Assembly: GCA_945904955.1 (NCBI GenBank)
Contig: CAMDPO010000009.1
Span: 1-64,000 of the forward strand
DNA from: Rhizobium sp. Q54
Lineage (GTDB): Bacteria; Pseudomonadota; Alphaproteobacteria; UBA2966; CAIVPW01
DNA: 64,000 nt
Direction: 5' to 3'
Shown: piece by piece, positions 1 through 64,000 of the stretch
Layout of the letters: each line of letters starts with the position of its first letter
Position numbering within the stretch: the stretch's first letter is position 1
Program-made: the position numbers and the translations under genes
The notes under the pieces: generated by a model
Databases searched by the model: none
What the model was told of the DNA's origin: nothing
Seen by the model: only the letters and a program-made list of their open reading frames with translations

Positions 1-569
1 GGCAGGGCGGCCAGCATCGTCTTGGTGATGTCGGCCTGGGTCTGCCACGGCTCGCCGCCGGTCGCGGTGTGCGGGCGGGTGCTGTCGGCGATCAGGCCGT
101 CGGCCATGCGGCCGAACATGGTCTTCATGGCAGCGGTCTGGCCGTCCGCGGGCGCGCGCTCGTAGGCCGGGTAGGTGAGGTCGTGCTTGCTCTCTTGTCC
201 TTGCGCGTTGGCGACGATGCGCACGGTGACGGCAGCCAGGGTCGGCGAGACGCGCGCGTCGGTCAGCGACTGCTCGTGGACGAGGTTGGCGCCGTCTTGC
301 TTGACCGAGCCGGCCAGCTTCACCGCGGACGAGAACGTGGAGGAAAACGTCGTCGAGGTGCCTTCGTAGGCGACCGGCGCCGGCGTGACGGTGATGGGTT
401 GCCGGGACAGGGTGAGCGGACCGCCGTAGCCGTTGGCGCCGATCGTCAGGCGCGTCATCTGCGCCGTGTACTCGGGATCGACGGCGAGCTGGGCGTGGGC
501 GAAAGGCGCGAGGAAGGTCATCGAAACACTGAGGGCAAAGGCAAACGTGCGGAACTGACGCAGCGACAT
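1..569 (-). CDS. secreted protein of unknown function, C-terminus beyond the window
   Basis: Reading leftward from an ATG at 569, the frame stays open to base 1, so the C-terminal part lies outside the window. About 189 residues are visible. The first 30 form a signal peptide: a basic start (MSLRQFR), a hydrophobic stretch, then a likely Ala-His-Ala cleavage site before QLAVDPEY. The mature part is rich in Thr, Ser and Pro and I recognise no domain. The start is supported by a GGGAGG ribosome-binding site a few bases upstream (575-580). I infer a periplasmic or exported protein only from the signal peptide. Transcription is away from the Sel1 gene, with a hairpin between them. Confidence 0.7.
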   Translation of the reverse strand, partial: MSLRQFRTFAFALSVSMTFLAPFAHAQLAVDPEYTAQMTRLTIGANGYGGPLTLSRQPITVTPAPVAYEGTSTTFSSTFSSAVKLAGSVKQDGANLVHEQSLTDARVSPTLAAVTVRIVANAQGQESKHDLTYPAYERAPADGQTAAMKTMFGRMADGLIADSTRPHTATGGEPWQTQADITKTMLAAL

Positions 570-606
570 AGGGACCTCCCGAAACCGAAGGCGCATCCTA
601 AACGCT

Positions 607-652
607 CGAACGGCGCCTTGGCACAGGTACACGTGCCTTGGGGCGCCGTTCG
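607..652. repeat. nested inverted repeat between two minus-strand genes
   Basis: An 11-bp perfect inverted repeat (CGAACGGCGCC at 607-617 with GGCGCCGTTCG at 642-652) encloses a second pair, GGCAC (620-624) with GTGCC (633-637). It sits downstream of the Sel1 gene and upstream of the secreted-protein gene, so it could end the Sel1 transcript. It has no good T-run, so I call it a hairpin, not a proven terminator. Confidence 0.55.
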
Positions 653-693
653 GCTGTCCAGGCGGCGCCCGCGGGAGGGGCGGTGCCGCGCTG

Positions 694-719
694 GTCCTTC
701 GACAAGCTCAGGATGAGGA
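694..719. repeat. dispersed short repeat (CCTTCGACAAGCTCAGGATG type)
   Basis: The string GTCCTTCGACAAGCTCAGGA followed by TGAGGA matches, from memory, a short repeat seen at many intergenic sites in alphaproteobacterial genomes. It lies immediately after the stop of the Sel1 gene. Only one copy is present in this window, so the identification rests on recall rather than on comparison here. Confidence 0.5.
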
Positions 720-722
720 TTC

Positions 723-1019
723 TTAGGCCGCGAGGATGATCTTGGTCGGAGCGTGGGTGGCGAGCCAGGCGCGCGCCTGGCGCAGGGCCTCGGCGACGTC
801 TTCTTTCGTCATCTGGCCGGCGAGCTCGGCGCGGAGATCGCGCGCTTCCGGCATGCCGCGCATGGCGGCGAGATTGAACCACTTGTGGGCGGCGACGTAG
901 TCGCGCGGCACGCCCTTGCCGATCGAGTAGAGCAGGCCGAGGTCGTATTGCGACTCGGCGACCCCCTTCTCGGCCTTGTTCTGGCAGTCGTTCACGAAGG
1001 TATCGATGCGCTCGCCCAT
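723..1019 (-). CDS. small Sel1-repeat protein
   Basis: A 98-residue cytoplasmic protein with about one and a half Sel1-like repeats: ESQYDLGLLYSIGKGVPRDY and the following AAHKWFNLAAMRG match the family pattern (A-x-LG-x-Y-x-G-x-GV-x-D-x-x-A-x-x-W). Such helical repeats usually mediate protein contacts. I chose the ATG at 1019 because GTGAGGA lies just upstream and the longer frame before it has no family-like sequence. There is no signal peptide, unlike the other Sel1 protein in this window (58399-58896). Its partner is unknown. Confidence 0.75.
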   Translation of the reverse strand: MGERIDTFVNDCQNKAEKGVAESQYDLGLLYSIGKGVPRDYVAAHKWFNLAAMRGMPEARDLRAELAGQMTKEDVAEALRQARAWLATHAPTKIILAA

Positions 1020-1211
1020 GTTCCTCACCCCGGTAGCCGCGGCGTCGAAATCCCTGGCGCGCCCCTTGGCGCGACGGTTGGGTGCCGCGGCGAGGAACAG
1101 TTTTGGGCCGAGAAGGTTAACGAGGCGTTGGCGTAGCGGCGGTGGGGCCGGGATTGCGGAGGTGTGTGATGGGATACCAACACACATGCTGAGCGTCGCA
1201 GGGAACTGCGA

Positions 1212-1300
1212 TTCTTGCCCCTCACCCTGCCCTCCCCGTCGTGCCGAAGGCGCGCCCGCGCGCCTGCGCGCGTCCCCGCGCGACGCCGGGGGAGGGTTCT
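1212..1300. repeat. REP-like palindromic element downstream of gatB
   Basis: Begins TTCTTGCCCCTCACCCTGCC, nearly identical to the elements at 5556 and 59976. CCCTCCCC (1230-1237) pairs with GGGGAGGG (1289-1296). Here the arms are separated by about 50 bases of GC-rich sequence, so the element looks expanded or damaged. It begins right after the gatB stop and may help end that transcript. Confidence 0.6.
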
Positions 1301-1306
1301 CGGGCG

Positions 1307-2803
1307 TTACTTCGCGAGCTTCTTCTTTAGGAGCTCGGTGACCATGGCGGGGTTGGCGGTGCCGCGGCTGAGCTTCATGAGCTGGCCGACGAAGAAGGTG
1401 ATCACCGTCTCCTTGCCGCCGCGGTACTGCTCGACCTGCTTGGGGTTGTCGGCGATGACCTTGTCGACCATCGCTTCCAGGGCGCCGGAGTCGGAGACCT
1501 GTTTCAGGCCCTTCTCTTCGACGATTGCCGAGGCGTCCTTGCCGGTGGCGTACATCTCCTCGAACACCTTCTTGGCGGTCGGGCCGGAGACGGTGCCGTC
1601 CATCTTGAGGGCCTGCAGGCCGGCGAGTGCCGTCGGCGAGATCGGCGAGGACTCAATGGACTTGGAGTCCTTGTTCAGCGCGCCGAACAGCTCGGTGACG
1701 ACGACGTTGGCGCAGTCCTGGCCGATGTCCTGGGGCGCCTTGCCGGTGCGCTTCTGCACTGCCGCGACGAACGCTTCGAAGTAGTCGGCGGACTCTTTCT
1801 CCATCACCAGGACGCGCGCCTGGTAGGGCGCGATGGCGAGGTCAGACTCGAGGCGGGCGCGCTTGGCGTCGGGCAGCTCGGGCAGAGTCGCCTTGATGCG
1901 GGCGACGTAGTCCGGGGTTAGTTCCAGCGGCAGCAGGTCCGGGTCGGGGAAGTAGCGGTAGTCGTGCGCTTCTTCCTTGGAGCGCATGGTGCGCGTCTCG
2001 CCGGTGTTGGCGTCGTAGAGGCGGGTCTCCTGCTTGATCGCCCTGCCCGCTTCGAGCTCCTCGATCTGGCGGCGCGATTCGAAGTCCACCGCCTGCTGCA
2101 GGAAGCGCACGGAGTTGACGTTCTTGATCTCGCAGCGCGTGCCGAGCGCAGCACCAGGCTTACGCACCGAGACGTTGACGTCGCAGCGCAAGCTCCCCTG
2201 CTCCATGTTGCCGTCGCAGGTGCCGAGGTAGCGCAGGATGGCGCGCAGCTTCTTGACGTAGGCGCCCGCCTCCTCGCCCGAGCGCAGGTCGGGCTTGGAG
2301 ACGATCTCCATCAGCGCGACGCCGGCGCGGTTCAGGTCGACGTACGTGAGCTTGGGGTGCTGGTCGTGCAGGCTCTTGCCGGCGTCCTGCTCGAGGTGCA
2401 GGCGCTCGATGCCGACTTCGCGCACGCTGCCGTCGGGCAGGTCGACGGTGACGATGCCCTCGCCGACGATCGGCTGCTTGTACTGGGAGATCTGATAGCC
2501 GGCGGGCAGGTCCGGGTAGAAGTAGTTCTTGCGGTCGAACACCGAGCGCAGGTTGATCTGCGCGTTGAGGCCAAGGCCGGTGCGCACAGCCTGCTCGACG
2601 ACGAAGCCGTTGATGACGGGCAGCATGCCGGGGAACCCGGCGTCGATGAGCGACACCTGGGTGTTGGGCTCGGCGCCGAATTCGGTCGAGGCGCCGGAGA
2701 ACAGCTTGGAGTTCGAGGTGACCTGGGCGTGCACCTCCAGGCCGATGATCAGCTCCCAATCACCGGTGGCGCCTTTGAGGAGGGCGGGGGTCGGGGCGGT
2801 CAC
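1307..2803 (-). CDS. gatB: aspartyl/glutamyl-tRNA(Asn/Gln) amidotransferase subunit B
   Basis: 498 residues. GatB binds mischarged Glu-tRNA(Gln) (and Asp-tRNA(Asn)) and activates it so that ammonia delivered from GatA converts it to Gln-tRNA(Gln). The cradle domain is recognisable from [12 protein letters not shown] near the start, then the [10 protein letters not shown] and [18 protein letters not shown] blocks. The C-terminal part, ending [15 protein letters not shown], is the helical and YqeY-like tRNA-binding region. The start is a GTG at 2803 whose last two bases begin the gatA stop (GTGA overlap), which indicates translational coupling. The length is normal for the family. It is the last gene of gatC-gatA-gatB. 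Confidence 0.97.
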
Positions 2804-4278
2804 TGCTTCCACCAGGTCTGCGGGCGAGCCGTGAACTGGGCGGCCTGCTCGAGCACGCCGGCGGTGCGCAGGACGGTTTCCTCGTCGTAGGCGCGGCCGA
2901 TCAGCTGCAGGCCGAGGGGCAGTCCGTCGGCGGAGAGGCCGGCGGGCACCGAGATGCCGGGCAGGCCGGCGAGGCTGGCGGGCACGGTGAACACGTCGTT
3001 CAAGTACATGGCGATGGGGTCGGCGGTCTTCTCGCCGCGTGCGAAGGCGGACGACGGTGCGGTCGGCGCCAGCAGAACGTCGACCTCTTTGAACGCGTTG
3101 GCGAAGTCGGCGGCGATGAGGGCGCGGACGCGCTGCGCCTTCAGGTAGTAGGCGTCGTAGTAGCCGGCCGACAGCACGTAGGTGCCGATGAGGATGCGGC
3201 GGCGCACCTCGCGGCCGAAGCCGGCGCCGCGCGTGCCCTCGTACATGGCCGTCAGGTCTTCGCCTTTCTCGCGCAGGCCGAAGCGCACGCCGTCGTAGCG
3301 CGCGAGGTTGGACGAGCACTCGGCGGGTGCGACGATGTAGTAGGTCGGCAGGGCGTACTTGGTGAGGGGCAGCTTGACGGGCTTGAGGATGGCGCCTGCC
3401 GCCTTCAGCCACTCGGCGCCCTTGGTCCAGATCGACTCGATCTCCTTGGGCATGCCGTCGATGCGGTATTCCTCGGGGATGCCGACCTTGAGGCCCTTGA
3501 TGTTGCCGGTCAGGGCCTTTTCGAAATCCGGGACGGCCATGTCGACGGAGGTCGAGTCCTTCGGATCGAAGCCGCACATGGAGCGCAGCATGATGGCGGC
3601 GTCCTTGACCGTGCGCGTCATCGGGCCGGCCTGGTCGAGGGACGAGGCGAACGCGACGATGCCCCACCGCGAGCAGCGGCCGTAGGTCGGCTTGATGCCG
3701 ACGATACCGCAGAAGGCGGCCGGCTGGCGGATCGAGCCGCCGGTGTCGGTGCCGGTGGCGGCCAGCGCGAAGCGCGCCGAGACTGCCGCGGCGGAACCGC
3801 CGGACGAGCCGCCGGGGACTCTGGAGCGGTTGTCGCCGGGCTTGCGCCACGGGTTCTCGACCGGACCGAAGTAGCTCGTCTCGTTGGACGAGCCCATGGC
3901 GAACTCGTCGAGGTTGACCTTGCCGAGCATGACGGCGCCGGCGTCCCAGAGCTTTTGCGTCACGGTCGACTCGTAGGTCGGCACGAAGGGTTCCAAGATG
4001 TGCGACGCGGCAGTGGTGCGCACGCCCTTGGTGCAGAACAAGTCTTTGATGGCGAGCGGCAGGCCTTCGAGCGGGCGCGCGTCACCACGCGCGATGCGCT
4101 TGTCGGATTCGTCGGCCATCGCCTTGGCGATCACCGGCGTTTCGGTGATGAACGCGTTGAGCGGGCGCGCCGCGATCATGGCGTCAACGTGGGCGCGGGC
4201 GAGCTCGGCGGCCGAGAACTTCTTGGCGCGCAGGCCGTCGCGGGCGTCGGCGAGCGTGAGATCGGTGAGCGAGGTCAC
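2800..4278 (-). CDS. gatA: aspartyl/glutamyl-tRNA(Asn/Gln) amidotransferase subunit A
   Basis: 492 residues, amidase-signature family. GatA hydrolyses glutamine and supplies ammonia to GatB for transamidation of mischarged tRNA. The Ser-cisSer-Lys triad is visible: Lys78 in LAIKD, Ser158 in the glycine-serine block [12 protein letters not shown], and Ser182 in [11 protein letters not shown]. The 24-residue spacing between the two serines matches the family. It follows gatC by 13 bases and overlaps gatB by 4 bases. The presence of gatCAB implies that this organism makes Gln-tRNA (and perhaps Asn-tRNA) by the indirect route. Confidence 0.98.
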
Positions 4279-4291
4279 TACTCGATCACCC

Positions 4292-4579
4292 CTATTCGAT
4301 GACTTTGGGGATGGTGAAGAAGCCGGCGGTCTTTTCGGGCGCGTTGGCGAGGATGTCGTCCTGCTTGCCGCCGTCGGTGACCTTGTCGTCGCGGCGCGGC
4401 AGCGGCATGGCGACGACGCTGGTCATCGGCTCGACGCCGCTCGTGTCGATCTCGCTGAGCTGCTCGATGAAGGCGAGGATGCCGGAGAGCTCGCCAACGA
4501 GCGCGTCCTTCTCCGCCTCGGCGACGCGCACGCGCGCCAGCCGGGCAATCTTCGTCACCGTGGCCTTATCGAGCGCCAT
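4292..4579 (-). CDS. gatC: aspartyl/glutamyl-tRNA(Asn/Gln) amidotransferase subunit C
   Basis: 95 residues, the normal size. GatC wraps around the GatA-GatB interface and stabilises the amidotransferase. The sequence has the usual N-terminal helices ([17 protein letters not shown]), the [20 protein letters not shown] block, and the conserved C-terminal stretch with [20 protein letters not shown]. It is the first gene of the gatCAB operon and is transcribed divergently from ruvX; the 76-base gap (4580-4655) must hold both promoters. Confidence 0.97.
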
Positions 4580-4655
4580 GTGTAACCTTCTGCGGCTGCC
4601 GCAAAAAATCGGCAGAAACCCTTGGTTTCAAGAAGGGCGGAACCTACCAGCCGTC

Positions 4656-5120
4656 ATGAGCGACCGCAACCCGACAGACCTTGCCGCCCTCCTCAAGCCG
4701 GGCCAGCGCCTGCTCGGCCTCGACCCCGGCGAGAAGAACATCGGCGTGGCGATCTGCGACCCGGGACTGGCGGTGGCAACGTCCTACGCGACGCTGCAGC
4801 GCGGCAAGCTGGCCGCCGTGGTGGCCGAACTGCGCACGATCGTGGCGGCCGAGAACATCGGCGGGCTGGTGGTCGGGCTGCCGCGCAATATGGACGGCAG
4901 CGAGGGGCCGAAGGCGCAGTCGGCGCGGGCGTTCGGGCGCAGCCTGGAACAGGCGCTGGGGCTGCCGATGGCGCTGTGGGACGAGCGGCTATCGACGGCG
5001 GCGGTCACCCGCACGCTGATCGATGCGGACGCTTCCCGGCGCAAACGCGCCGAAGTCGTGGACAAGATGGCGGCCGCTTACATCCTGCAGGGGGCGCTCG
5101 ACCGGATTCGCGCTGGCTGA
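4656..5120 (+). CDS. ruvX: putative pre-16S rRNA nuclease YqgF/RuvX
   Basis: 154 residues with an RNase H-like fold. YqgF proteins complete 5' maturation of 16S rRNA and were earlier annotated as Holliday junction resolvases. Family signatures are [15 protein letters not shown] with the first catalytic Asp near residue 23, [16 protein letters not shown] in the middle, and the closing [15 protein letters not shown] and [12 protein letters not shown]. The ATG at 4656 leaves a short normal N-terminus; the frame extends further upstream only through antisense of gatC. It is divergent from gatC and convergent with the lipoprotein gene at 5143-5475. Confidence 0.93.
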
Positions 5121-5142
5121 GGCGTGAACGCGCCGCGGCGCG

Positions 5143-5475
5143 CTACTCCTCTACAAAGCGACAGGGCGGCAGGATGCAGTTCGGCGGCTGCAGGTCGAGC
5201 CGGCGCATGGTGATCGCTTCGCGGCGGCCCTGGCTCTCGATGAACGTCACTTCAACCGCCTCGCCGGGGTGAAACCGGGCGAGGAAGGTGAGGCCGCCAC
5301 GGCCACGCGTCATTTGGTACGCGTCGGTGCCGATGCGGAACATGCCGGTGTCGCGGTCGAGCTGGGTGATCACGCCCTGGGCGAACTTCGCGGGGATGAT
5401 TTGTGCGCGCGGCGTACACGCTGCGGCGACAAGCGTCAGGAGCATCGCGAGGAGGAGCACGGCGATTCTGTGCAT
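5143..5475 (-). CDS. small putative lipoprotein
   Basis: 110 residues. The first 20 are a hydrophobic export signal (HRIAVLLLAMLLTLVAAAC) with Cys20 preceded by Ala-Ala-Ala, an acceptable but not ideal lipobox. The mature part of about 90 residues looks like a small beta-rich domain (ITQLDRDTGMFRIGTDAYQM, then FHPGEAVEVTFIE). Two further cysteines near the C-terminus (NCILPPC) could form a disulfide. I do not recognise the family. It is convergent with ruvX and probably monocistronic. Confidence 0.6.
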   Translation of the reverse strand: MHRIAVLLLAMLLTLVAAACTPRAQIIPAKFAQGVITQLDRDTGMFRIGTDAYQMTRGRGGLTFLARFHPGEAVEVTFIESQGRREAITMRRLDLQPPNCILPPCRFVEE

Positions 5476-5555
5476 GCGCGCATCGTTGCGCCGCGGCGCG
5501 TGCCGGGCCAGTCACAAGCAAGAGAGCAGGTCGCGATGCGCGCTGCCGCGCGCGT

Positions 5556-5600
5556 TTCTTGCCCCTCACCCTGCCCTCTCCCCTTGCAGGGAGAGGGTTG
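5556..5600. repeat. REP-like palindromic element downstream of the VWA gene
   Basis: TTCTTGCCCCTCACCCTGCC leads into a perfect 9-bp stem, CCCTCTCCC (5574-5582) with GGGAGAGGG (5589-5597), and a 6-base loop. It belongs to the same family as the elements at 1212 and 59976. It sits 3' to the minus-strand VWA gene and 5' to the lipoprotein gene. Confidence 0.7.
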
Positions 5601-5613
5601 TGTTGGGGGCGCG

Positions 5614-6678
5614 CTAGAAGACGCGGCTGAACCAGAGCATGGAGAGGCCGGCGGAGAGCAGGGTCAGGCCGGCGGCGAGGGCGGCGAAGAAGGCCGTCAC
5701 TTCGGTCTTCTTGGTTTCCAGGAAGAACTCGCGGTTGAGGGTCTTGTAGACCTCGGTGAGCTCTTCGGCCGACGCGGCGTGGAAGTAGGCGCCGCGGGTG
5801 ATCTCGGCGACCTGGCGAAGTGAGTCCTCGTTGAGGACGGAGCGCTGGCGCTGGCCGGCAAACTCGGCGATGCCGCCACCGGGCTGGGCGCCGAAGCCGA
5901 CGGTGAACACCTTGACGCCGTAGTCGGCGGCGAGGCGCGCGGCGACGATGGGATCGACGCCGGTGTTGGTATTGCCGTCGGTCAGCACGATGATGATGGC
6001 GTTGTCATACGAGCCGGGCACGACCGGCTGGCGCGGCTGCGGCGCGGGCATGCCGGGAGTCCCCTGCCCCAAGGCCTGGCCGCCCTGGCGCTGCTGCGCC
6101 GCGCGCTCTTGCGGGCTCATCTGGCCGAGGTCGATCTGGGCGTCGGGGAAGATGGTCTTCAGCGACACCAGAATGGCGCTGCCGACGGCGGTGCCGCGCT
6201 GCAGCTCCATGCGATCGATGGTGGCGAGCAGCGCGTCGCGGTCGATGGTCGGTGCCTGGACGAGGAACGCGGCGCCGGCGAACGCGGTGATGCCGATCTT
6301 GACGTCGCGCGGCTGCATATCGATGAAGGCCTTCGCAGCGATCTTGGAGGCCTCGATGCGGGTCGGCTCGATGTCGGCGGCGCGCATGCTGCCGGAGATG
6401 TCCATCGACAGCATGACGTCGGAGGTACGCGAGGCGAGCGTCAGCACGGTCTCGGGGCGCGCCACGGCCATCAGCATGACGACCAGGGCGGCGAGCATGA
6501 GGGCGGGCGGCGCGTGGCGGCGGAAGCGCGAGCCGCGTCCGATCGACTCACGCACCATCGCGATGTTGGCGTAGCGCAGCGCGGCCTTCTTCTTGCGCCG
6601 CAGGATGAGCAGGTACATGCCCACCAAGAGCGGCGGAAGGAAGAGAAGCCAAAGCAGCGACGGCCAAATGAAGGACAT
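5614..6678 (-). CDS. membrane-anchored VWA-domain protein, BatA-like
   Basis: 354 residues. An N-terminal BatA-type membrane region (two helices, about residues 4-26 and 58-76) is followed by a von Willebrand A domain and a C-terminal transmembrane helix near 328-350. The metal-ion-dependent adhesion site is intact: Asp93-x-Ser95-x-Ser97 in SMDISGSM, and VLTDGNTNTG later. A Gln/Pro/Gly-rich insert (about 205-240) interrupts the domain. The MoxR-DUF58-VWA arrangement is a widespread chaperone-like cassette linked to envelope stress and metal-enzyme maturation; its exact role here is unknown. It is the last gene of that operon, 15 bases after the DUF58 gene. Confidence 0.88.
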   Translation of the reverse strand: MSFIWPSLLWLLFLPPLLVGMYLLILRRKKKAALRYANIAMVRESIGRGSRFRRHAPPALMLAALVVMLMAVARPETVLTLASRTSDVMLSMDISGSMRAADIEPTRIEASKIAAKAFIDMQPRDVKIGITAFAGAAFLVQAPTIDRDALLATIDRMELQRGTAVGSAILVSLKTIFPDAQIDLGQMSPQERAAQQRQGGQALGQGTPGMPAPQPRQPVVPGSYDNAIIIVLTDGNTNTGVDPIVAARLAADYGVKVFTVGFGAQPGGGIAEFAGQRQRSVLNEDSLRQVAEITRGAYFHAASAEELTEVYKTLNREFFLETKKTEVTAFFAALAAGLTLLSAGLSMLWFSRVF

Positions 6679-6693
6679 GGTGCGGGCTCCGAG

Positions 6694-7624
6694 TTAGGCG
6701 GACTTAGGCACAGGCACGTTGGCCTTGCCCCGGAAGCGGCGTTTGCGCAGATCGGTGAAGCGCAGGATCGAGTCGACGAGGTCTTCCTGGGTGGAAATCT
6801 CGAGGGTGTCGACGCCGGCGCGGGTAAGGCCGTCGCGCACCAGGATCTCGCGCTGCTCCGCCGCCTGGGCGAAGCGCTTGCGGAAGCCACGGTCGGCGGT
6901 GTCGACGAAGACCTGCTCGCCGGTTTCGGAATCCTGCATGACGAACAGGCCGAGGGGCGGCAACTCGACCTCGAGCGGATCGAAGGGACGCACGGCGAGA
7001 ATCTCGTGGCGCTGGCTCAGCATGTTGAGTGGGCCGTCCCAGCCGGGCGAGCTAACGAAGTCGGACACCAGGAAGACGAACGAGCGGCTGTGCACGATGT
7101 TGAGTGCGGCGCGCAGCAGCTCCGACAGGTCGGTGGGCGGCGACGCCGACAGTTCGGGCCGGCGCACCATCTCGTTGACGATGTGCAGCACGTGGCGGCG
7201 GCCGGTGCCCGCCGGGATGACGGTGTCGACGTTGCCGCCGTAGAGCAGCGCGCCGACGCGGTTGCCGTGGCGCGTCAGCACGCGCGCCAGCGTCGCGGTG
7301 AAGTCGGTGAGGATCTGGCGCTTGGTCATGGCCTCGGAGCCGAAGTCCATCGACGGGCTCATATCGAGGAGGAACCAGGCCGTGATCTCGCGGTCCTCGT
7401 TGTATTGGCGCACGTACGGCACCTGCAGGCGCGCGGTGACGTTCCAGTCGATGTGACGGACGTCGTCGTGCGTCTGGTACTCGCGCAGGTCGGCTAGATC
7501 GAGGCCGAAGCCGCGGAACAGCGTGCGGTAGTCACCCTGCAGATAGCCGTCGAGACGGCGAACAACCGTCCACTCGAGCCGCCGCAGGACGGCTTCCGGA
7601 TCTTTCCGATCAGTATTTGGGCGG

Positions 7625-7650
<26 letters not shown>
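6694..7650 (-). CDS. DUF58 domain protein of the MoxR cassette
   Basis: 318 residues. DUF58 is a divergent VWA-like domain. The diagnostic block near the N-terminus is present (DLADLREYQTHDDVRHIDWN, then TARLQVPYVRQYNEDRE), followed by a VWA-like LLDMSPSMDFGS. No transmembrane segment is evident, so it is probably cytoplasmic and membrane-associated through its partners. Its start lies inside the end of the upstream moxR-family gene (26-base overlap, 7625-7650), and the VWA gene follows after 15 bases, so the three proteins are probably made together. DUF58 proteins work with MoxR ATPases; the client is unknown. Confidence 0.92.
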
Positions 7651-8641
<991 letters not shown>

Positions 8642-8659
8642 GGGACCTGTCGGTTTGGA

Positions 8660-9574
8660 CTAGAAGGGGTTCATCCCGGCCGCGCCGGCGGCGTTCTCGA
8701 TGGGCACGGCGAAGCCGATGCCGACGAAGAACCGTTCGCTGGTCGGGTTGAGGATCGCCGTGACGATGCCGAGCACCTCGCCGTCACGGTTGATCAGCGG
8801 GCCGCCGGAGTTGCCCGGATTGGCGGCCGCGTCGAATTGGATGAGGTTGCGCAGTCTCACTTCGCCATTCTCGACGTAGTCGCGGCGCAAGCCGGAGACG
8901 ACGCCCGACGACACCGACGGGCCGATGCCGAACGGGAAGCCGACGGCGACGACCTCGTCGCCGAGCTGCAACCCGCGCGTGTTGGTCAGCGTTGCCGGGA
9001 ACATCTCATCGGGCGGCCGTGTCGCTTTGATGACGGCGAGATCGTCCTGCGGCTGGGCGCCGATGATCACGGCGGGCGAGGTGTGCCCATCCCAGAAGGT
9101 GATGATGAGGTTCTCGGCCGCTGCGGCGACGTGCAGGTTGGTGAGGATGGTGCCCTGGTCGTCGATGATGACGCCGGTGCCGATGGTCTCGTGGACGCGG
9201 GCGATGTCGATGGCGCCGTCCGCGCGCGCCGCTTCGCCGTCGACGCGCACCACCGAGCGGCGGATGACGTCGTAGGCGACGCTGGCCACCGAGGGCGCCG
9301 GCGGGGTGCGCTCGAGCGTGTAGCGGACCGCCTGGGTGATGTCGCGTTGGGTCAGGTTCTGCGGCGTCGGCTGAATCCAGGCGTAGACCATGACGGCGAG
9401 GACCGCGAACAGGGCGCTACCGGCGAAATGGACCTTTTTTTCGTGCCGGCCGTAGAAGCGGGTCCAGGCGCGCGCCACGATGCGGCGCATCGGCTCCTCG
9501 GGCGGCGCGATCGGCCGCACGGAATAGCTGGCGCTCTGCCGCACCGAGCCCGAATACAGGGGTCTTTTCTTCAT
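8660..9574 (-). CDS. membrane-anchored trypsin-like serine protease
   Basis: 304 residues from the ATG at 9574, chosen because sequence upstream in the frame is not protein-like. A cytoplasmic basic segment is followed by one membrane helix (about 49-67), so the protease domain would face the periplasm. The catalytic triad fits the HtrA/S1C family: His148 in LTNLHVAA, Asp178 in QDDLAVIK and Ser256 in GNSGGPL. Unlike DegP or DegS there is no PDZ domain after the protease; the protein ends 48 residues past the serine. It is the first gene of the MoxR-DUF58-VWA operon, so it may process a client of that complex (inference). Confidence 0.88.
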   Translation of the reverse strand: MKKRPLYSGSVRQSASYSVRPIAPPEEPMRRIVARAWTRFYGRHEKKVHFAGSALFAVLAVMVYAWIQPTPQNLTQRDITQAVRYTLERTPPAPSVASVAYDVIRRSVVRVDGEAARADGAIDIARVHETIGTGVIIDDQGTILTNLHVAAAAENLIITFWDGHTSPAVIIGAQPQDDLAVIKATRPPDEMFPATLTNTRGLQLGDEVVAVGFPFGIGPSVSSGVVSGLRRDYVENGEVRLRNLIQFDAAANPGNSGGPLINRDGEVLGIVTAILNPTSERFFVGIGFAVPIENAAGAAGMNPF

Positions 9575-9782
9575 TGGGTCCGGTCCCACCTCGACGTCAG
9601 CCGCGCATGGCGCAGGCCTTCGAACACCGTTACGTCCCTGGCGCGCATCCCCAAATCCGCGCTCAGAAACACGGACATTTGGAACGTTCGGGGACGGGAA
9701 CGCAAGCCATGGCACGTGACGAACTGTTACTCGCGGAAAAGTGTCTGCGAGCAGCCTCAAGCGCAGCCACCAGTCACGCTGC

Positions 9783-9812
9783 TTGTGGGCCAAGGGCTCG
9801 CACGCGTATAAA
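9783..9812 (+). promoter_or_regulatory. candidate sigma-70 promoter of the pyrB operon
   Basis: TTGTGG (9783-9788) and TATAAA (9807-9812) are separated by 18 bases. The predicted start of transcription falls about 5 bases before the pyrB ATG at 9824, so the mRNA would have almost no leader. The 249-base gap 9575-9823 otherwise shows no gene or strong hairpin. Found by eye only. Confidence 0.4.
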
Positions 9813-9823
9813 GTCGCGCTTTG

Positions 9824-10813
9824 ATGATTGCCCCCGCGCCTGCCGCCAAGGCGGCTTCGCCGGAACGCTATCCCCACCGGGATTTGCTGGGAATCGAAGG
9901 ACTTACTGCGGAGCAGATCGCCTATCTGCTGGATAAGTCCGAAACCTACGTCGCCCAGAATCGCCAAGTCGACAAGCGCTCGGCCATCCTGCGCGGTCGT
10001 ACACTAGTAAATCTGTTCTTCGAGAGCTCGACCCGTACGCGCACCAGCTTCGAACTGGCCGGCAAGCGGCTGGGCGCCGACGTCATCAACATGTCGGCCG
10101 AGGGATCGTCCATCAAGAAGGGCGAGACCTTGATCGACACCGCCATGACCCTGAACGCGATGCACCCCGACGTGCTCGTGGTGCGGCATCAGGAGTCGGG
10201 GGCGGTGGCGCTGCTCTCCAAGAAGGTCAGCTGCGCGGTGATCAACGCCGGCGACGGCAGCCACGAGCATCCGACCCAGGCCCTGCTCGACGCGGTGACC
10301 ATTCGCCGGCGCAAGGGCAAGATCCGCGGGCTCCTTGTAGCGATCTGCGGCGACATCCTGCACAGCCGGGTGGCGCGCTCGAACATCCAGCTGCTCAACA
10401 TCATGGGAGCGCGCGTGCGCGTCATCGCGCCGCCGACGCTGATCCCCGCGGGGGCAAGCCAGATGGGCGTCGAGGTGCACCACGACATGCGCAAGGGCCT
10501 CGCCGGCTGCGACGTCGTGATGATGCTGCGCCTGCAGTCGGAGCGCATGCAGGGCAGCTTCGTGCCGTCGGTCAGCGAGTACTTCCACTTCTACGGCCTC
10601 GACTACGAGAAGCTCGAGTACGCGAAGCCGGACGCGATGGTCATGCATCCCGGCCCGATGAATCGCGGCGTCGAGATCGACACCGAGATCGCCGACGACA
10701 TCTCGCGCAGCGCCATCGCCGAGCAGGTCGAGATGGGCGTGGCGGTGCGCATGGCCGTGCTCGATGCGCTCAGCGAGCGCCTGCCCAACTTTGTGCCCGG
10801 CAATGGGAATTAA
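9824..10813 (+). CDS. pyrB: aspartate carbamoyltransferase catalytic subunit
   Basis: 329 residues. It condenses carbamoyl phosphate with aspartate, the committed step of pyrimidine synthesis. The carbamoyl-phosphate loop [20 protein letters not shown] is intact, as are HPTQALLD and the aspartate-binding [11 protein letters not shown]. The ATG at 9824 is preferred to the TTG directly before it. No pyrI-like regulatory subunit is nearby; instead a dihydroorotase-like gene overlaps its end by 11 bases. That arrangement is known from bacteria whose catalytic trimer assembles with an inactive dihydroorotase homologue. Confidence 0.97.
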
Positions 10814-12119
10814 TACGCCCGCGGCGAACACGCCGCCGCTCGCGTTCGTCAACGCGCGACTTCTCGATCCCGCCACCGGGCTCGATGCCCAGGGTGGATC
10901 GCTGCTGGTCATCGACGGCAGGATCGCGGCGGTCGGCGGCGACGTTCGCCCGGCCAAGGGCACCGAGATCATCGATTGCGGCGGCCATTGCCTGGCGCCC
11001 GGCCTCGTCGACATGCGCGCCTTTCTGGGCGAGCCCGGCTTCGAAGAAAAAGAGACGCTGGCGAGCGCCGGCCGGGCAGCCGCAGCGGGCGGCGTCACGA
11101 CGTTGGTCAGCCAGCCACAGACCGATCCGGTCATGGATGAGCCGGCGCTGATCGGCTTCATGTTGCAGCGCGCGCGACAGACGTGCGCCGTCAACGTCGT
11201 GCCGATGGCCGCGATCACCAAGGGGCTGCGCGGCCAAGAGATGACCGAGATGGGCCTGCTCGCCGAAGCAGGTGCCGTCGCCTTCACCGACGGCGTCCAC
11301 GCGGTCGCCGACGCGCAGGTGATGCGGCGCGCGCTGTCGTACGCCACCGCGTGGAACTTGCTCATCGTGCAGCATGCCGAAGAGCCGTCGCTGACGCGCG
11401 GCAGCGCGATGAACTCCGGCGAAGTGGCGAGCCGGCTCGGCCTCAAGGGCGCGCCGGCGATGGCGGAGGTGATCATGGTCGAGCGCGACGTGCGCCTCGC
11501 CGAGATGACCGGCGGGCGCTACCACGCGGCGTGCATCTCCACCGGCGAGGCGATCGAGGCGATGCGGCGCGCCAAGGCGCGCGGCATCCGCGCGACGTGC
11601 GGCGCCGCCGCGCACCATTTCGCGCTCAACGAGAACGAAGTGGGCGAGTACCGCACCTTCGCCAAGGTGACGCCGCCGCTGCGCTCGGAAGAGGACCGCG
11701 CCGCGGTCGTCGCTGGATTGGCGGATGGCACCATCGACGTCATCGTCTCCGACCATTCGCCGCAGGATCAGGAGAGCAAGCGACTCCCCTTTCCCGCCGC
11801 CGAGCCGGGCATCGCCGGACTGCAGACGCTGCTGCCGCTGGCGCTCGAGCTGGTGCACGGCCGGCACATCTCGCTGCTCGACCTGTTGGCGAAGCTCACC
11901 GTCAACCCGGCGCGCCTGCTCGGACTGCCGGCGGGGACGCTGGCCAAGGGGGCGCCCGCGGATCTGGTGCTGTTCGACCTGGACGTACCGTGGCGCATCT
12001 CCGAGGCCGGGCTGCGCTCCAAGTCGAAGAACACGCCATTCGACGGGCGCCCGGTGCAGGGCCGCGTGCTGCGCACCGTGGTCGCCGGCGACACGGTATT
12101 CGACGCGGCAGCGGCCTAG
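10803..12119 (+). CDS. dihydroorotase-like protein, probably non-catalytic partner of PyrB
   Basis: 438 residues, type I dihydroorotase family. The ATG at 10803 lies inside the end of pyrB (11-base overlap). Active dihydroorotases carry an H-x-H zinc pair in LVDLHVHLREPG; here the equivalent is [12 protein letters not shown] (from residue 68), so both histidines are replaced (Arg72, Phe74) and the substrate-binding arginine is Gly76. The later DHAPH-like site reads DHSPQ. I infer a pseudo-dihydroorotase that supports PyrB assembly, as described for Pseudomonas PyrC'. A functional pyrC would then have to lie elsewhere in the genome. Confidence 0.9.
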
Positions 12120-12125
12120 CGCGAC

Positions 12126-12890
12126 GTGTCCGAGGACAGCACCCTCTCGCTCGCCATCGTGCTCGGCTACTTGCTGGGCTCGATCCCGTTCGGACTGATC
12201 CTGCCGCGGCTCGCCGGATTCGGCGACATCCGCACCATCGGCTCCGGCAACATCGGCGCGACCAATGTTCTGCGCACCGGCTCCAAGAAGCTGGCGCTTG
12301 CTGTGACGGTGCTCGATGGCGGCAAGGGCGTGCTCGCGGTGCTGCTTGCCTCGGGGCTCGGCGAGGCGAACGTGTATTTCGCGGCCGGCATCGCCGCGTT
12401 GTTCGGGCACTTGTTCCCGATCTGGCTGAAGCTCGACCGGCGCGGGGCCGTCACGCTCGCCGTTTTGGCGGGCGGGCTCACGATGTCGCTGGCACAGTCG
12501 TCGGTGCCGCTGCAGCTGATCGGCGTGCTGATCTTGCTGACGGTCACGCTGACGGCGTGGGGCGGCAAGGGTGTCGCCACGACGCTCGGCGTGCTGCTCG
12601 CGGCCCTGCCGCTGGTCGGTGCGCTGGCGGCGCTGACGTGGCTGGCAGCGGCGGTCGTTTCCAAGCGTTCTTCGGTCGGCGGGCTGGCCGCGGTCGCCTC
12701 GGCGCCGTTCTATGCGTTGGCACTACCGATGGCGATCAATCCCGCCCTGCAGCCGTTCGATTGGCAGCGCGCCGCCTTCGCCTTGTTCTTGGCGCTGGTG
12801 GTGATCTTGCGCCACACGGAGAACATTCGCCGGCTGCTGCGCGGCGAGGAGCCGCGCATCAACGTGCGCAAGTCCGCGTCGTCGCCGTGA
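12126..12890 (+). CDS. plsY: acyl-phosphate:glycerol-3-phosphate acyltransferase with an extra segment
   Basis: 254 residues against about 200 for the family. PlsY transfers the acyl group from acyl-phosphate to glycerol-3-phosphate, the first step of phospholipid synthesis, in the inner membrane. Conserved motifs are present: SGNIGATNVLR (40-50), LDGGKG (63-68), GGKGVATTLG (146-155) and the closing HTENIRRLL. In ordinary PlsY, GHxxP is followed about 11 residues later by GGKG; here GHLFP (94-98) and GGKG are about 52 residues apart, so some 40 hydrophobic residues are inserted. The start is GTG, 6 bases after the previous stop; dprA follows by 1 base. Confidence 0.92.
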   Translation: MSEDSTLSLAIVLGYLLGSIPFGLILPRLAGFGDIRTIGSGNIGATNVLRTGSKKLALAVTVLDGGKGVLAVLLASGLGEANVYFAAGIAALFGHLFPIWLKLDRRGAVTLAVLAGGLTMSLAQSSVPLQLIGVLILLTVTLTAWGGKGVATTLGVLLAALPLVGALAALTWLAAAVVSKRSSVGGLAAVASAPFYALALPMAINPALQPFDWQRAAFALFLALVVILRHTENIRRLLRGEEPRINVRKSASSP

Positions 12891-12891
12891 G

Positions 12892-14001
12892 ATGCGCGCC
12901 GGTGCGCTCAGCGACGCGGCGCGTCTCGACTGGCTGCGGCTGATCCGCAGCGAGAACGTCGGACCGGTCACCTTTCTTCAATTGCTGCAGCGGTACGGCA
13001 GCGCGGCCGCTGCGCTGTCCGCGCTGCCGGATCTGGCGCGCAAAGGCGGACGCGCCTCCCTGCGCATCGCCACGCGCGCGGACGCGGAGCGCGAGCTCGA
13101 GGCAACCACGAAGGCCGGCGCCCGCCTGGTGGCGCGCGGCGAGCCAGACTACCCGACCGGCTTCACGACCATCTATGACGCGCCGCCGCTCATCTCCATG
13201 CGCGGCCGCGCTCCGCTCGGCGCCGACCCGGCGCGCGTCGTCGCCATCGTCGGCGCGCGCAACGCATCGGGGGTCGGCGTGCGGTTCGCGCGCACGCTTG
13301 CGGCTGACCTCGGCTCCAAAGGACTGATCGTCGCATCGGGACTGGCGCGCGGCATCGACGCCGCGGCGCACACGGGGGCGCTGGCAACGGGCACCATCGC
13401 CGTGCTGGCCGGCGGCATCGATCAGCCGTACCCACCCGAGAACAAGCCGCTCTGCGCCGAGATCGCCGAAAAGGGCCTCGTCATCGCCGAGCAGGCGGTC
13501 GGCACCGAGCCGCACGGCCGCCACTTCCCCCGCCGCAACCGGCTCATCTCCGGGGCATCGTGCGGCGTCGTGGTGGTCGAGGCGGCGCTGCACTCGGGCT
13601 CGCTGATCACCGCCCGCATGGCGCTCGAGCAGAGCCGCGAGGTGTTCGCGGTGCCGGGCTCCCCCCTCGACCCGCGCTGCCGCGGCACCAACAACCTGCT
13701 GCGCGAGGGCGCCACTTTGGTCGAGGAGGCGGACGATGTGGTGCGCGCCCTCACCGGTCTGCGCACCTTGCGCGAGCCGGCGGGCGATGGTTACTCCATC
13801 ACCAATGCCGCCACGCCCCAGCCGGAGCTCGACGCCGCCCGTGCTCGAATAACGGAGCTTTTGAGCCCGTCTCCGGTCGCGGTGGACGAGCTCATTCGGC
13901 AGAGTAGGTTGACACCTGCAATCGTGTTGACCATTTTGCTGGAGCTTGAGCTAGCAGGCCGCCTGCAGCGTCATCCCGGAAATCAAGTGTCGCTGCTCTA
14001 G
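12892..14001 (+). CDS. dprA: DNA-processing protein DprA (Smf)
   Basis: 369 residues. DprA binds incoming single-stranded DNA and loads RecA during natural transformation; it is also widely kept in bacteria not known to be transformable. An N-terminal helical region (1-70) is followed by the Rossmann-like core with VAIVGARNASGVGVRFAR, SGLARGIDAAAHTGAL and FPRRNRLISGAS. The C-terminal 65 residues form a winged-helix-like domain (AVDELIRQSRLTPAIVLTIL). The ATG is one base past the plsY stop, so translation is probably coupled. No other competence genes are in the window. Confidence 0.95.
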   Translation: MRAGALSDAARLDWLRLIRSENVGPVTFLQLLQRYGSAAAALSALPDLARKGGRASLRIATRADAERELEATTKAGARLVARGEPDYPTGFTTIYDAPPLISMRGRAPLGADPARVVAIVGARNASGVGVRFARTLAADLGSKGLIVASGLARGIDAAAHTGALATGTIAVLAGGIDQPYPPENKPLCAEIAEKGLVIAEQAVGTEPHGRHFPRRNRLISGASCGVVVVEAALHSGSLITARMALEQSREVFAVPGSPLDPRCRGTNNLLREGATLVEEADDVVRALTGLRTLREPAGDGYSITNAATPQPELDAARARITELLSPSPVAVDELIRQSRLTPAIVLTILLELELAGRLQRHPGNQVSLL

Positions 14002-14105
14002 GTGCGCGGCTCCTCGCGCCCTCAAGCGTTTCTTGTAGAAGTGATGCGCCCTCCGCGCGAAGTCCCACACGCCGTTGACCTAGACGAGTACTGGATCACG
14101 AGTAC

Positions 14106-16781
14106 ATGGACGTAGTTGTCGTCGAATCCCCCGCCAAGGCGAAGACCATCGGCAAGTACCTTGGCGACCAGTACATCGTGCTGGCGAGCTACGGGCACGT
14201 GCGCGATCTGCCGCCCAAGGACGGCTCGGTACGGCCCGACGAAGATTTCGCGATGACGTACGAGACCGACGCGCGCTCCATCGGCCGCCTCCGCGACATC
14301 GCCAACGCCCTGCGCAAGGCAGACCACCTCTACCTCGCCACCGATCCGGACCGCGAAGGCGAGGCCATCAGCTGGCACGTCATGGCGGCGCTGAAGGACA
14401 TGGACGCGCTGAAGGCGGTGCCGGTCCAGCGCGTCGTGTTCCACGAGATCACCAAGGACTCCGTGCGCCACGCGCTGGACAACCCGCGCGACCTCGACAT
14501 GAACCTGGTCAACGCGCAGCAGGCGCGGCGCGCGCTCGACTACCTGGTCGGGTTCACGCTCTCGCCGGTGCTGTGGCGCAAGCTGCCGGGTTCGCGCTCG
14601 GCGGGACGCGTGCAGTCAGTGGCCTTGCGCCTGATCTGTGAGCGCGAGCTCGAGATCGAAGCGTTCGTACCGCGCGAGTACTGGAGCCTTGAGGCCGACT
14701 TCCGCACGGCGAAGGGCGAAGTGTTCGCCGCCAAGCTGGTCGCTTTGGGCGGCGAGAAGCTCGACAAGTTCTCGTTGGGCTCCGAGGCGACCGCCAAGGC
14801 GGCGCTCGACGCCGCACAAAAAGGCACCGGCTGGACCGTGCGCGACGTGGAGAAGAAAGAGACGCGGCGCAACCCGTCGCCGCCCTTCACCACCTCGACC
14901 CTGCAGCAGGAAGCCTCGCGCAAGCTGCGCTTCGCGGCGCGCCGCACCATGGATATCGCCCAGCACCTGTACGAGGGCGTCGACCTCGGCGGCGAGACCA
15001 CCGGTCTTATTACCTACATGCGTACCGACGGCGTGCAGATCGCCGGCGAAGCGATGACGGCGACCCGCCGCGTCATCGGCAAGGAATTTGGCGACGCGTA
15101 CGTTCCCAGCACGCCGCGCGCCTACAAGGCGACGGCGAAGAACGCTCAGGAAGCGCACGAGGCGATCCGCCCGACCGATCCGGGCCGCACGCCGGAGAGC
15201 ATTCGCCGCTACCTCAACGACGAAGAGTTCAAGCTCTACGACCTGGTGTGGAAGCGCACCCTGGCGAGCCAGATGGAGACGGCGCGCCTCGAGCAGGCGG
15301 CGGTGACGATCGTGCCCAGCGATGGCAAGGTCGAGTTCCGCGCCACCGGCCAGATCGTGCTGTTCGACGGCTACCTGCGCATCTATCGCGAGGGTCGCGA
15401 CGAAGCCGCCACCACCGACTCAGCGACCACCGAGCGCGACGACGAGCGCCGCCTGCCGATGGTGAACGCGCGCGACGCGGTGGAGCGCGACGAAGTGCGG
15501 CCGAGCCAGCACTTCACCGAGCCGCCGCCGCGCTTTGCCGAAGCCTCGCTGGTGAAGAAGCTGGAAGAGCTCGGCATCGGCCGCCCGTCCACCTACGCCA
15601 GCATCCTGTCGGTGCTGCAGGACCGCAACTACGTGCGCCTCGAAAAGAGCCGCTTCTATCCGGAAGACCGCGGCCGCCTGGTCACGGCGTTCCTGTCTCA
15701 CTTCTTCAAGCGCTACGTCGAATACGACTTCACGGCGCGCCTGGAAGAGCAGCTCGACGAGATTTCCGCGGGCGAAGCGGAATGGAAAGCGGTGCTGCGC
15801 GAGTTCTGGGACGCCTTCATCAGCGCCGTCGATCAGACCAAGGAGCTGCGCGTCCGCGAAGTCCTCGACGTGCTCGACGAGGCGCTGGGGCCGTACTTCT
15901 TCAAGCCCAATGAGGCGGGCACCGACCCGCGCCTCTGCCCGACCTGCGGCAAGGGACGCTTGTCCATCAAGCTCGGCAAGTTCGGCGCCTTCATCGGCTG
16001 CGCGAACTATCCCGAGTGCAAGTACACGCGCGCCCTCGAAGCCAACGGCGAGGCCGACGCAGGCCCGCGCATCCTCGGCGAGGACCCGGAGACCAAGCAG
16101 CCGGTCACGGTGAAGAAGGGTCCGTACGGCTACTACGTGCAGCGCGGCGAGCCCGAGGGCGAGACCAAGCCGAAGCGCGTGTCGATACCGAAGAACATGA
16201 GCGTCACGGAGCTCACCCTCGAACAAGCGCTGGGCCTGTTGACCCTGCCACGCGAGGTCGGGCCGCATCCCGAGACCAAAGAGATGATCAAGGCCGGCAT
16301 CGGCCGCTTTGGTCCCTATCTGCAGCTCGGCAAGATGTATGCGTCGCTGCAGGCGGACGACGATGTACTCAGCGTCGGCATGAACCGCGCGGTCGACTTG
16401 CTCGCCGACGCGGCAGCCAAGAAGGGTGCCCGCGGTGCTGGCGCGACGGCCCTCAAGGAGCTCGGCAACCATCCCGACGACGGCAAGGCGGTCTCCCTGC
16501 ATTCCGGCCGCTATGGGCCGTACGTGAAGCACGGCAAGACCAACGCGACGCTGCCCAAGGGCGTCGAGGTGGACTCGGTGACGCTGGAGCAGGCGCTGCC
16601 GCTGCTCGCCGCGCGCGCCGGCGTGACCAAGAAGGGCGGTCGCGGGGGACGCAAGTCCAAGGCAGCGCCAGCGGCGACCGAGGACGCACCGGCAAAGGCC
16701 AAGACCGCGAAGAAACCCAAGGCCGCCAAGCCGGGGCCGAAGCGCGCCCCGAAGAAGAAGACCGCGCCGGCCGCTGACTGA
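14106..16781 (+). CDS. topA: DNA topoisomerase I
   Basis: 891 residues. It relaxes negatively supercoiled DNA by transient single-strand breaks. The TOPRIM domain is at the start (Glu7 in VVESPAKAKTI; Asp80-Pro-Asp-Arg-Glu). The catalytic tyrosine is Tyr304 in GLITYMRTDG. After the core comes one four-cysteine zinc ribbon (CPTCGKG then CANYPEC, about 618-640), then topoisomerase C-terminal repeats (GRFGPYLQLG, GRYGPYVKHG). The last 65 residues are Lys/Ala/Pro-rich, probably a disordered DNA-binding tail. It is followed by rnr after 3 bases. Confidence 0.97.
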   Translation: MDVVVVESPAKAKTIGKYLGDQYIVLASYGHVRDLPPKDGSVRPDEDFAMTYETDARSIGRLRDIANALRKADHLYLATDPDREGEAISWHVMAALKDMDALKAVPVQRVVFHEITKDSVRHALDNPRDLDMNLVNAQQARRALDYLVGFTLSPVLWRKLPGSRSAGRVQSVALRLICERELEIEAFVPREYWSLEADFRTAKGEVFAAKLVALGGEKLDKFSLGSEATAKAALDAAQKGTGWTVRDVEKKETRRNPSPPFTTSTLQQEASRKLRFAARRTMDIAQHLYEGVDLGGETTGLITYMRTDGVQIAGEAMTATRRVIGKEFGDAYVPSTPRAYKATAKNAQEAHEAIRPTDPGRTPESIRRYLNDEEFKLYDLVWKRTLASQMETARLEQAAVTIVPSDGKVEFRATGQIVLFDGYLRIYREGRDEAATTDSATTERDDERRLPMVNARDAVERDEVRPSQHFTEPPPRFAEASLVKKLEELGIGRPSTYASILSVLQDRNYVRLEKSRFYPEDRGRLVTAFLSHFFKRYVEYDFTARLEEQLDEISAGEAEWKAVLREFWDAFISAVDQTKELRVREVLDVLDEALGPYFFKPNEAGTDPRLCPTCGKGRLSIKLGKFGAFIGCANYPECKYTRALEANGEADAGPRILGEDPETKQPVTVKKGPYGYYVQRGEPEGETKPKRVSIPKNMSVTELTLEQALGLLTLPREVGPHPETKEMIKAGIGRFGPYLQLGKMYASLQADDDVLSVGMNRAVDLLADAAAKKGARGAGATALKELGNHPDDGKAVSLHSGRYGPYVKHGKTNATLPKGVEVDSVTLEQALPLLAARAGVTKKGGRGGRKSKAAPAATEDAPAKAKTAKKPKAAKPGPKRAPKKKTAPAAD

Positions 16782-16784
16782 CGC

Positions 16785-19055
16785 GTGGCACGCCGACGCC
16801 CCCCTTCCCGCTCCGGTAAAGCTCCGAACAGCGGCGCGCCGTCGCGCCCGTCCCGTGAGGACATCGCGAAGTACCTGCGCGAGTCGACGCGCAAGGTCGG
16901 CAAGCGCGAACTGGCGCGCGCCTTCGGGCTCGGCCACGACGACGGCGATTGGCTCGGGCAGATCCTGCGGGAATTCGCCGCCGAAGGCGTCATCAAACGC
17001 CGACGCGGCGACCGCGCCCGTCCCAGCGTCGGGCTGCCGACCGTCGCCGTGCTGCAGGTCATCTCCGTCTCGCGCGACGGCGACCTGACCGCGGCGCCTG
17101 CGGATTGGCGCGGCGATGGCCCGGCGCCGCGCATCCACCTGATCCCGACGCACAACGTGCCGGCGCCAGCCGTAGGCGACCGCGTGCTGGCACGCACCAA
17201 GGTTCTCGAAGACCACACCGTCGAGGCGCGGCCGATGCGCCTGTTGGAGCGCGGCCCCGAAGAAGTGCTGGGCGTCTACGAGATCGTCGGCGGCGAAGGC
17301 CGCATTCGCCCGGCCAACAAGCGCCAACGCACCGAGTTCCTGGTGCGCGGCACCGATGCCGGCGACGCCAAGCCGGGCGACGTCGTCGTCGCCGACGTTC
17401 TTGCCGATGCGCGCAACGGTCTTGGCCGGGCACGGGTGCGCGAGCGCGTCGGTGGACTCGACGATCCGCGCACGCTGAGCCTGATCGCCATCCATGAGCA
17501 CGGCATTCCGACGCGGTTCAGCAAGGAGGCGATGGCCGAGGCCGATGCGGGCCACGTGCCGGCGCTCGGCAGCCGCACCGACTTCCGCGCCGTGCCGTTC
17601 ATCACGATCGATCCGGTCGATGCGCGTGATTTCGACGACGCGGTGTGGGCGGAGGCGGACACCAACCCGGGCAATCCGGGCGGCTGGCACATCAAGGTCG
17701 CGGTTGCCGATGTCGCGGAATATGTGCGGCCGGACTCAGCGCTCGACCGCGAGGCGCACCTGCGCGGCAACTCGGTGTACTTCCCCGATCGGGTCGTGCC
17801 GATGCTGCCGCACGCGCTTTCCAGCGGCATGTGCTCGCTGCAGGCGGGCGAAGAGCGCGCCTGCATGGTGGCGACGATGTGGCTCGACGCCGAGGGCAAC
17901 GTGACGCGTCACAAGATCGAGCGCGGCCTGATGCGCTCGGTCATGCGGCTCACCTACGAGCGCGCCCAGGAGATCCACGACCGCGGCGGCGACCCCACTG
18001 CGGAGCGCCTGCTGACGCCGCTGTGGGGCGCGTTTGGTGCCTTCGTGAAAGCGCGCGAGGCGCGCAAGCCCCTCGCCATCGAGTCACCGGAGCTGGTTGT
18101 GCGGCTCGGCGGGGACGGCCGCGTCGCCGACGTGCGCCCGCGTGCGCACATCGACTCGATGCGCCTGATCGAGGAGTACATGATCGCCGCCAACGTCGCG
18201 ACGGCGCTGACTCTCGGCGCCACCCAGTGGCCGACGATGTATCGCATCCACGATGAGCCGGACCCCGAGCGCGTCACGGCGCTGCGCACGTTCCTGGAAT
18301 CGCTGAGCTACAAGCTGTCGGCGGGGCAACGCCTGCGCCCGAGCCACTTCAACGCGGTGCTCGCGCGCGCCAAGGACACGCCGCACGCGGCGGTGGTGAA
18401 TCAGATCGTGCTGCGTACCCAGGCGCAGGCGATCTATTCGCCGGACGCGTCACCGCACTTCGGCCTGGCGCTGAACCGCTACGTGCACTTCACGTCGCCC
18501 ATTCGCCGCTATGCCGACTTGCTGGTCCATCGCGCGCTGATCAGCGCCCTGCGCCTCGGCAATGACGGCCTGCCGTCGATCGATGCCGAGCAGTTCGCGC
18601 GCACCGCCCAGCACATCAGCGGCACCGAGCGGCGCGCGGCGATGGCCGAGCGCGACGCCACCGACCGCTATCTCGCGGCGTTCCTGTCGGACAAGGTCGG
18701 CGCCATGTTTGCCGCGCGCATCGCCGGCGTCACCAGCGCCGGCCTGTTCGTGACGTTCGCCGACACCGGCGCGAGTGCGCTCATTCCGATGCGCACCATC
18801 GGCGACGAGCGCTTCCAACTCGACGAAACCCACCACCGCATCATCGGCGAGCGCTCCGGCCGCGTGCTCCAACTGGGCGATGCGGTTGAGGTTCGCCTGC
18901 GCGAGGCGACCGCGGCGAGCGGCGGGTTGCTGGCGGAGCTGATGGAGGGTGGGCGGATCGACAAGAGCGCCCGGCCCGGACGGTCCACCAGGCCCACCCG
19001 GCCGCCCGGCAAGGGTGGCCCCCCGCGCGGGGTGCGGCGCGGACGGCGCAAGTAG
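16785..19055 (+). CDS. rnr: ribonuclease R
   Basis: 756 residues. A 3'-to-5' exoribonuclease of the RNB/RNase II family that degrades structured RNA. It has an N-terminal winged-helix region (EDIAKYLRESTRKVGKREL), two cold-shock-like domains, the RNB catalytic block TIDPVDARDFDDAVWAE (four conserved aspartates), FTSPIRRYADLLVHR, and a C-terminal S1 domain ending in an Arg/Gly/Pro-rich basic tail, as in RNase R rather than RNase II. The GTG start is 3 bases after topA. The topA-rnr-DUF983-rpmG order is common in alphaproteobacteria. Confidence 0.96.
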   Translation: MARRRPPSRSGKAPNSGAPSRPSREDIAKYLRESTRKVGKRELARAFGLGHDDGDWLGQILREFAAEGVIKRRRGDRARPSVGLPTVAVLQVISVSRDGDLTAAPADWRGDGPAPRIHLIPTHNVPAPAVGDRVLARTKVLEDHTVEARPMRLLERGPEEVLGVYEIVGGEGRIRPANKRQRTEFLVRGTDAGDAKPGDVVVADVLADARNGLGRARVRERVGGLDDPRTLSLIAIHEHGIPTRFSKEAMAEADAGHVPALGSRTDFRAVPFITIDPVDARDFDDAVWAEADTNPGNPGGWHIKVAVADVAEYVRPDSALDREAHLRGNSVYFPDRVVPMLPHALSSGMCSLQAGEERACMVATMWLDAEGNVTRHKIERGLMRSVMRLTYERAQEIHDRGGDPTAERLLTPLWGAFGAFVKAREARKPLAIESPELVVRLGGDGRVADVRPRAHIDSMRLIEEYMIAANVATALTLGATQWPTMYRIHDEPDPERVTALRTFLESLSYKLSAGQRLRPSHFNAVLARAKDTPHAAVVNQIVLRTQAQAIYSPDASPHFGLALNRYVHFTSPIRRYADLLVHRALISALRLGNDGLPSIDAEQFARTAQHISGTERRAAMAERDATDRYLAAFLSDKVGAMFAARIAGVTSAGLFVTFADTGASALIPMRTIGDERFQLDETHHRIIGERSGRVLQLGDAVEVRLREATAASGGLLAELMEGGRIDKSARPGRSTRPTRPPGKGGPPRGVRRGRRK

Positions 19056-19111
19056 GCGCGGTCGCGCGCCGCATTGCCCTAGCGGCCGGACGAGCCCATA
19101 TACGGAGGGCG

Positions 19112-19528
19112 ATGCCGATCGAGACTCGCACCTCCGCCGACCTGCCGCTGCGCCCGCGCTGGCAGTCGCTCAAGCGTGGTTTCCGGATGACCTGCCCGAA
19201 CTGCGGCGAGGGCCGGATTTTCGGGCGGTTCCTCAAGGTCAACGACGCCTGTCCGAATTGCGGCGAGGAGCTGCACCACCAGCGCGCCGACGACGCTCCC
19301 GCCTATTTCACCATCCTGATCACCGGCCATGTGACGGTGGCGGGGGTGCTGTGGATGGAGCAGAACGTGGTGCCGCCCTTGTGGGTCCAGGCCGCTATTT
19401 GGCTGCCGGCCCTGGTCGCCATGTCCCTGTGGCTGCTGCCGCGCATCAAGGGCGCCCTGATCGCGTACCAGTGGGCGGTCCACATGCATGGCTTCGGCGG
19501 CATCAAGGAAGGCCCGCCGGAATTCTGA
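19112..19528 (+). CDS. DUF983 membrane protein
   Basis: 138 residues. An N-terminal cytosolic part carries two Cys-x-x-Cys pairs (MTCPNCGEG and ACPNCGEEL), which suggest a small zinc or redox site, followed by the conserved ADDAPAYFTILITGH and two transmembrane helices (about 65-80 and 92-110). Its biochemical role is unknown. It lies downstream of rnr by 56 bases on the same strand. ATG start at 19112. Confidence 0.9.
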   Translation: MPIETRTSADLPLRPRWQSLKRGFRMTCPNCGEGRIFGRFLKVNDACPNCGEELHHQRADDAPAYFTILITGHVTVAGVLWMEQNVVPPLWVQAAIWLPALVAMSLWLLPRIKGALIAYQWAVHMHGFGGIKEGPPEF

Positions 19529-19631
19529 GATTCCCGCGGCTTCAGGCCCCCGGCCCTTGACTTGAGGGCTTGGGTGGCTATGGTTCGCGCCAATTCGAGC
19601 GCCGCCCGGGTGGCGCCAAAGCAGGTTTCCC

Positions 19632-19799
19632 ATGGCCAAGAAGAACTTCGTCAAGATCAAGCTGGTGAGCGCGGCCGATACCGGCTTCTTCTACGTCACC
19701 AAGAAGAACCCGAAGACCAAGACCGAGAAGTTGACGATGAAGAAGTACGACCCGGTCGTGCGCAAGCACGTCGAGTTCAAGGAATCCAAGATCAAGTAG
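19632..19799 (+). CDS. rpmG: 50S ribosomal protein L33
   Basis: 55 residues, beginning [20 protein letters not shown] and ending [10 protein letters not shown], a clear match to bacterial L33 near the E site of the large subunit. It has no Cys-x-x-Cys pairs, so it is the zinc-independent form. It is followed within 30 bases by an intrinsic terminator. Confidence 0.97.
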
Positions 19800-19824
19800 G
19801 GTTCCGCCCTTCACGACGACACAG

Positions 19825-19855
19825 ACCCCGCCCGCAACGGCGGGGTTTTCGTTTT
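19825..19855 (+). terminator. intrinsic terminator after rpmG
   Basis: ACCCCGCC (19825-19832) pairs perfectly with GGCGGGGT (19839-19846) around a 6-base loop, followed by TTTTCGTTTT. It ends the long plus-strand run of genes and separates it from the convergent pleD, whose stop is a few bases further on. Confidence 0.9.
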
Positions 19856-19861
19856 GGGGCG

Positions 19862-21241
19862 CTAGGCCGTCGCGGGGACGGGGACGTCGGCCACGACGCG
19901 GTTGCGGCCGGCGTGCTTGGCGGCGTAGAGCGCCTGGTCGGCGCGCTCCAGCATGTCCTTGGCCTTGTCGGGCGGCCGCGAGGTGGTGACGCCGATGCTG
20001 GCGGTCACGGCGAGGCGCTGGGCGCCGTTCTGGATCGGGAACGGCTCCTCGGCGATAAACTTGCGCAAGCGTTCGGCGACCATCTGGGCGGCCTCGGCAT
20101 CGGTGTCGGGCATCGCCACGACGAACTCCTCGCCACCGAAGCGGCCGGCAAGGTCGATGCCGCGCAGGCCGCGGCGCAGGCGGTTGGCGAACTCCTTCAA
20201 GACGTCGTCCCCGGCAGCGTGGCCGAAGGTGTCGTTGACCTTCTTGAAGAAGTCGATGTCGAGCATCATCAGCGACGTCGGCTTGCCGCCGGCGTTGGCG
20301 CGCCCGACCAGGTTGTCCAAGTGGCCGGTGAGGTAGCGCCGGTTGTGCAAGCCGGTGAGCGAGTCGGTCACCGCCATGGCGATGCTCATCTGGTACGACA
20401 TGCGCAGCCGGTCCTGGTAGCGCTTGCGGCGGATCTGGCTGCGCGTGCGCGCGATCAGCTCGGCGCGATCGAGCGGCTTCACGATGTAGTCGGCGACGCC
20501 CATCTCGAGGGCACGCACGAGCTGCGGCGTGTCGGCGGACTCGATCATGGCGAGGACGACCGAGTGCCTGGTCGAAGCCATGGTGCGCAGCTGCGAGCAC
20601 AGGCGCAGGCCGTCGGCGGCGCGCAGACGCAGGCTGACGAGGATCACGTCGAGGTCGCCGAGGCTGGCGAGGTCCATGGCGCGCACGGGATCGCCTTCGA
20701 CCTTCACCTCGGCGATGTCGCGCAGGGCCGAGGAGATGGCGCCGGCGTCGGTGGCGACGTCTTCCACCACCAGCACCTGCACCTTGGCGCCGTCCTCGTT
20801 AATCGGCATCGGATCGAGCACGCCGAGCTGGGTCGAGGTCTCCTCGCGCAGGCGCAGCTCGTCCATGGTCTGCTTGAGGCGCACCAGGGAACGCACGCGC
20901 GCGAACAGCTGCAGGTCGTTGACCGGCTTGGTGAGGAAGTCGTCGGCGCCCGCTTCCAGGCCGCGCACGCGCTCGGCCGGCTCGGACAGGGCGGTGACCA
21001 TGATGATCGGGATGTGCGCGGTATGCGTGTCGCCCTTGACGCGGCGGGCGACCTCGAAGCCGTCCATTTCCGGCATCATGACGTCGAGGAGCATGATGTC
21101 GGGCGGCATCGTGGCGATGGCGTCGAGGGCCTGCTGGCCGCTCATCGCTGTGACCACGTCGAAGTACTCGGCGCTGAGCTTCGCCTCCAGCACGCGCACG
21201 TTCGGCAGGATGTCGTCTACGACGAGTACGCGCGCCGGCAT
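19862..21241 (-). CDS. pleD: PleD-type diguanylate cyclase response regulator
   Basis: 459 residues: a receiver domain (phospho-acceptor Asp53 in [11 protein letters not shown]), a second degenerate receiver (about 154-270), and a GGDEF domain. The active site is intact (GGEEF, 369-373) with the feedback I-site RxxD (Arg360 to Asp363). In Caulobacter the orthologue makes cyclic di-GMP at the stalked pole during the swarmer-to-stalked transition. Here it stands without its usual neighbour divK. It is convergent with rpmG and divergent from the DUF3572 gene. Confidence 0.95.
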
Positions 21242-21377
21242 GGGCCGCTAGTTGGCCCGCGGACGGGAAGCGAAGCGCTGGGGCGACTTGAGCACCGCGA
21301 CAAGACCCTGCATGGTGCAACCGATCCGGGCGAGCGGCGAAGTTGGCCCGCCGCCGAGCAGACGAGGGTGTACCACC

Positions 21378-21680
21378 TTGATTCCCACCCGCCAAGCGAA
21401 GCGGCTGCTAGGGCCGGAAGAGGCCACAACCTTGGCGATACAGGCCCTGGCCTTCGTTGCGGCCGAAGAAGAGGCTTTGGGCCGTTTCCTGGATACAACC
21501 GGGCTGGCGTTGGCGGAGCTGCGCGAGCGGCCGGATGACCCCGTCGTGCTGGGGGCGGTGCTCGACTTCGTCCTGGGCGACGAGACCCTGCTGTTGCGCT
21601 TTTGCGCGGACGTAGATTGCCCGCCCGAATGGCCCGCCCGTGCCCGCACCAAGCTGCCGGGCTTCATGCCGCCAGACTGA
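21378..21680 (+). CDS. DUF3572 protein
   Basis: About 100 residues. The core EEATTLAIQALAFVAAEEEA, then GRFLDTTGL and the DPVVLGAVLDFVLGDETLLL block, fits DUF3572, a small alphaproteobacterial family of unknown function that is often near pleD. I chose the TTG at 21378 because GAGGG lies about 10 bases upstream and it gives the usual length; an ATG at 21312 in the same frame would add 22 residues. It is divergent from pleD and followed 14 bases later by a ROK kinase. Confidence 0.8.
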   Translation: MIPTRQAKRLLGPEEATTLAIQALAFVAAEEEALGRFLDTTGLALAELRERPDDPVVLGAVLDFVLGDETLLLRFCADVDCPPEWPARARTKLPGFMPPD

Positions 21681-21694
21681 TGCCGCGACGCTAA

Positions 21695-22606
21695 ATGCCA
21701 AGATTGGGCATCGACCTGGGCGGCACCAAGATCGAGGGCTTGGTCCTCGATGATAACGGCGGCGAGCGCGTGCGGCGCCGTGTGCCGACGCCGCGGGACG
21801 GCTATGACGCCACGGTGCGCGCCATCGCCACACTGGTGTCGGGGCTCGCCGAAGAGGCGGGCGTGGGTGGGAACGTTCCGGTCGGCGTTGCCATTCCCGG
21901 CACCATCTCGCCCGCCAGCGGGTTGGTGAAGAACGCCAACTCGACCAGCCTGATCGGCCACCCGCTCGATCGCGACCTCGAACGGGCGCTGGGGCGGCGG
22001 GTGCGCGTCGCCAACGACGCCAACTGCTTTGCCCTGTCCGAGGCCGTGGATGGAGCCGGCGCAGGCTACGAGGTGGTGTTCGGGGTGATCCTCGGCACGG
22101 GCACCGGCGGCGGCATCGTCGTCGGCGGGCGGGTGCTGACCGGCCCCAACTCCGTGGCCGGCGAATGGGGGCACAATCCCCTGCCCTGGCCCACGCCCGA
22201 GGAGATGCCAGGCCCGGAGTGCTATTGCGGCAAGCGCGGATGCATCGAGACGTTCCTGTCGGGTCCGGGCTTCACGGCGGACTTCCGGCGCGCCAGCGGA
22301 CGCGAGGCCAGCCCGAAGGAGATCGCCACGGCTGCCGGTGCCGGCGAGGTCGCGGCGATGGCGGCGATGGCGCGCTACGCGCGCCGCGCGGCCAAGGCGC
22401 TGGCGAGCGTCATCAACGTGCTCGACCCCGACGTCATCGTGCTGGGCGGTGGAGTGTCGAACGTCACGGCGCTCTATGAGGCCGTGCCGAAGCTGTGGGG
22501 CGAGTATGCTTTCTCTGACGTCGTGAAGACGCCGCTCGTGCGCAACCGCCACGGTGACTCGAGCGGCGTGCGCGGTGCGGCGTGGCTATGGCCCCAGGGG
22601 GCGTGA
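21695..22606 (+). CDS. ROK-family sugar kinase (fructokinase/glucokinase type)
   Basis: 303 residues. The N-terminal phosphate-binding loop is DLGGTK (7-12) and the catalytic base is probably Asp108 in NDANCF. The ROK zinc site is complete: His160 in EWGHNPL, then Cys176, Cys178 and Cys183 in ECYCGKRGC, followed by IETFLSGPG. This form of the motif resembles E. coli Mak fructokinase and bacterial glucokinases, so the substrate is probably fructose, glucose or another hexose. It may be co-transcribed with the DUF3572 gene and is convergent with the pentapeptide gene (3-base gap). Confidence 0.92.
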   Translation: MPRLGIDLGGTKIEGLVLDDNGGERVRRRVPTPRDGYDATVRAIATLVSGLAEEAGVGGNVPVGVAIPGTISPASGLVKNANSTSLIGHPLDRDLERALGRRVRVANDANCFALSEAVDGAGAGYEVVFGVILGTGTGGGIVVGGRVLTGPNSVAGEWGHNPLPWPTPEEMPGPECYCGKRGCIETFLSGPGFTADFRRASGREASPKEIATAAGAGEVAAMAAMARYARRAAKALASVINVLDPDVIVLGGGVSNVTALYEAVPKLWGEYAFSDVVKTPLVRNRHGDSSGVRGAAWLWPQGA

Positions 22607-22609
22607 CGG

Positions 22610-23758
22610 CTAGGTCTTCGTAACGCCGATGCCCTCGGCGCCCACGGCCTCCGACCAGTCGACGTGGTTGACGTCGGCTTCGAAGAAGTTGGCGCCGCGC
22701 ACGTTGGTGGCCGCCATCTTGCCGGTGAGGTTGCCCTTGGGGTCGCGCAGCTCGACCGGCTTGAGGATGGCGTAGGCGAGCTTGGCGCGCGCCAGGTTGG
22801 CGCCGATCATCTGAGCGCCGGACAGGTCGGCGCGGCGCAGGTCGGAATTCATCAGGTTCGCCTCGCGCAAGTCGGTCAGCACGAACTGCGCGCCGGTCAA
22901 CACGGCGTTCGACAGGTTGACGCCCTTCATGCCGGCGCCGCTCAGATAGATGCCGGCGAGGTCGGCGCCGTGCAGGTCGGCAAACTCGAGGACCGCGCGG
23001 CTGCCGTGGGTGCCGCCGGATTCGGACCACACGACGTGGTCCCGGACGGTCTTCTGGATGTCGGGCGGCAACTTGGCGATGCCTAGACCGGCGGCGTCGC
23101 GGAGGTCGGCGGTCTGCAGGTCGACACCGACCAGGATGGCGCCGATCAGGCGCGCGCCGTTCAGCTTGGCCTGGCCGATGTTGGCGCCGGTGAGGTTGGC
23201 GCCGGCGAGATCCGCGCCGCTCAAGAACGCCGAGCGCAAGTCCGCGCCGGACAGGTCGGCACCGCGCAGATCGGAGTTCGGCAGCATCGCCTTCTTGAGG
23301 TTCGCTTCGCGAAGAGACGCGTTGCGCAGCTTGATATTGTCCATCTTCGCCTTCTCGAAGTTGGACTGATCCAGGCTGGTGTCGGACAGGTCGGCGGTCT
23401 GCAGATCGTTCGAGCCGCGCACCACGCCGGGCCGCAGATCGGCGCCGCGCATGCGGGCGTTGTGGAGCAGGCTGCCGCGCAGGCGAATGCCGCGCATGTC
23501 GGCACGCTCGAAGTTGGCGCCGCTCGCCACCGCCTTCTCCAGGTTGGCGCCGTACAGGTCGGCGCCGCTGAAGTCGCCCTGGCTGATGTCGGAGTTGTGA
23601 AAGTCGGCTCCAGAGAGCGTGGCGTCCTGGAGCTTCAGCCCCGGCAGCCGCAGGCCCGAAAGGTCCTGGCCGCGCAGGTCGGCGCGCGCGCCATCATTCT
23701 GGCGGCGTACGTAGCGCTCATGCTTGCGCAGGATGTCGACGAGCTCACGCGGCGTCAC
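22610..23758 (-). CDS. pentapeptide-repeat protein
   Basis: 382 residues, almost entirely A(D/N)LxG-type five-residue repeats in two blocks (about 25-225 and 260-350), which should fold as a right-handed quadrilateral beta-helix. A short non-repeat N-terminus (ELVDILRKHERYVRRQNDG) precedes them. The linker between the blocks (DIQKTVRDHVVWSESGGTHG) looks like a separate element. Some pentapeptide proteins mimic DNA and protect gyrase, but many have other or unknown roles and nothing here points to gyrase. GTG start at 23758. No signal peptide. Confidence 0.9.
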   Translation of the reverse strand: MTPRELVDILRKHERYVRRQNDGARADLRGQDLSGLRLPGLKLQDATLSGADFHNSDISQGDFSGADLYGANLEKAVASGANFERADMRGIRLRGSLLHNARMRGADLRPGVVRGSNDLQTADLSDTSLDQSNFEKAKMDNIKLRNASLREANLKKAMLPNSDLRGADLSGADLRSAFLSGADLAGANLTGANIGQAKLNGARLIGAILVGVDLQTADLRDAAGLGIAKLPPDIQKTVRDHVVWSESGGTHGSRAVLEFADLHGADLAGIYLSGAGMKGVNLSNAVLTGAQFVLTDLREANLMNSDLRRADLSGAQMIGANLARAKLAYAILKPVELRDPKGNLTGKMAATNVRGANFFEADVNHVDWSEAVGAEGIGVTKT

Positions 23759-23873
23759 GACCTGTCCCCCCAGACTACGCTCAGGCGTAGCACGACCTTG
23801 GCTTCAGTGCTTCCGTGGCCTTAGCCGACCCCGCTTGCCGAGACAAGTCGATCGACCACCGAGGACCGACCTT

Positions 23874-24662
23874 CTAGCAGCGCGGCTGGTTCAGCAACTC
23901 GAGGTTCGTGAGCTTGCCGACGACCCGAAAGGGCCCGAAATCAAGATCGAGGGCATCGATGAGGCCGCCCTCGTACAGCCGGAAGCCGAACTCGTGCTCG
24001 GGCAGCTCGCGGCGCCCGCCCGGCCGGTAGTAGGCCTCGCGCACGTTCCACGAGCGCAGTCCGTTCAGGGCAGGATCGATCCCGTCGGCAGGCGGCAGCA
24101 GATCGCTGATCGCCGCGGTGACCGTCATGTAGTTGGTGGGCCCGCCCCCCTGGAAGACGTCCTGGGTCAGCATGCGCTCGCCGCGCTGCGCCGCCAGCAG
24201 CACATCGCGTGAATGCTCGCTCGGGAAGACCGTGCCGGGGTTGAGCTGGAACTTGCCGCCGGGCACCTCGTACGCCACCAGGCCGAAGGTGGCGCCGGTG
24301 CGGTTGGCGCGGCCGGTGTAGGGCGCATCGGGGCGCTCGTTGTAGGTGGCGGTGGTCTCGAAGGTCATCTCGGCACCGTCGGCGCGCTCCCACAGCAGCA
24401 TGGTGGCGCGCGAGTCGGTGACCTTGCCGCCGGCATCGCGGATCAGCGTCTGCATCGCATGGCGGGTGATGGCGCCGTCGCACGCCGTCTCGTAGGCGAA
24501 GGCGATGCGGCCGATCACGCCGAGGATGCCGGGCGAGCCACCCGGGCGCAGCGACAGCGTGAACGTGGCGCGATGGGGCAACAGCTCGGCGGCCACCGCC
24601 GGCATCGCCACGAGTAAACCGACCAGCAATGCCCAGGCCGCGCGAACCATGAGCGCAACCAT
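23874..24662 (-). CDS. eipB: periplasmic envelope-integrity protein EipB (DUF1849)
   Basis: 262 residues. A signal peptide (hydrophobic to about residue 25, cleaved near AVAA/ELLPH) precedes the family-typical ELLPHRATFTLSL. The two cysteines that form the structural disulfide in Brucella EipB are both present: Cys61 in YETACDG and the terminal Cys262 in LNQPRC. In Brucella it binds lipid-like ligands and peptidoglycan components and supports cell-envelope integrity. Two in-frame ATGs (24662, 24650) are possible starts. It is divergent from the GGDEF gene. Confidence 0.92.
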   Translation of the reverse strand: MVALMVRAAWALLVGLLVAMPAVAAELLPHRATFTLSLRPGGSPGILGVIGRIAFAYETACDGAITRHAMQTLIRDAGGKVTDSRATMLLWERADGAEMTFETTATYNERPDAPYTGRANRTGATFGLVAYEVPGGKFQLNPGTVFPSEHSRDVLLAAQRGERMLTQDVFQGGGPTNYMTVTAAISDLLPPADGIDPALNGLRSWNVREAYYRPGGRRELPEHEFGFRLYEGGLIDALDLDFGPFRVVGKLTNLELLNQPRC

Positions 24663-24695
24663 ACCGAGGAATCGGCGCGCGCGCCCGGGCCTAGA

Positions 24696-24756
24696 CGAGA
24701 AGCGCCGGAGGCGCTGGGCGAGAAGCGCCGGGACGCTTCTGCCGGGCGGCAGAAGC
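24696..24756. repeat. tandem repeat plus hairpin in the eipB-GGDEF intergenic region
   Basis: CGAGAAGCGCCGG occurs twice (24696-24708, 24719-24731), 23 bases apart. It is followed by a 9-bp perfect inverted repeat, GCTTCTGCC (24735-24743) with GGCAGAAGC (24748-24756). It lies between two divergent genes, so it could be a regulator-binding region or an RNA hairpin in the GGDEF leader. Confidence 0.6.
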
Positions 24757-24802
24757 TGCCCGATTCATGGTTGGTAAACCACTGATCGGTAAAAGGAATT
24801 CG

Positions 24803-24817
24803 TGGCACGGCACGTGC
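24803..24817 (+). promoter_or_regulatory. weak sigma-54-like promoter before the GGDEF gene
   Basis: TGGCAC-GGCAC-GTGC keeps the invariant GG and GC ten bases apart, but the -12 part is GTGC, not TTGC. It lies 63 bases before the ATG at 24880. It is weaker than the three sites at 33.6-35.8 kb and is offered tentatively. Confidence 0.3.
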
Positions 24818-24879
24818 TGTTCAGAGCCGAGGCGGACCGTATGCCGCCGGAGAAGAACAGCTAGTCGGGGATTGGTTCC

Positions 24880-25590
24880 ATGGGTGCGAGTGCAGTGCAG
24901 CAGGCCGGAGCGGACCAGCAAACACGGATGGGCATCTTGGCGGGACAGATCGTCAACGCCATCTGCCGCCATCCCACCATGTCGCGCGAAGAGCAGACCC
25001 GCCAGCTCGCCCTCCTGGAGCGCGCCCTCACCCTCGTCAAAGGCAGCGAAGAGCGGATGGCGGTGCTCGAGGAGCACATCGAGAGCCTGACCGCACTGCG
25101 CCGCACCGATTTTCTCACCGCCATCCCGAACCGCCGCGCGCTCGAAGAGCGCCTGCGCGAGATCCTGCATGGCGCCAACCGACACGGCGACACCGGCGTG
25201 CTGGTGCTGTTCGACGTCGACCGCTTCAAGGACATGAACGACCGCTATGGCCATGCCGCCGGCGACGAGCTGCTGCGGGCGCTGGCGGAAGTGCTGATGC
25301 AGAACGTGCGCAACACGGACTTCGTCGCGCGCCTGGGGGGCGACCAGTTCGCCGTCCTGTTCGCCCACACCAGCCCGCGCGAAGGCGTCTATCGCGCCCG
25401 CCACCTGCAGACCCTGATGCGCGAGACGACCATCGAGGTCGAGGGCGACCGCATCGCAGTGGAGGCCAGCATCGGCTGCTCCAACTACGAGGCGGGCACC
25501 GACCTCGCCGGATTGTTCCAGCGCGCATCGACTGCGCTCTATCGCCAGAAGCGGAGCCGCGGCCTGCGCTACAGCCGCCTCGCCAGCTAG
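24880..25590 (+). CDS. degenerate GGDEF-domain protein
   Basis: 236 residues. The N-terminal ~70 residues look helical, with a possible short coiled coil (LALLERALTLVKGSEERMAV), followed by a complete GGDEF fold: DFLTAIPNRRALEERL, FDVDRFKDMNDRYGHAAGDE, then the signature. The signature reads GGDQF (153-157): the metal- and GTP-contacting Glu is Gln, so cyclase activity is doubtful. The inhibitory site RxxD is kept (Arg144 to Asp147), so it may bind cyclic di-GMP as a receptor. No transmembrane helix or signal peptide. Divergent from eipB. Confidence 0.88.
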   Translation: MGASAVQQAGADQQTRMGILAGQIVNAICRHPTMSREEQTRQLALLERALTLVKGSEERMAVLEEHIESLTALRRTDFLTAIPNRRALEERLREILHGANRHGDTGVLVLFDVDRFKDMNDRYGHAAGDELLRALAEVLMQNVRNTDFVARLGGDQFAVLFAHTSPREGVYRARHLQTLMRETTIEVEGDRIAVEASIGCSNYEAGTDLAGLFQRASTALYRQKRSRGLRYSRLAS

Positions 25591-25615
25591 CCTTCCCGAA
25601 GTCCCGCGCGACGGA

Positions 25616-25903
25616 GTGTCGCAGGGGCGATGGCACCCGCCCAAGGTTGCTGCGCCGGCGCGCCACGCTACGTGGCCGCCTGCGCACGCGTCGGTGCGCG
25701 CCAGAACCTTCGAGACAATCGTGGATCAGGCGGAACGGTGGCGCGACCGCGCGCAGGCGATGCGCGGCGTCGCGGCGAGCGTGGACGATCCGGTGACGCG
25801 CGACTCGCTGGTTCAGTTGGCCGCGGAGTGGGATCGGATGGCAGTCGAGCGCGCGGCGCCGCAAGACGAAAGGGCCTGTTCCGGCCCGCCGCCAGGGACG
25901 TAG
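25616..25903 (+). CDS. small conserved hypothetical protein
   Basis: 95 residues from the GTG at 25616; an alternative GTG at 25694 would remove a Pro/Ala-rich N-terminus of little conservation. The central DQAERWRDRAQAMRGVAASV and the following VTRDSLVQLAAEWDRMAVE resemble a group of small helical alphaproteobacterial proteins (W-R-x-R-A ... D-P-x-x-R ... A-x-x-Y/W-D-x-L/M-A). The function of that group is not known to me. It sits 25 bases after the GGDEF gene on the same strand. Confidence 0.6.
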   Translation: MSQGRWHPPKVAAPARHATWPPAHASVRARTFETIVDQAERWRDRAQAMRGVAASVDDPVTRDSLVQLAAEWDRMAVERAAPQDERACSGPPPGT

Positions 25904-25950
25904 CCGTCTCTGGCACCCTTCCCGTTCCCTCGATAAGCTTCGAGCCTTAG

Positions 25951-25988
25951 CGCCCACCGATCCGGTCGGGCCAATCGGGAGGTGGGCG
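25951..25988 (+). promoter_or_regulatory. hairpin over the ribosome-binding site of the Rid gene
   Basis: CGCCCACC (25951-25958) pairs with GGTGGGCG (25981-25988). The right arm includes part of the GGGAGG ribosome-binding site and the first base of the GTG start at 25988, so folding would hide the start. Confidence 0.4.
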
Positions 25989-26455
25989 TGGCCGGTAAGA
26001 TCGATGCGCGTTTGCGTGAACTGGGTGTGACGTTGCCGCCGCCCGCGCGGGCGGTGGCGAACTACGTGCCGTTCGTCCATTCCGGGGCGCTGGTATTCAT
26101 CTCGGGGCAACTCCCCACCGAAGGCGGCACGCTGCAGTTCACGGGCAAAGTGGGCGACAAGGTCAGCATCGATGACGCCAAGCGCGCCGCGCGCCTGTGC
26201 GCCATCAACATTTTGAGCCAGGTCAAGGCGGCGGCCGACGGCGACCTCGACCGCGTGCGCCGCTGCATCAAGCTGGGCGGCTTCGTGAATGCCGTGACCG
26301 GCTTCAAGGAGCACCCGCAGGTGCTGAACGGCGCCTCCGACCTGATGGCCGACGTGTTCGGCGAGGCGGGGCGTCATTCCCGCTTTGCGGTGGGCACCGA
26401 CTCCCTCCCCCTCGACGCCTCGATCGAGGTCGACGCGATTTTCGAGCTCTCCTAA
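25988..26455 (+). CDS. Rid (YjgF/YER057c/UK114) family protein
   Basis: 155 residues from the GTG at 25988, chosen because GGGAGG lies 5 bases upstream; the GTG at 25982 lies inside that site. Rid proteins hydrolyse reactive enamine/imine intermediates released by PLP enzymes and form trimers. Family blocks are LVFISGQLPTEGG, AARLCAINILSQVKAAADGD, VRRCIKLGGFVNA and the closing LPLDASIEVDAIFEL. The N-terminal IDARLRELGVTLPPPARAVA is typical of the longer Rid subgroup (about 150 residues) rather than RidA itself (about 128). The FemAB-like gene follows. Confidence 0.92.
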   Translation: MAGKIDARLRELGVTLPPPARAVANYVPFVHSGALVFISGQLPTEGGTLQFTGKVGDKVSIDDAKRAARLCAINILSQVKAAADGDLDRVRRCIKLGGFVNAVTGFKEHPQVLNGASDLMADVFGEAGRHSRFAVGTDSLPLDASIEVDAIFELS

Positions 26456-26542
26456 TGGGCGACGACGTCGCGACGACGGCGCACGTCCCGCCGGAGGCGG
26501 GCTCCGCCCGCCCAGCGGGCTATCCGCCCGACGCGCGCTAGC

Positions 26543-27706
26543 ATGCCTGCGCACGACGCAATTCGTGCACGCGTCGTGGCTCGAATTGCCGAGGTGAACG
26601 AAAGCGACTGGGATGCATGCGCGGGCGAGAGCAACCCGTTCATTCGCCATCGCTTCCTGCGGTGCGCCGAGGACAGCGGAGTCGTCGGCGGCAAGTCCGG
26701 CTGGAACCCGCACCACGTCGTTCTCGAGGATTCCGCCGGCCGCCTGCTCGCGGCAGCGCCGACCTACCGTAAGGATCATTCGTACGGCGAGTACGTGTTC
26801 GATCACGGCTGGGCCGAGGCCTATGAGCGCGCGGGCGGCAAGTACTACCCGAAGCTGCTGGTCGCTGTGCCGTTCTCGCCAGTGCCGGGACCGCGGCTGC
26901 TGGTGCGGCGGGGACTCGATCCCTTGCAGATGCAGCAGCGCCTCGTCGATGCGCTGCTCGCGGAGACCGAGCGGCTGCGTCTCTCGTCGCTGCACGTCAC
27001 CTTCTGCACCGAGTCCGAGCTGCAACTCATGACCGCGCGCGGGCTCAGCGCCCGCGCCGGCGAGCAGTTCCATTGGACCAATGGTGGCTACGGCACGTTC
27101 GATGACTTCCTTGGCGACCTCGCGTCGCGCAAGCGCAAGGCGGTGAAGAAGGAACGGCAGGAAGCGTCGGGCGGTGGCGCCATCACGATCGAGACACTGT
27201 CCGGCGCGGCCATCACGGCGGCGCACTGGGATGCGTTCTTCGCGTTCTACATGGACACCGGCAACCGCAAGTGGGGCCGGCCGTACCTGAACCGCAAGTT
27301 CTTCCACCTGCTCGGCGAACGCATGGCCGAGGACGTGGTGCTGGTGATGGCATTCAAGGCCGGGGCGGCAATCGCCGGCGCACTCAACCTGCGTGGCACC
27401 GACTGCCTGTACGGACGCTACTGGGGCTGCACCGAGTACCAGCGCTCGTTGCACTTCGAGCTCTGCTACTACCGGGCCATCGACTACGCCATCGCGCACA
27501 AGCTCGGCCGCGTCGAGGCAGGCGCCCAAGGTCCCCACAAGCTGGCGCGCGGCTACCTGCCGGCCCGCACGAACTCCGCCCACTGGATCGCCGACCCCGG
27601 CTTCCGCCCGGCGGTGGAGGCGTACCTGGTTCAAGAGCGCGCCCACGTCGAGGAGGAGATAGAAGAGCTCGCGGAGCACAGCCCGTTCCGGCATCAGGAC
27701 GAGTGA
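26543..27706 (+). CDS. FemAB-like peptidogalycan/peptide N-acyltransferase (DUF482)
   Basis: 387 residues, the Pfam FemAB_like (DUF482) family with two GNAT-like folds. Conserved stretches are NPFIRHRFLRCAEDSG near the start, YGEYVFDHGWAEAYER, LASRKRKAVKKER in the middle and ARGYLPARTNSAHWI near the end. Members are common in proteobacteria, and their acyl donor and acceptor are not established; FemAB relatives add amino acids to peptidoglycan or other acceptors from aminoacyl-tRNA. No signal peptide. It follows the Rid gene by 87 bases on the same strand and is closed by a REP-like repeat. Confidence 0.88.
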   Translation: MPAHDAIRARVVARIAEVNESDWDACAGESNPFIRHRFLRCAEDSGVVGGKSGWNPHHVVLEDSAGRLLAAAPTYRKDHSYGEYVFDHGWAEAYERAGGKYYPKLLVAVPFSPVPGPRLLVRRGLDPLQMQQRLVDALLAETERLRLSSLHVTFCTESELQLMTARGLSARAGEQFHWTNGGYGTFDDFLGDLASRKRKAVKKERQEASGGGAITIETLSGAAITAAHWDAFFAFYMDTGNRKWGRPYLNRKFFHLLGERMAEDVVLVMAFKAGAAIAGALNLRGTDCLYGRYWGCTEYQRSLHFELCYYRAIDYAIAHKLGRVEAGAQGPHKLARGYLPARTNSAHWIADPGFRPAVEAYLVQERAHVEEEIEELAEHSPFRHQDE

Positions 27707-27720
27707 GTGGCCTGGCCTCA

Positions 27721-27760
27721 GCCCCCTCTCCCGCTGCTTGGCGGGAGCGGGTTCTCGGGG
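27721..27760. repeat. REP-like palindromic element after the FemAB-like gene
   Basis: A pyrimidine-rich run GCCCCCTCTCCCGC passes through CTCCCGC (27728-27734), which pairs with GCGGGAG (27741-27747) over a 6-base loop, then GGGTTCTCGGGG. It is related to, but shorter than, the 5556 and 59976 elements, and again sits 3' to a gene. Confidence 0.55.
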
Positions 27761-27813
27761 CGGCGGGCGTTTGTTAGAGTCGTGGGCCGGGTGATATCCC
27801 CGGGGCGGGGTAC

Positions 27814-29577
27814 ATGGATTTGGTGGCTGCGATGACGTCCGTCTGGGGCTTGGCTGCTGTGCTCTGCGTCGGGCTGGCGCTGGCGGCGGCCGTCCTGTTG
27901 CGCGGCCAGACGCGGGCCGTGGCGGCGACGGCGTCCGCAGTGGCGGCCGTCGCCCTGGCGGCGGTCGGCGCCCTGCAGGCGCCCCCACAGGAAGAGGTGG
28001 TCCCCGGGCAGGCCCTCGCCGGGCTGACCCAAGCGGTGCCGCGCACGGACCGCGATGTCGGCGCCGCGCTGGTGGCGCAGGCGACGCGCGAATCCAACAT
28101 GGGCGACACCGAGGCGGCGCGGAAGACCTTTGACCGCGCCCGGCAATTGTATCGCGGCGAGAAGGACGTCCTGGGCGAGGCCGGCGTCGTGCTCGGCCTC
28201 GGGCGCCTCGAGCACATGACCGGACAAAGCACGCGCGCGCGCCAGCACTACAGCAGCGCCCTCGCCCTCTACCAGCAAGGTGGCAGCGCCGCGGGCCAGG
28301 CGCGCGTGTTGGCTTCGATGGGCGACCTCGAAAAGGACACCTTCCAGTGGGCGAAGTCGTCGGAGTACTACGCCCTGGCGCGCGAACAGTGGCAGCGCGC
28401 GCCGGAGCCGAAGAGCGATCCACACGTGATGCTGGGGCTCGAGGACGCGGCGCTCATGCGCACCGGCGAGGAGCGCGCGCGCTCCACTCTCGCCCAGGCG
28501 CGCAAGATCTATGACCAGCTGGGCGACAAGCCCGGCATTGCCGACGTCGGCATGATCGCGGCGCGCCTCGAACTCACTATCGGCCGCGTTGACCTGGCGC
28601 GGGCGCAGTTCGCCGACGCACGGTCGCTGTTCGTCGGCGCCGGCGAGCACACCCGTGCCGGCGACGCCGGCTTGCAGATGGCCGCTATCGATATCCGCCG
28701 GGGCTTCAATCGCCAGGCGGCCGAGGTCCTCGTCGAGGCGCGCACGGCGTTCGAGACGGCGGCGGACCCGGTCGGCCTCGGCCGCACCCAGGTCGTCACC
28801 GGCGACCTCGAACGGCTGCAGGGCCGCCTCGACGTGGCACGCAAGCATTTCGCCGACGCGGCCGCGGCGCTGGGCCTGGCCGGTGACCGCGCCGAGGCGC
28901 AAGCGCTGCGCAAGCTCGGTCAGCTCGAACTGGTCGCCGGCAACCGCGAGGCGGCCACCGCCGCCCTCGACAATGCGATCGCTGCCGCCGCCCGCACCGG
29001 CTGGCGGGAAGAAGAAGCCGTCGCGCGCGTCGCCGCAGCGGTCGTGGCACGGGATGCCGGCAACGCGGCCGCTGCGAACGCCCACGCCAGCGCCGCCCTC
29101 GCCATCTTCGATCAGACGCGCAGCACGGAGGCGCGCGCTCGCGCCGCCCTCGCCGTGGCGACCGAGCACAACGGCTTCACGGACGCGGCCCAACGCTTGC
29201 GCGCCGCCCGCATGCCGGTCGGCGTCGTGCAGGCACAGCTCGGGCTGGGGGACACTCTGCGCGCCAGCGGCAACGCCGCCGACGCGGCGGCGGCCTACCG
29301 CGAGGCGGAGAGCGTGTGGAACGCTCTCAACAACAAGCTCGTCGAAGCCAACCACCTGCTCGACCTGCCAGCGGTGGACGGTCTCTATATCGTGCCGCCA
29401 CCGATCATGACCGATGCCTACGCGGTGGACCCCACTCCCGAGGAGGGCATGCCCGATCCGGTGCTGGTGAAGGCGAACTTCGACGAGTTCCCCGATCACA
29501 ACATCGAGGCGCGCCGGCTGGTCGAGCAAACCGAGAAACGCCTCGCTGCCGCGCTGGAGTCCGCGCGCGGCCGCTGA
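27814..29577 (+). CDS. large TPR-repeat protein with N-terminal membrane anchor
   Basis: 587 residues. Two hydrophobic stretches near the N-terminus (about 10-30 and 36-54) suggest a membrane anchor with the rest facing the periplasm or cytosol. Residues 85-500 are at least nine TPR-like helical pairs, many with the form G(D/E)xxGxAxxLxxLGxLE (for example VLGEAGVVLGLGRLEHMTGQ). The C-terminal ~80 residues (from VDGLYIVPPP) are outside the repeats. TPR arrays bind partner proteins, and I cannot name the partner. It is followed 19 bases later by a second, related TPR gene. Confidence 0.85.
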   Translation: MDLVAAMTSVWGLAAVLCVGLALAAAVLLRGQTRAVAATASAVAAVALAAVGALQAPPQEEVVPGQALAGLTQAVPRTDRDVGAALVAQATRESNMGDTEAARKTFDRARQLYRGEKDVLGEAGVVLGLGRLEHMTGQSTRARQHYSSALALYQQGGSAAGQARVLASMGDLEKDTFQWAKSSEYYALAREQWQRAPEPKSDPHVMLGLEDAALMRTGEERARSTLAQARKIYDQLGDKPGIADVGMIAARLELTIGRVDLARAQFADARSLFVGAGEHTRAGDAGLQMAAIDIRRGFNRQAAEVLVEARTAFETAADPVGLGRTQVVTGDLERLQGRLDVARKHFADAAAALGLAGDRAEAQALRKLGQLELVAGNREAATAALDNAIAAAARTGWREEEAVARVAAAVVARDAGNAAAANAHASAALAIFDQTRSTEARARAALAVATEHNGFTDAAQRLRAARMPVGVVQAQLGLGDTLRASGNAADAAAAYREAESVWNALNNKLVEANHLLDLPAVDGLYIVPPPIMTDAYAVDPTPEEGMPDPVLVKANFDEFPDHNIEARRLVEQTEKRLAAALESARGR

Positions 29578-29596
29578 GTTGCCCCAGGGTCATTTC

Positions 29597-31093
29597 ATGA
29601 AGCGTTCGACGATTGCCTTTTGCGGGGCGCTGGCTCTCGTTGCGTGCGGCGAAGGCCAGCAGGCCAGCGACGAGGCGCAGCAGACAGCGCCCGAAACCGC
29701 TGTCACCAAGAACGTGGCACCCAAGGCGGTGGCGACGGAGCCGCGCGGCCTGCAGCTGCTGCGCGAAGCCGAACGGGCCGCCAACGTCGGCCGCGACCTC
29801 GAAGCGCGCGAGACGTTCGAGCGGGCGCTGGCCGCCTTTCGCAGCGCCGGCGACCGCACCGGCGAGGGGCGCACCCTCCTGGCGATGGGCAGCCTCGATC
29901 GCGCCATGGGCCAGGGCGAGCGCGGGCGACAGGTTCTGGCGCAGGCGGACGCGGTGTTCGCAGCGGCCGGCGACGAGCGCGGTCGCGCCGACGCGACGTT
30001 CGCCCTGGGCGAGCTCGAGCGCGCGCAATTCAACAACGAGCGGGCGCGCACGATCTTCGATACCGCCGCTGAGCAGTATCGCGCCCTCGCCGACTGGAGC
30101 GGCGAAGCGCGCTCCCTGCTCGGTCGCGCGGATGCCGAGCGCCGCCTCGGCCACATCCTCAGCTCACGCCGCGCCGCGGCGCGCGCGGTAGCGATCTACG
30201 CCGCGACCGGCGATGCGGCCGGGCTCACCCTGGCGCGGCGCACCCTGGGCGAGGTCGTCGGCAACTATCCGGACGACTTCGAGGCCAAGCGCGGCGAGGT
30301 CCGCGACCAGATCCTCGCGCAGGAACAGGCCGGCGAACCGCTCGCCGTAGCGCAGCGCCAGCTCGATCTCGCCGAGCTCGAACGGCACACCGGCCAGCCG
30401 GAGCAGGCGCGCGAACGCTACGGCATGTCGATCGGCCTGTACCGCGAAGGCCGTGACGTGCTCGGCACCATCTACGCGCTGCTGAGCCTCGCCGACCTCG
30501 AACGCGGCATCGAGCGCTTCGACGAGGCGCGCAAGGCCTACACCGAGGCGCAGGCGCTGCTGCGCGAGATCGGCGACGACGAAGCGGAGGCACACCTGCT
30601 CGTTGCCCTCGCCGAGATGGACGCCACAATGGGCGACCAGCGCGCGCTGCTGGAGCGCTCGCAAGAGATCAATCAGCGCACACGCAATCGGGTCGGTGAG
30701 GCCGAGGGCCTGATCGCCCTTGGCCAGATCGCACAGCGCGGCGGGAACACCGAGCTTGCCGCGCGCAACTTCGCGACCGCCTACCAGATGCTGCTGACCA
30801 GCGATGACGAGATCGGCGCCGCGAAGGCGCTGCTGGCGACGGGAGCGCTGGAGCGCCAACTCGGCAATGTCGATGCGTCGCTCGATGCTCTGGTGCGCGC
30901 CCGCGTCGCATTCGAGGTCACCGGCTACCGCCTCGGCGAGGCCTGGGCGCTGCGCGGCATCGGCGAGACGCTGGCGGCGATGCAGCCGACCGAGGCGAAG
31001 GTCAACTTGCTGATGGCGGCGTACTGGTTCGAGACCCTGGGCATGGACCAGCGGCGGCGCGAATCCGCCGCCGCCGCCGAAGCGATCCGCTAG
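29597..31093 (+). CDS. TPR-repeat lipoprotein
   Basis: 498 residues from the ATG at 29597. The signal sequence MKRSTIAFCGALALVAC ends in a good lipobox (LVAC, Cys17), so the protein is probably lipid-anchored. After a Gln/Thr-rich linker (to about 55) come roughly ten TPR-like units of the same style as the preceding gene (GDRTGEGRTLLAMGSLDRAM, then DERGRADATFALGELERA). The two adjacent genes look like paralogues from an old duplication and probably form one operon. The end is 3 bases from the end of the convergent MauG-like gene. Confidence 0.87.
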   Translation: MKRSTIAFCGALALVACGEGQQASDEAQQTAPETAVTKNVAPKAVATEPRGLQLLREAERAANVGRDLEARETFERALAAFRSAGDRTGEGRTLLAMGSLDRAMGQGERGRQVLAQADAVFAAAGDERGRADATFALGELERAQFNNERARTIFDTAAEQYRALADWSGEARSLLGRADAERRLGHILSSRRAAARAVAIYAATGDAAGLTLARRTLGEVVGNYPDDFEAKRGEVRDQILAQEQAGEPLAVAQRQLDLAELERHTGQPEQARERYGMSIGLYREGRDVLGTIYALLSLADLERGIERFDEARKAYTEAQALLREIGDDEAEAHLLVALAEMDATMGDQRALLERSQEINQRTRNRVGEAEGLIALGQIAQRGGNTELAARNFATAYQMLLTSDDEIGAAKALLATGALERQLGNVDASLDALVRARVAFEVTGYRLGEAWALRGIGETLAAMQPTEAKVNLLMAAYWFETLGMDQRRRESAAAAEAIR

Positions 31094-31096
31094 GCG

Positions 31097-33436
31097 CTAT
31101 TCCTCGTCCTCTTCTTCGTCTTCCTCGGCTTTCCCTTCGTCGAGGTGAACGACGTTGAGGAAGGGCTGCAGCGGCAGGAGTCCCTTGGCCGTGCGGCCGC
31201 CGCGGCCAACGGCCGGGACCTCAACGCGATCTTCGCAAGGCAGGAAGCCAGTGGCGCATTCGATCTTGGCCTGATCGCCCGGATGGCCCATGGGCACGAA
31301 CAACTGCGGGCGGTCGAAGGGCGCCGCCTCGTTGCGTACGCGCTCGTCGGTCATGGCGAGCATCAGCTTTATGAGCGCGACCTCGTCGTCCTCTTCGAGA
31401 TCGACGAGCGCCATCTTGACGTCGAGCTCCTTGATGTTGACGTCGGCGAAGTCGCCGAAGCGGTCGTAGAACTCGACCACTTGGCCGAGCGTCGCCATGC
31501 CACCGTTGTGGAAGTACGGTCCGGTCAGCTCGACGTTGCGCAAACCGGGGATCTTGAACGAGCCGGGAATGCCGAGCTGCGGCGCCACCATCTGGCCCTC
31601 TACGAGCACTTCGAAGGCGTTGGGCGGCAGGTCGAGCCTCGCCAACGGCTGGCGCGAGAACGGAATGCCGAACTCGGCGCCGCCGTGGCCGATGTCCTCG
31701 GCCGTCGGCCGCACGCCGATGTTGGAGAAGCCACGATCGAGCAACAGCGCGCCCTGGCCGGTACCCACCACCAGACGGCCATCGACCATAGCCGCTGGCT
31801 GGTCCGAGAGGTGGATGCCGCGGCCCATGAATGTGTTGCTCGCCTGCGTGAGCTCCGGCCCAACGTGGCACGCGACGCAGTTGCCCTGGCGCACGCCCTG
31901 GAAGATGGGGTTGGCTTTCTGCTCCGCGGTGCCGCGATTGATGAAGGTCAGCAGACCGACGAGCTGGTCGGCATCGAGCGCTTTGTCGTCGCCGGCGAGG
32001 AACGCGTCGAACGGTGTCTGATCGGAGATTAGCGTCGTCTCGTACATCTGAATGGCGAGACCGAAGATGAGCGCGAAGTTCGCCTCCATCAGGCTGTATG
32101 CCTTGGCGCCGGCCGGGACCTGTGCGGCCGTGCGCACGCTGCGTACGTCGCCTTCGAAGGTGACGAGCTGGGTGGACTCCCACACCAGCGGCTGGAACAC
32201 GGCGCGCACCAAATCGGTGTAGCTTGCCGTGGTCAGGCCAAGTTGACCGTTGATGGCGCGCGACAGCGGTCCGAGCACGCTGTCCTGGGGGTGCACTTCT
32301 TGGGTCGCGAGCGGGCGGAGGGCCAAGAGCTTCTTGCCGAGGTCCGGGAACGAGCGCGCCGTGTAGGACATCTCGTCCTCCGACAACGGCGGGCCAACCG
32401 CCTGGGAGGCCAAGCTGGCCCGCTCCATGACGAGCTGGCGTTCGACCACCATGCCGTTCTCGACAACGAGAATCCTGGCGTTGCGGTCGAGGCGGCCGAA
32501 CGGATTGACGCCGTTGAAGAAGTTCTGGGCGCGCCCATCCCAGAACTGCTCTGAATTGAACACTGCGTTGATCATGGTCGGCGTATGGCGCGGCTCGACG
32601 CGGCGCGTGTTGACGCCGTGCACGGCGAAGACGTCGTCGGGCAGAGGAGTGCCAAGGTCGCGGGCGGCACCCGCCTCGATACCGTCATAGCGCCACTTCA
32701 TGACACCTTGCGACGAGATCACGTCGTTGGTATCGCGCAAGAGGACTCGCTTGTTGTAGTTGGGCTCTTCCGCGTCGGCGAACATGCGCAGCGGAAAGTC
32801 CTCGGCCTTCAGCACGTAGTTCGGTCCGAACGCCGGCGCCGTCAGGCCCTTGGCCTTGCCGGCGTCGGTGATCGTCACGCCGAACTTCGTGTCGTTGGCC
32901 TTGGTGCCGGGATTGACCTGGTTCTTCAGGCGGTTGTCTGCGCCGGCGTGGAAGTGGCATGAGCCGCATGCCTTGCCGTCGCTGCCGACCTGCATGTCCC
33001 AGAACAGCGCCTTGCCGAGCTGCACGGCGACCTGCTCCATGCCGGGACGAATGTAGTCGTTGAGATCCAGGGGCTTGAGGATCGCCACGGTGGAGAGTGG
33101 CGCCAAGCCCGCCTCGACCGCGGCGGCACGCACCGCGGCGGGATCGGGTCCGCGCAGCGACAGGCCGATGGCCGCGAACGCCTCTTCGAGCGCATCGACG
33201 CAATCCTCAACTTCTTCTTCCGCTTTCGCTTCCAGCGCTTCGTCGAGCTCGTCCTCGGCGCGCGCACGCGCATTCAGGTCCTCGACCCCGGCGGCGATGG
33301 CTGCCTGGAGTCGCTCGATCTGTGCGGAGCAGAACGCGAGGTCGTCGTCACCGCCGCCACCGGTCGCGGCGCTCTGCATCGCCCACGCAAACACGGCGCT
33401 CGTGATCCCCAGCGCCATCCAAACTACGCGTCGCAT
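31097..33436 (-). CDS. large di-haem MauG/cytochrome c peroxidase-like protein with N-terminal two-Cys module
   Basis: 779 residues from the ATG at 33436 (GGGGAGGG ribosome-binding site just upstream). A signal peptide (to about 25) is followed by an acidic helical module (about 30-93) with Cys36 and Cys79, then the di-haem domain with CGSCH (157-161) and CVACH (520-524), and an acidic tail ending in Glu/Asp repeats. Haem attachment and the block HFHAGADNRLKNQVNPG fit a large MauG/bacterial cytochrome c peroxidase subgroup; ordinary family members are about 300-400 residues. MauG-type enzymes oxidise residues of partner proteins, while peroxidases reduce peroxide; I cannot decide which. The N-terminal module recurs in the lipoprotein at 35163-35483. 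Confidence 0.9.
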   Translation of the reverse strand: MRRVVWMALGITSAVFAWAMQSAATGGGGDDDLAFCSAQIERLQAAIAAGVEDLNARARAEDELDEALEAKAEEEVEDCVDALEEAFAAIGLSLRGPDPAAVRAAAVEAGLAPLSTVAILKPLDLNDYIRPGMEQVAVQLGKALFWDMQVGSDGKACGSCHFHAGADNRLKNQVNPGTKANDTKFGVTITDAGKAKGLTAPAFGPNYVLKAEDFPLRMFADAEEPNYNKRVLLRDTNDVISSQGVMKWRYDGIEAGAARDLGTPLPDDVFAVHGVNTRRVEPRHTPTMINAVFNSEQFWDGRAQNFFNGVNPFGRLDRNARILVVENGMVVERQLVMERASLASQAVGPPLSEDEMSYTARSFPDLGKKLLALRPLATQEVHPQDSVLGPLSRAINGQLGLTTASYTDLVRAVFQPLVWESTQLVTFEGDVRSVRTAAQVPAGAKAYSLMEANFALIFGLAIQMYETTLISDQTPFDAFLAGDDKALDADQLVGLLTFINRGTAEQKANPIFQGVRQGNCVACHVGPELTQASNTFMGRGIHLSDQPAAMVDGRLVVGTGQGALLLDRGFSNIGVRPTAEDIGHGGAEFGIPFSRQPLARLDLPPNAFEVLVEGQMVAPQLGIPGSFKIPGLRNVELTGPYFHNGGMATLGQVVEFYDRFGDFADVNIKELDVKMALVDLEEDDEVALIKLMLAMTDERVRNEAAPFDRPQLFVPMGHPGDQAKIECATGFLPCEDRVEVPAVGRGGRTAKGLLPLQPFLNVVHLDEGKAEEDEEEDEE

Positions 33437-33571
33437 TGGTCCCTCCCCAAGGCACCCCATCAGACAACTCTACAACGAACGCGCGACCCTGGTGGCTGCG
33501 ACAACTACCAACCACCATGCGGAGCCCTCAAGACCAAGCTCGAACCACGGGAAATGGCGCAGTTTTTCGGG

Positions 33572-33585
33572 GGAAACATGTTTCC
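33572..33585. promoter_or_regulatory. 14-bp perfect palindrome, candidate regulator site
   Basis: GGAAACATGTTTCC is a perfect palindrome in the divergent region between the MauG-like gene and the response regulator, centred 25 bases upstream of the regulator's sigma-54 promoter. It could be an operator. I did not find the same palindrome before the other sigma-54 promoters. Confidence 0.4.
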
Positions 33586-33603
33586 GCGGGGCCACGGTCG
33601 CGC

Positions 33604-33618
33604 TGGCATGTGGCTTGC
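33604..33618 (+). promoter_or_regulatory. sigma-54 promoter of the response-regulator gene
   Basis: TGGCAT (33604-33609), five bases, TTGC (33615-33618): one mismatch to TGGCAC-N5-TTGC, with the invariant GG and GC in place. Transcription should start near 33630, 23 bases before the GTG at 33653, which suggests that the regulator gene depends on sigma-54 and perhaps on its own product. Confidence 0.75.
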
Positions 33619-33652
33619 CTATGGCTGCTATCGGAAAAGGTAATGGTCCAGG

Positions 33653-35149
33653 GTGCGCGTGGATTCTTCGGGGGCTAGTGAGGCAGAGGGCGGCGAAAGC
33701 GCGCCCGCGCCCGGCTCCGGGGGCTGGCGCATCCTCATTGTCGACGACGAGGCGGTGTTCGCGCGCGCCATCGCCACGACACTGACGCGGGCTGGCCACA
33801 GCCCCCTCGTCGCCACCACCGTCGCCGAAGCCAGGTCGATCCTGAAGGAGCACGCAGCGCGGCCACCAGAGGTGGTGCTGCTCGACATGCGCCTTCCTGA
33901 CGGCGACGGGCTGGAGCTGCTCAGCAAGCTGATCGAGCAGGAACCTGCACCGACCGTACTGGTCATGACCGCATACGGGGACGTCGGGCAGGCGGTGAAG
34001 GCAATGCAAGCGGGCGCCGCCGACTACCTCAAGAAGCCCATCGATCTCGAGGAGCTCCTCATCACCCTCGACAAGGCGATGCAGTCGGAACGGCTGCGCG
34101 TGCGCCTGCGCTATTCGCGCACCCGCGAATCGCGCAGCGAGTCACACGGTCAGCTGATCGGCGACTCGCGCGCCATCCGCGATGTGCGCACGCAGATCGA
34201 CAACGTCGCCGCGGTCGGCGGCGACCGTCCCCCCAACGTCCTCATCCTGGGCGAGACCGGGACCGGCAAGGACGTCGTCGCACGCCTGGTGCATCGCCGC
34301 GGACCGCGCCGCGACCGCCCCTTCGTCCACGTGGACTGCGCGTCGCTGCCGGGCGAGATCATGGAAGCGGAGCTATTCGGACACGCGCGCGGCGCGTTCA
34401 CAAGCGCACACGCCGCGCGCGCCGGCCTGATCGAAGCCGCCGAGGACGGCACCGTGTTCCTTGACGAGATCGGCGAGCTGCCGCTCGACATGCAGTCGAA
34501 GCTCCTCAATGTGCTGGAACGGCGCCAGGTGCGCCGCGTCGGCAGCACGCGGGAAGTGCCGGTGCCGGCCCGCTTCATAGCCGCAACCAACCGCGACCTG
34601 CCGGCCATGGTGGCGCGCGGCGCGTTCCGCGACGACCTGTTCTACCGGCTCAACGTCCTCGGCATCGCCCTGCCGCCCCTGCGTCAGCACCGCGAAGATG
34701 TCCCACTCCTCGCCCACCACTTCCTGGAAGCGACGTCGCGCTCCTACGGGCGGCCAACGCCGCGTGTGGAAGACGCGGCCCTTGCCGCCCTGGCCGAGTA
34801 CGCATGGCCGGGCAACGTGCGCGAGCTCAAGAACGTAATCGAGCGCGCAGCGCTTCTGGCGGGCCCTGAGGGTATTGCCGCCGCGTCCTTCGCGTTCTCT
34901 GCGCCGGCGCGGCCGAGTGCGCCCTCTCCACGGATGCCGGTGGCAGCATCCGGTGCGGGGCCTGTGCGCAACCTGCTCGACGCCGAGCGCGATTTGATCG
35001 AGGCGGCACTGATCGAGACCAACGGCAATGCATCGCTGGCGGCGCGTCAACTCGGGATCACGCGCATGGCTCTGCGGTACCGCGCCGAGAAATACGGCCT
35101 GCGGCCGGACGACTACCGGCGGCGGTACGATGAGCCCACCAACCACTGA
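33653..35149 (+). CDS. NtrC-family sigma-54-dependent response regulator
   Basis: 498 residues from a GTG. Receiver domain (26-140) with phospho-acceptor Asp78 in LLDMRLPDGDG; AAA+ domain with Walker A GETGTGKD (200-207) and Walker B VFLDEIGE; C-terminal Fis-type helix-turn-helix (NASLAARQLGITRMALRYR). The sigma-54-contacting loop reads GAFTSA (247-252) instead of GAFTGA. No sensor kinase gene is adjacent. Sigma-54 promoters lie before this gene and, twice, before the TonB-dependent receptor, so it is the obvious candidate activator (inference). The lipoprotein gene follows after 13 bases, probably in the same transcript. Confidence 0.95.
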   Translation: MRVDSSGASEAEGGESAPAPGSGGWRILIVDDEAVFARAIATTLTRAGHSPLVATTVAEARSILKEHAARPPEVVLLDMRLPDGDGLELLSKLIEQEPAPTVLVMTAYGDVGQAVKAMQAGAADYLKKPIDLEELLITLDKAMQSERLRVRLRYSRTRESRSESHGQLIGDSRAIRDVRTQIDNVAAVGGDRPPNVLILGETGTGKDVVARLVHRRGPRRDRPFVHVDCASLPGEIMEAELFGHARGAFTSAHAARAGLIEAAEDGTVFLDEIGELPLDMQSKLLNVLERRQVRRVGSTREVPVPARFIAATNRDLPAMVARGAFRDDLFYRLNVLGIALPPLRQHREDVPLLAHHFLEATSRSYGRPTPRVEDAALAALAEYAWPGNVRELKNVIERAALLAGPEGIAAASFAFSAPARPSAPSPRMPVAASGAGPVRNLLDAERDLIEAALIETNGNASLAARQLGITRMALRYRAEKYGLRPDDYRRRYDEPTNH

Positions 35150-35162
35150 CGGGAGAGCTGCC

Positions 35163-35483
35163 ATGGCAACGACGAGGGTGCTTTCGCTGGCGAAGAACCT
35201 GGCCTTCACCGGCGTTCTGGCATTGAGCGTGACGGGGTGCAGCGGCGACGACGACTTCGCCAACGTCGCCAACCCGGAGGCGGCTTGTACGTCGAACATC
35301 GCGCGGCTGCAGGCAGCGCTGCAACCTGGCGGCGGCGCAGCCACGGCGGCGGCGAACGCGCGCACGGACGCCGAGGAAGAGCTCGACGAGGCGATCGAGG
35401 CCCGCGGCAAGCGCGACTGGCCGGATTGCCTGGACGCGCTCGCAGAAGCATTCGAAGCGGTCGGCATGCCGCGCGGCTTCTAA
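35163..35483 (+). CDS. small lipoprotein sharing a two-cysteine module with the MauG-like protein
   Basis: 106 residues. Signal sequence with lipobox VTGC (Cys26), then GDDD and a helical module: Cys42-TSNIARLQAAL, AEEELDEAIEARGKRDW, PDC(89)LDALAEAFEAVG. The N-terminus of the MauG-like protein has the same order: Cys36-SAQIERLQAAI, AEDELDEALEAK, EDC(79)VDALEEAFAAIG. The two cysteines probably form a disulfide between two helices. The only aromatic residue in the module other than Phe is Trp86, next to Cys89. Family unknown to me. ATG with GGGAGAG upstream; 13 bases after the regulator gene. Confidence 0.85.
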   Translation: MATTRVLSLAKNLAFTGVLALSVTGCSGDDDFANVANPEAACTSNIARLQAALQPGGGAATAAANARTDAEEELDEAIEARGKRDWPDCLDALAEAFEAVGMPRGF

Positions 35484-35561
35484 TAGCCAACCGGTCGCAG
35501 TGGTAGCCGCTCCGCACGAGATGCCGTCGCGCGGAGTCGCGGTTTCGCGCGGCGTGCGCGT

Positions 35562-35576
35562 TGGCACGTCGCTTGC
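35562..35576 (+). promoter_or_regulatory. consensus sigma-54 promoter (distal)
   Basis: TGGCAC (35562-35567), GTCGC, TTGC (35573-35576): an exact match to the sigma-54 consensus. Expected start near 35588. A strong terminator begins at 35664, so this promoter may serve a short RNA rather than the receptor 350 bases away. Confidence 0.85.
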
Positions 35577-35587
35577 GAAGGACGCCT

Positions 35588-35703
35588 GGGTTCCTCCCCC
35601 CGACCACCGGCGCACCTCGTTCCACCTGCGTTGCCCGAGGATCGGATGAAACCCTGAGGACTGGGGCCGCCGGATTGCGCACGATCCGGCGGCCCTTCTC
35701 TTT
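35588..35703 (+). ncRNA. candidate sigma-54-dependent small RNA (about 115 nt)
   Basis: The interval is bounded by the start expected from the consensus sigma-54 promoter and the end of the terminator. The only ATG frame in between is Met-Lys-Pro-stop. The 5' half contains a C-rich single-stranded-looking stretch (GTTCCTCCCCCCG) that can pair with G-rich ribosome-binding sites such as the GGGGAGG before the MauG-like gene. No conservation or expression evidence is available, so this is a prediction from signal order only. Confidence 0.4.
35664..35703 (+). terminator. strong intrinsic terminator between the tandem sigma-54 promoters
   Basis: GGGCCGCCGGAT (35664-35675) pairs perfectly over 12 bp with ATCCGGCGGCCC (35684-35695), loop of 8 bases, followed by TTCTCTTT. 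It would end both the regulator-lipoprotein transcript and any RNA from the distal sigma-54 promoter, leaving the proximal promoter to drive the receptor. Confidence 0.85.
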
Positions 35704-35804
35704 CCAACCATGAACGGCTGCAGCAGCCACCGTTTGGCTCCTGCGCCGGCACCACGGCGGCAACCAACCGGCGGATTCCTGCGGAATTCGCGGCCGATCG
35801 CCGA

Positions 35805-35819
35805 TGGCACGATCGTTGC
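35805..35819 (+). promoter_or_regulatory. consensus sigma-54 promoter of the TonB-dependent receptor
   Basis: TGGCAC (35805-35810), GATCG, TTGC (35816-35819): exact consensus. Expected start near 35831, giving an 89-base leader that ends in the strong ribosome-binding site AAGGAGGGGG (35907-35916) before the ATG at 35920. The whole gap 35484-35919 holds two sigma-54 promoters, one terminator and no gene. Confidence 0.88.
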
Positions 35820-35919
35820 CATGTGCAACCTCTGCCGGGGGAGGCGGGTGCGCGACAAACGCACGTGTTCTCGCGCGGCCGCGTAGTGGTCGCGGCGCTG
35901 CCGCGCAAGGAGGGGGAAT

Positions 35920-38277
35920 ATGCGTAGAGTCCATCTGCATACGAAGGTTGTGTTGGCCGCAGGCACCATGCTGGCGACCTTGGCGATGCACACAACTGCT
36001 TTTGCGCAACAAGCGCCGATCGCGGTACCGGAGGTGGAAGTCATCGGCGCTACGCCGATCCTGGGTGGCGCTGTCGAGCGCAACAAGATCCCGACCAACG
36101 TCCAGGTTGTGAACCCCAACGACGCGGCCGTGCCGCCGACCAATGGTATCGCCGAAACGCTGATCACCCAGGTGCCGAACGTCACCGTCAATGCGGCGCA
36201 GAACAATCCCTATCAGCCCGACATCCAGTTCCGCGGCTATACGGCGTCGCCGCTACTCGGCAACAGCCAGGGCCTCGCGGTCTACCAGAACGGCGTGCGC
36301 ATCAACGAGGTGTTCGGCGACACGGTGAACTGGGACTTGATCCCGGACACCGCCATCGGACAGCTCAACGTGGTGCCGGGCGGCTGGAACGCGGTGTACG
36401 GCCTCAACGCTCTGGGCGGCGCGCTGTCCCTCGACATGAAGGATGGCTTTGAGTTCAAAGGCACTCAGGCGGGCGCCGAGGTGGGCCAGTGGGGCCGCCG
36501 CAAGCTCTCGATCGAGCACGGCAACGAGAGCCGCAACAGCGCGTTCTATTTTGCTGCCGACGCCATCAACGAGGACGGCTGGCGCGACTTGTCGCCGTCG
36601 GAGTTGCGCCGCTTCTATGGCGACTTCAGCCATCGCGGTGACAAGCTCGACCTGTCGTTGAACTTCACCGGGGCACAGAACACCCTGGTCGGCAATGGCG
36701 CGGCGCCGATCGAGCTGTTGGCGGCGCGCCGGCAGTCGATCTTCACGGCTCCCGACGAGACGAAGAATACGCTCGGCATGCTGAGCCTCAACGGCAACTA
36801 CTTCTTGAGCGACAGGCTGTCGCTGCAGTTCGTCGCCAATCTGCGCCGCATGCTGCGCGACACGCTCAACGGCGACGCCTCGGAGTTCGAGGAGTGCCAA
36901 GGCACCAACGTCGGCGAAACCGATGCCGCGACACTGGCGCCGGATGATCCCGACGATTTCATGTGCGAGGACGCCGGCGACGCCGACGAGGAGATCGCCC
37001 TCGACGAGAACGGCGAGCGCATCCTTGCCTCGGAAGCGCGCGAGAGTGGCGTGCTCAATTACTCCGGCACGCGCACGACGTCGTATGGCGTCGGCCTGCA
37101 GACGACGTGGGAAGGCATGCTCGGCGGCCGCGAGAATCGCATCATCTTCGGCGGCAGCTGGGACGCCGGCCGCACCAAGTTCCACTCGGAGACGGAGCTC
37201 GGCGCCCTCGACGAGCGGCGCTTCGCCATCGGCGACGGCGTATTGGTCGGAGAGACGCTGGTGCGCGCCGAGACGGACACGACCTACTACGGCGTGTTCC
37301 TGGTCGACACCATCGAGCTCACCAACCGCCTCGATCTGAACCTCGCTGCTCGCTACAACGAGGCGAAGGTCAACATCGCCGACCGCGTCGGCGAGGACCT
37401 CAACGGCAACCACACCTTCCGCCGCCTCAACCCCGCTGCCGGCATCACCTACGCCTTCCGGCCGGGCGCAGCGCTGTCGCTGAGCTACTCCGAGGCCAAC
37501 CGCGCGCCGACCGCCGCGGAACTGACCTGCGCGGACGAGGATGATCCGTGCCGCTTCCCGAACGCCTTCGTCGCCGATCCGCCGCTATCGCAGGTCGTCA
37601 GCAAGACCTTCGAAATCGGGGCGCGCGGCACGACCGGCCGCTGGGACTGGAATGGCGCGCTGTTCCGCACCACCAGCTACGACGACATCATGTTCATCTC
37701 GAGCGGGCCCGGCACGCAGTCGGGCTTCTTCCAGAATGTCGGCGAGACGCGCCGGCAGGGCGTCGAGATGGGCGTGCGCGCGAAGTTCGGGCGCCTGACC
37801 ACTTTCGCCAACTACTCGCTCCTGGATGCGACGTTCCAGTCGGCCATGACGATCAACAGCCCGAACAATCCGTTCGCCGACGACAACGAGATCAACGTCG
37901 AGGCGGGCGACAAGATCCCGCTGCTGCCGCGCCACAACTTCAAGCTGGGCGCCGACTTCGACGTGACCCGCGCGTGGGTCGTCGGCGGCACGCTCAACGG
38001 AGTGTCGAGCCAGTACTTCCGTGGCGACGAGGCCAACCTCTCCCCACCGGTGCCGGCGTTCCAGACCATCAACCTGCACACGCGCTACCGCGTGCGGGAC
38101 TCGATCGACCTGTTCGCCAAGGTAGATAACGTGTTCGACGCCGAGTACGAGACGTTCGGCATTTTCGGCGAGGTCGACGAGGTCGATCTGGCCGAGGCAC
38201 CGGGCGCCGAAGATCCCCGCATGTTGGGACCGGGAGCACCGCGCACCTTCTCGGTCGGGCTCAAGGTTCGTTTCTAA
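35920..38277 (+). CDS. TonB-dependent outer-membrane receptor
   Basis: 785 residues. Signal peptide cleaved near AFAQ/Q; TonB-box-like EVEVIG (38-43); plug domain (about 55-175) with the typical IRG-like PDIQFRGY and GLNALGGALSL; then the barrel, ending in an aromatic C-terminus (SVGLKVRF). An acidic extracellular loop (about 319-366) holds Cys326 and Cys349, and another Cys pair lies in LTCADEDDPC, so at least two loops may be disulfide-braced. The ligand is unknown: I see no strong signature for siderophores, cobalamin or sugars. It is preceded by two sigma-54 promoters and followed by a terminator and a tonB gene. Confidence 0.95.
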   Translation: MRRVHLHTKVVLAAGTMLATLAMHTTAFAQQAPIAVPEVEVIGATPILGGAVERNKIPTNVQVVNPNDAAVPPTNGIAETLITQVPNVTVNAAQNNPYQPDIQFRGYTASPLLGNSQGLAVYQNGVRINEVFGDTVNWDLIPDTAIGQLNVVPGGWNAVYGLNALGGALSLDMKDGFEFKGTQAGAEVGQWGRRKLSIEHGNESRNSAFYFAADAINEDGWRDLSPSELRRFYGDFSHRGDKLDLSLNFTGAQNTLVGNGAAPIELLAARRQSIFTAPDETKNTLGMLSLNGNYFLSDRLSLQFVANLRRMLRDTLNGDASEFEECQGTNVGETDAATLAPDDPDDFMCEDAGDADEEIALDENGERILASEARESGVLNYSGTRTTSYGVGLQTTWEGMLGGRENRIIFGGSWDAGRTKFHSETELGALDERRFAIGDGVLVGETLVRAETDTTYYGVFLVDTIELTNRLDLNLAARYNEAKVNIADRVGEDLNGNHTFRRLNPAAGITYAFRPGAALSLSYSEANRAPTAAELTCADEDDPCRFPNAFVADPPLSQVVSKTFEIGARGTTGRWDWNGALFRTTSYDDIMFISSGPGTQSGFFQNVGETRRQGVEMGVRAKFGRLTTFANYSLLDATFQSAMTINSPNNPFADDNEINVEAGDKIPLLPRHNFKLGADFDVTRAWVVGGTLNGVSSQYFRGDEANLSPPVPAFQTINLHTRYRVRDSIDLFAKVDNVFDAEYETFGIFGEVDEVDLAEAPGAEDPRMLGPGAPRTFSVGLKVRF

Positions 38278-38306
38278 GGGATCCGCTTAGCAGCATTCGG
38301 CGCACA

Positions 38307-38347
38307 CACACCGCGGGGCGTGCGACACCCCGCGGTGTGACGCTTTT
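38307..38347 (+). terminator. terminator-like hairpin after the TonB-dependent receptor
   Basis: CACACCGCGGGG (38307-38318) pairs perfectly with CCCCGCGGTGTG (38328-38339), loop of 9 bases, then ACGCTTTTCGG. The T-run is short, so termination may be partial and allow some read-through to tonB. Confidence 0.65.
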
Positions 38348-38446
38348 CGGGATGGCGAACTTCGGCCCAGTGGGAGGGGACCGTGCACGCCAAGACCAGG
38401 CTTCGCTCCGAGCGAGCCAGCGTTGACGACGGCCGGACTCCGTCTT

Positions 38447-38462
38447 GGTGCCGATAGGCACC
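38447..38462 (+). promoter_or_regulatory. hairpin abutting the tonB start codon
   Basis: GGTGCC (38447-38452) and GGCACC (38457-38462) flank GATA and end at the base before the ATG at 38463. There is no obvious separate ribosome-binding site, so the hairpin may limit initiation there or mark the use of an upstream TTG/GTG (38445/38448). Confidence 0.4.
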
Positions 38463-39467
38463 ATGCGGGGTCCGTTCGTCTTTTCGCTTGGCGCGCACGC
38501 CATCGTGGTGGCCGTGATGTACTTCGGCCTGCCCGAATGGCTGCGGCCGGTGGAGAGCCCGCCAGACGCGATTGCGGTCGATCTGGTCGAGGAAATCGCC
38601 CTCGCCGTACCCGAAGTCTCCGCAGCGCCCGCCGTCGCGGCCACCCCGCCGCCCTTCGCAGCACCGGCGCCTGAGCCCGTTCGGGAACCCGTGGCGGGGC
38701 CACTGCCACTCCCGCCCCCACCGGCCCACCCCCCAGAACCCGCACCCGAGCCTCTGCCACCACCGCCGGAGTTCATGCCAGAACCTCCTCCGCCCGAGGC
38801 AGAGCCGCTGCCGGAGGCCGTCGTCATTCCGGAGCCGCCGCCACCGCCCGAGCCAGCGCCAGAAGAACCGCGCATCGCCGAGGTCCCGCCGCCGGAACAT
38901 GAACCGCCGCTCTTGCCGGAGCCCGAACCTGTGTGGGAGCCGGAGCCGGTCGTCGTCGAGGAGCCACCGCCGCCGGAGCCCGTCGCCGTCGCAGTTCCAC
39001 CGCCACCGGAGCTACCCCCACCGGAACGCGAGCCGCTGCGGGAGCCGGAACCGACACCCGAGCCGGCACTCGTTGCGGCGCCGCCGTCGCCTCCAGCTGC
39101 CGCCGTGGAGGCGCCGGCTGCGTCTGCTCCCGCACCAGTCGCGCAGCCGGCCATCGCCGCGCAGGCAGGGACAGTGACGGCCGACGCAATCGCGCAGTAC
39201 GCGCTCGCCATCAATCGCAAGGTCGACGCGGTGAAGCAATATCCGGCACAGGCGCTGCGGCGGCGCGAGCAGGGCACGATCGAGGTGCGCGTCTCGCTGA
39301 ATGCGCGCGGCGAAATTGTGGCGATCGAAGCGGCGCAGGCGGAGCCGCGGCTACTCGTGCAGGCTGCGCTGGAGGCGGTGCGCAAGGCAGCGCCTTACCC
39401 GGCCCTCGACGCGATCGGCCGCACCGATACGCAGTTCGTCATCCCGGTGCGTTTCGAGGTGCGCTAG
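38463..39467 (+). CDS. tonB: TonB-family energy-transducing protein
   Basis: 334 residues. A short cytoplasmic start and one transmembrane helix (about 5-23) are followed by a very long Pro/Glu-rich periplasmic spacer (about 50-215, many PEPPPPE units) and a C-terminal TonB domain (YPAQALRRREQGTIEVRVSL, then GRTDTQFVIPVRFEV). It would couple inner-membrane proton-motive force to an outer-membrane receptor. Its position straight after the receptor gene suggests that it is dedicated to that receptor. No exbB/exbD genes are in the window. The proline-rich segment is compositionally unusual but uses the same codons as its neighbours. Confidence 0.93.
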   Translation: MRGPFVFSLGAHAIVVAVMYFGLPEWLRPVESPPDAIAVDLVEEIALAVPEVSAAPAVAATPPPFAAPAPEPVREPVAGPLPLPPPPAHPPEPAPEPLPPPPEFMPEPPPPEAEPLPEAVVIPEPPPPPEPAPEEPRIAEVPPPEHEPPLLPEPEPVWEPEPVVVEEPPPPEPVAVAVPPPPELPPPEREPLREPEPTPEPALVAAPPSPPAAAVEAPAASAPAPVAQPAIAAQAGTVTADAIAQYALAINRKVDAVKQYPAQALRRREQGTIEVRVSLNARGEIVAIEAAQAEPRLLVQAALEAVRKAAPYPALDAIGRTDTQFVIPVRFEVR

Positions 39468-39483
39468 CTGCCGCGTCGCGCCG

Positions 39484-39816
39484 TCAAGCGTAGTGGACGG
39501 CGACCCATACGGTTGGGACCTGCGGGTCAGTCCATTCGACGCGATGGCGGCAATGGGCAGGGATGTCGACGTAGTCGCCGCCGCGCAGCGTGATCGACTC
39601 CGCCTTGCCTTCAAATTGGAGGCGCGCGGCGCCGTGCACCACCAGCACCCACTCGTGGCGATCCTGGTCGTACCAGCGGCCGGGCTCGGTGACGTGGCCG
39701 AGGGAGACGATACGCTCGATGCGGGCGCCGGAAGCGTCGATCAACGTCGTGAACTGCTCGCCGGAAAAATTCGCAGGCACGCCGGTGCCCAGAGACCCTC
39801 GCCGCAGTGCGCTCAT
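39484..39816 (-). CDS. small cupin-domain protein
   Basis: 110 residues forming a single cupin barrel. The first cupin motif is around RHEWVLVVHGAARLQFEG and the second around GDYVDIPAHCRHRVEWTD, with His and Glu residues in metal-ligand positions. The start (FSGEQFTTLIDASGARIERIV) resembles small cupins annotated as cell-division or sugar-related proteins, but the substrate is unknown. No signal peptide. It is convergent with tonB (16-base gap) and divergent from the phosphatase gene. Confidence 0.85.
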   Translation of the reverse strand: MSALRRGSLGTGVPANFSGEQFTTLIDASGARIERIVSLGHVTEPGRWYDQDRHEWVLVVHGAARLQFEGKAESITLRGGDYVDIPAHCRHRVEWTDPQVPTVWVAVHYA

Positions 39817-39916
39817 GGTTGCCTCCTCGCTCTCCCGGGCAGTATCGCATCCGTCGGGCGCCCGCGAGTGATCGAACGCGCGTACGTGCTATTCTGAGCC
39901 TGCGGGGGGTACACCG

Positions 39917-40852
39917 ATGTATCGATTCGCTTGGCTGGTGGCGATCACGCTGCTGGGCGCCGCGTCTGCCACGGCGCAGCCGGTGCGATTTCGACTGGCA
40001 CTCATCGGCGACCTTGGCTACAGCGAGACCAACTTTGCCGTGCCGCACGAGCGGCAGTACGCCAACGTGCTAGCGGAAATCAACGCGCAGGACCTTGCGT
40101 TTGTCATTCACGACGGCGACCTCGGCGCCGGGGGCGACCTGTGCTCCGATGCCGGGCTGAGGACCCGCTTGCGCCAGCTTCAGACCTCGGCGCACCCCTT
40201 GATCTACACCCCCGGCGACAACGAGTGGACGGACTGCCGCTTCTACGACGATCCCCTGGCGCGCTTGGCGAGCATCCGCGAGATGTTCTTCGACAACGAC
40301 CGCAGCCTCGGGCAGCGCACGCTGCAACTGACCCGTCAGAGCGACGTCGACGCGAGGTTCTGGCGCTACGTGGAGAACGCGCTGTGGCACTTCGGTGACG
40401 TCACCTTCGCCACCCTGCACGTGGTCGGCAGCAATAACAACCGGGGCCAGCCAGAACACGACGCACGTGACGAAGCCGTCGTCGCCTGGCTTGCCCACGC
40501 ATTCGCACAGGCAACGGAACGCAACAGCCGCGGCCTCATGCTCGTCATGCACGCCAACATGTTCAACGGCCGCAACCAGGGCATCACCAACGCGTTGTAT
40601 GACGGCCTGATCGAAGGCGTGCTGGCGTTCGGCAAGCCCGTCGTGATGGTGCACGGCGACACGCACCAGTTCATCATCGACAAACCACTAGCCGGCTGGA
40701 ACGGGTTTCCGCTTGAGATGTTCACACGCGTGCAGACCTTCGGGACGCCGGGCCACCATTGGGTCGAGGTCGTCGTCGATCCCGACGATCCCATGGTGTT
40801 CGGCTTCCGCCAGCGCATCGTGCGAGCCAACCTGGTCGATCATCCGCGTTGA
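39917..40852 (+). CDS. secreted calcineurin-like metallophosphatase
   Basis: 311 residues with a signal peptide (cleaved near SATA/Q). Metal-site motifs of the calcineurin-like fold are visible: LALIGDLGY (GD), VIHDGDLG (GD), TPGDNEWTDC (GDN), VMHANMF (H) and VHGDTHQF (GDxH). The substrate is unknown; related secreted enzymes act on nucleotides or phosphodiesters. Extra cysteines occur at LCSDAG and TDCRFYDD and may pair. It is followed by a bidirectional terminator shared with clpA. Confidence 0.88.
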   Translation: MYRFAWLVAITLLGAASATAQPVRFRLALIGDLGYSETNFAVPHERQYANVLAEINAQDLAFVIHDGDLGAGGDLCSDAGLRTRLRQLQTSAHPLIYTPGDNEWTDCRFYDDPLARLASIREMFFDNDRSLGQRTLQLTRQSDVDARFWRYVENALWHFGDVTFATLHVVGSNNNRGQPEHDARDEAVVAWLAHAFAQATERNSRGLMLVMHANMFNGRNQGITNALYDGLIEGVLAFGKPVVMVHGDTHQFIIDKPLAGWNGFPLEMFTRVQTFGTPGHHWVEVVVDPDDPMVFGFRQRIVRANLVDHPR

Positions 40853-40862
40853 GGCCAATGAG

Positions 40863-40889
40863 AAAGCCCGCCGGGGTGCGGCGGGCTTT
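40863..40889. terminator. bidirectional terminator between the phosphatase and clpA
   Basis: AAAGCCCGCCG (40863-40873) pairs perfectly with CGGCGGGCTTT (40879-40889) over a 5-base loop; A/T runs on both sides serve both strands. It lies between two convergent genes. Confidence 0.9.
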
Positions 40890-40912
40890 CCTTAAGCAGC
40901 AATGGCTGGGTG

Positions 40913-43243
40913 CTAATGCACCAGCGCGGGGACTTTGTCCTCGCCGGCGTCGTCCTCTTCCGAGTCGGGCTTCTTCGGGTTCGTCTCGGCGGTGAGTTCG
41001 AAGGCGAGCTTGTCGTCGACCAGCGTGATGACGACGTGGCCGCCCTTTTCGAGCTTGCCGAACAATAGCTCCTCGGCCAGGGGCTTCTTGATGTGCTCCT
41101 GGATGAAGCGCGACATCGGGCGCGCACCGAACAGCTTGTCGAAGCCCTTCTTGGCGATCCAAGCGCGCGCCTCGTCGGACATCTGAATCGACACGTTGCG
41201 ATCCTGCAGCTGGGCTTCCAGCTGGAGCACGAACTTGTCGACGACGCGGGCGACGACCTCGGGCTCGAGCGACCCGAAGGCGATGATCGAGTCGAGACGG
41301 TTGCGGAACTCCGGCGTGAACAGGCGGTTGATCGCTTCCTGGTCCTCGTCGGACTTGATGCCACGGCCGAAGCCGATACCCTGCTTGTGCAACTCGGAAG
41401 CGCCGGCGTTGGTCGTCATGATCAGGATGATGTTGCGGAAATCCACCGACTTGCCGTTGTTGTCGGTGAGCTTGCCGTGGTCCATCACCTGCAGCAGGAG
41501 GTTGAACACGTCCTGGTGCGCCTTCTCGATCTCGTCGAGCAGCAGCACGGCGTGGGGATGCTGATCGACCTGGTCGGTCAACAGCCCGCCCTGGTCGAAA
41601 CCGACGTAGCCCGGCGGCGCGCCGATGAGGCGCGAAACCGAGTGGCGCTCCATGTACTCGGACATGTCGAAGCGGATCAGCTCGACGCCCAGGGTCAATG
41701 CCAATTGACGTGCGACCTCGGTCTTGCCGACGCCGGTGGGGCCGGAGAACAGGTAGTTGCCGATGGGCTTCTCCGGCTCGCGCAAGCCGGCGCGGGCGAG
41801 CTTGATCGACGAGGCGAGCGCCTCGATGGCCTTGTCCTGGCCGAACACGACGGCCTTGAGGTCGCGCTCCAAGTTGCGCAGCACCTGCTTGTCGTCGCGG
41901 CTGACGGCCTTGGGCGGGATGCGCGCCATCTTGGCGACCACCGCCTCGACCTCTCGAACGCTGATGACCTTGCGGCGCTTGCCTTCGGGCTTGAGCATCT
42001 CGGCGGCACCGACCTCGTCGATGACGTCGATCGCCTTATCGGGCAGCTTGCGATCGTTGATGTAGCGCGCGGAAAGCTCCACGGCCGTGCGGATGGCGTC
42101 GGCCGTATAGCGCACCTTGTGAAAATCCTCGAAGTACGGCTTGAGGCCGCGCAGGATTTTCACCGCGTCCTCGATGGACGGCTCGGCGACGTCGATCTTC
42201 TGGAAGCGGCGCGCCAGCGCGCGGTCCTTCTCGAAGATCGTGCGGTATTCCTTGTAGGTGGTCGAGCCGATGCAGCGCAGCGCGCCGTTGGCGAGCGCCG
42301 GCTTCAGCAGGTTCGACGCGTCCATAGCACCGCCCGACGTCGCGCCGGCACCGATGATGGTGTGGATCTCGTCGATGAAGAGGATGGCGTCCTCGTCGTT
42401 CTCGAGCTCGGTGAGAACGGCCTTCACGCGCTCCTCGAAATCGCCGCGATAGCGCGTCCCGGCGAGCAGCGAGCCCATGTCGAGGCTGAAGATGCGCGCG
42501 TCCTTCAGCACCTCGGGCACGTTGCCCTCGACGATTCGCAACGCCAAGCCTTCGGCGATGGCGGTCTTGCCGACGCCGGCGTCGCCGACGTACAGCGGGT
42601 TGTTCTTGGAGCGGCGGCAAAGAACCTGAATCGTGCGGTCGACCTCGGCTTCGCGGCCGATGAGCGGATCGATCTTGCCGGCGGCGGCCTTGCGGTTGAG
42701 GTCGACGCAATAGGCGGACAGCGCCTCGGGGCCCTTGCGGCCGGACGGCTCCTCCTGCTCCTCGTCGGTGGCGCCGCGCACGCGGCGTTCCTCGGTCGCG
42801 CCCGGCGCCTTGGCGATGCCATGGGAGATGTAGCTGACGGCGTCGAGGCGCGTCATGTCCTGCTGCTGCAGGAAGTAGACGGCGTGCGACTCGCGCTCGG
42901 AGAAGATGGCGACGAGGACGTTGGCGCCGGTCACTTCCTCGCGGCCGGAGCTTTGCACGTGGATGAGGGCGCGCTGAATGACGCGCTGGAAACCGGCGGT
43001 GGGGCGGGCCTCTTCGACACTGTCGACGACGAGGTTCGGAACCTGCTCGTCGAGGTAGCCGGTGAGCTCGCGGCGCAGGGCATCGACTTCGACGTTGCAC
43101 GCGTTGAGGACCGCCAGCGCGTCCTGATCTTCGGTCAGGGCGAGCAGCAGGTGCTCCAAAGTCGCGTACTCGTGGTGACGCTCGTTGGCGAGCGTCAGCG
43201 CGCGATGCAGGCTGCGTTCCAGATGGCTCGAGAAACCGGGCAC
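40913..43243 (-). CDS. clpA: ClpA ATPase subunit of the ClpAP protease
   Basis: 776 residues. ClpA unfolds substrates and feeds them to ClpP; ClpS hands it N-degron substrates. It has an N-domain with two Clp repeats ([20 protein letters not shown]), AAA-1 with [14 protein letters not shown], and AAA-2 with [15 protein letters not shown] and [15 protein letters not shown]. The ClpP-contacting loop carries IGFGRG. The start is a GTG at 43243 whose G is the last base of the clpS stop codon (one-base overlap). The C-terminal ~30 residues are acidic. Confidence 0.97.
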
Positions 43244-43575
43244 TACTCTCTCTCCATGGTGCACTGAAGGGGATGCTGATGCTGGCGGGCGAGCTCTACG
43301 ACCCGGGCGACCTTGGTCTCGGCGACCTCGTAGGTGTACACGCCACACACGCCCACCCCCTTCTGGTGCACGTGGAGCATGATCCGGGTCGCCGTCTCCC
43401 GGTCCCGATGGAACACATCCTGGATCACCTGAACGACGAACTCCATCGGGGTGTAATCGTCATTGAGAAGCAGGACCTTGTACATGTCCGGCTTCTTGGT
43501 TTTGGGGCGAGTCCGAGTCGCGAGACCCACATTGGGGGTGTTGGTGCCGTCTGGCCTTTCCGGTCTGCGCGCCAT
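43243..43575 (-). CDS. clpS: ClpS adaptor protein
   Basis: 110 residues. ClpS binds destabilising N-terminal residues (Leu, Phe, Trp, Tyr) and delivers the proteins to ClpAP. The family core is clear: [20 protein letters not shown], with the Asn-Asp-Asp ligand pocket, then [20 protein letters not shown]. The first 28 residues are the usual flexible, basic extension. Upstream gene of the clpS-clpA pair. Confidence 0.97.
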
Positions 43576-43963
43576 GCTGACTATTAGGCCTCAAATGTAG
43601 GATGTCCGGCCCCGCGATCCAGTTGCCCCGTCCGGATGGCCAGGATCGCCCTTAAGAACTAACACCGACCGGATTAAGGTCCCGTGAAGCGCCCGAGCCA
43701 AGGTTTGGGCCGCTTTCCGAGAGTACCCTCCCCGTACCCGGCCCCACAAGCTGGGGTGGCGCCGCGACCCCCGCAGCCCATTCACGTGCCGTTAGCCAAC
43801 GGCTGGCACTCTTCCAGGGCCGGCGAATGGTCGGCCGCGATGGGTTTCGGAGAAGTCGTGCTTTACCTCCGGGACTCAGCGCCGCTAAGATTCAGCCAGC
43901 GCGTAGCTGCTTGAAAATGGTGCGTTTTCGCCTGCGAGGGCGCACCAGGGGGATGACGGACGG
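43576..43963. other. 388-base gap between clpS and the D,D-carboxypeptidase gene
   Basis: Divergent intergenic region that must hold both promoters. I see no protein-coding frame with family-like sequence and no RNA gene. There is an imperfect nested hairpin at 43786-43809 (GTGCC...AGCC...GGCT-GGCAC) and a small one in GCCCCACAAGCTGGGGTGGC. No promoter stands out by eye. Confidence 0.5.
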
Positions 43964-45316
43964 GTGCCGATTCCACGATTCCGGCCGCTGCGTATCGCGG
44001 TCATCGCTCTTGTAACGCTGTGTGCCTTCTCGACGGTCGAGGCCCGCGCCGCTGCCCAGGCAGCGCTGGTGATGAACGCGGTCACGGGTGAGGTGCTGTA
44101 TTCCTCGAACCCCGACGTGACGACGTCGCCGGCGTCGCTCGCCAAGCTGATGACGCTGTACCTGACCTTCGAGGCGCTCGAGACGGGCCGCCTCAAGCTC
44201 AGCCAGACCCTGACCATTTCCCGCCGCGCCTCGATCCAGCCGGCGTCCAAGCTTTACCTGCAGGCGGGTCAGACCATCACCGTCGAGGAGGCCATTCGCG
44301 GCCTGGTGACCAAGTCGGCCAACGACGTCGCCATGGTGCTGTCCGAGGCGATCGGCGGCACCGAAGAGCAGTTCGCCGCGAAGATGACGGCCAAGGCCAA
44401 GCAGCTGGGCATGAACAGCACCAGCTTCCGCAACTCGTCGGGCCTCTTCCACAGCCAGCAGTACACGACGGCGCGCGACGTGGCGCGGCTCGGCATGGCG
44501 CTGATGCGCGACTACCCGAAGCAGTATCCGTACTTCTCGACGCCAAGCTTCACCTACAAGGGCACGACCCACACCAACCACAACGGGTTGCTGGGACGCT
44601 ACGCGGGCGTCGACGGCCTCAAGACCGGCTACATCGACGCGTCCGGCTTCAACCTCGCCGCCTCCGTGGTGCGTGGCAACACGCGCCTCGTCGGCGTCGT
44701 CATGGGGGGCAAGACCGCCGCCGCGCGCGATCGCGAGATGACCGGCCTGTTCGACATGGCCTTCAACCGCATCGCCACGCTCGACTACACCAAGCAGCCG
44801 AAGCAGCCCGCCGCCGCCCCGCTCGCCATGAGCAAGCCGCCGGCCGCGGCCGCTCCCACGCCGACCAAGCCCGCCGCCGCCAGGCCAACCGCGCCGACGG
44901 TCGCGAAGGCTGCCGGGGCACCCGAGCCGACCGGCTGGGCAATCCAGGCCGGCGCCTACAAGATTTACGACGACGCCGCGAAGCGCCTCGCCCAGGTCGC
45001 CGCGGTCGTAGTGGACACCCTCAAGAATCCGGCGCCGATGGTGCTGCCCGACGCCAAGGGCGAGATGCACCGCGTGCGCATCGGCCAGCTGACGTTGACC
45101 GAGGCGCGCAACGCGTGCCGCCTGCTCGAGCAGAAGGGCATGGGCTGCGTGACGATCTCGCCGGCCGGCCAGGCCAACGACCTGGCGCTGGTGGCGCCGA
45201 GGACGGCGCCGGGCGCCGCGACCGCTGTCGCGGCCGCGGGCGTTCCTGGCTTCGGCGATACGCTCAACGAGATCGCGCGCATGTTGCGCCCGAAGGAAGC
45301 GGCGCCGGCGAAATAG
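43964..45316 (+). CDS. D-alanyl-D-alanine carboxypeptidase with SPOR domain
   Basis: 450 residues, peptidase family S11 (low-molecular-weight PBP). It trims the terminal D-Ala from peptidoglycan stem peptides in the periplasm. Signal peptide to about residue 28; the three active-site motifs are Ser58-x-x-Lys61 (SLAK), Ser118-Ala-Asn120 and Lys220-Thr-Gly. After the catalytic part comes a Pro/Ala-rich linker (about 275-320) and a C-terminal SPOR-like domain (WAIQAGAYKIYDDAAKRLAQ), which binds denuded septal glycan and suggests a division-site role. The GTG at 43964 gives a good signal peptide. Confidence 0.93.
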   Translation: MPIPRFRPLRIAVIALVTLCAFSTVEARAAAQAALVMNAVTGEVLYSSNPDVTTSPASLAKLMTLYLTFEALETGRLKLSQTLTISRRASIQPASKLYLQAGQTITVEEAIRGLVTKSANDVAMVLSEAIGGTEEQFAAKMTAKAKQLGMNSTSFRNSSGLFHSQQYTTARDVARLGMALMRDYPKQYPYFSTPSFTYKGTTHTNHNGLLGRYAGVDGLKTGYIDASGFNLAASVVRGNTRLVGVVMGGKTAAARDREMTGLFDMAFNRIATLDYTKQPKQPAAAPLAMSKPPAAAAPTPTKPAAARPTAPTVAKAAGAPEPTGWAIQAGAYKIYDDAAKRLAQVAAVVVDTLKNPAPMVLPDAKGEMHRVRIGQLTLTEARNACRLLEQKGMGCVTISPAGQANDLALVAPRTAPGAATAVAAAGVPGFGDTLNEIARMLRPKEAAPAK

Positions 45317-45627
45317 CGCGGCTACGCGCGCACCGCCTGTGGTGTGCTCCCCGTAAGGGTACGGAAGTATGCGGCGCTGCCTCCGAGCGCTGGTGGGTTC
45401 GCGCGCGCCGCGTAAAGAACGCGGGATTACGCGGACCGAGTCCGGATTGCTGCCCTCCTTCATCCAGCGCTTGCCGACGAGTCGCATGCGAATGAGATGG
45501 CGCGTGAGACGCAGCGCAGCGAGCCGATGCGGAAAGATTCGCGTGAGCGCTTGACGCGGAAATCGCGCGGAGATTTGGTCAAGTCACGAGGAGTTGCGAG
45601 GGCACAACGATTCTATTGCCCTCACCC
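45317..45627. other. 311-base gap with a degenerate repeat end
   Basis: No convincing coding frame on either strand. The right edge (45618-45640) contains TTGCCCTCACCCCTACCC, a partial match to the REP-like family, which runs directly into the stop of the truncated acetyltransferase gene. The missing half of that gene is not recognisable here. Confidence 0.5.
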
Positions 45628-45951
45628 CTACCCTTGTATCTCACCGAAGCGCACCGGCCGTAAGGTTGGGTCGGAGCGCGCGACCAGGAAGCTCCAGCGC
45701 GACAGGTCGAACGTGGTGGACCAGCGGTTGGGTCCCTCGCCTGCCGCCATGTCGTAGTTCTTGACGATGGTCGGCACGAGCAGGCGCTCGGTCAGGGCGA
45801 AGCGGCCGGCGGTGCTGCCGACGTCAAGAACGCTGCGGACCTGGAAGGCGATCGGAATGCCGGCGTACTCGGCGAGTGCTACGCGCGATTTCTCGGCGAT
45901 GCTGATGGCGCGCTCACCCGACCAGCCCTGACCCCATTCGTCCGGCGGCAT
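45628..45951 (-). pseudogene. truncated GNAT acetyltransferase (N-terminal fragment)
   Basis: 107 residues that look like the first half of a GNAT enzyme family whose members begin IPIAFEVRSVLDV, then ...VKDYD..., ...RW...FDLSRW..., before the acetyl-CoA fold. Here IPIAFQVRSVLDVG, VKNYDM and RWSTTFDLSRWSFLVAR are present, but the frame then leaves the family and stops within 20 residues (RSDPTLRPVRFGEIQG). The acetyl-CoA-binding core (usually another ~100 residues with the R/Q-x-x-G-x-G/A motif) is absent. It starts 16 bases after ugd. Either a decayed gene cut by a repeat-associated deletion, or less likely a short stand-alone domain. Confidence 0.6.
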
Positions 45952-45967
45952 GGCGCGGCGCGGATCG

Positions 45968-47332
45968 TCAGCCTACGGCCGAGACGCTGCGCGGCCGGCG
46001 TGCAGAAGCTTGGGGCGGACTCACCGAGCGGCGGCCGACCGAGGTGTACGAGAAGCCGGCTGCGACGACGTCCTCCGGCCGGTAGATATTGCGCAGATCG
46101 ATGAGCACCGGCGCGCGCAGCAGCGCCTTGGCGCGCGCGAGGTCGAGGCTGCGGAACTCGTTCCACTCGGTGAGGATCACGATCGCGTCCGCGTCCTGCA
46201 TCGTGTCGTAGGCGTTGTCGCAGAAGGTGACGCCCTTCAGGTGATGCTTGGCCTCGGTCATGCCCTCCGGATCGAAGGCGCGCACGGTGGCGCCGGCCTT
46301 TTCGAGGATCGGAACGATGGCGAGGCTCGGGGCGTCGCGCATGTCGTCGGTGTTCGGCTTGAAGGTGAGGCCGAGCACGGCGATGGTCTTGCCTGCGACG
46401 CTGCCGCCCATCGCTGCGATGATACGATCGGCCATCTGCAGCTTGCGCTCGTCGTTCACGGCGACGACGGTCTCGACGATGCGCTGGCGAGCGTTCGCTT
46501 CCTTGCCCTGGTGCACGAGCGCCAGGGTGTCCTTGGGGAAGCAGCTGCCGCCGTAGCCGGGCCCGGCGTGCAGGAACTTCTTGCCGATGCGGCCGTCGAG
46601 GCCGATGCCGCGCGCGACCTCTTGCACGTCGGCGCCGGTCGCCTCGCACAGGTCGGCGATCTCGTTGATGAAGGTGATCTTGGTGGCGAGGAATGCGTTC
46701 GCCGCGTACTTGGTGAGCTCCGCCGTCTCCAGCGACATCATGAGGACCGGCGTCTCGTTGAGGAACAGCGGCCGGTAGAGGTCGCGCAGCACGGCGCGTG
46801 CGCGGTCGGTCTCGGCGCCGACGACGACGCGATCGGGACGCATGAAGTCGTTGATGGCCGCACCTTCGCGCAGGAACTCCGGATTGCTCGCCACGTCGAA
46901 GTCGGCGCGCGGCGCCTTCTCGGAGATGATCTTGTGGACCTTGCGGCCGGTGCCGACCGGCACCGTCGACTTGGTCACGACCACCGTGTAGTCGCCCAAG
47001 CTCTGGGCGATCTCTTCGGCGGCGGCGAATACGTAGGTGAGGTCGGCGTAGCCCTCGCCGCGCCGATCGGTCGGCGTGCCGACGGCGATAAAGACCGCGT
47101 CCGCCTTGGCGACCGGTCCAGCGAGGTCAGTGGTGAACTCGAGGCGGCCACCGCGCACGTTGTTGCCGACGAGGTCTTCCAGGCCCGGTTCGTAGATCGG
47201 CATCTTGCCGGCCTTGAGCGCCGTGATCTTGCGTTCGTCCTTGTCCACGCAGGTGACGTGGTAGCCGAACTCGGAGAAGCACGCGCCGGACACCAGTCCG
47301 ACGTAGCCGGTGCCGATCATGGCGATACGCAT
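45968..47332 (-). CDS. ugd: UDP-glucose 6-dehydrogenase
   Basis: 454 residues. It oxidises UDP-glucose twice to UDP-glucuronate, using NAD. N-terminal Rossmann loop IGTGYVGLVSGAC; catalytic Cys264 in GPGYGGSCFPKD; VLGLTFKPNTDDMRDAPS in the C-terminal domain. The last ~20 residues (SPPQASARRPRSVSAVG) extend past the usual end and are basic. galU lies upstream (33-base gap), so the pair makes UDP-glucose then UDP-glucuronate for polysaccharide or lipid modification. Confidence 0.97.
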   Translation of the reverse strand: MRIAMIGTGYVGLVSGACFSEFGYHVTCVDKDERKITALKAGKMPIYEPGLEDLVGNNVRGGRLEFTTDLAGPVAKADAVFIAVGTPTDRRGEGYADLTYVFAAAEEIAQSLGDYTVVVTKSTVPVGTGRKVHKIISEKAPRADFDVASNPEFLREGAAINDFMRPDRVVVGAETDRARAVLRDLYRPLFLNETPVLMMSLETAELTKYAANAFLATKITFINEIADLCEATGADVQEVARGIGLDGRIGKKFLHAGPGYGGSCFPKDTLALVHQGKEANARQRIVETVVAVNDERKLQMADRIIAAMGGSVAGKTIAVLGLTFKPNTDDMRDAPSLAIVPILEKAGATVRAFDPEGMTEAKHHLKGVTFCDNAYDTMQDADAIVILTEWNEFRSLDLARAKALLRAPVLIDLRNIYRPEDVVAAGFSYTSVGRRSVSPPQASARRPRSVSAVG

Positions 47333-47365
47333 ACGGGCAATCTTTCTAGGTTGGCGCCGGTTGGC

Positions 47366-48271
47366 CTAGCTGGCGGCCTTGCGGGACGGACGGTGAACAT
47401 CGATCAGGGCTTCGAGTTGCTCGTAGACTTCGTCACGCATGTCGTCGCGCTCCAATGCGAAGGCGACGTTGGCGACGACGAAGCCGGCCTTGTCACCGCA
47501 GTCGAAGCGGCGCGCATCGCAGCGCAGGCCATGGAACGGCACCTTGCCGATCATCTTGGACAGCCCATCAGTGAGCTGGATCTCGCCACCGGCACCGCGC
47601 TCGACCCTTTCCAGGACGCCGAAGATGTCGGGATGCAGAATATAGCGGCCGACCACGCCGAGGGTCGACGGAGCCTGGGCGGGCTTCGGCTTCTCGACGA
47701 TGCCCTTGGCGCGCACGAGCTTGCCGTTCTCTTCGGCGATGTCGAGGATGCCGTAGCGTGACGTGAACGCGGGCGGCACGTTCTCGACGCACACGAGGTT
47801 GCCGCCGACGTGCTCGTATGCATCGACCATCTGCTTCAGGCAGGCGGGCTCGCCGAGCATGAGGTCGTCGGCAAGCAGGACGGCGAACGGCTCGTCGCCG
47901 ACCAGGTGGCGCGCGCACCACACCGCATGGCCGAGACCGAGCGGCTCCTGCTGACGCGTGAAGCACACCTGGCCGGGGCCGGGCAGCCAATCTTCGATGG
48001 CGCCGCTCTCCTTGCCGCGCCCCTGCATCTGGTGCTTGAGCTCGTAGGAGACGTCGAAATGGTCGGCGATCGCGGTCTTACCGCGGCCGGTGATGAAGAT
48101 GAATTGCTCGATGCCGGCGGCGCGCGCCTCTTCCACCGCGTAGTGGATGAGCGGCTTGTCCACGACCGGCAGCATTTCCTTGGGCTGCGCCTTGGTCGCC
48201 GGCAGAAAGCGAGTGCCGAGGCCACCCACGGGGAATACGGCCTTGCGCACGGTCTTGGGGAGAGACGCCAC
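47366..48271 (-). CDS. galU: UTP-glucose-1-phosphate uridylyltransferase
   Basis: 301 residues. It makes UDP-glucose from glucose-1-phosphate and UTP. The nucleotide-binding start is AVFPVGGLGTRFLPATKAQP followed by KEMLPVVDKPLIHYAVEEA; sugar-phosphate residues lie in EKPKPAQAP and in the closing RRFDCGDKAGFV. Length is normal. It precedes ugd on the minus strand and supplies its substrate. Confidence 0.97.
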   Translation of the reverse strand: MASLPKTVRKAVFPVGGLGTRFLPATKAQPKEMLPVVDKPLIHYAVEEARAAGIEQFIFITGRGKTAIADHFDVSYELKHQMQGRGKESGAIEDWLPGPGQVCFTRQQEPLGLGHAVWCARHLVGDEPFAVLLADDLMLGEPACLKQMVDAYEHVGGNLVCVENVPPAFTSRYGILDIAEENGKLVRAKGIVEKPKPAQAPSTLGVVGRYILHPDIFGVLERVERGAGGEIQLTDGLSKMIGKVPFHGLRCDARRFDCGDKAGFVVANVAFALERDDMRDEVYEQLEALIDVHRPSRKAAS

Positions 48272-48351
48272 GATGTCCCTGTCATGCCATGGCCCCGGCA
48301 GGCAGGCAAGGCAAAGGCGGGGCAGGCCGTTGCCGTAGGCGGGCCGGTGCG

Positions 48352-49050
48352 TTACCCGCGCAAGAGTACGTCTTTTGCCTGGTTGACCTGGGTGGCAAGG
48401 AAGGTGGTGCCGCCCTGATCGGGATGCAGGCGCTTCATCAGGCGATGGTGCGCAGCGCGGATGTCATCGGGCGTGGCGCCCTCCTCCAGCCCCAGTACGT
48501 CGAGTGCGTCCTCGCGCGGCATGACGGATGTGTTACGGGGCGCGGTTGCGGCGCCCCCGTCGCGGGCGGCGTCGCGCCAATCCGGTTCACGGCGGTCGAG
48601 ATAGGCTTCAAGGAGCGCGACGGACTCGACGTCGGCTGTACGGCATTCGTCGAGCAGGAACAGCACATCGGGCACCGCGAGCTCGCCGAGACGGCGGCCA
48701 GAGAAGCGGCCCGCGAGAACGTCGCCGTCGAGGGTGTCGGTGGCGTGGTCGAGGCGCATGCGCACGGTGCGGGTCTCGACGATCGATTCATTGACGCGCG
48801 GTCCGGTGCGGGTAGCGGGGCGCGCCTGCGCACCGTTGGCGAACATCTGCCGGAACAAGCGCTGCAGGGCGGGAAGGAAGAAGAACGCGAGCCTTCCGGA
48901 GCGCAGCAAGAACAACGAGGCGGCCGCGAGCGCGGCGATGCCGCCCCAGCGCACGCCCTGGGCGAGGACGCGCGGATCGACGGTGGCGAGTCGGTTGGCG
49001 GTCAGCAGCAGGAGCACGAGCGCCAGGCCGCCGAGCATGAGCCACAGCAT
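48352..49050 (-). CDS. membrane-anchored J-domain protein
   Basis: 232 residues. Two hydrophobic stretches at the N-terminus (about 2-17 and 32-49) anchor it; a middle cytosolic region is followed by a C-terminal J domain (about 175-232) with the HPD tripeptide in HRLMKRLHPDQGG. The J domain at the C-terminus with an N-terminal membrane anchor recalls TIM14/Pam18-like and DjlA-like co-chaperones, which recruit Hsp70 (DnaK) to the membrane. It follows the VWA gene by 12 bases, so the two products probably act together. Confidence 0.88.
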   Translation of the reverse strand: MLWLMLGGLALVLLLLTANRLATVDPRVLAQGVRWGGIAALAAASLFLLRSGRLAFFFLPALQRLFRQMFANGAQARPATRTGPRVNESIVETRTVRMRLDHATDTLDGDVLAGRFSGRRLGELAVPDVLFLLDECRTADVESVALLEAYLDRREPDWRDAARDGGAATAPRNTSVMPREDALDVLGLEEGATPDDIRAAHHRLMKRLHPDQGGTTFLATQVNQAKDVLLRG

Positions 49051-49062
49051 GCCGTGATCTTC

Positions 49063-49782
49063 CTACCGGAGCTGCTTGGCGAGCAAGAGCACGTCGCCTT
49101 GGCGGCGGGCGCTATAATCGGCAAGCGCCTTGCGGCCACCGGCCGCGTAGACCGCCACGGCGCCCAACAGGTCGCGCAGCTGCGACGCCGAGGACGCATC
49201 GAAGCGGCACCAGGCGCCGCCGCTGAGTTTAGCGATCTGGCGCAAAGTGCTTTCGGCGCGCGCGTCGTGGCCTTCCTGGAAGACGAACACCGGCACACCC
49301 CGCACGCCGAGCTCGCCGGCGAGGGCGCCGAGGGCATCGGCGTGTTCTTCCATGCAGTCACCGACGAAGACGACTGCGTTGACCTTGGCGGCCTTCGCTT
49401 CGTCGAGGGCGTGGCGCAGGACGCGGGCGATCTGGGTCTTGCCGGCGAGGCAGTGCACGCCGGTCATCGGGCCGATCAGGGACGCGGAGTCGGACACCCA
49501 GGCGGTGGCGCGAAAGTCGCCGAAGCCGCCGTAGTACGCCATCTGCACGTCGAGGCCGCCGAGCGCCGACGTCTCGCGGAACATCTCGCCCTGAATCTGG
49601 CAGGCGCGATCCCACGCCGCCTCGCGGCTGGCGGTGGCGTCGAGGGCGAACAGCAAGCGGCCGCGCTGGCCGGCGGTGCGCACCGCGGGCACCGCGGCAA
49701 GCTTGGTGAGGAACGCATCAACGGCGCCCCGCGTCGTGGTGGGAGCGAGCGGCGCGCCCTGCTTCTTATCGGTCATGGCCAC
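49063..49782 (-). CDS. cytosolic VWA-like domain protein
   Basis: 239 residues (a second ATG at 49776 is possible). The core starts GRLLFALDATASREAAWDRA; Asp48-x-Thr50-x-Ser52 is a variant of the D-x-S-x-S metal site. Later blocks are VQMAYYGGFGDFRATAWVSD, TQIARVLRHALDEA and VVFVGDCMEE. No transmembrane helix. It resembles VWA proteins found beside membrane J-domain proteins in alphaproteobacteria; the function is unknown. First gene of the VWA-J-domain pair. Confidence 0.8.
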   Translation of the reverse strand: MAMTDKKQGAPLAPTTTRGAVDAFLTKLAAVPAVRTAGQRGRLLFALDATASREAAWDRACQIQGEMFRETSALGGLDVQMAYYGGFGDFRATAWVSDSASLIGPMTGVHCLAGKTQIARVLRHALDEAKAAKVNAVVFVGDCMEEHADALGALAGELGVRGVPVFVFQEGHDARAESTLRQIAKLSGGAWCRFDASSASQLRDLLGAVAVYAAGGRKALADYSARRQGDVLLLAKQLR

Positions 49783-49837
49783 ACACTGGATGTGGGGAGG
49801 ACCGCGTCGTCCTCAAGGCAAAGTGTAGCCGAGTGTG

Positions 49838-49874
49838 CCGCGACCTCGGTGCGCGCAAACCGAGGTTGCCGCGG
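49838..49874. repeat. imperfect hairpin upstream of the FAD oxidoreductase gene
   Basis: ACCTCGGT (49843-49850) pairs with ACCGAGGT (49859-49866); CCGCG (49838-49842) and CGCGG (49870-49874) extend the stem across a 3-base bulge. It lies in the divergent gap 49783-50002, where no other feature is clear. Confidence 0.5.
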
Positions 49875-50002
49875 TCAGGAGAACCCACAGCTTGGGCCTG
49901 CCCGCCGCTTGACCGCAGCCCTTAGGCCCCATAACACTCCCGCACCACTAGTTTGCAGTGGCCCGCCTTCGGCGCGACACACGAGGTGGACACGCCTACG
50001 GC

Positions 50003-51127
50003 GTGACTGGGAGTGACCGGTTGGTCCAAGAAGTCGACTGCATTGTCATCGGGGCCGGCGTCGTGGGGATCGCGATCGCCCGGCAGTTCGCATTGGCCAA
50101 GCAGACAGTCGTGGTGCTGGAAGCGGCCGACACGGTCGGTTCCGGCACGAGCTCGCGCTCCAGCGAAGTCATCCACGCCGGGTTGTACCACCCGAAGAGC
50201 AGCCTCAAGGCGCAGCTGTGCGTGCGCGGCCGCCGGCTTCTCACCCAGTACTGCCAAGAAAAACGCGTACCGTACAAAGAGGTCGGCAAACTCATCGTGG
50301 CGACGGCTCCCGACGAGGTGCCGATGCTGCATGACCTGCACGCGCGCGCCGTAGCCAACGGTGCCGGTACGGTCGAGTTCCTTTCGGCGGCCGAGGCGCA
50401 ACAGCTCGAGCCGGCGCTGCGTTGCAGCGGCGCGCTGCACGTTCATGGCACGGGCATCGTCGACAGCCGCGCGCTCATGCTGGCAATGCAGGCCGACGCA
50501 GAGGCGGCGGGCGCGACGTTCGTCCTGCGCACCCCGTTCCGTTTGGGACGCGCCATGGGCACGCGCTTCGAGGTCCAGGCGGGCGTCGGCAAGACGCCGA
50601 CGGTCCTGCGCTCGTACAACCTGGTGAATGCCGCCGGGCTGAATGCGCAGTCGGTGGCGGAGCGCATCACGCGCATGCAGGCGAGCCTGGTGCCGAAGCG
50701 CTACCTGAACAAAGGCGTGTATTTCGCCCTGAGCGGCGCGACGCCGTTCAGCCGCCTCGTCTATCCCACGCCGCGCAGCGACGGGCTCGGCATCCACTTC
50801 ACCCTCGACATGGCGGGCAAGGGGCGCTTCGGCCCGGACGACGCGTGGGTTGAGGAAGTGGACTACACCGTGGATCCGGCGCGGGCCAAAGACTTCTACA
50901 CGGCGGTGCGGCGCTACTACCCCGACCTCAAGGACGGCACGTTGAAGCCGGCGTTCGCCGGCATCCGTCCCAAGATCCAGGCGCCCGGCGCGCCTGCGGC
51001 GGATTTCGTAATCCAGGGGCGTGCGCAGCATGGTATTCGTGGACTGGTCAACTTATTCGGGATCGAATCACCAGGCCTGACGGCGGCGCTCGCCATCGCG
51101 GGCGAGGTGGTGACGATGGTGAAATGA
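50003..51127 (+). CDS. FAD-dependent oxidoreductase, L-2-hydroxyglutarate dehydrogenase-like
   Basis: About 374 residues (DAO family). The FAD-binding start is DCIVIGAGVVGIAIARQFA, then SGTSSRSSEVIHAGLYHPK, a hallmark of L-2-hydroxyglutarate oxidase/dehydrogenase (LhgO, L2HGDH) and relatives; FAGIRPKIQAPG and GLVNLFGIESPGLTAALAI close the protein. It would oxidise a 2-hydroxy acid, probably passing electrons to the quinone pool. The start is uncertain: GTG 50003 is given; TTG 50021, with GGGAG upstream, is equally plausible. It overlaps the next gene by 4 bases (ATGA). Confidence 0.85.
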   Translation: MTGSDRLVQEVDCIVIGAGVVGIAIARQFALAKQTVVVLEAADTVGSGTSSRSSEVIHAGLYHPKSSLKAQLCVRGRRLLTQYCQEKRVPYKEVGKLIVATAPDEVPMLHDLHARAVANGAGTVEFLSAAEAQQLEPALRCSGALHVHGTGIVDSRALMLAMQADAEAAGATFVLRTPFRLGRAMGTRFEVQAGVGKTPTVLRSYNLVNAAGLNAQSVAERITRMQASLVPKRYLNKGVYFALSGATPFSRLVYPTPRSDGLGIHFTLDMAGKGRFGPDDAWVEEVDYTVDPARAKDFYTAVRRYYPDLKDGTLKPAFAGIRPKIQAPGAPAADFVIQGRAQHGIRGLVNLFGIESPGLTAALAIAGEVVTMVK

Positions 51128-51876
51128 TGCGCGCACTCCTTCTGGCATTGATTGTTGCACTGACGGCCGCCCCCGCGGCGGCACAAGACTACGAGCAGCT
51201 GATGGCGGCGGCGAACGCCATGCGCTGGCAGTCCGTCAATCCCTGGAAGGTGAATCTTGCGGTGGGCATCGGCGTCGCCGGCACCTACCAGTATTCGCGT
51301 GATGATCAGGTCGTGCTGCTGCCACTGGTCGATGCCGAGTGGCGCGAGCGCTTCTTCTTCAGCACCCAGCGCGGCGTCGGCTACAATTGGATCCGCAATG
51401 ACACCACCGTCGGGGGGCCGCGCGTCACCTTCGACTGGGGCCGCGACCGCAGCGACGACGATGCCCTCGGCAACACCGAGGACATCGAACCAGCCGCAGA
51501 GCTCGGCTTCTTCTGGTTGCGCTACGCCGGGGCATGGCGCTTCAACGCCGACATCAAGTACGCGCTGGGCAGCCACGGCGGCATTCACGGTGCGCTCGGA
51601 TTGGCGCGCGGCAACAAGCTCGCCGACAACGCAAGCCTGTTCGTCGGACTCGAGACCCATTACGCCAGCAAGAAGTACAACTTCGCCTACTTCGAGGCGG
51701 GCGATCACGGGTTCAACGACATCACGCCGTACCTGAGCCTGGTGCGCGACCTGCGCAACGGTGGCTATGTCGCCGTCGACGGACGATTTTCGATCATCAT
51801 TGGGCCGGCGGACACGTCGAACCTCACGACGTCGTACGGACATTCCGCCAGCATCCTGGTCGGCAGACGCTTCTAG
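51124..51876 (+). CDS. MipA/OmpV-like outer-membrane protein
   Basis: 250 residues with a signal peptide (cleaved near APAAAQ/D). The rest alternates amphipathic strands (VNLAVGIGVAGTYQYSRDDQ, then VVLLPLVDAEWRERFFFST) and ends in RF, a C-terminus typical of beta-barrels. The layout resembles MipA/OmpV proteins, a family of outer-membrane barrels, some linked to peptidoglycan complexes. Its start overlaps the oxidoreductase stop (ATGA). No specific substrate can be named. Confidence 0.8.
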   Translation: MMRALLLALIVALTAAPAAAQDYEQLMAAANAMRWQSVNPWKVNLAVGIGVAGTYQYSRDDQVVLLPLVDAEWRERFFFSTQRGVGYNWIRNDTTVGGPRVTFDWGRDRSDDDALGNTEDIEPAAELGFFWLRYAGAWRFNADIKYALGSHGGIHGALGLARGNKLADNASLFVGLETHYASKKYNFAYFEAGDHGFNDITPYLSLVRDLRNGGYVAVDGRFSIIIGPADTSNLTTSYGHSASILVGRRF

Positions 51877-51905
51877 TACTGCGCTCGCCTTCGGCGGAGA
51901 CGGTT

Positions 51906-53339
51906 CTAGAGCAGCATCACCGTCACCAGACCGAGGAAGGCGAAGAAGCCCACCACGTCGGTCACCGTGGTGACGAAGACGCTGGACGAGACGGCCGGAT
52001 CGATGCCGGCGCGATCGAGGCCAAGCGGGATGAGAATACCCGCCAGCGCCCCCGCCAGCAGGTTGATGAACATGGCAAGGCCAACCACCAGGCCGAGGCC
52101 GGGCCGGCCGAACCACAGGCCGCCGACGATCCCCACGATCACCGCGAAGATGATGCCGTTGGCGCCGCCGACGAGCAGCTCGTTGAGCACGATGCGGCCG
52201 GCGTTGGCTGTGGTCAGCGAGTGGGTGGCAAGGGCGCGCACGGCGACCGCCACCGTTTGATTGCCGGCGTTGCCGCCCATGCTGGCGACGATCGGCATGA
52301 GTACCGCGGCGGCCACCATCTGCTGGATGGTGCCCTCGAAGAAGCCGATCACCGCCGCCGCCAGGAATGCGGTCAGTACATTGGCGAACAGCCAGGGGAA
52401 TCGTGCCCGCGTCGTGACGCCGACCGAGCGCGCAAAGCCCGCCTCATCGACGCCTGACAGAGCGAGCAGATCCTCCTCGACCTCCTCGCGCACGACGTCG
52501 ACGACGTCGTCGATCATGATCACGCCGACCAAGCGGCCGTCGTCATCGACGACGCCCGCGGACGGCAGGTCGTACTGCGAGAACTGGAAGGCGACCTGTT
52601 CCTGGTCCATGCCCGTGGGCAGGAACTTCTTGTCGGTGTCCATGATGTCGCGCAGCGCGACATTCCGCTTCGCCTTCAGGAAGCGGTTGAGCGGGATGGT
52701 GCCGAGCGGGCGCTGCTGCGGGTCGGTGACGAACAGCTCGTAGAACTCGTCGGGCAGGTTGTCGGCGTCGCGCAGGTAGTCGATCGCCTGGCCGACCGTC
52801 CAGAACTCCGGCATGGCGATGAACGCGCCCTGCATGAGACGGCCGGCGGACTCTTCGGGGTATGCAAGGCTCTGCTCGATCTGGCCGCGCTCGAGCGCCG
52901 GCACTGACTCGAGCACGTCGTCGCGCACTTCGTCGTCGAGGGCCGCGAGTACGTGGACCGCGTCGTCAGTCTCGAGCTCGGCAACGGCGCTGGCCACCTC
53001 TTGGGGACCGAGCTGCTCGAGCACCTCTTCCTGAACCCGGCCCTCGAGGCTCGCCAGAACCTCGGCGTCGAGGCGTCCGCGCAACGCCTCGATGAGCGTC
53101 GAGCGCGGCGCACCATCGAGCTGGGTGATGAGAGAGGCCGCATCGGCGGCGTGGAGGTCGGCGACGAGAGCGGCGACCTTTTCGAGGTCACCGGCCGCGA
53201 TCGCCTCGCGTACCGCGAGCACCTGCTCGGGAGTGACGCCGCCGTGCTCTTCGCCGGAGTCCAGCGACTCTGCGACCGCATCCCTGGGCGGCTCGGCCGG
53301 GGCCTGCTCTGGGAAAGCCTTTGGCGCCGGCTCGGTCAT
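51906..53339 (-). CDS. mgtE: magnesium transporter MgtE
   Basis: 477 residues from the ATG at 53339. A long cytosolic N-domain (about 40-160, superhelical), two CBS domains (about 160-290) and five transmembrane helices from about 310. The selectivity-filter region contains PIVASMGGNAGNQT, the MgtE hallmark. The CBS/N-domains close the channel when cytosolic Mg is high. It is convergent with the MipA-like gene and lies just beyond tRNA-Leu. Confidence 0.95.
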   Translation of the reverse strand: MTEPAPKAFPEQAPAEPPRDAVAESLDSGEEHGGVTPEQVLAVREAIAAGDLEKVAALVADLHAADAASLITQLDGAPRSTLIEALRGRLDAEVLASLEGRVQEEVLEQLGPQEVASAVAELETDDAVHVLAALDDEVRDDVLESVPALERGQIEQSLAYPEESAGRLMQGAFIAMPEFWTVGQAIDYLRDADNLPDEFYELFVTDPQQRPLGTIPLNRFLKAKRNVALRDIMDTDKKFLPTGMDQEQVAFQFSQYDLPSAGVVDDDGRLVGVIMIDDVVDVVREEVEEDLLALSGVDEAGFARSVGVTTRARFPWLFANVLTAFLAAAVIGFFEGTIQQMVAAAVLMPIVASMGGNAGNQTVAVAVRALATHSLTTANAGRIVLNELLVGGANGIIFAVIVGIVGGLWFGRPGLGLVVGLAMFINLLAGALAGILIPLGLDRAGIDPAVSSSVFVTTVTDVVGFFAFLGLVTVMLL

Positions 53340-53484
53340 GCGACGAGAAGCCCTCGCCCCCGGTGTGGAATGTGCGCGGAACCTACACCCGCACTCCACG
53401 GGTCGGAAGCGCCGCGCACACCATCAATCGTATTTCTCTGGAGCTAAGCATGGCCCGGAACGGGCCAAGTCGAGTCGGAAAGAG

Positions 53485-53571
53485 TGGTGCGGTTGAGAGG
53501 ACTCGAACCTCCACGAGCTTGCGCCCACAGCGACCTCAACGCTGCGCGTCTACCAGTTCCGCCACAACCGC
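53485..53571 (-). tRNA. tRNA-Leu (anticodon GAG)
   Basis: Read on the minus strand, GCGGTTG (53565-53571) pairs with CAACCGC (53489-53495) as the acceptor stem. The anticodon loop is TTGAGGT, so the anticodon is GAG (codons CUC, CUU). A long variable arm (TGGGCGCAAGCTCGT) and the TTCGAGT T-loop are present. The 3' CCA is encoded (53485-53487). Length is 87. Confidence 0.95.
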
Positions 53572-53667
53572 ATGAATTGAGGCTTGAGAGCCCGGGGATA
53601 GCAAATCCGCGGGGGCTATTCAAGGAAATGGCACGGGTCGCCGATGCGACCTCGCGCCCTACCTTGG

Positions 53668-54015
53668 CTACATCTCGGTGATAGGCACCGTTTCGGTGAT
53701 GGAGATGGCGATGTTCTCGCCCACCACGACCACCTGGCCGCGGGCGATGAGGCGGTTATTGGCATAGATGTGGGCATCGTCGTCCACCGACGCGGCCAGC
53801 TCGATAACAGCGCCACGGCCCATCTTGAGGAGCTGGTGGATGGGCATGCTGGCGCGGCCGAGCACCACGGAGAGCTCGACCATGATCTCGTTGAACGCCG
53901 GCTCCTTGTGGCGATTGCGGCGCGGAACAGTGCGCTTGGTCGGCATCTCCGGAACCGCCTCGGCGGGTGCGTCCATCATCGCGCTCATGGCAGCGGAAAG
54001 ATCGTCTTCAGCCAT
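53668..54015 (-). CDS. fliN: FliN-family flagellar motor switch protein
   Basis: 115 residues. The C-terminal ~75 residues are a SpoA/FliN domain: VELSVVLGRASMPIHQLLKM, GRGAVIELAASVDDD and NRLIARGQVVVVGENIAISI, ending ETVPITEM. FliN forms the lower C-ring of the flagellar switch with FliM and FliG and binds the export apparatus. The N-terminal ~40 residues are unstructured-looking. No other flagellar gene is in the window. It is divergent from lipB (69-base gap). Confidence 0.93.
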   Translation of the reverse strand: MAEDDLSAAMSAMMDAPAEAVPEMPTKRTVPRRNRHKEPAFNEIMVELSVVLGRASMPIHQLLKMGRGAVIELAASVDDDAHIYANNRLIARGQVVVVGENIAISITETVPITEM

Positions 54016-54084
54016 TGTAACCCCGTGGGTCAGGCGCCAGCCTTGGGTGCCGGTGCCTTTGTGTCATCAGGCTAGAATGCAGCC

Positions 54085-54747
54085 GTGAAGCTTAGCAATG
54101 AGTTAAAGCCGGTCGCTCCGCGGCCCATTGCCTGGGAGACCAGCCAGGGGCTGGTCCCCTATCCGGACGCCCTGGCGCGCATGGAAGCGCGGGTGGCCGG
54201 GATCGTCGCCGGCCAGGCCGACGAGCTCGTCTGGCTACTCGAGCACCCGCCCCTCTACACGGCAGGGACCAGCGCCGACCCGGCGGAGCTGCTGGCGCCC
54301 GGCACCCTGCCCGTCTACCCAAGCGGCCGCGGCGGCCGCTACACCTATCACGGGCCCGGCCAGCGCGTTGCCTACGTGATGGCCGACCTGCGCCGGCGCG
54401 GGCGCGACGTGCGCGCCTACGTCCAGGGTCTCGAGGAATGGATCATCCGCACCCTCGCCGACCTTGGGCTGCGCGGCGAGCGGCGCGAGGGACGCGTCGG
54501 CATCTGGGTCGCTGACGGCAACGGCGGGGAAGCCAAGATCGCCGCCGTGGGCGTACGCGTCCGCCATTGGGTGACGTTCCACGGCATCGCCATCAACGTC
54601 GATCCGGACTTGCAGGGCTTCGCGGGCATCGTGCCGTGCGGCATCCGCGAACACGGGGTCACGTCGCTGGCGGCGCTGGGCATCGGGGCGACGATGGCCG
54701 ATGTCGATACGGCGCTGCGCCGGAATTTCGACGCGGCGCTCGGCTAG
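54085..54747 (+). CDS. lipB: octanoyl-ACP:protein N-octanoyltransferase
   Basis: 220 residues. LipB transfers octanoyl from acyl carrier protein to lipoyl domains, the first step of lipoate synthesis. The conserved [18 protein letters not shown] block and the catalytic pair Lys151 ([11 protein letters not shown]) and Cys185 (IVPCGI) are present. GTG start at 54085. lipA is not adjacent. Confidence 0.96.
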
Positions 54748-54748
54748 C

Positions 54749-54770
54749 TCCCTCTCCCGCCAAAGGCGGG
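54749..54770. repeat. short REP-like palindrome after lipB
   Basis: CTCCCTCTCCCGCC leads into CCCGCC (54756-54761) paired with GGCGGG (54765-54770) over AAA. It is related to the 27721 element and lies between the convergent lipB and acylphosphatase genes. Confidence 0.5.
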
Positions 54771-54777
54771 CGACGGT

Positions 54778-55068
54778 TCATGTGTAGCGCGCCCTGAATC
54801 CGTTGCCGGCCGGTGGCCCCTCGCTGACATCCTCCGTCTCGACGGAAGCGACGCGCGCGGCCGGCGGGCCGTTGCGACAGTCGGCGAGCATGCGCTCCAC
54901 GGTCGCGCGCGGGCCGGAGAACAGGGCCTCGACGCTGCCGTCAGGCAGGTTGCGGACCCAGCCGTCGAGGCCGTGGGCGCGCGCCGTGCGCTCGGTCCAA
55001 TCGCGGTAGCCGACGCCCTGCACGCGGCCGCGAATGCGCGCCCGCACGGTGTGCCGGTCGCCGGTCAC
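54778..55068 (-). CDS. acyP: acylphosphatase
   Basis: 96 residues. It hydrolyses acyl phosphates such as carbamoyl phosphate and 1,3-bisphosphoglycerate. The family signature ARIRGRVQGVGYRDWTERTA includes the catalytic arginine, and GWVRNLPDGSVEALF holds the catalytic asparagine. The GTG at 55068 overlaps the stop of the ATP12 gene (GTGA), so the two are coupled. Confidence 0.94.
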   Translation of the reverse strand: MTGDRHTVRARIRGRVQGVGYRDWTERTARAHGLDGWVRNLPDGSVEALFSGPRATVERMLADCRNGPPAARVASVETEDVSEGPPAGNGFRARYT

Positions 55069-55775
55069 GCGCCTCGCCAAAGCGTGGCGAAGTGTACCGC
55101 GTCGGCGAGATCCGTGCGGCGCGCCGCCAGGGCTTCCGCTGCCTCGGAGTCAGGGCCCCAACGCTCCATCTGGAACGTCTCGTCGATCGTGCCCGCAGCG
55201 TGGGCGGCATCGACAGTCCAGGCGCCACGGATCAGGCCGAGGCCGATCACCACCGAGCCCACAGCGGCGCTGGCGAGCCGCAAGGCGATGAGGTCGGCGG
55301 CCGATAGCCCCTCCAGCGCGGCGCGGAGCTTGGCAAGGGCAGCTTCGTCCTGGGGTGCCGGCACGATGCCGCGGTTGACGCAGAGGTGCGCGCCGTAGGT
55401 CGCCGCGACCCAATCGAGCATGGGCTGCCAAGTGGCGGCCTGGCGGGCGCGCAGATCGACGGGGTCGGCCTCGGCCGACCAGTAGCAGACCAGATCCGTA
55501 TCGGCGTACTTGAGCAGCGTCTGTTCGATGTGGCGACGGAGGGCGGTGTCGGCAGTCGCAGCCGCGAGGCTGGCGAGGCGCAGATCGGACAGGCGCGCCT
55601 GCGGGCCGACGCGCTGCCATTCGTCGCGCACCGCCTCGGCCAGCGCGCGGGCGGGAAGCTGCAGGGGCTCGCCGGGCTTCGCCGACAGGCGGCGCTTGCC
55701 GGAGTGCACCTCGAAGGCCGCCCCGGCAGCGACGACCGTCGGGGCGAACGTGGCGGTCTCTGGAGTTGTCTTCAT
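55065..55775 (-). CDS. ATP12-family F1-ATPase assembly chaperone
   Basis: 236 residues. ATP12 binds the F1 alpha subunit during ATP synthase assembly; the family is found in alphaproteobacteria and mitochondria. Recognisable parts are FEVHSGKRRLSAKPGEPLQL at the start, CYWSAEADPVDLRARQAATW in the middle, and the C-terminal EETFQMERWGPDSEA-like stretch (IDETFQMERWGPDSEAAEAL). The C-terminus overlaps acylphosphatase by 4 bases. Confidence 0.93.
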   Translation of the reverse strand: MKTTPETATFAPTVVAAGAAFEVHSGKRRLSAKPGEPLQLPARALAEAVRDEWQRVGPQARLSDLRLASLAAATADTALRRHIEQTLLKYADTDLVCYWSAEADPVDLRARQAATWQPMLDWVAATYGAHLCVNRGIVPAPQDEAALAKLRAALEGLSAADLIALRLASAAVGSVVIGLGLIRGAWTVDAAHAAGTIDETFQMERWGPDSEAAEALAARRTDLADAVHFATLWRGA

Positions 55776-55958
55776 CCTAAACCTGAGGTTCCCGCAATTC
55801 CTGCCGAAGAATCAATTGGTTACGGTGCGTCAAGTTGCCATCCGGCGACGCGTGATTAAGGAAGATAAAGACCTCGCTTGGCAGCGCGGGGGACGCGTTT
55901 TTCGCGGAATATGTCCTCCCCTTGTGACGGCGGAAGCTCCCCCGCGCTCCAAACCTCC

Positions 55959-57098
55959 TCAGCCCGGCCGCTTCTTTTTCTTCTGCTTCGGCACGTCGAA
56001 GCCGAGTAGCTGCCACGTTGCGGCCATGTGCTCGGGCAGCGGCGCGGTGACTTCCCATTGCGCCCCGGACGGCAGGCGCAGCGCGAGCGCGGCGGCGTGC
56101 AGGTGCAGCTTGTCAGCAATGCCCGGCAGTGTCGCTTCGGCGCCACCGTACTTGTGGTCGCCGACGATCGGCGTGCCGATGGCGGCCATGTGGGCGCGCA
56201 GCTGGTGGGTGCGGCCGGTGCGGGGCGATAGCTCGACCCAGGCGGCGCGTGAGACGTCCTCGATGACGCGGTAGTCGGTGACGGCGCTGTCACCCTCCTC
56301 CGACTCCTCCATCTTCTCGCGGCCCATCAGGCCCTCGGCCTTGGCGAGGGGGATGTCGATGGTGCCATCGGCAGGCGACGGCACGCGCAGGGTCAGCGCC
56401 CAGTAGGTCTTCTGCACGTAGCGCCCGGCGAACGACTTTGTCAGGTACGCGGCAGCGCGGGCGGTGCGCGCCAGCACGAGCACGCCGGAGGTGTCGCGGT
56501 CGAGGCGATGGACGAGCTTGGGCCGCTCGTCGGAGTCGAAGCGCAGCACGTCGAGCATGCCGTCGAGGTGCTTGTCGGTGCCCGTGCCGCCCTGCACGGC
56601 GAGGCCGGGCGGCTTGTTGATGGCGATGATGTCGTCGTCGCGATAGAGCACGCGCGCCAAGAGGTCTTCTGCGTCCTTGGGGCTGACGTTGCGGGCGGGC
56701 TTCTTGGCGCCGGCGGAGTCGACCAGGCCCGGCAGCGGCGGAATGCGGATCGTCTGCCCGGCTTCGACGTGCTGGTTGGCGGTGGCGCGCTTGCCGTTCA
56801 CCTTCACCTGGGCGGTGCGCAACAACTTCTGCAGGCGACCGTGCCCGAGCTCGGGGATGTGGCGCTGGAACCAGCGGTCGAGGCGCAGGCCGGCATCGGC
56901 GGCCGCAACCTCGACCATGCGCACCGATAGGTAGTCGGGCGCGTCGGCCGCGTCGGCCTTCGTGGCGCTAGCCTCGGGCGCGACCGCCTCGCTCTTCTTG
57001 GCGCTAGCCTTGGGCACGGCGGATGGCGGCCCATTTGGCGAGACGCGCGGCGATTTGCTCTTCGAAACCGCGCGGGGCGGGCTCGTAGTAGGTTTCAC
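55959..57098 (-). CDS. RluC/RluD-type 23S rRNA pseudouridine synthase
   Basis: 379 residues from the GTG at 57098. An S4 RNA-binding domain (about 65-130, DRWFQRHIPELGHGRLQKLL) is followed by the pseudouridine synthase core with the catalytic aspartate in HRLDRDTSG and YWALTLRVP. The C-terminus ends in a Lys run (PKQKKKKRPG). The start is uncertain: GTG 57098 has GGAG upstream but lies 95 bases inside the end of rarA; GTG 57017 or ATG 56918 are alternatives. The N-terminal 50 residues are Lys/Ala/Pro-rich and poorly conserved. Confidence 0.9.
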   Translation of the reverse strand: MKPTTSPPRAVSKSKSPRVSPNGPPSAVPKASAKKSEAVAPEASATKADAADAPDYLSVRMVEVAAADAGLRLDRWFQRHIPELGHGRLQKLLRTAQVKVNGKRATANQHVEAGQTIRIPPLPGLVDSAGAKKPARNVSPKDAEDLLARVLYRDDDIIAINKPPGLAVQGGTGTDKHLDGMLDVLRFDSDERPKLVHRLDRDTSGVLVLARTARAAAYLTKSFAGRYVQKTYWALTLRVPSPADGTIDIPLAKAEGLMGREKMEESEEGDSAVTDYRVIEDVSRAAWVELSPRTGRTHQLRAHMAAIGTPIVGDHKYGGAEATLPGIADKLHLHAAALALRLPSGAQWEVTAPLPEHMAATWQLLGFDVPKQKKKKRPG

Positions 57099-58305
57099 GC
57101 GGCATCTCCGGTGGAAAATAGTTGGCGCCGGCAAAGGCGTCGGGTGTGTCGTGGTCGTACTGGTAGCCGCGCCCGTAGCCAAGGTCCTTCATCAGGCGCG
57201 TCGGCGCGTTCATGGCGTGGGGCGGCGGCGCCAGCGAACCGGTCTCCTGGGCGCGCTGGGTCGCCTTGCCGAAGGCGGTGTAGGCCGCATTCGATTTGGG
57301 CGCGGTCGCCAGGTAGAGGACCGCCTGGGCGATGGCGAGCTCGCCTTCGGGGGAACCCAGGAAATCGTAGGCGTCCTTGGCAGCGAGGGCGTGAGTCAGC
57401 GCCTGCGGATCGGCGAGGCCGATGTCTTCCACCGCCATGCGCACGACCCGGCGCGTGATGTAGAGCGGGTCCTCGCCGCCCGCCAGCATGCGCGCCAGCC
57501 AGTAGAGCGCCGCGTCGGCGTCGGAGCCGCGCACCGCTTTGTGCAGCGCGCTGATGAGGTTGTAGTGGCCCTCGCGCGCCTTGTCGTAGATGGGGGCGCG
57601 CTTTTGGATCGCCTCGGATAGGGCGCGCGTATCGAGGGGCTGGGTCGACTTGAGGGCGAAGAGTTCCTCGGCGAGGTTCAACTCGTAGCGGCCATCGCCG
57701 TCGGCCATGGCGCGCAGGGACGCGCGCGCATCGGCATCGAGCGGCAGCTTGCGGCCTTCGAGGGCTTCGGCGCGGGCGAGCAGAGTCTCGAGCGCGTCGT
57801 CATCGAGACGGCGGAACACCAGCACCTGCGCGCGCGACAGCAGCGGTGGGTTGAGCTCGAACGACGGGTTCTCGGTGGTGGCGCCGATCAGGACGACGGT
57901 GCCGTCCTCGACGTAGGGCAGAAAGCCGTCCTGCTGGGCGCGGTTGAAGCGGTGGATCTCGTCGACGAACAGCACGGTGCCCTGGCCGTCGGCGCGCCGC
58001 GCCTTGGCGGCGTCGAACACCTTGCGCAAGTCGGCGACGCCGGAGAACACCGCCGAGAGCTGCTCGAAGTGCAGGCCGGTGTGCTGGGCGAGAAGGCGCG
58101 CCACCGTGGTCTTGCCAGTGCCGGCGGGTCCCCACAGGATCATCGACGCGACGCGGTTGGCCGCGACCATGCGGCCGATCGGGCCGACCGGCCCGAGCAG
58201 GCGGTCCTGCCCAACCACGTCCGCCAGCATGCGCGGGCGCAGGCGCTCGGCGAGCGGGCGCGGTGCCTGGTCGGACAGTTGCGCGGCTTCGAACAGAGAG
58301 GCCAT
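57004..58305 (-). CDS. rarA: replication-associated recombination ATPase RarA (MgsA)
   Basis: 433 residues, AAA+ clamp-loader-like. It acts at stalled replication forks. Walker A GPAGTGKTT (59-67), Walker B VLFVDEIHRFN, sensor 1 IGATTENPSFELN, and the family-typical C-terminal blocks ALYWLARMLAGGEDP, VRMAVEDIGLADP and ATAPKSNAAYTAF. Length is normal. The downstream pseudouridine synthase start probably lies inside this gene. Confidence 0.96.
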   Translation of the reverse strand: MASLFEAAQLSDQAPRPLAERLRPRMLADVVGQDRLLGPVGPIGRMVAANRVASMILWGPAGTGKTTVARLLAQHTGLHFEQLSAVFSGVADLRKVFDAAKARRADGQGTVLFVDEIHRFNRAQQDGFLPYVEDGTVVLIGATTENPSFELNPPLLSRAQVLVFRRLDDDALETLLARAEALEGRKLPLDADARASLRAMADGDGRYELNLAEELFALKSTQPLDTRALSEAIQKRAPIYDKAREGHYNLISALHKAVRGSDADAALYWLARMLAGGEDPLYITRRVVRMAVEDIGLADPQALTHALAAKDAYDFLGSPEGELAIAQAVLYLATAPKSNAAYTAFGKATQRAQETGSLAPPPHAMNAPTRLMKDLGYGRGYQYDHDTPDAFAGANYFPPEMPRETYYEPAPRGFEEQIAARLAKWAAIRRAQG

Positions 58306-58326
58306 GGACCTTTATGCGCTGCGCGT

Positions 58327-58349
58327 GGATGGCCGGGTCAAGCCCGGCC
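58327..58349. repeat. palindromic repeat ATGGCCGGG-TCAAG-CCCGGCCAT
   Basis: A 9-bp perfect stem (58327-58335 with 58341-58349) around TCAAG. From memory this is a repeat seen at many intergenic sites in alphaproteobacteria. It lies just upstream of rarA and beyond the end of the Sel1 gene. Confidence 0.6.
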
Positions 58350-58398
58350 ATTACGCCCATGAACTAGGGCGCAGGCGCAGGAAGTGTCGGGGCCAGGG

Positions 58399-58896
58399 CT
58401 AGTCGCACTCCCAGAACTTGGAGTCGCGGCACTGCTTCGACAATTCCTTTGCCCGCGTGATCTGGTCGGGCTGCATCTTGGCGGCGACGCGGTTGCGGCC
58501 GGTGATGGCGTCGATCGGGTTCGGGCGCATGCCGCCTACGGTCGTCGCGATGTCGAACCACTTGTACGCGCGCACGAAGTCGCGCTCGGCGCCGCGGCCG
58601 TTCTCGTACATCAGGCCGACGTTGAACTGGGCATCGCTGTTGCCGTTCAACGCCGAGCGCAGGTACCACTTGACCGCCAACGACTCGTTCTTCGGAACGC
58701 CCTGGCCGTTCTTGTACAGGATGCCCAGGCTGTTCTGGGCGTTGGCGTTGCCCGCCTCGGCAATCGGCTCCCACAATCGCGCTGCGTTGGCGTAGTCGCG
58801 GCGCGCGTATGCAGCGAGGCCGTCCTCATACGCGTCGGCAAGTGCGAGCCCCGCCGAGAGGACTTGCGCGATCACGGCGAATGACAACAGACGCAT
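58399..58896 (-). CDS. secreted Sel1-repeat protein
   Basis: 165 residues. A signal peptide (cleaved near ALA/DAYEDG) is followed by three Sel1-like units: DYANAARLWEPIAEAGNANA, SLGILYKNGQGVPKNES and NVGLMYENGRGAERDFVRAY, ending KWFDIATTV. The two C-terminal cysteines (SKQCRDSKFWECD) may form a disulfide. Periplasmic Sel1 proteins usually act as adaptors; the partner is unknown. Separate from the cytosolic Sel1 protein at 723-1019. Confidence 0.88.
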   Translation of the reverse strand: MRLLSFAVIAQVLSAGLALADAYEDGLAAYARRDYANAARLWEPIAEAGNANAQNSLGILYKNGQGVPKNESLAVKWYLRSALNGNSDAQFNVGLMYENGRGAERDFVRAYKWFDIATTVGGMRPNPIDAITGRNRVAAKMQPDQITRAKELSKQCRDSKFWECD

Positions 58897-58953
58897 GGAT
58901 TTGCCTCCCCGAGGAAGGCTACGCCTTCCACCGGGGTGGTCAAGCTGACGGCG

Positions 58954-59196
58954 CTAATGGGTGGCGTGCGCCCGGGTGCCCGCGCCTTTGCCCGCCGCGG
59001 CAACGCGGCCGGAGCGCCCCTTTGTCCGCGCGGCATGCTTGGCGGCGGCGGAGGCCTGCTTCGCTGGGCGGGCGCCGTGCTCGCCTGTGCGGATGTGACG
59101 GATCTCTTCCTCGACGAACGCGCCGGCCTGGGTGGACCGGGACTTGCCTTGTCGCTTAGCGCGTTGCGCTTTCGCAACCGTGCGAGCTTCCGGCAT
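58954..59196 (-). CDS. small basic DUF6496-like protein
   Basis: 80 residues, rich in Lys, Arg and Ala. The start MPEARTVAKAQRAKRQGKS and the following STQAGAFVEEEIRHIRTGEHGAR resemble a short family annotated DUF6496; the C-terminal half is an Ala/Lys/Gly tail reminiscent of histone H1-like tails. A GGAGGG ribosome-binding site lies just upstream of the ATG at 59196. Function unknown, possibly DNA binding because of its charge. Confidence 0.75.
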   Translation of the reverse strand: MPEARTVAKAQRAKRQGKSRSTQAGAFVEEEIRHIRTGEHGARPAKQASAAAKHAARTKGRSGRVAAAGKGAGTRAHATH

Positions 59197-59288
59197 CGGA
59201 GCCCTCCTTTCGGATGAACTACGATTCGGTGGTCGGCGCGGCGCGCGCCGTCAAGGCCGCGCCGAAGCTCAGATGCGGGAGATGCTCG

Positions 59289-59936
59289 TCAGCGCCGCTG
59301 CATCTGCGCGCCGGCGCAGGCCCAGCCGGTGAGGATGTACTTCTCGTGGGTCGCGCTGATCTGGCTGCGGTGCGGGAAAGTGAAGTTGGCGGGGAACATG
59401 AGCACTTTCCCCTTCTTCGCCTCGCACGTGTACTTCTGCAGCAAGAAATCGGTGCCGCCGCCGGGCACGTCGTTGAGATACAGCAGGAATACGAGGTGGC
59501 GGTCGATGGTGCTGCCGATCGCGTCGGTGTGCCAGGTGTGATAGCCGCCACCCGGCTTGTAGTACTGGAAGTGCGGCAGGCTCTTGAAGGCGACCGGCTC
59601 GGCCCACGGTGCGCGCGTATCCTTGTAGAAGCGCGGGATCATCGCCGTGAACTGGCGCATCACCGAGTTGTAGCCGCTGGCGTCCGGTGACGGGATCTTC
59701 GGGTTGTTGCGCGGCAGGCGCTCGACGGCGAGGTCTTCGGAGTCTTTGACCTTCTTGTTGACCTCGTAGTTGCCGGTGAGGCCCGGGCCGGTGAGGCCGA
59801 GGTCGCGGCAGGTCTTGAACATGTCGATGAGCTTGTCGCAGACGCTGATGTCCTCGAGGGTGTACTCGCGGACGAAGTTCATGATCGGGTTCGGCTGCTC
59901 GGCCGCCGACGCGATTTCCTGCTGCGCCTGGTCCAT
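59289..59936 (-). CDS. 2-oxoglutarate/Fe(II)-dependent oxygenase, prolyl-hydroxylase-like
   Basis: 215 residues. The iron site is complete: His136-x-Asp138 in YHTWHTDA and the distal His189 in FTFPHRSQ; Lys199 ten residues later is the likely 2-oxoglutarate ligand. The surrounding FQYYKPGGGYH and FLLYLNDVPGGGTDF fit the P4H-like (PKHD) branch. The substrate is unknown; relatives hydroxylate proline residues in proteins or small molecules. No signal peptide, so cytosolic. Confidence 0.9.
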   Translation of the reverse strand: MDQAQQEIASAAEQPNPIMNFVREYTLEDISVCDKLIDMFKTCRDLGLTGPGLTGNYEVNKKVKDSEDLAVERLPRNNPKIPSPDASGYNSVMRQFTAMIPRFYKDTRAPWAEPVAFKSLPHFQYYKPGGGYHTWHTDAIGSTIDRHLVFLLYLNDVPGGGTDFLLQKYTCEAKKGKVLMFPANFTFPHRSQISATHEKYILTGWACAGAQMQRR

Positions 59937-59975
59937 GGGGGAATCCTAGCGCGCTGTTTGGTGCAATCGAAGCGG

Positions 59976-60020
59976 GTTTCTTGCCCCCCACCCTACCCTC
60001 TCCTCTTGCGGGGAGAGGGG
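59976..60020. repeat. REP-like palindromic element between the oxygenase and rplQ
   Basis: TTTCTTGCCCCCCACCCTAC leads into CCCTCTCC (59996-60003), paired with GGAGAGGG (60012-60019). It is the third clear copy of the family at 1212 and 5556. The rplQ terminator follows directly. Confidence 0.7.
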
Positions 60021-60032
60021 ACGTCCAAAACA

Positions 60033-60059
60033 GGAAAGGCGCCCGAGGGGCGCCTTTCC
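60033..60059 (-). terminator. intrinsic terminator of the ribosomal-protein operon
   Basis: GGAAAGGCGCC (60033-60043) and GGCGCCTTTCC (60049-60059) form an 11-bp perfect stem with a 5-base loop. Read on the minus strand it is followed by TGTTTTGG. It lies 20 bases after the rplQ stop. Confidence 0.88.
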
Positions 60060-60078
60060 GAATTCCGTGGTCCTGCGA

Positions 60079-60525
60079 CTAGCCCGCGGCCTGGACGCCG
60101 CCGGCCCAGCCCTCGGAGCCCTCGCCGGCGTTTTGGTCGGGACCGGAGTCCTGGCCCTTGGCCTCGGGGTCACGATCGACCAGCTCGATGACGGCCATGG
60201 CGGCGGTGTCACCGTAGCGGAAGCCCGCCTTCATAATGCGGGCGTAGCCGCCCGGGCGGCCCTTGTAACGCTCCGACAGCGTCGTGAAGACCTTCTCGAC
60301 GATGACGTTATCGCCGAGCTGCGCCAGCGCCTGACGGCGGGCGTGCAAGCCGCCGCGCTTGCCCAAGGTGATGAGCTTCTCGGCCACCGGACGCAGTTCC
60401 CGGGCCTTAGCCAGGGTGGTGGTGATCTGCTCGTGCTTGAACAGCGACGCGGCCAGGTTCTGCAGCAGCGCCTCACGATGGGAGCTGGAGCGGCTGAGGC
60501 GGCGGCCTCGGTTTAGATGGCGCAT
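60079..60525 (-). CDS. rplQ: 50S ribosomal protein L17
   Basis: 148 residues. The first ~115 match L17 ([20 protein letters not shown], then [21 protein letters not shown], and [20 protein letters not shown]). The last ~30 residues ([19 protein letters not shown]) are an acidic Gly/Gln-rich extension often seen in alphaproteobacteria. Last gene of the operon, 30 bases after rpoA. Confidence 0.98.
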
Positions 60526-60555
60526 GGCTGTTCCCTAGTGGCTTTGTTGGCGGAC

Positions 60556-61581
60556 TTAGTACTGGTCTTCGAGCTTCTTGGCCAGTTCCTCGATGTTCTC
60601 CGGCGGCCAGTTCGGCACTTCCATACCGAGGTGCAGGCCGAGCTGGGCGAGAACTTCCTTGATCTCGTTCAGCGACTTGCGGCCGAAGTTCGGAGTGCGG
60701 AGCATCTCCGCCTCGGTCTTCTGGATCAGGTCGCCGATGTAGACGATGTTGTCGTTCTTCAAGCAATTGGCCGAACGGACCGACAGCTCGAGCTCGTCCA
60801 CCTTGCGCAGCAAGTTGCGGTTGAACTCGGGCTCCGGACGCTCTTCCTTGCGCTCCTCGGCAACCGGCTCTTCGAAGTTGATGAAGAGCTGCAGCTGGTC
60901 CTGGAGGATGCGGGCAGCGTACGCGACCGCGTCTTCCGGCGTGATGGTGGCGTTGGTCTCGAGCTCCATCGAGAGCTTGTCATAGTCGAGGTATTGGCCG
61001 GCGCGGGCGTTCTCGACCTTGTAGGAGACCTTGCGTACCGGGCTGTACACGGCGTCCACGGGAATCAACCCGATGGGACGGTCTTCGTCGCGGTTGTAGT
61101 TTGCCGCGACGTACCCTTTGCCGGTCTCGACGGTGAGTTCCATCGACAGCTTGGCGCCTTCATCGAGTGTGCAGATCACGATATCCGGATTCATAATCTC
61201 GATGTCGTGCCCGGTCTCGATCTTGCCGGCGGTGACTTCGCCGGGACCGTCGGCCTTGAGCGTCATGCGCTTGGGGCCCTCGCCATGCATGCGCACGGCG
61301 AGCGTCTTGATGTTGAGGACGATGTCGGTGACGTCCTCGCGGACGCCGGGGATCGTCGAGAATTCGTGCAGGACGCCATCGACCTGAATCGCGGTCACCG
61401 CGGCCCCTTGCAGGGACGAGAGCAGGACGCGACGCAGGGCGTTGCCGAGAGTCATACCAAAGCCGCGCTCAAGCGGCTCGGCGACCACGGTCGCACGGCG
61501 TGAGGGATCGTGACCGGGCTCGACGACGAGCTTGCCGGGCTTGATCAGTTCTTTCCAGTTCCGTTGGATGATCACGTGCAT
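60556..61581 (-). CDS. rpoA: RNA polymerase alpha subunit
   Basis: 341 residues. The N-terminal domain (1-235) carries the dimerisation blocks [20 protein letters not shown] and [17 protein letters not shown]; the C-terminal domain carries [20 protein letters not shown] and [20 protein letters not shown], which contact UP elements and activators. Length is normal. It follows rpsK by 132 bases, an unusually long gap for this operon. Confidence 0.98.
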
Positions 61582-61713
61582 TCAACCTTCCATATCCGGG
61601 GGCAAGCCCGGGGTTGACCTCATCTAAGGTCGGACCAAAGCGCTACTGCGCTTGGCCCCACGCCAGGCAGGCCCCCGTAGGCGTGACGCCCTTGGGGTCT
61701 GCCGGCGGCACGC

Positions 61714-62106
61714 TCAAACGCGGCGTCGCTTCGGCGGCCGGCAACCGTTGTGGGGTATGGCGGATACGTCTTTGATGGACGTAATCGTGAACCCCACCGC
61801 TTGCAAGGCGCGCAATGCAGATTCTCGGCCCGAACCCGGACCAGAGACGCGCACTTCGATGGTCTTCACGCCGTGCTCCATCGCCTTGCGGCCCGCGTTC
61901 TCCGCCGCGAGCTGGGCGGCGTACGGCGTCGACTTGCGCGAGCCCTTGAAGCCCTGCTGGCCCGACGAGGACCACGCGATGGCGTTGCCCTGCGCGTCGG
62001 CGATGGTGACGACCGTGTTGTTGAACGTCGCACTCACGTGGGCAACGCCCGACGTGATGTTCTTCCGTTCCCTGCGCTTTACTCGCCCTGCAGGTTGATC
62101 AGCCAT
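61714..62106 (-). CDS. rpsK: 30S ribosomal protein S11
   Basis: 130 residues, the normal length. S11 forms part of the platform and the mRNA exit channel. Clear family blocks: [40 protein letters not shown], and [20 protein letters not shown], ending [12 protein letters not shown]. Confidence 0.98.
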
Positions 62107-62142
62107 TGAGACTCCTAGTGCCCGCCGTGGAGCGCGATTGAG

Positions 62143-62523
62143 TTAGCCCCGGGGGGCAGTCTTCTTGCCGGCGATTGCCTTTGCCGGCCCTTTGCGCGTG
62201 CGCGCGTTGGTGTGGGTACGCTGACCGCGCACCGGCAGCTTGCGGCGGTGCCGCAGGCCGCGATAGCAGCCAAGGTCCATGAGGCGCTTGATGTTCATCG
62301 CCACTTCGCGGCGCAGGTCGCCCTCGACGACGTAGTCGCGGGCGATGAGGTCGCGGATCTGTGCGATCTCGGCGTCGGTCAGCTGACTGACGCGGCGCTC
62401 GGGCGCAATGTTGACCTTGGTGCAGATCTCAACGGCCGTGGTCGGTCCGATGCCATAGAGGTACCGGAGCGCGATAACGACACGCTTGTTCGTCGGGATG
62501 TTTACGCCAGCGATGCGCGCCAC
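62143..62523 (-). CDS. rpsM: 30S ribosomal protein S13
   Basis: 126 residues. S13 contacts the P-site tRNA and the B1 bridges to the large subunit. Family blocks: [39 protein letters not shown] and the tRNA-contacting basic tail [20 protein letters not shown]. Separated from rpsK by 36 bases; a candidate promoter lies upstream. Confidence 0.98.
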
Positions 62524-62686
62524 CGCGTTATTCCTTGCCCAGAGTGTTGATTGCCCGAGTCATATTTTTCGGCGAGTTCGGGCACCGGCCAAAAAGACGG
62601 TCGCCCAAGTTCCTTCGTCCCGTGCCAGTAGGCGCCCCGCGCCAATAGGCATCCCGGGCCCGCCGCGTGGACCCGAAAAGCCCGTG

Positions 62687-62715
62687 ATTATTGAAGCGGC
62701 CCCCACATAAGTCAA
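62687..62715 (-). promoter_or_regulatory. candidate sigma-70 promoter for rpsM-rpsK-rpoA-rplQ
   Basis: On the minus strand TTGACT (62710-62715) and AATAAT (62687-62692) are spaced by exactly 17 bases. It lies in the 275-base gap between adk and rpsM (62524-62798), which otherwise holds no gene, and could boost the ribosomal-protein genes separately from secY-adk. Confidence 0.6.
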
Positions 62716-62798
62716 GCTGCCTAAGCCCCTAAATTCCCGCGCCCGCTGCGCCCTTTGGCCGCGCCCATTGATCGCGGCCTCGTGTTGCGCCCCGGGCC

Positions 62799-63449
62799 TC
62801 ACGCCGCCTTCAGCAAAAGTCCGAGCTTCTTGGTCACGTCGTCGATGGCGGCCATGCCGTCCACCGCACGCAGCACACCCTTGGCCTGGTAGTACGGCAA
62901 AAGCGGTGCGGTTTGGCGGTCGTAGGCCTCCAGACGGGTGCGCACGGTCTCCGGCTTGTCATCCGGGCGGCGCACGAATTCGGTCCCGCCACAGGCGTCG
63001 CAGACGCCCGGCTTCTTGGTCTTCTTGAAGGTGTCGTGGTAGCCGGCGCCGCACGTCTTGCAGGAGAAGCGGCCCGAGATGCGCTCCACCATGGCGTCGT
63101 TGTTCACGACCAGCTGGATGACGTGGTCGAGCGTGACCTTGCGGCCGGCCAGCATTTGGTCGAGAGCCTCGGCCTGGCCGACGGTGCGCGGGAAGCCGTC
63201 CAAGAGGAACCCCTTGGCGGCGTCGGGCTGGGTGATGCGCTCGCCGATCATCTTGATGAGGATCTCGTCGGGCACGAGCTCGCCGCGATCCATGATGGCT
63301 TTGGCCTGGCGGCCGACGGCGCTGCCCGCCGCAACTTCGGCGCGCAGCATGTCGCCGGTCGAGAGGTGCTTGAGGCCGTAGGTCTCCTGGAGGCGCTGCG
63401 CCTGGGTACCTTTGCCCGCTCCCGGCGGACCGACGAGGATGACGTTCAT
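62799..63449 (-). CDS. adk: adenylate kinase with zinc-binding LID
   Basis: 216 residues from the ATG at 63449. It catalyses ATP + AMP = 2 ADP. P-loop GPPGAGKGT (7-15); AMP-binding TGDMLR and GFPRT; the LID domain has four cysteines (130, 133, 150, 153), the zinc-binding long form common in alphaproteobacteria and Gram-positives. Between secY and rpsM, its standard location. Confidence 0.97.
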   Translation of the reverse strand: MNVILVGPPGAGKGTQAQRLQETYGLKHLSTGDMLRAEVAAGSAVGRQAKAIMDRGELVPDEILIKMIGERITQPDAAKGFLLDGFPRTVGQAEALDQMLAGRKVTLDHVIQLVVNNDAMVERISGRFSCKTCGAGYHDTFKKTKKPGVCDACGGTEFVRRPDDKPETVRTRLEAYDRQTAPLLPYYQAKGVLRAVDGMAAIDDVTKKLGLLLKAA

Positions 63450-63521
63450 GCCGCCAGCGTCACAACTGGAGCGCCGCGACGCAGCGCGCCAGTTGCGGTA
63501 AGGCACGCGCAGAGAGGCTTA

Positions 63522-64000
63522 TCACTTCTTGCTGCCGCGCAGGCGCGACTTGCGGATCAGGCCTTCGTACTGGTGGGCGAGCAGGTGCGACTGGATCTGG
63601 GTGACCGTATCCATGGTCACCGTGACGACGATCAGGAGCGACGTGCCGCCGAAGTAGAACGGGACCGCGAGCCGCGAGATCAGGATTTCGGGCAGCAAGC
63701 AGACGGCGACCAGGTAGAGCGCACCGATGGTGGTGAGTCGCGTCAGCACGAAGTCGAGATAGTCGGCGGTGTTCTTGCCCGGACGAATGCCGGGAATGAA
63801 GCCGCCGTATTTCTTCAGATTATCGGCGGTGTCGACCGGGTTGAAGACGACGGCCGTGTAGAAGTAGGCGAAGAACACGATCAGGCCGCCGTAGATCAAC
63901 AGGTAGGCGGGCTGACCACGGCCCAATAGCGCCGTGAAGCTCGCCAGCCAGCCGGTCGCGCCCTGGGTTGCGGAGAACTGCGCGATGGTGATCGGCAGCA
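63522..64000 (-). CDS. secY: SecY preprotein translocase subunit, C-terminal part
   Basis: About 158 residues are visible, ending RLRGSKK at 63522; the N-terminal part lies beyond the window. SecY forms the protein-conducting channel of the inner membrane with SecE and SecG. Visible blocks are [60 protein letters not shown] and the C-terminal [14 protein letters not shown]. It is followed by adk (72-base gap). Confidence 0.97.

Follow-up and report, generated by a model that had tools for sequence, protein, structure and literature searches.

When a consensus sigma-54 promoter runs straight into a perfect terminator, does it mark the gene of a small regulatory RNA, or does it belong in some way to the genes around it? 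The question is raised by positions 35562-35703 of a 64,000-nucleotide stretch of DNA from Rhizobium sp. Q54, the whole of which is referred to here as the window. Few sigma-54-dependent small RNAs are known, and the well studied ones, CrcZ and Qrr1, adjoin NtrC-type activator genes in gammaproteobacteria. The reading that we favor, with a probability of roughly 0.7, is that of an autonomous small RNA gene, whose NtrC-activated sigma-54 transcript would repress in trans, most plausibly acting on a MauG-like gene.

Promoter, terminator and coding content

The predicted transcript and its parts are as follows.

35562..35576, + strand: sigma-54 promoter of the small RNA, TGGCACGTCGCTTGC (exact consensus; counterparts in sister genomes G001, G002 and G003)
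35588..35703, + strand: predicted small RNA, 116 nt (promoter geometry, terminator, G003 homologue and the match of covariance model R1 in G001)
35588..35592, + strand: 5' arm of the closing stem, GGGUU (pairs with AACCC at 35650-35654; GGGUU/AAUCC in G003)
35589..35599, + strand: C-rich anti-Shine-Dalgarno stretch, GGTTCCTCCCC (TCCTCCC common to all four copies)
35600..35603, + strand: 5' arm of an inner helix, CCGA (pairs with UCGG at 35642-35645; identical pairs in G003)
35650..35654, + strand: 3' arm of the closing stem, AACCC (kept in G003)
35664..35695, + strand: intrinsic terminator stem-loop with a perfect 12-bp stem (two compensatory pairs against G003)

A preliminary description of this DNA had claimed a consensus sigma-54 promoter at 35562, a terminator with a perfect 12-bp stem, about 115 nt from expected start to terminator end with no usable reading frame, and a second sigma-54 promoter past the terminator serving the receptor gene; all four claims were borne out. 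The exact sequence TGGCACG-N4-TTGC occurs twice in the window, at 35562-35576 (+) and at 35805-35819 (+), the latter directly before the receptor gene, compared with 0.047 per 64 kb when the window is dinucleotide-shuffled. The whole genome holds seven such sites as against one with the reversed control, so that the match at 35562 stands well above chance by either measure. The remaining exact sites lie upstream of flagellins, a cold-shock protein, a YVTN propeller and a small secreted protein, and rpoN itself was found in the genome (PF04552, E = 4e-67). Taking the C of TTGC as position -12 places the predicted +1 at 35588, and the predicted transcript is 116 nt long.

The terminator stem, with arms GGGCCGCCGGAT and ATCCGGCGGCCC at 35664-35695, is followed by the moderately T-rich tail TTCTCTTT; the T-tract is weak in the copies of G002 and G003. 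The 64-kb window contains four strong terminator-like sites, this one included, and perfect 12-bp arms are found four times, compared with 0.15 per shuffle. Folding of the small RNA gives z = -3.97 against shuffles, a value owed largely to the terminator; the 5' 72 nt folded by themselves give z = -0.41. The C-rich stretch, present as one motif only, sits in an internal loop or small hairpin. A single start with a ribosome site was found inside the transcript, ATGAAACCCTGA, encoding three codons (M-K-P-stop) and nothing beyond.

Two further observations concern the sigma-54 promoters of these genomes. At several promoters of the regulon the initial transcribed sequence resembles TTGCC-ATGGC-GC-AT-GGAA (window 33604-33650, L070, L173, L178 and L180), a likeness that extends beyond the promoter itself. 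A cold-shock-like protein gene with an upstream sigma-54 promoter is kept in six genomes of the family (L068, L271, L258, L261, L285 and L296); to our knowledge, genes of this kind are seldom under sigma-54.

Genomic setting and paralogous clusters

The unit lies 3' of a regulator gene and a small lipoprotein-like gene and 5' of a receptor gene, with a MauG-like gene positioned divergently to the left.

31097..33436, - strand: MauG-like di-haem protein, predicted target (Pfam CCP_MauG)
33604..33618, + strand: sigma-54-like promoter upstream of the regulator, one mismatch (promoter search)
33653..35149, + strand: NtrC-family sigma-54 response regulator, likely activator (Pfam; 65% identical to the C7-cluster regulator)
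35163..35483, + strand: small lipoprotein-like protein, relative of the N-terminus of the MauG-like protein (sequence comparison)
35805..35819, + strand: second sigma-54 promoter, for the TonB-dependent receptor (exact consensus)
35920..38277, + strand: TonB-dependent receptor (Pfam; by energy the second-best sampled pairing partner of the small RNA)

The likely start of the MauG-like gene is 33436 rather than the first ATG of its open reading frame at 33460. The block of regulator, lipoprotein, small RNA, receptor and TonB genes spans 33460-39500 of the window. In the sister genomes G004 and G002 this block is missing: the interval from the MauG-like gene to ClpA is filled by different genes, none of them related to the regulator or receptor. 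Two such regulators occur only in the window genome, every other genome of the family having one, and in a tree the window regulator does not group with its own paralogue on contig C7. Receptor homologues in other families are without a sigma-54 site.

The lipoprotein-like protein (35163-35483) and the N-terminal ~100 residues of the MauG-like protein (33158-33397) are relatives, with about 48% identity. In 385 sampled genomes the family was confined to this genus, and it matches nothing in Pfam, NCBIfam or PHROG.

A paralogous cluster is present on contig C7 of the window genome and in G004:C4. Its order is kinase, regulator, small lipoprotein, enhancer palindrome, sigma-54 promoter, small secreted protein, terminator, sigma-54 promoter and second small protein, and further genes are, by NCBIfam, parts of a PQQ-dependent alcohol dehydrogenase system. 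The small secreted proteins look cupredoxin-like by eye; the one that was checked against families gave no match. The hairpin 3' of the first small secreted protein includes the enhancer palindrome of the regulator, with TGGTGGTTGTGAGTAGCCACCA inside GGCCGGC...GCCGGCC, so that a single element may be both a terminator and the enhancer of the next promoter. Such hairpins were seen in several species:

L173 (G000:C7) ~7290-7340; L174 8885-8930; L178 ~3870-3920; L179 ~3575-3610 (reverse strand): palindrome-bearing hairpins

Counterparts in sister genomes and alternative readings

Counterparts of the small RNA were found in three of the four sister genomes. Those of G001 (contig identical to record CAMDCA010000094.1) and G002 stand beside the orthologous NtrC-type regulator, whilst that of G003 lies elsewhere, alone; in G004 no copy was found by the promoter-plus-motif pattern, by reading sigma-54 sites or with model R1. 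The regulator locus of G001 and G002 comprises an exact sigma-54 promoter, a C-rich stretch (CCCTCCTCCC; TTCCTCCCC), an ORF-less transcript of ~110-120 nt and a terminator. The gene downstream differs from that of the window and has its own enhancer and promoter after the terminator. The G003 unit, which surfaced on reading the leftover sigma-54 sites of an eight-genome survey, is located at C259:2555 between two unrelated genes, the next gene being on the opposite strand.

Common to all four copies are the exact TGGCACG-N4-TTGC promoter, UCCUCCC just 3' of the predicted +1 and, ahead of the terminator, a closing stem. In this stem, the 5' end pairs with bases before the terminator as GAGUGCC/GGCACUU and GAGUGCA/UGCACUU in G001 and G002, respectively, and as GGGUU/AACCC in the window. 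Past the promoter and motif, the G001 and G002 copies have no detectable sequence homology to the window copy. The window and G003 copies align with a score of z = 9.6 (0/500 shuffles as good) and have GGGTTCCTCCC and CCGA/TCGG in common. Conservation of structure in related genomes, which the preliminary description had proposed as a check, was looked for and found: besides the analogous closing stems of G001 and G002, all 20 of 20 base pairs are kept in G003, with two double-sided changes in the terminator and one G-C to G-U change in the closing stem, although pair counts from two sequences have little power and 117 of 500 shuffles reach them.

Covariance model R1 was built from the window and G003 copies only, because MAFFT alignments that include G001 and G002 misplace the terminators. 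Its best match in the G001 genome is the G001 unit (E = 2e-4, partly via the promoter); further matches in G077, L176 and G003:C20, without promoter or motif, were set aside as chance. A search of 143 genomes of the class for the promoter followed within 10-40 nt by CCTCCYC returned only the three regulator-linked copies (window, G001 and G002) and none in controls, the motif having been picked after these three were seen. The eight-genome survey of the family covered 81 sigma-54 sites. A short transcript built in this way and free of ORFs follows only at the four copies; at nearly all of the rest, the site is inside coding sequence or is followed by an open reading frame with a ribosome site. 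When the entire 421-bp intergenic region was searched at the nucleotide level, only the window itself and short chance matches came back, and the plasmid collection searched gave no match. In G007, an equivalent promoter (L182, G007:C12, reverse strand ~3021-3350) drives a 61-aa lipoprotein-like open reading frame, and the terminator loop there carries TCCTCCCC.

Independent support for the small-RNA reading of 35562-35703 comes from the three sister-species counterparts, which repeat its order of promoter, motif and terminator and include a stand-alone copy homologous in both sequence and structure. Promoter, terminator, non-coding nature and conserved design are each supported by sequence and comparison, and the counterparts suggest a real regulatory RNA able to block ribosome-binding sites.

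Several other readings must be weighed. The terminator may merely end the regulator-lipoprotein operon, the promoter-like site being incidental or yielding a by-product in the form of a 3'-UTR-type RNA. Indeed, it is the first terminator 3' of the lipoprotein stop, 181 nt away, and a co-transcript like that of cbrB-crcZ could exist (PMC6292655). However, the homologous promoter-RNA-terminator unit of G003 does not lie behind the regulator, none of the four copies departs from the promoter consensus, and no T-tailed terminator separates lipoprotein and next promoter in the paralogous C7 cluster; we consider this reading improbable. A similarly slight chance attaches to a CrcZ-like decoy that sequesters an RNA-binding protein instead of base pairing. 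The genomic logic is the same as for cbrB-crcZ and the sequence diverges fast outside the motif and stem, but there is one C-rich stretch with no repeated protein-binding motif, and the conserved element is an anti-Shine-Dalgarno sequence.

It could also be imagined that a promoter-gene-terminator unit has lost its small gene by deletion, leaving a functionless transcript. The paralogous clusters have just such a layout of promoter, small gene, terminator and promoter, and the 61-aa lipoprotein-like frame driven by the equivalent promoter of G007 ends in a terminator. Yet a closing stem is kept in all four copies, as is the C-rich stretch, whose spacing from the promoter hardly varies; the window and G003, at separate loci, keep all 20 pairs, in part through compensatory changes. 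Descent from a unit of the C7 kind was dropped on the sister-genome evidence, and we rate a vestige as quite improbable. Slightly less credible still is an attenuated leader, in which 35562 would be a second receptor promoter and the terminator a conditional attenuator that is read through under some signal. The receptor does lie downstream on the same strand, and the three-codon MKP-stop frame is just before the terminator. Against this, the receptor has its own exact promoter past the terminator, the downstream gene in G001 and G002 is a different one with its own enhancer and promoter (hence the position in cis is not conserved with one gene), the G003 unit is alone with its neighbor on the opposite strand, and no riboswitch family was found by Rfam in the window or at the locus. 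The stand-alone G003 copy and the differing downstream genes thus disfavor the attenuator and operon-end readings alike. A very short functional peptide, to which the MKP mini-ORF with its upstream GAGG in the window copy might point, is highly improbable, as the G002 transcript has no ATG, the G001 frame begins without a ribosome site inside the transcript and runs through the terminator, and nothing is common between species.

Proposed activation and pairing, and comparison with known small RNAs

Two further elements are needed to consider how the autonomous small RNA gene might be activated and where its transcript might act.

33438..33448, - strand: GGGGAGGGACC, the MauG-like gene's ribosome-binding region, able to pair with the small RNA (11 contiguous pairs)
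33490..33517, + strand: enhancer-like dyad TGGTGGCTGCGACAACTACCA and a further half site (best-scoring dyad in the 64-kb window)

We infer the identity of the activator, the pairing mechanism, the targets and the direction of the effect. The unit adjoins the regulator in three species, making the regulator the likely activator, as with cbrB-crcZ (PMC6292655) and luxO-qrr1 (PMC8043402). A scan of the 64-kb window with a matrix derived from the enhancers of the paralogous clusters placed the best dyad at 33490-33510, upstream of the regulator's own promoter. The surroundings of 35562 gave no strong match; the small RNA promoter would be activated either from a distant enhancer or through a different site. 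An enhancer-like word, CCGGTCGCA, picked by eye near the small RNA promoters of the window, G001 and G003 and missing in G002, offers a lead.

In these bacteria, strong Shine-Dalgarno sequences are complementary to the UCCUCCC of the small RNA, whose action as an anti-Shine-Dalgarno RNA appears most likely. The complementarity to GGGGAGG before the MauG-like gene that had been described is real and longer than claimed, amounting to 11 contiguous pairs (one of them G-U) between 35589-35599 and 33438-33448. Among sampled leaders, of which there were 15-82 per genome, the MauG-like leader ranks first in the window genome (1/82; -28.4 kcal/mol, 11 contiguous pairs), in G002 (1/31; -30.4, 12 pairs) and in G001 (1/15; -23.0). 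In two species out of three, other leaders have stronger ribosome sites, MauG ranking 14/82 and 8/31 when scored by anti-16S pairing. When the flanks were shuffled and the C-rich core was left intact, the MauG pairing did not significantly exceed that of the shuffles (143, 484 and 111 of 1000), leaving the target weakly supported; the motif explains the ranking, and the MauG-like gene is thus a candidate rather than a demonstrated target. Next in the window genome comes the PQQ-cluster gene ApbE when leaders are ordered by run of pairs, and the receptor when they are ordered by energy.

In the mechanism that we propose, sigma-54 RNA polymerase would be activated at 35562 by an NtrC-family protein, with the product of the neighboring gene (33653-35149) as the likeliest candidate. 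Transcription would start at ~35588 and stop at the terminator, giving an RNA of roughly 116 nt in which the closing stem would hold the 5' end and leave the C-rich UCCUCCC partly unpaired. This sequence would then pair in trans with strong Shine-Dalgarno sequences and lower translation, the MauG-like di-haem gene being the most plausible to be repressed, and the same activator would meanwhile induce the TonB receptor from the receptor's own promoter. By analogy with NfeR1 and other CCUCCUCCC RNAs (PMC10746234, PMC3927594), repression via occlusion of the ribosome site would be the natural expectation.

Comparison with known systems reveals partial likenesses. The crcZ gene is sigma-54-dependent and lies directly 3' of its NtrC-type response regulator gene (PMC6292655, PMC6296734), and its RNA titrates Crc/Hfq (PMC6296734). 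Like CrcZ and CrcY, which are under CbrB and sigma-54 in Pseudomonas and Azotobacter, the window unit is a predicted sigma-54 small RNA behind an NtrC-type regulator gene; unlike CrcZ, it carries one C-rich anti-Shine-Dalgarno stretch. The qrr1 gene of Vibrionaceae, under LuxO and sigma-54, likewise adjoins its NtrC-type activator gene, luxO, with further copies elsewhere (PMC8043402), but is divergent from luxO and serves quorum sensing. In Alphaproteobacteria, the alpha-r14/NfeR1, cuckoo and CcsR RNAs block ribosome binding of several mRNAs by an exposed C-rich anti-Shine-Dalgarno motif, CCUCCUCCC, carried in the loop of each of two to four hairpins; CcsR RNAs modulate C1 metabolism and are transcribed by RpoHI/RpoHII, whilst NfeR1 is activated by LsrB (PMC3927594, PMC10746234, PMC10253847). 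An anti-Shine-Dalgarno stretch able to pair with ribosome-binding sites is a feature also of the window RNA, which differs in having one motif near its 5' end, a sigma-54 promoter and no multiple CCUCCUCCC hairpins; exact CCUCCUCCC occurs only in the G001 copy.

At the gathering threshold, Rfam returned only tRNA in the window, with no small RNA family and no match to CrcZ or Qrr. Sub-threshold matches at the locus overlap the terminator stem and were discounted as chance. BcKCsr2 (RF02883) was rejected for the G001 copy, where the end-to-end alignment scores 24.7 bits, far below the gathering threshold of 40, with many broken pairs; the window copy gives no match to it. The small RNA is very probably genuine; it would represent a new RNA family that works like CrcZ/Qrr1 and the CCUCCUCCC small RNAs, and is not a member of CrcZ, Qrr or CcsR/alpha-r14.

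It is tempting, if tentative, to speculate further that we are dealing with a genus-specific family of sigma-54 anti-Shine-Dalgarno RNAs, mobile in the genome yet under the same NtrC-type regulator, which possibly swaps periplasmic redox proteins by repressing the MauG-like protein, and perhaps ApbE of the PQQ cluster, while the regulator induces the receptor and PQQ/alcohol-oxidation genes. The window unit offers a defined predicted transcript, an activator candidate and a candidate target that are testable in a heterologous host. If true, our reading would extend the arrangement of a sigma-54 small RNA adjacent to its activator to an uncultured freshwater alphaproteobacterial genus, and would join it to the anti-Shine-Dalgarno RNAs known from Alphaproteobacteria.
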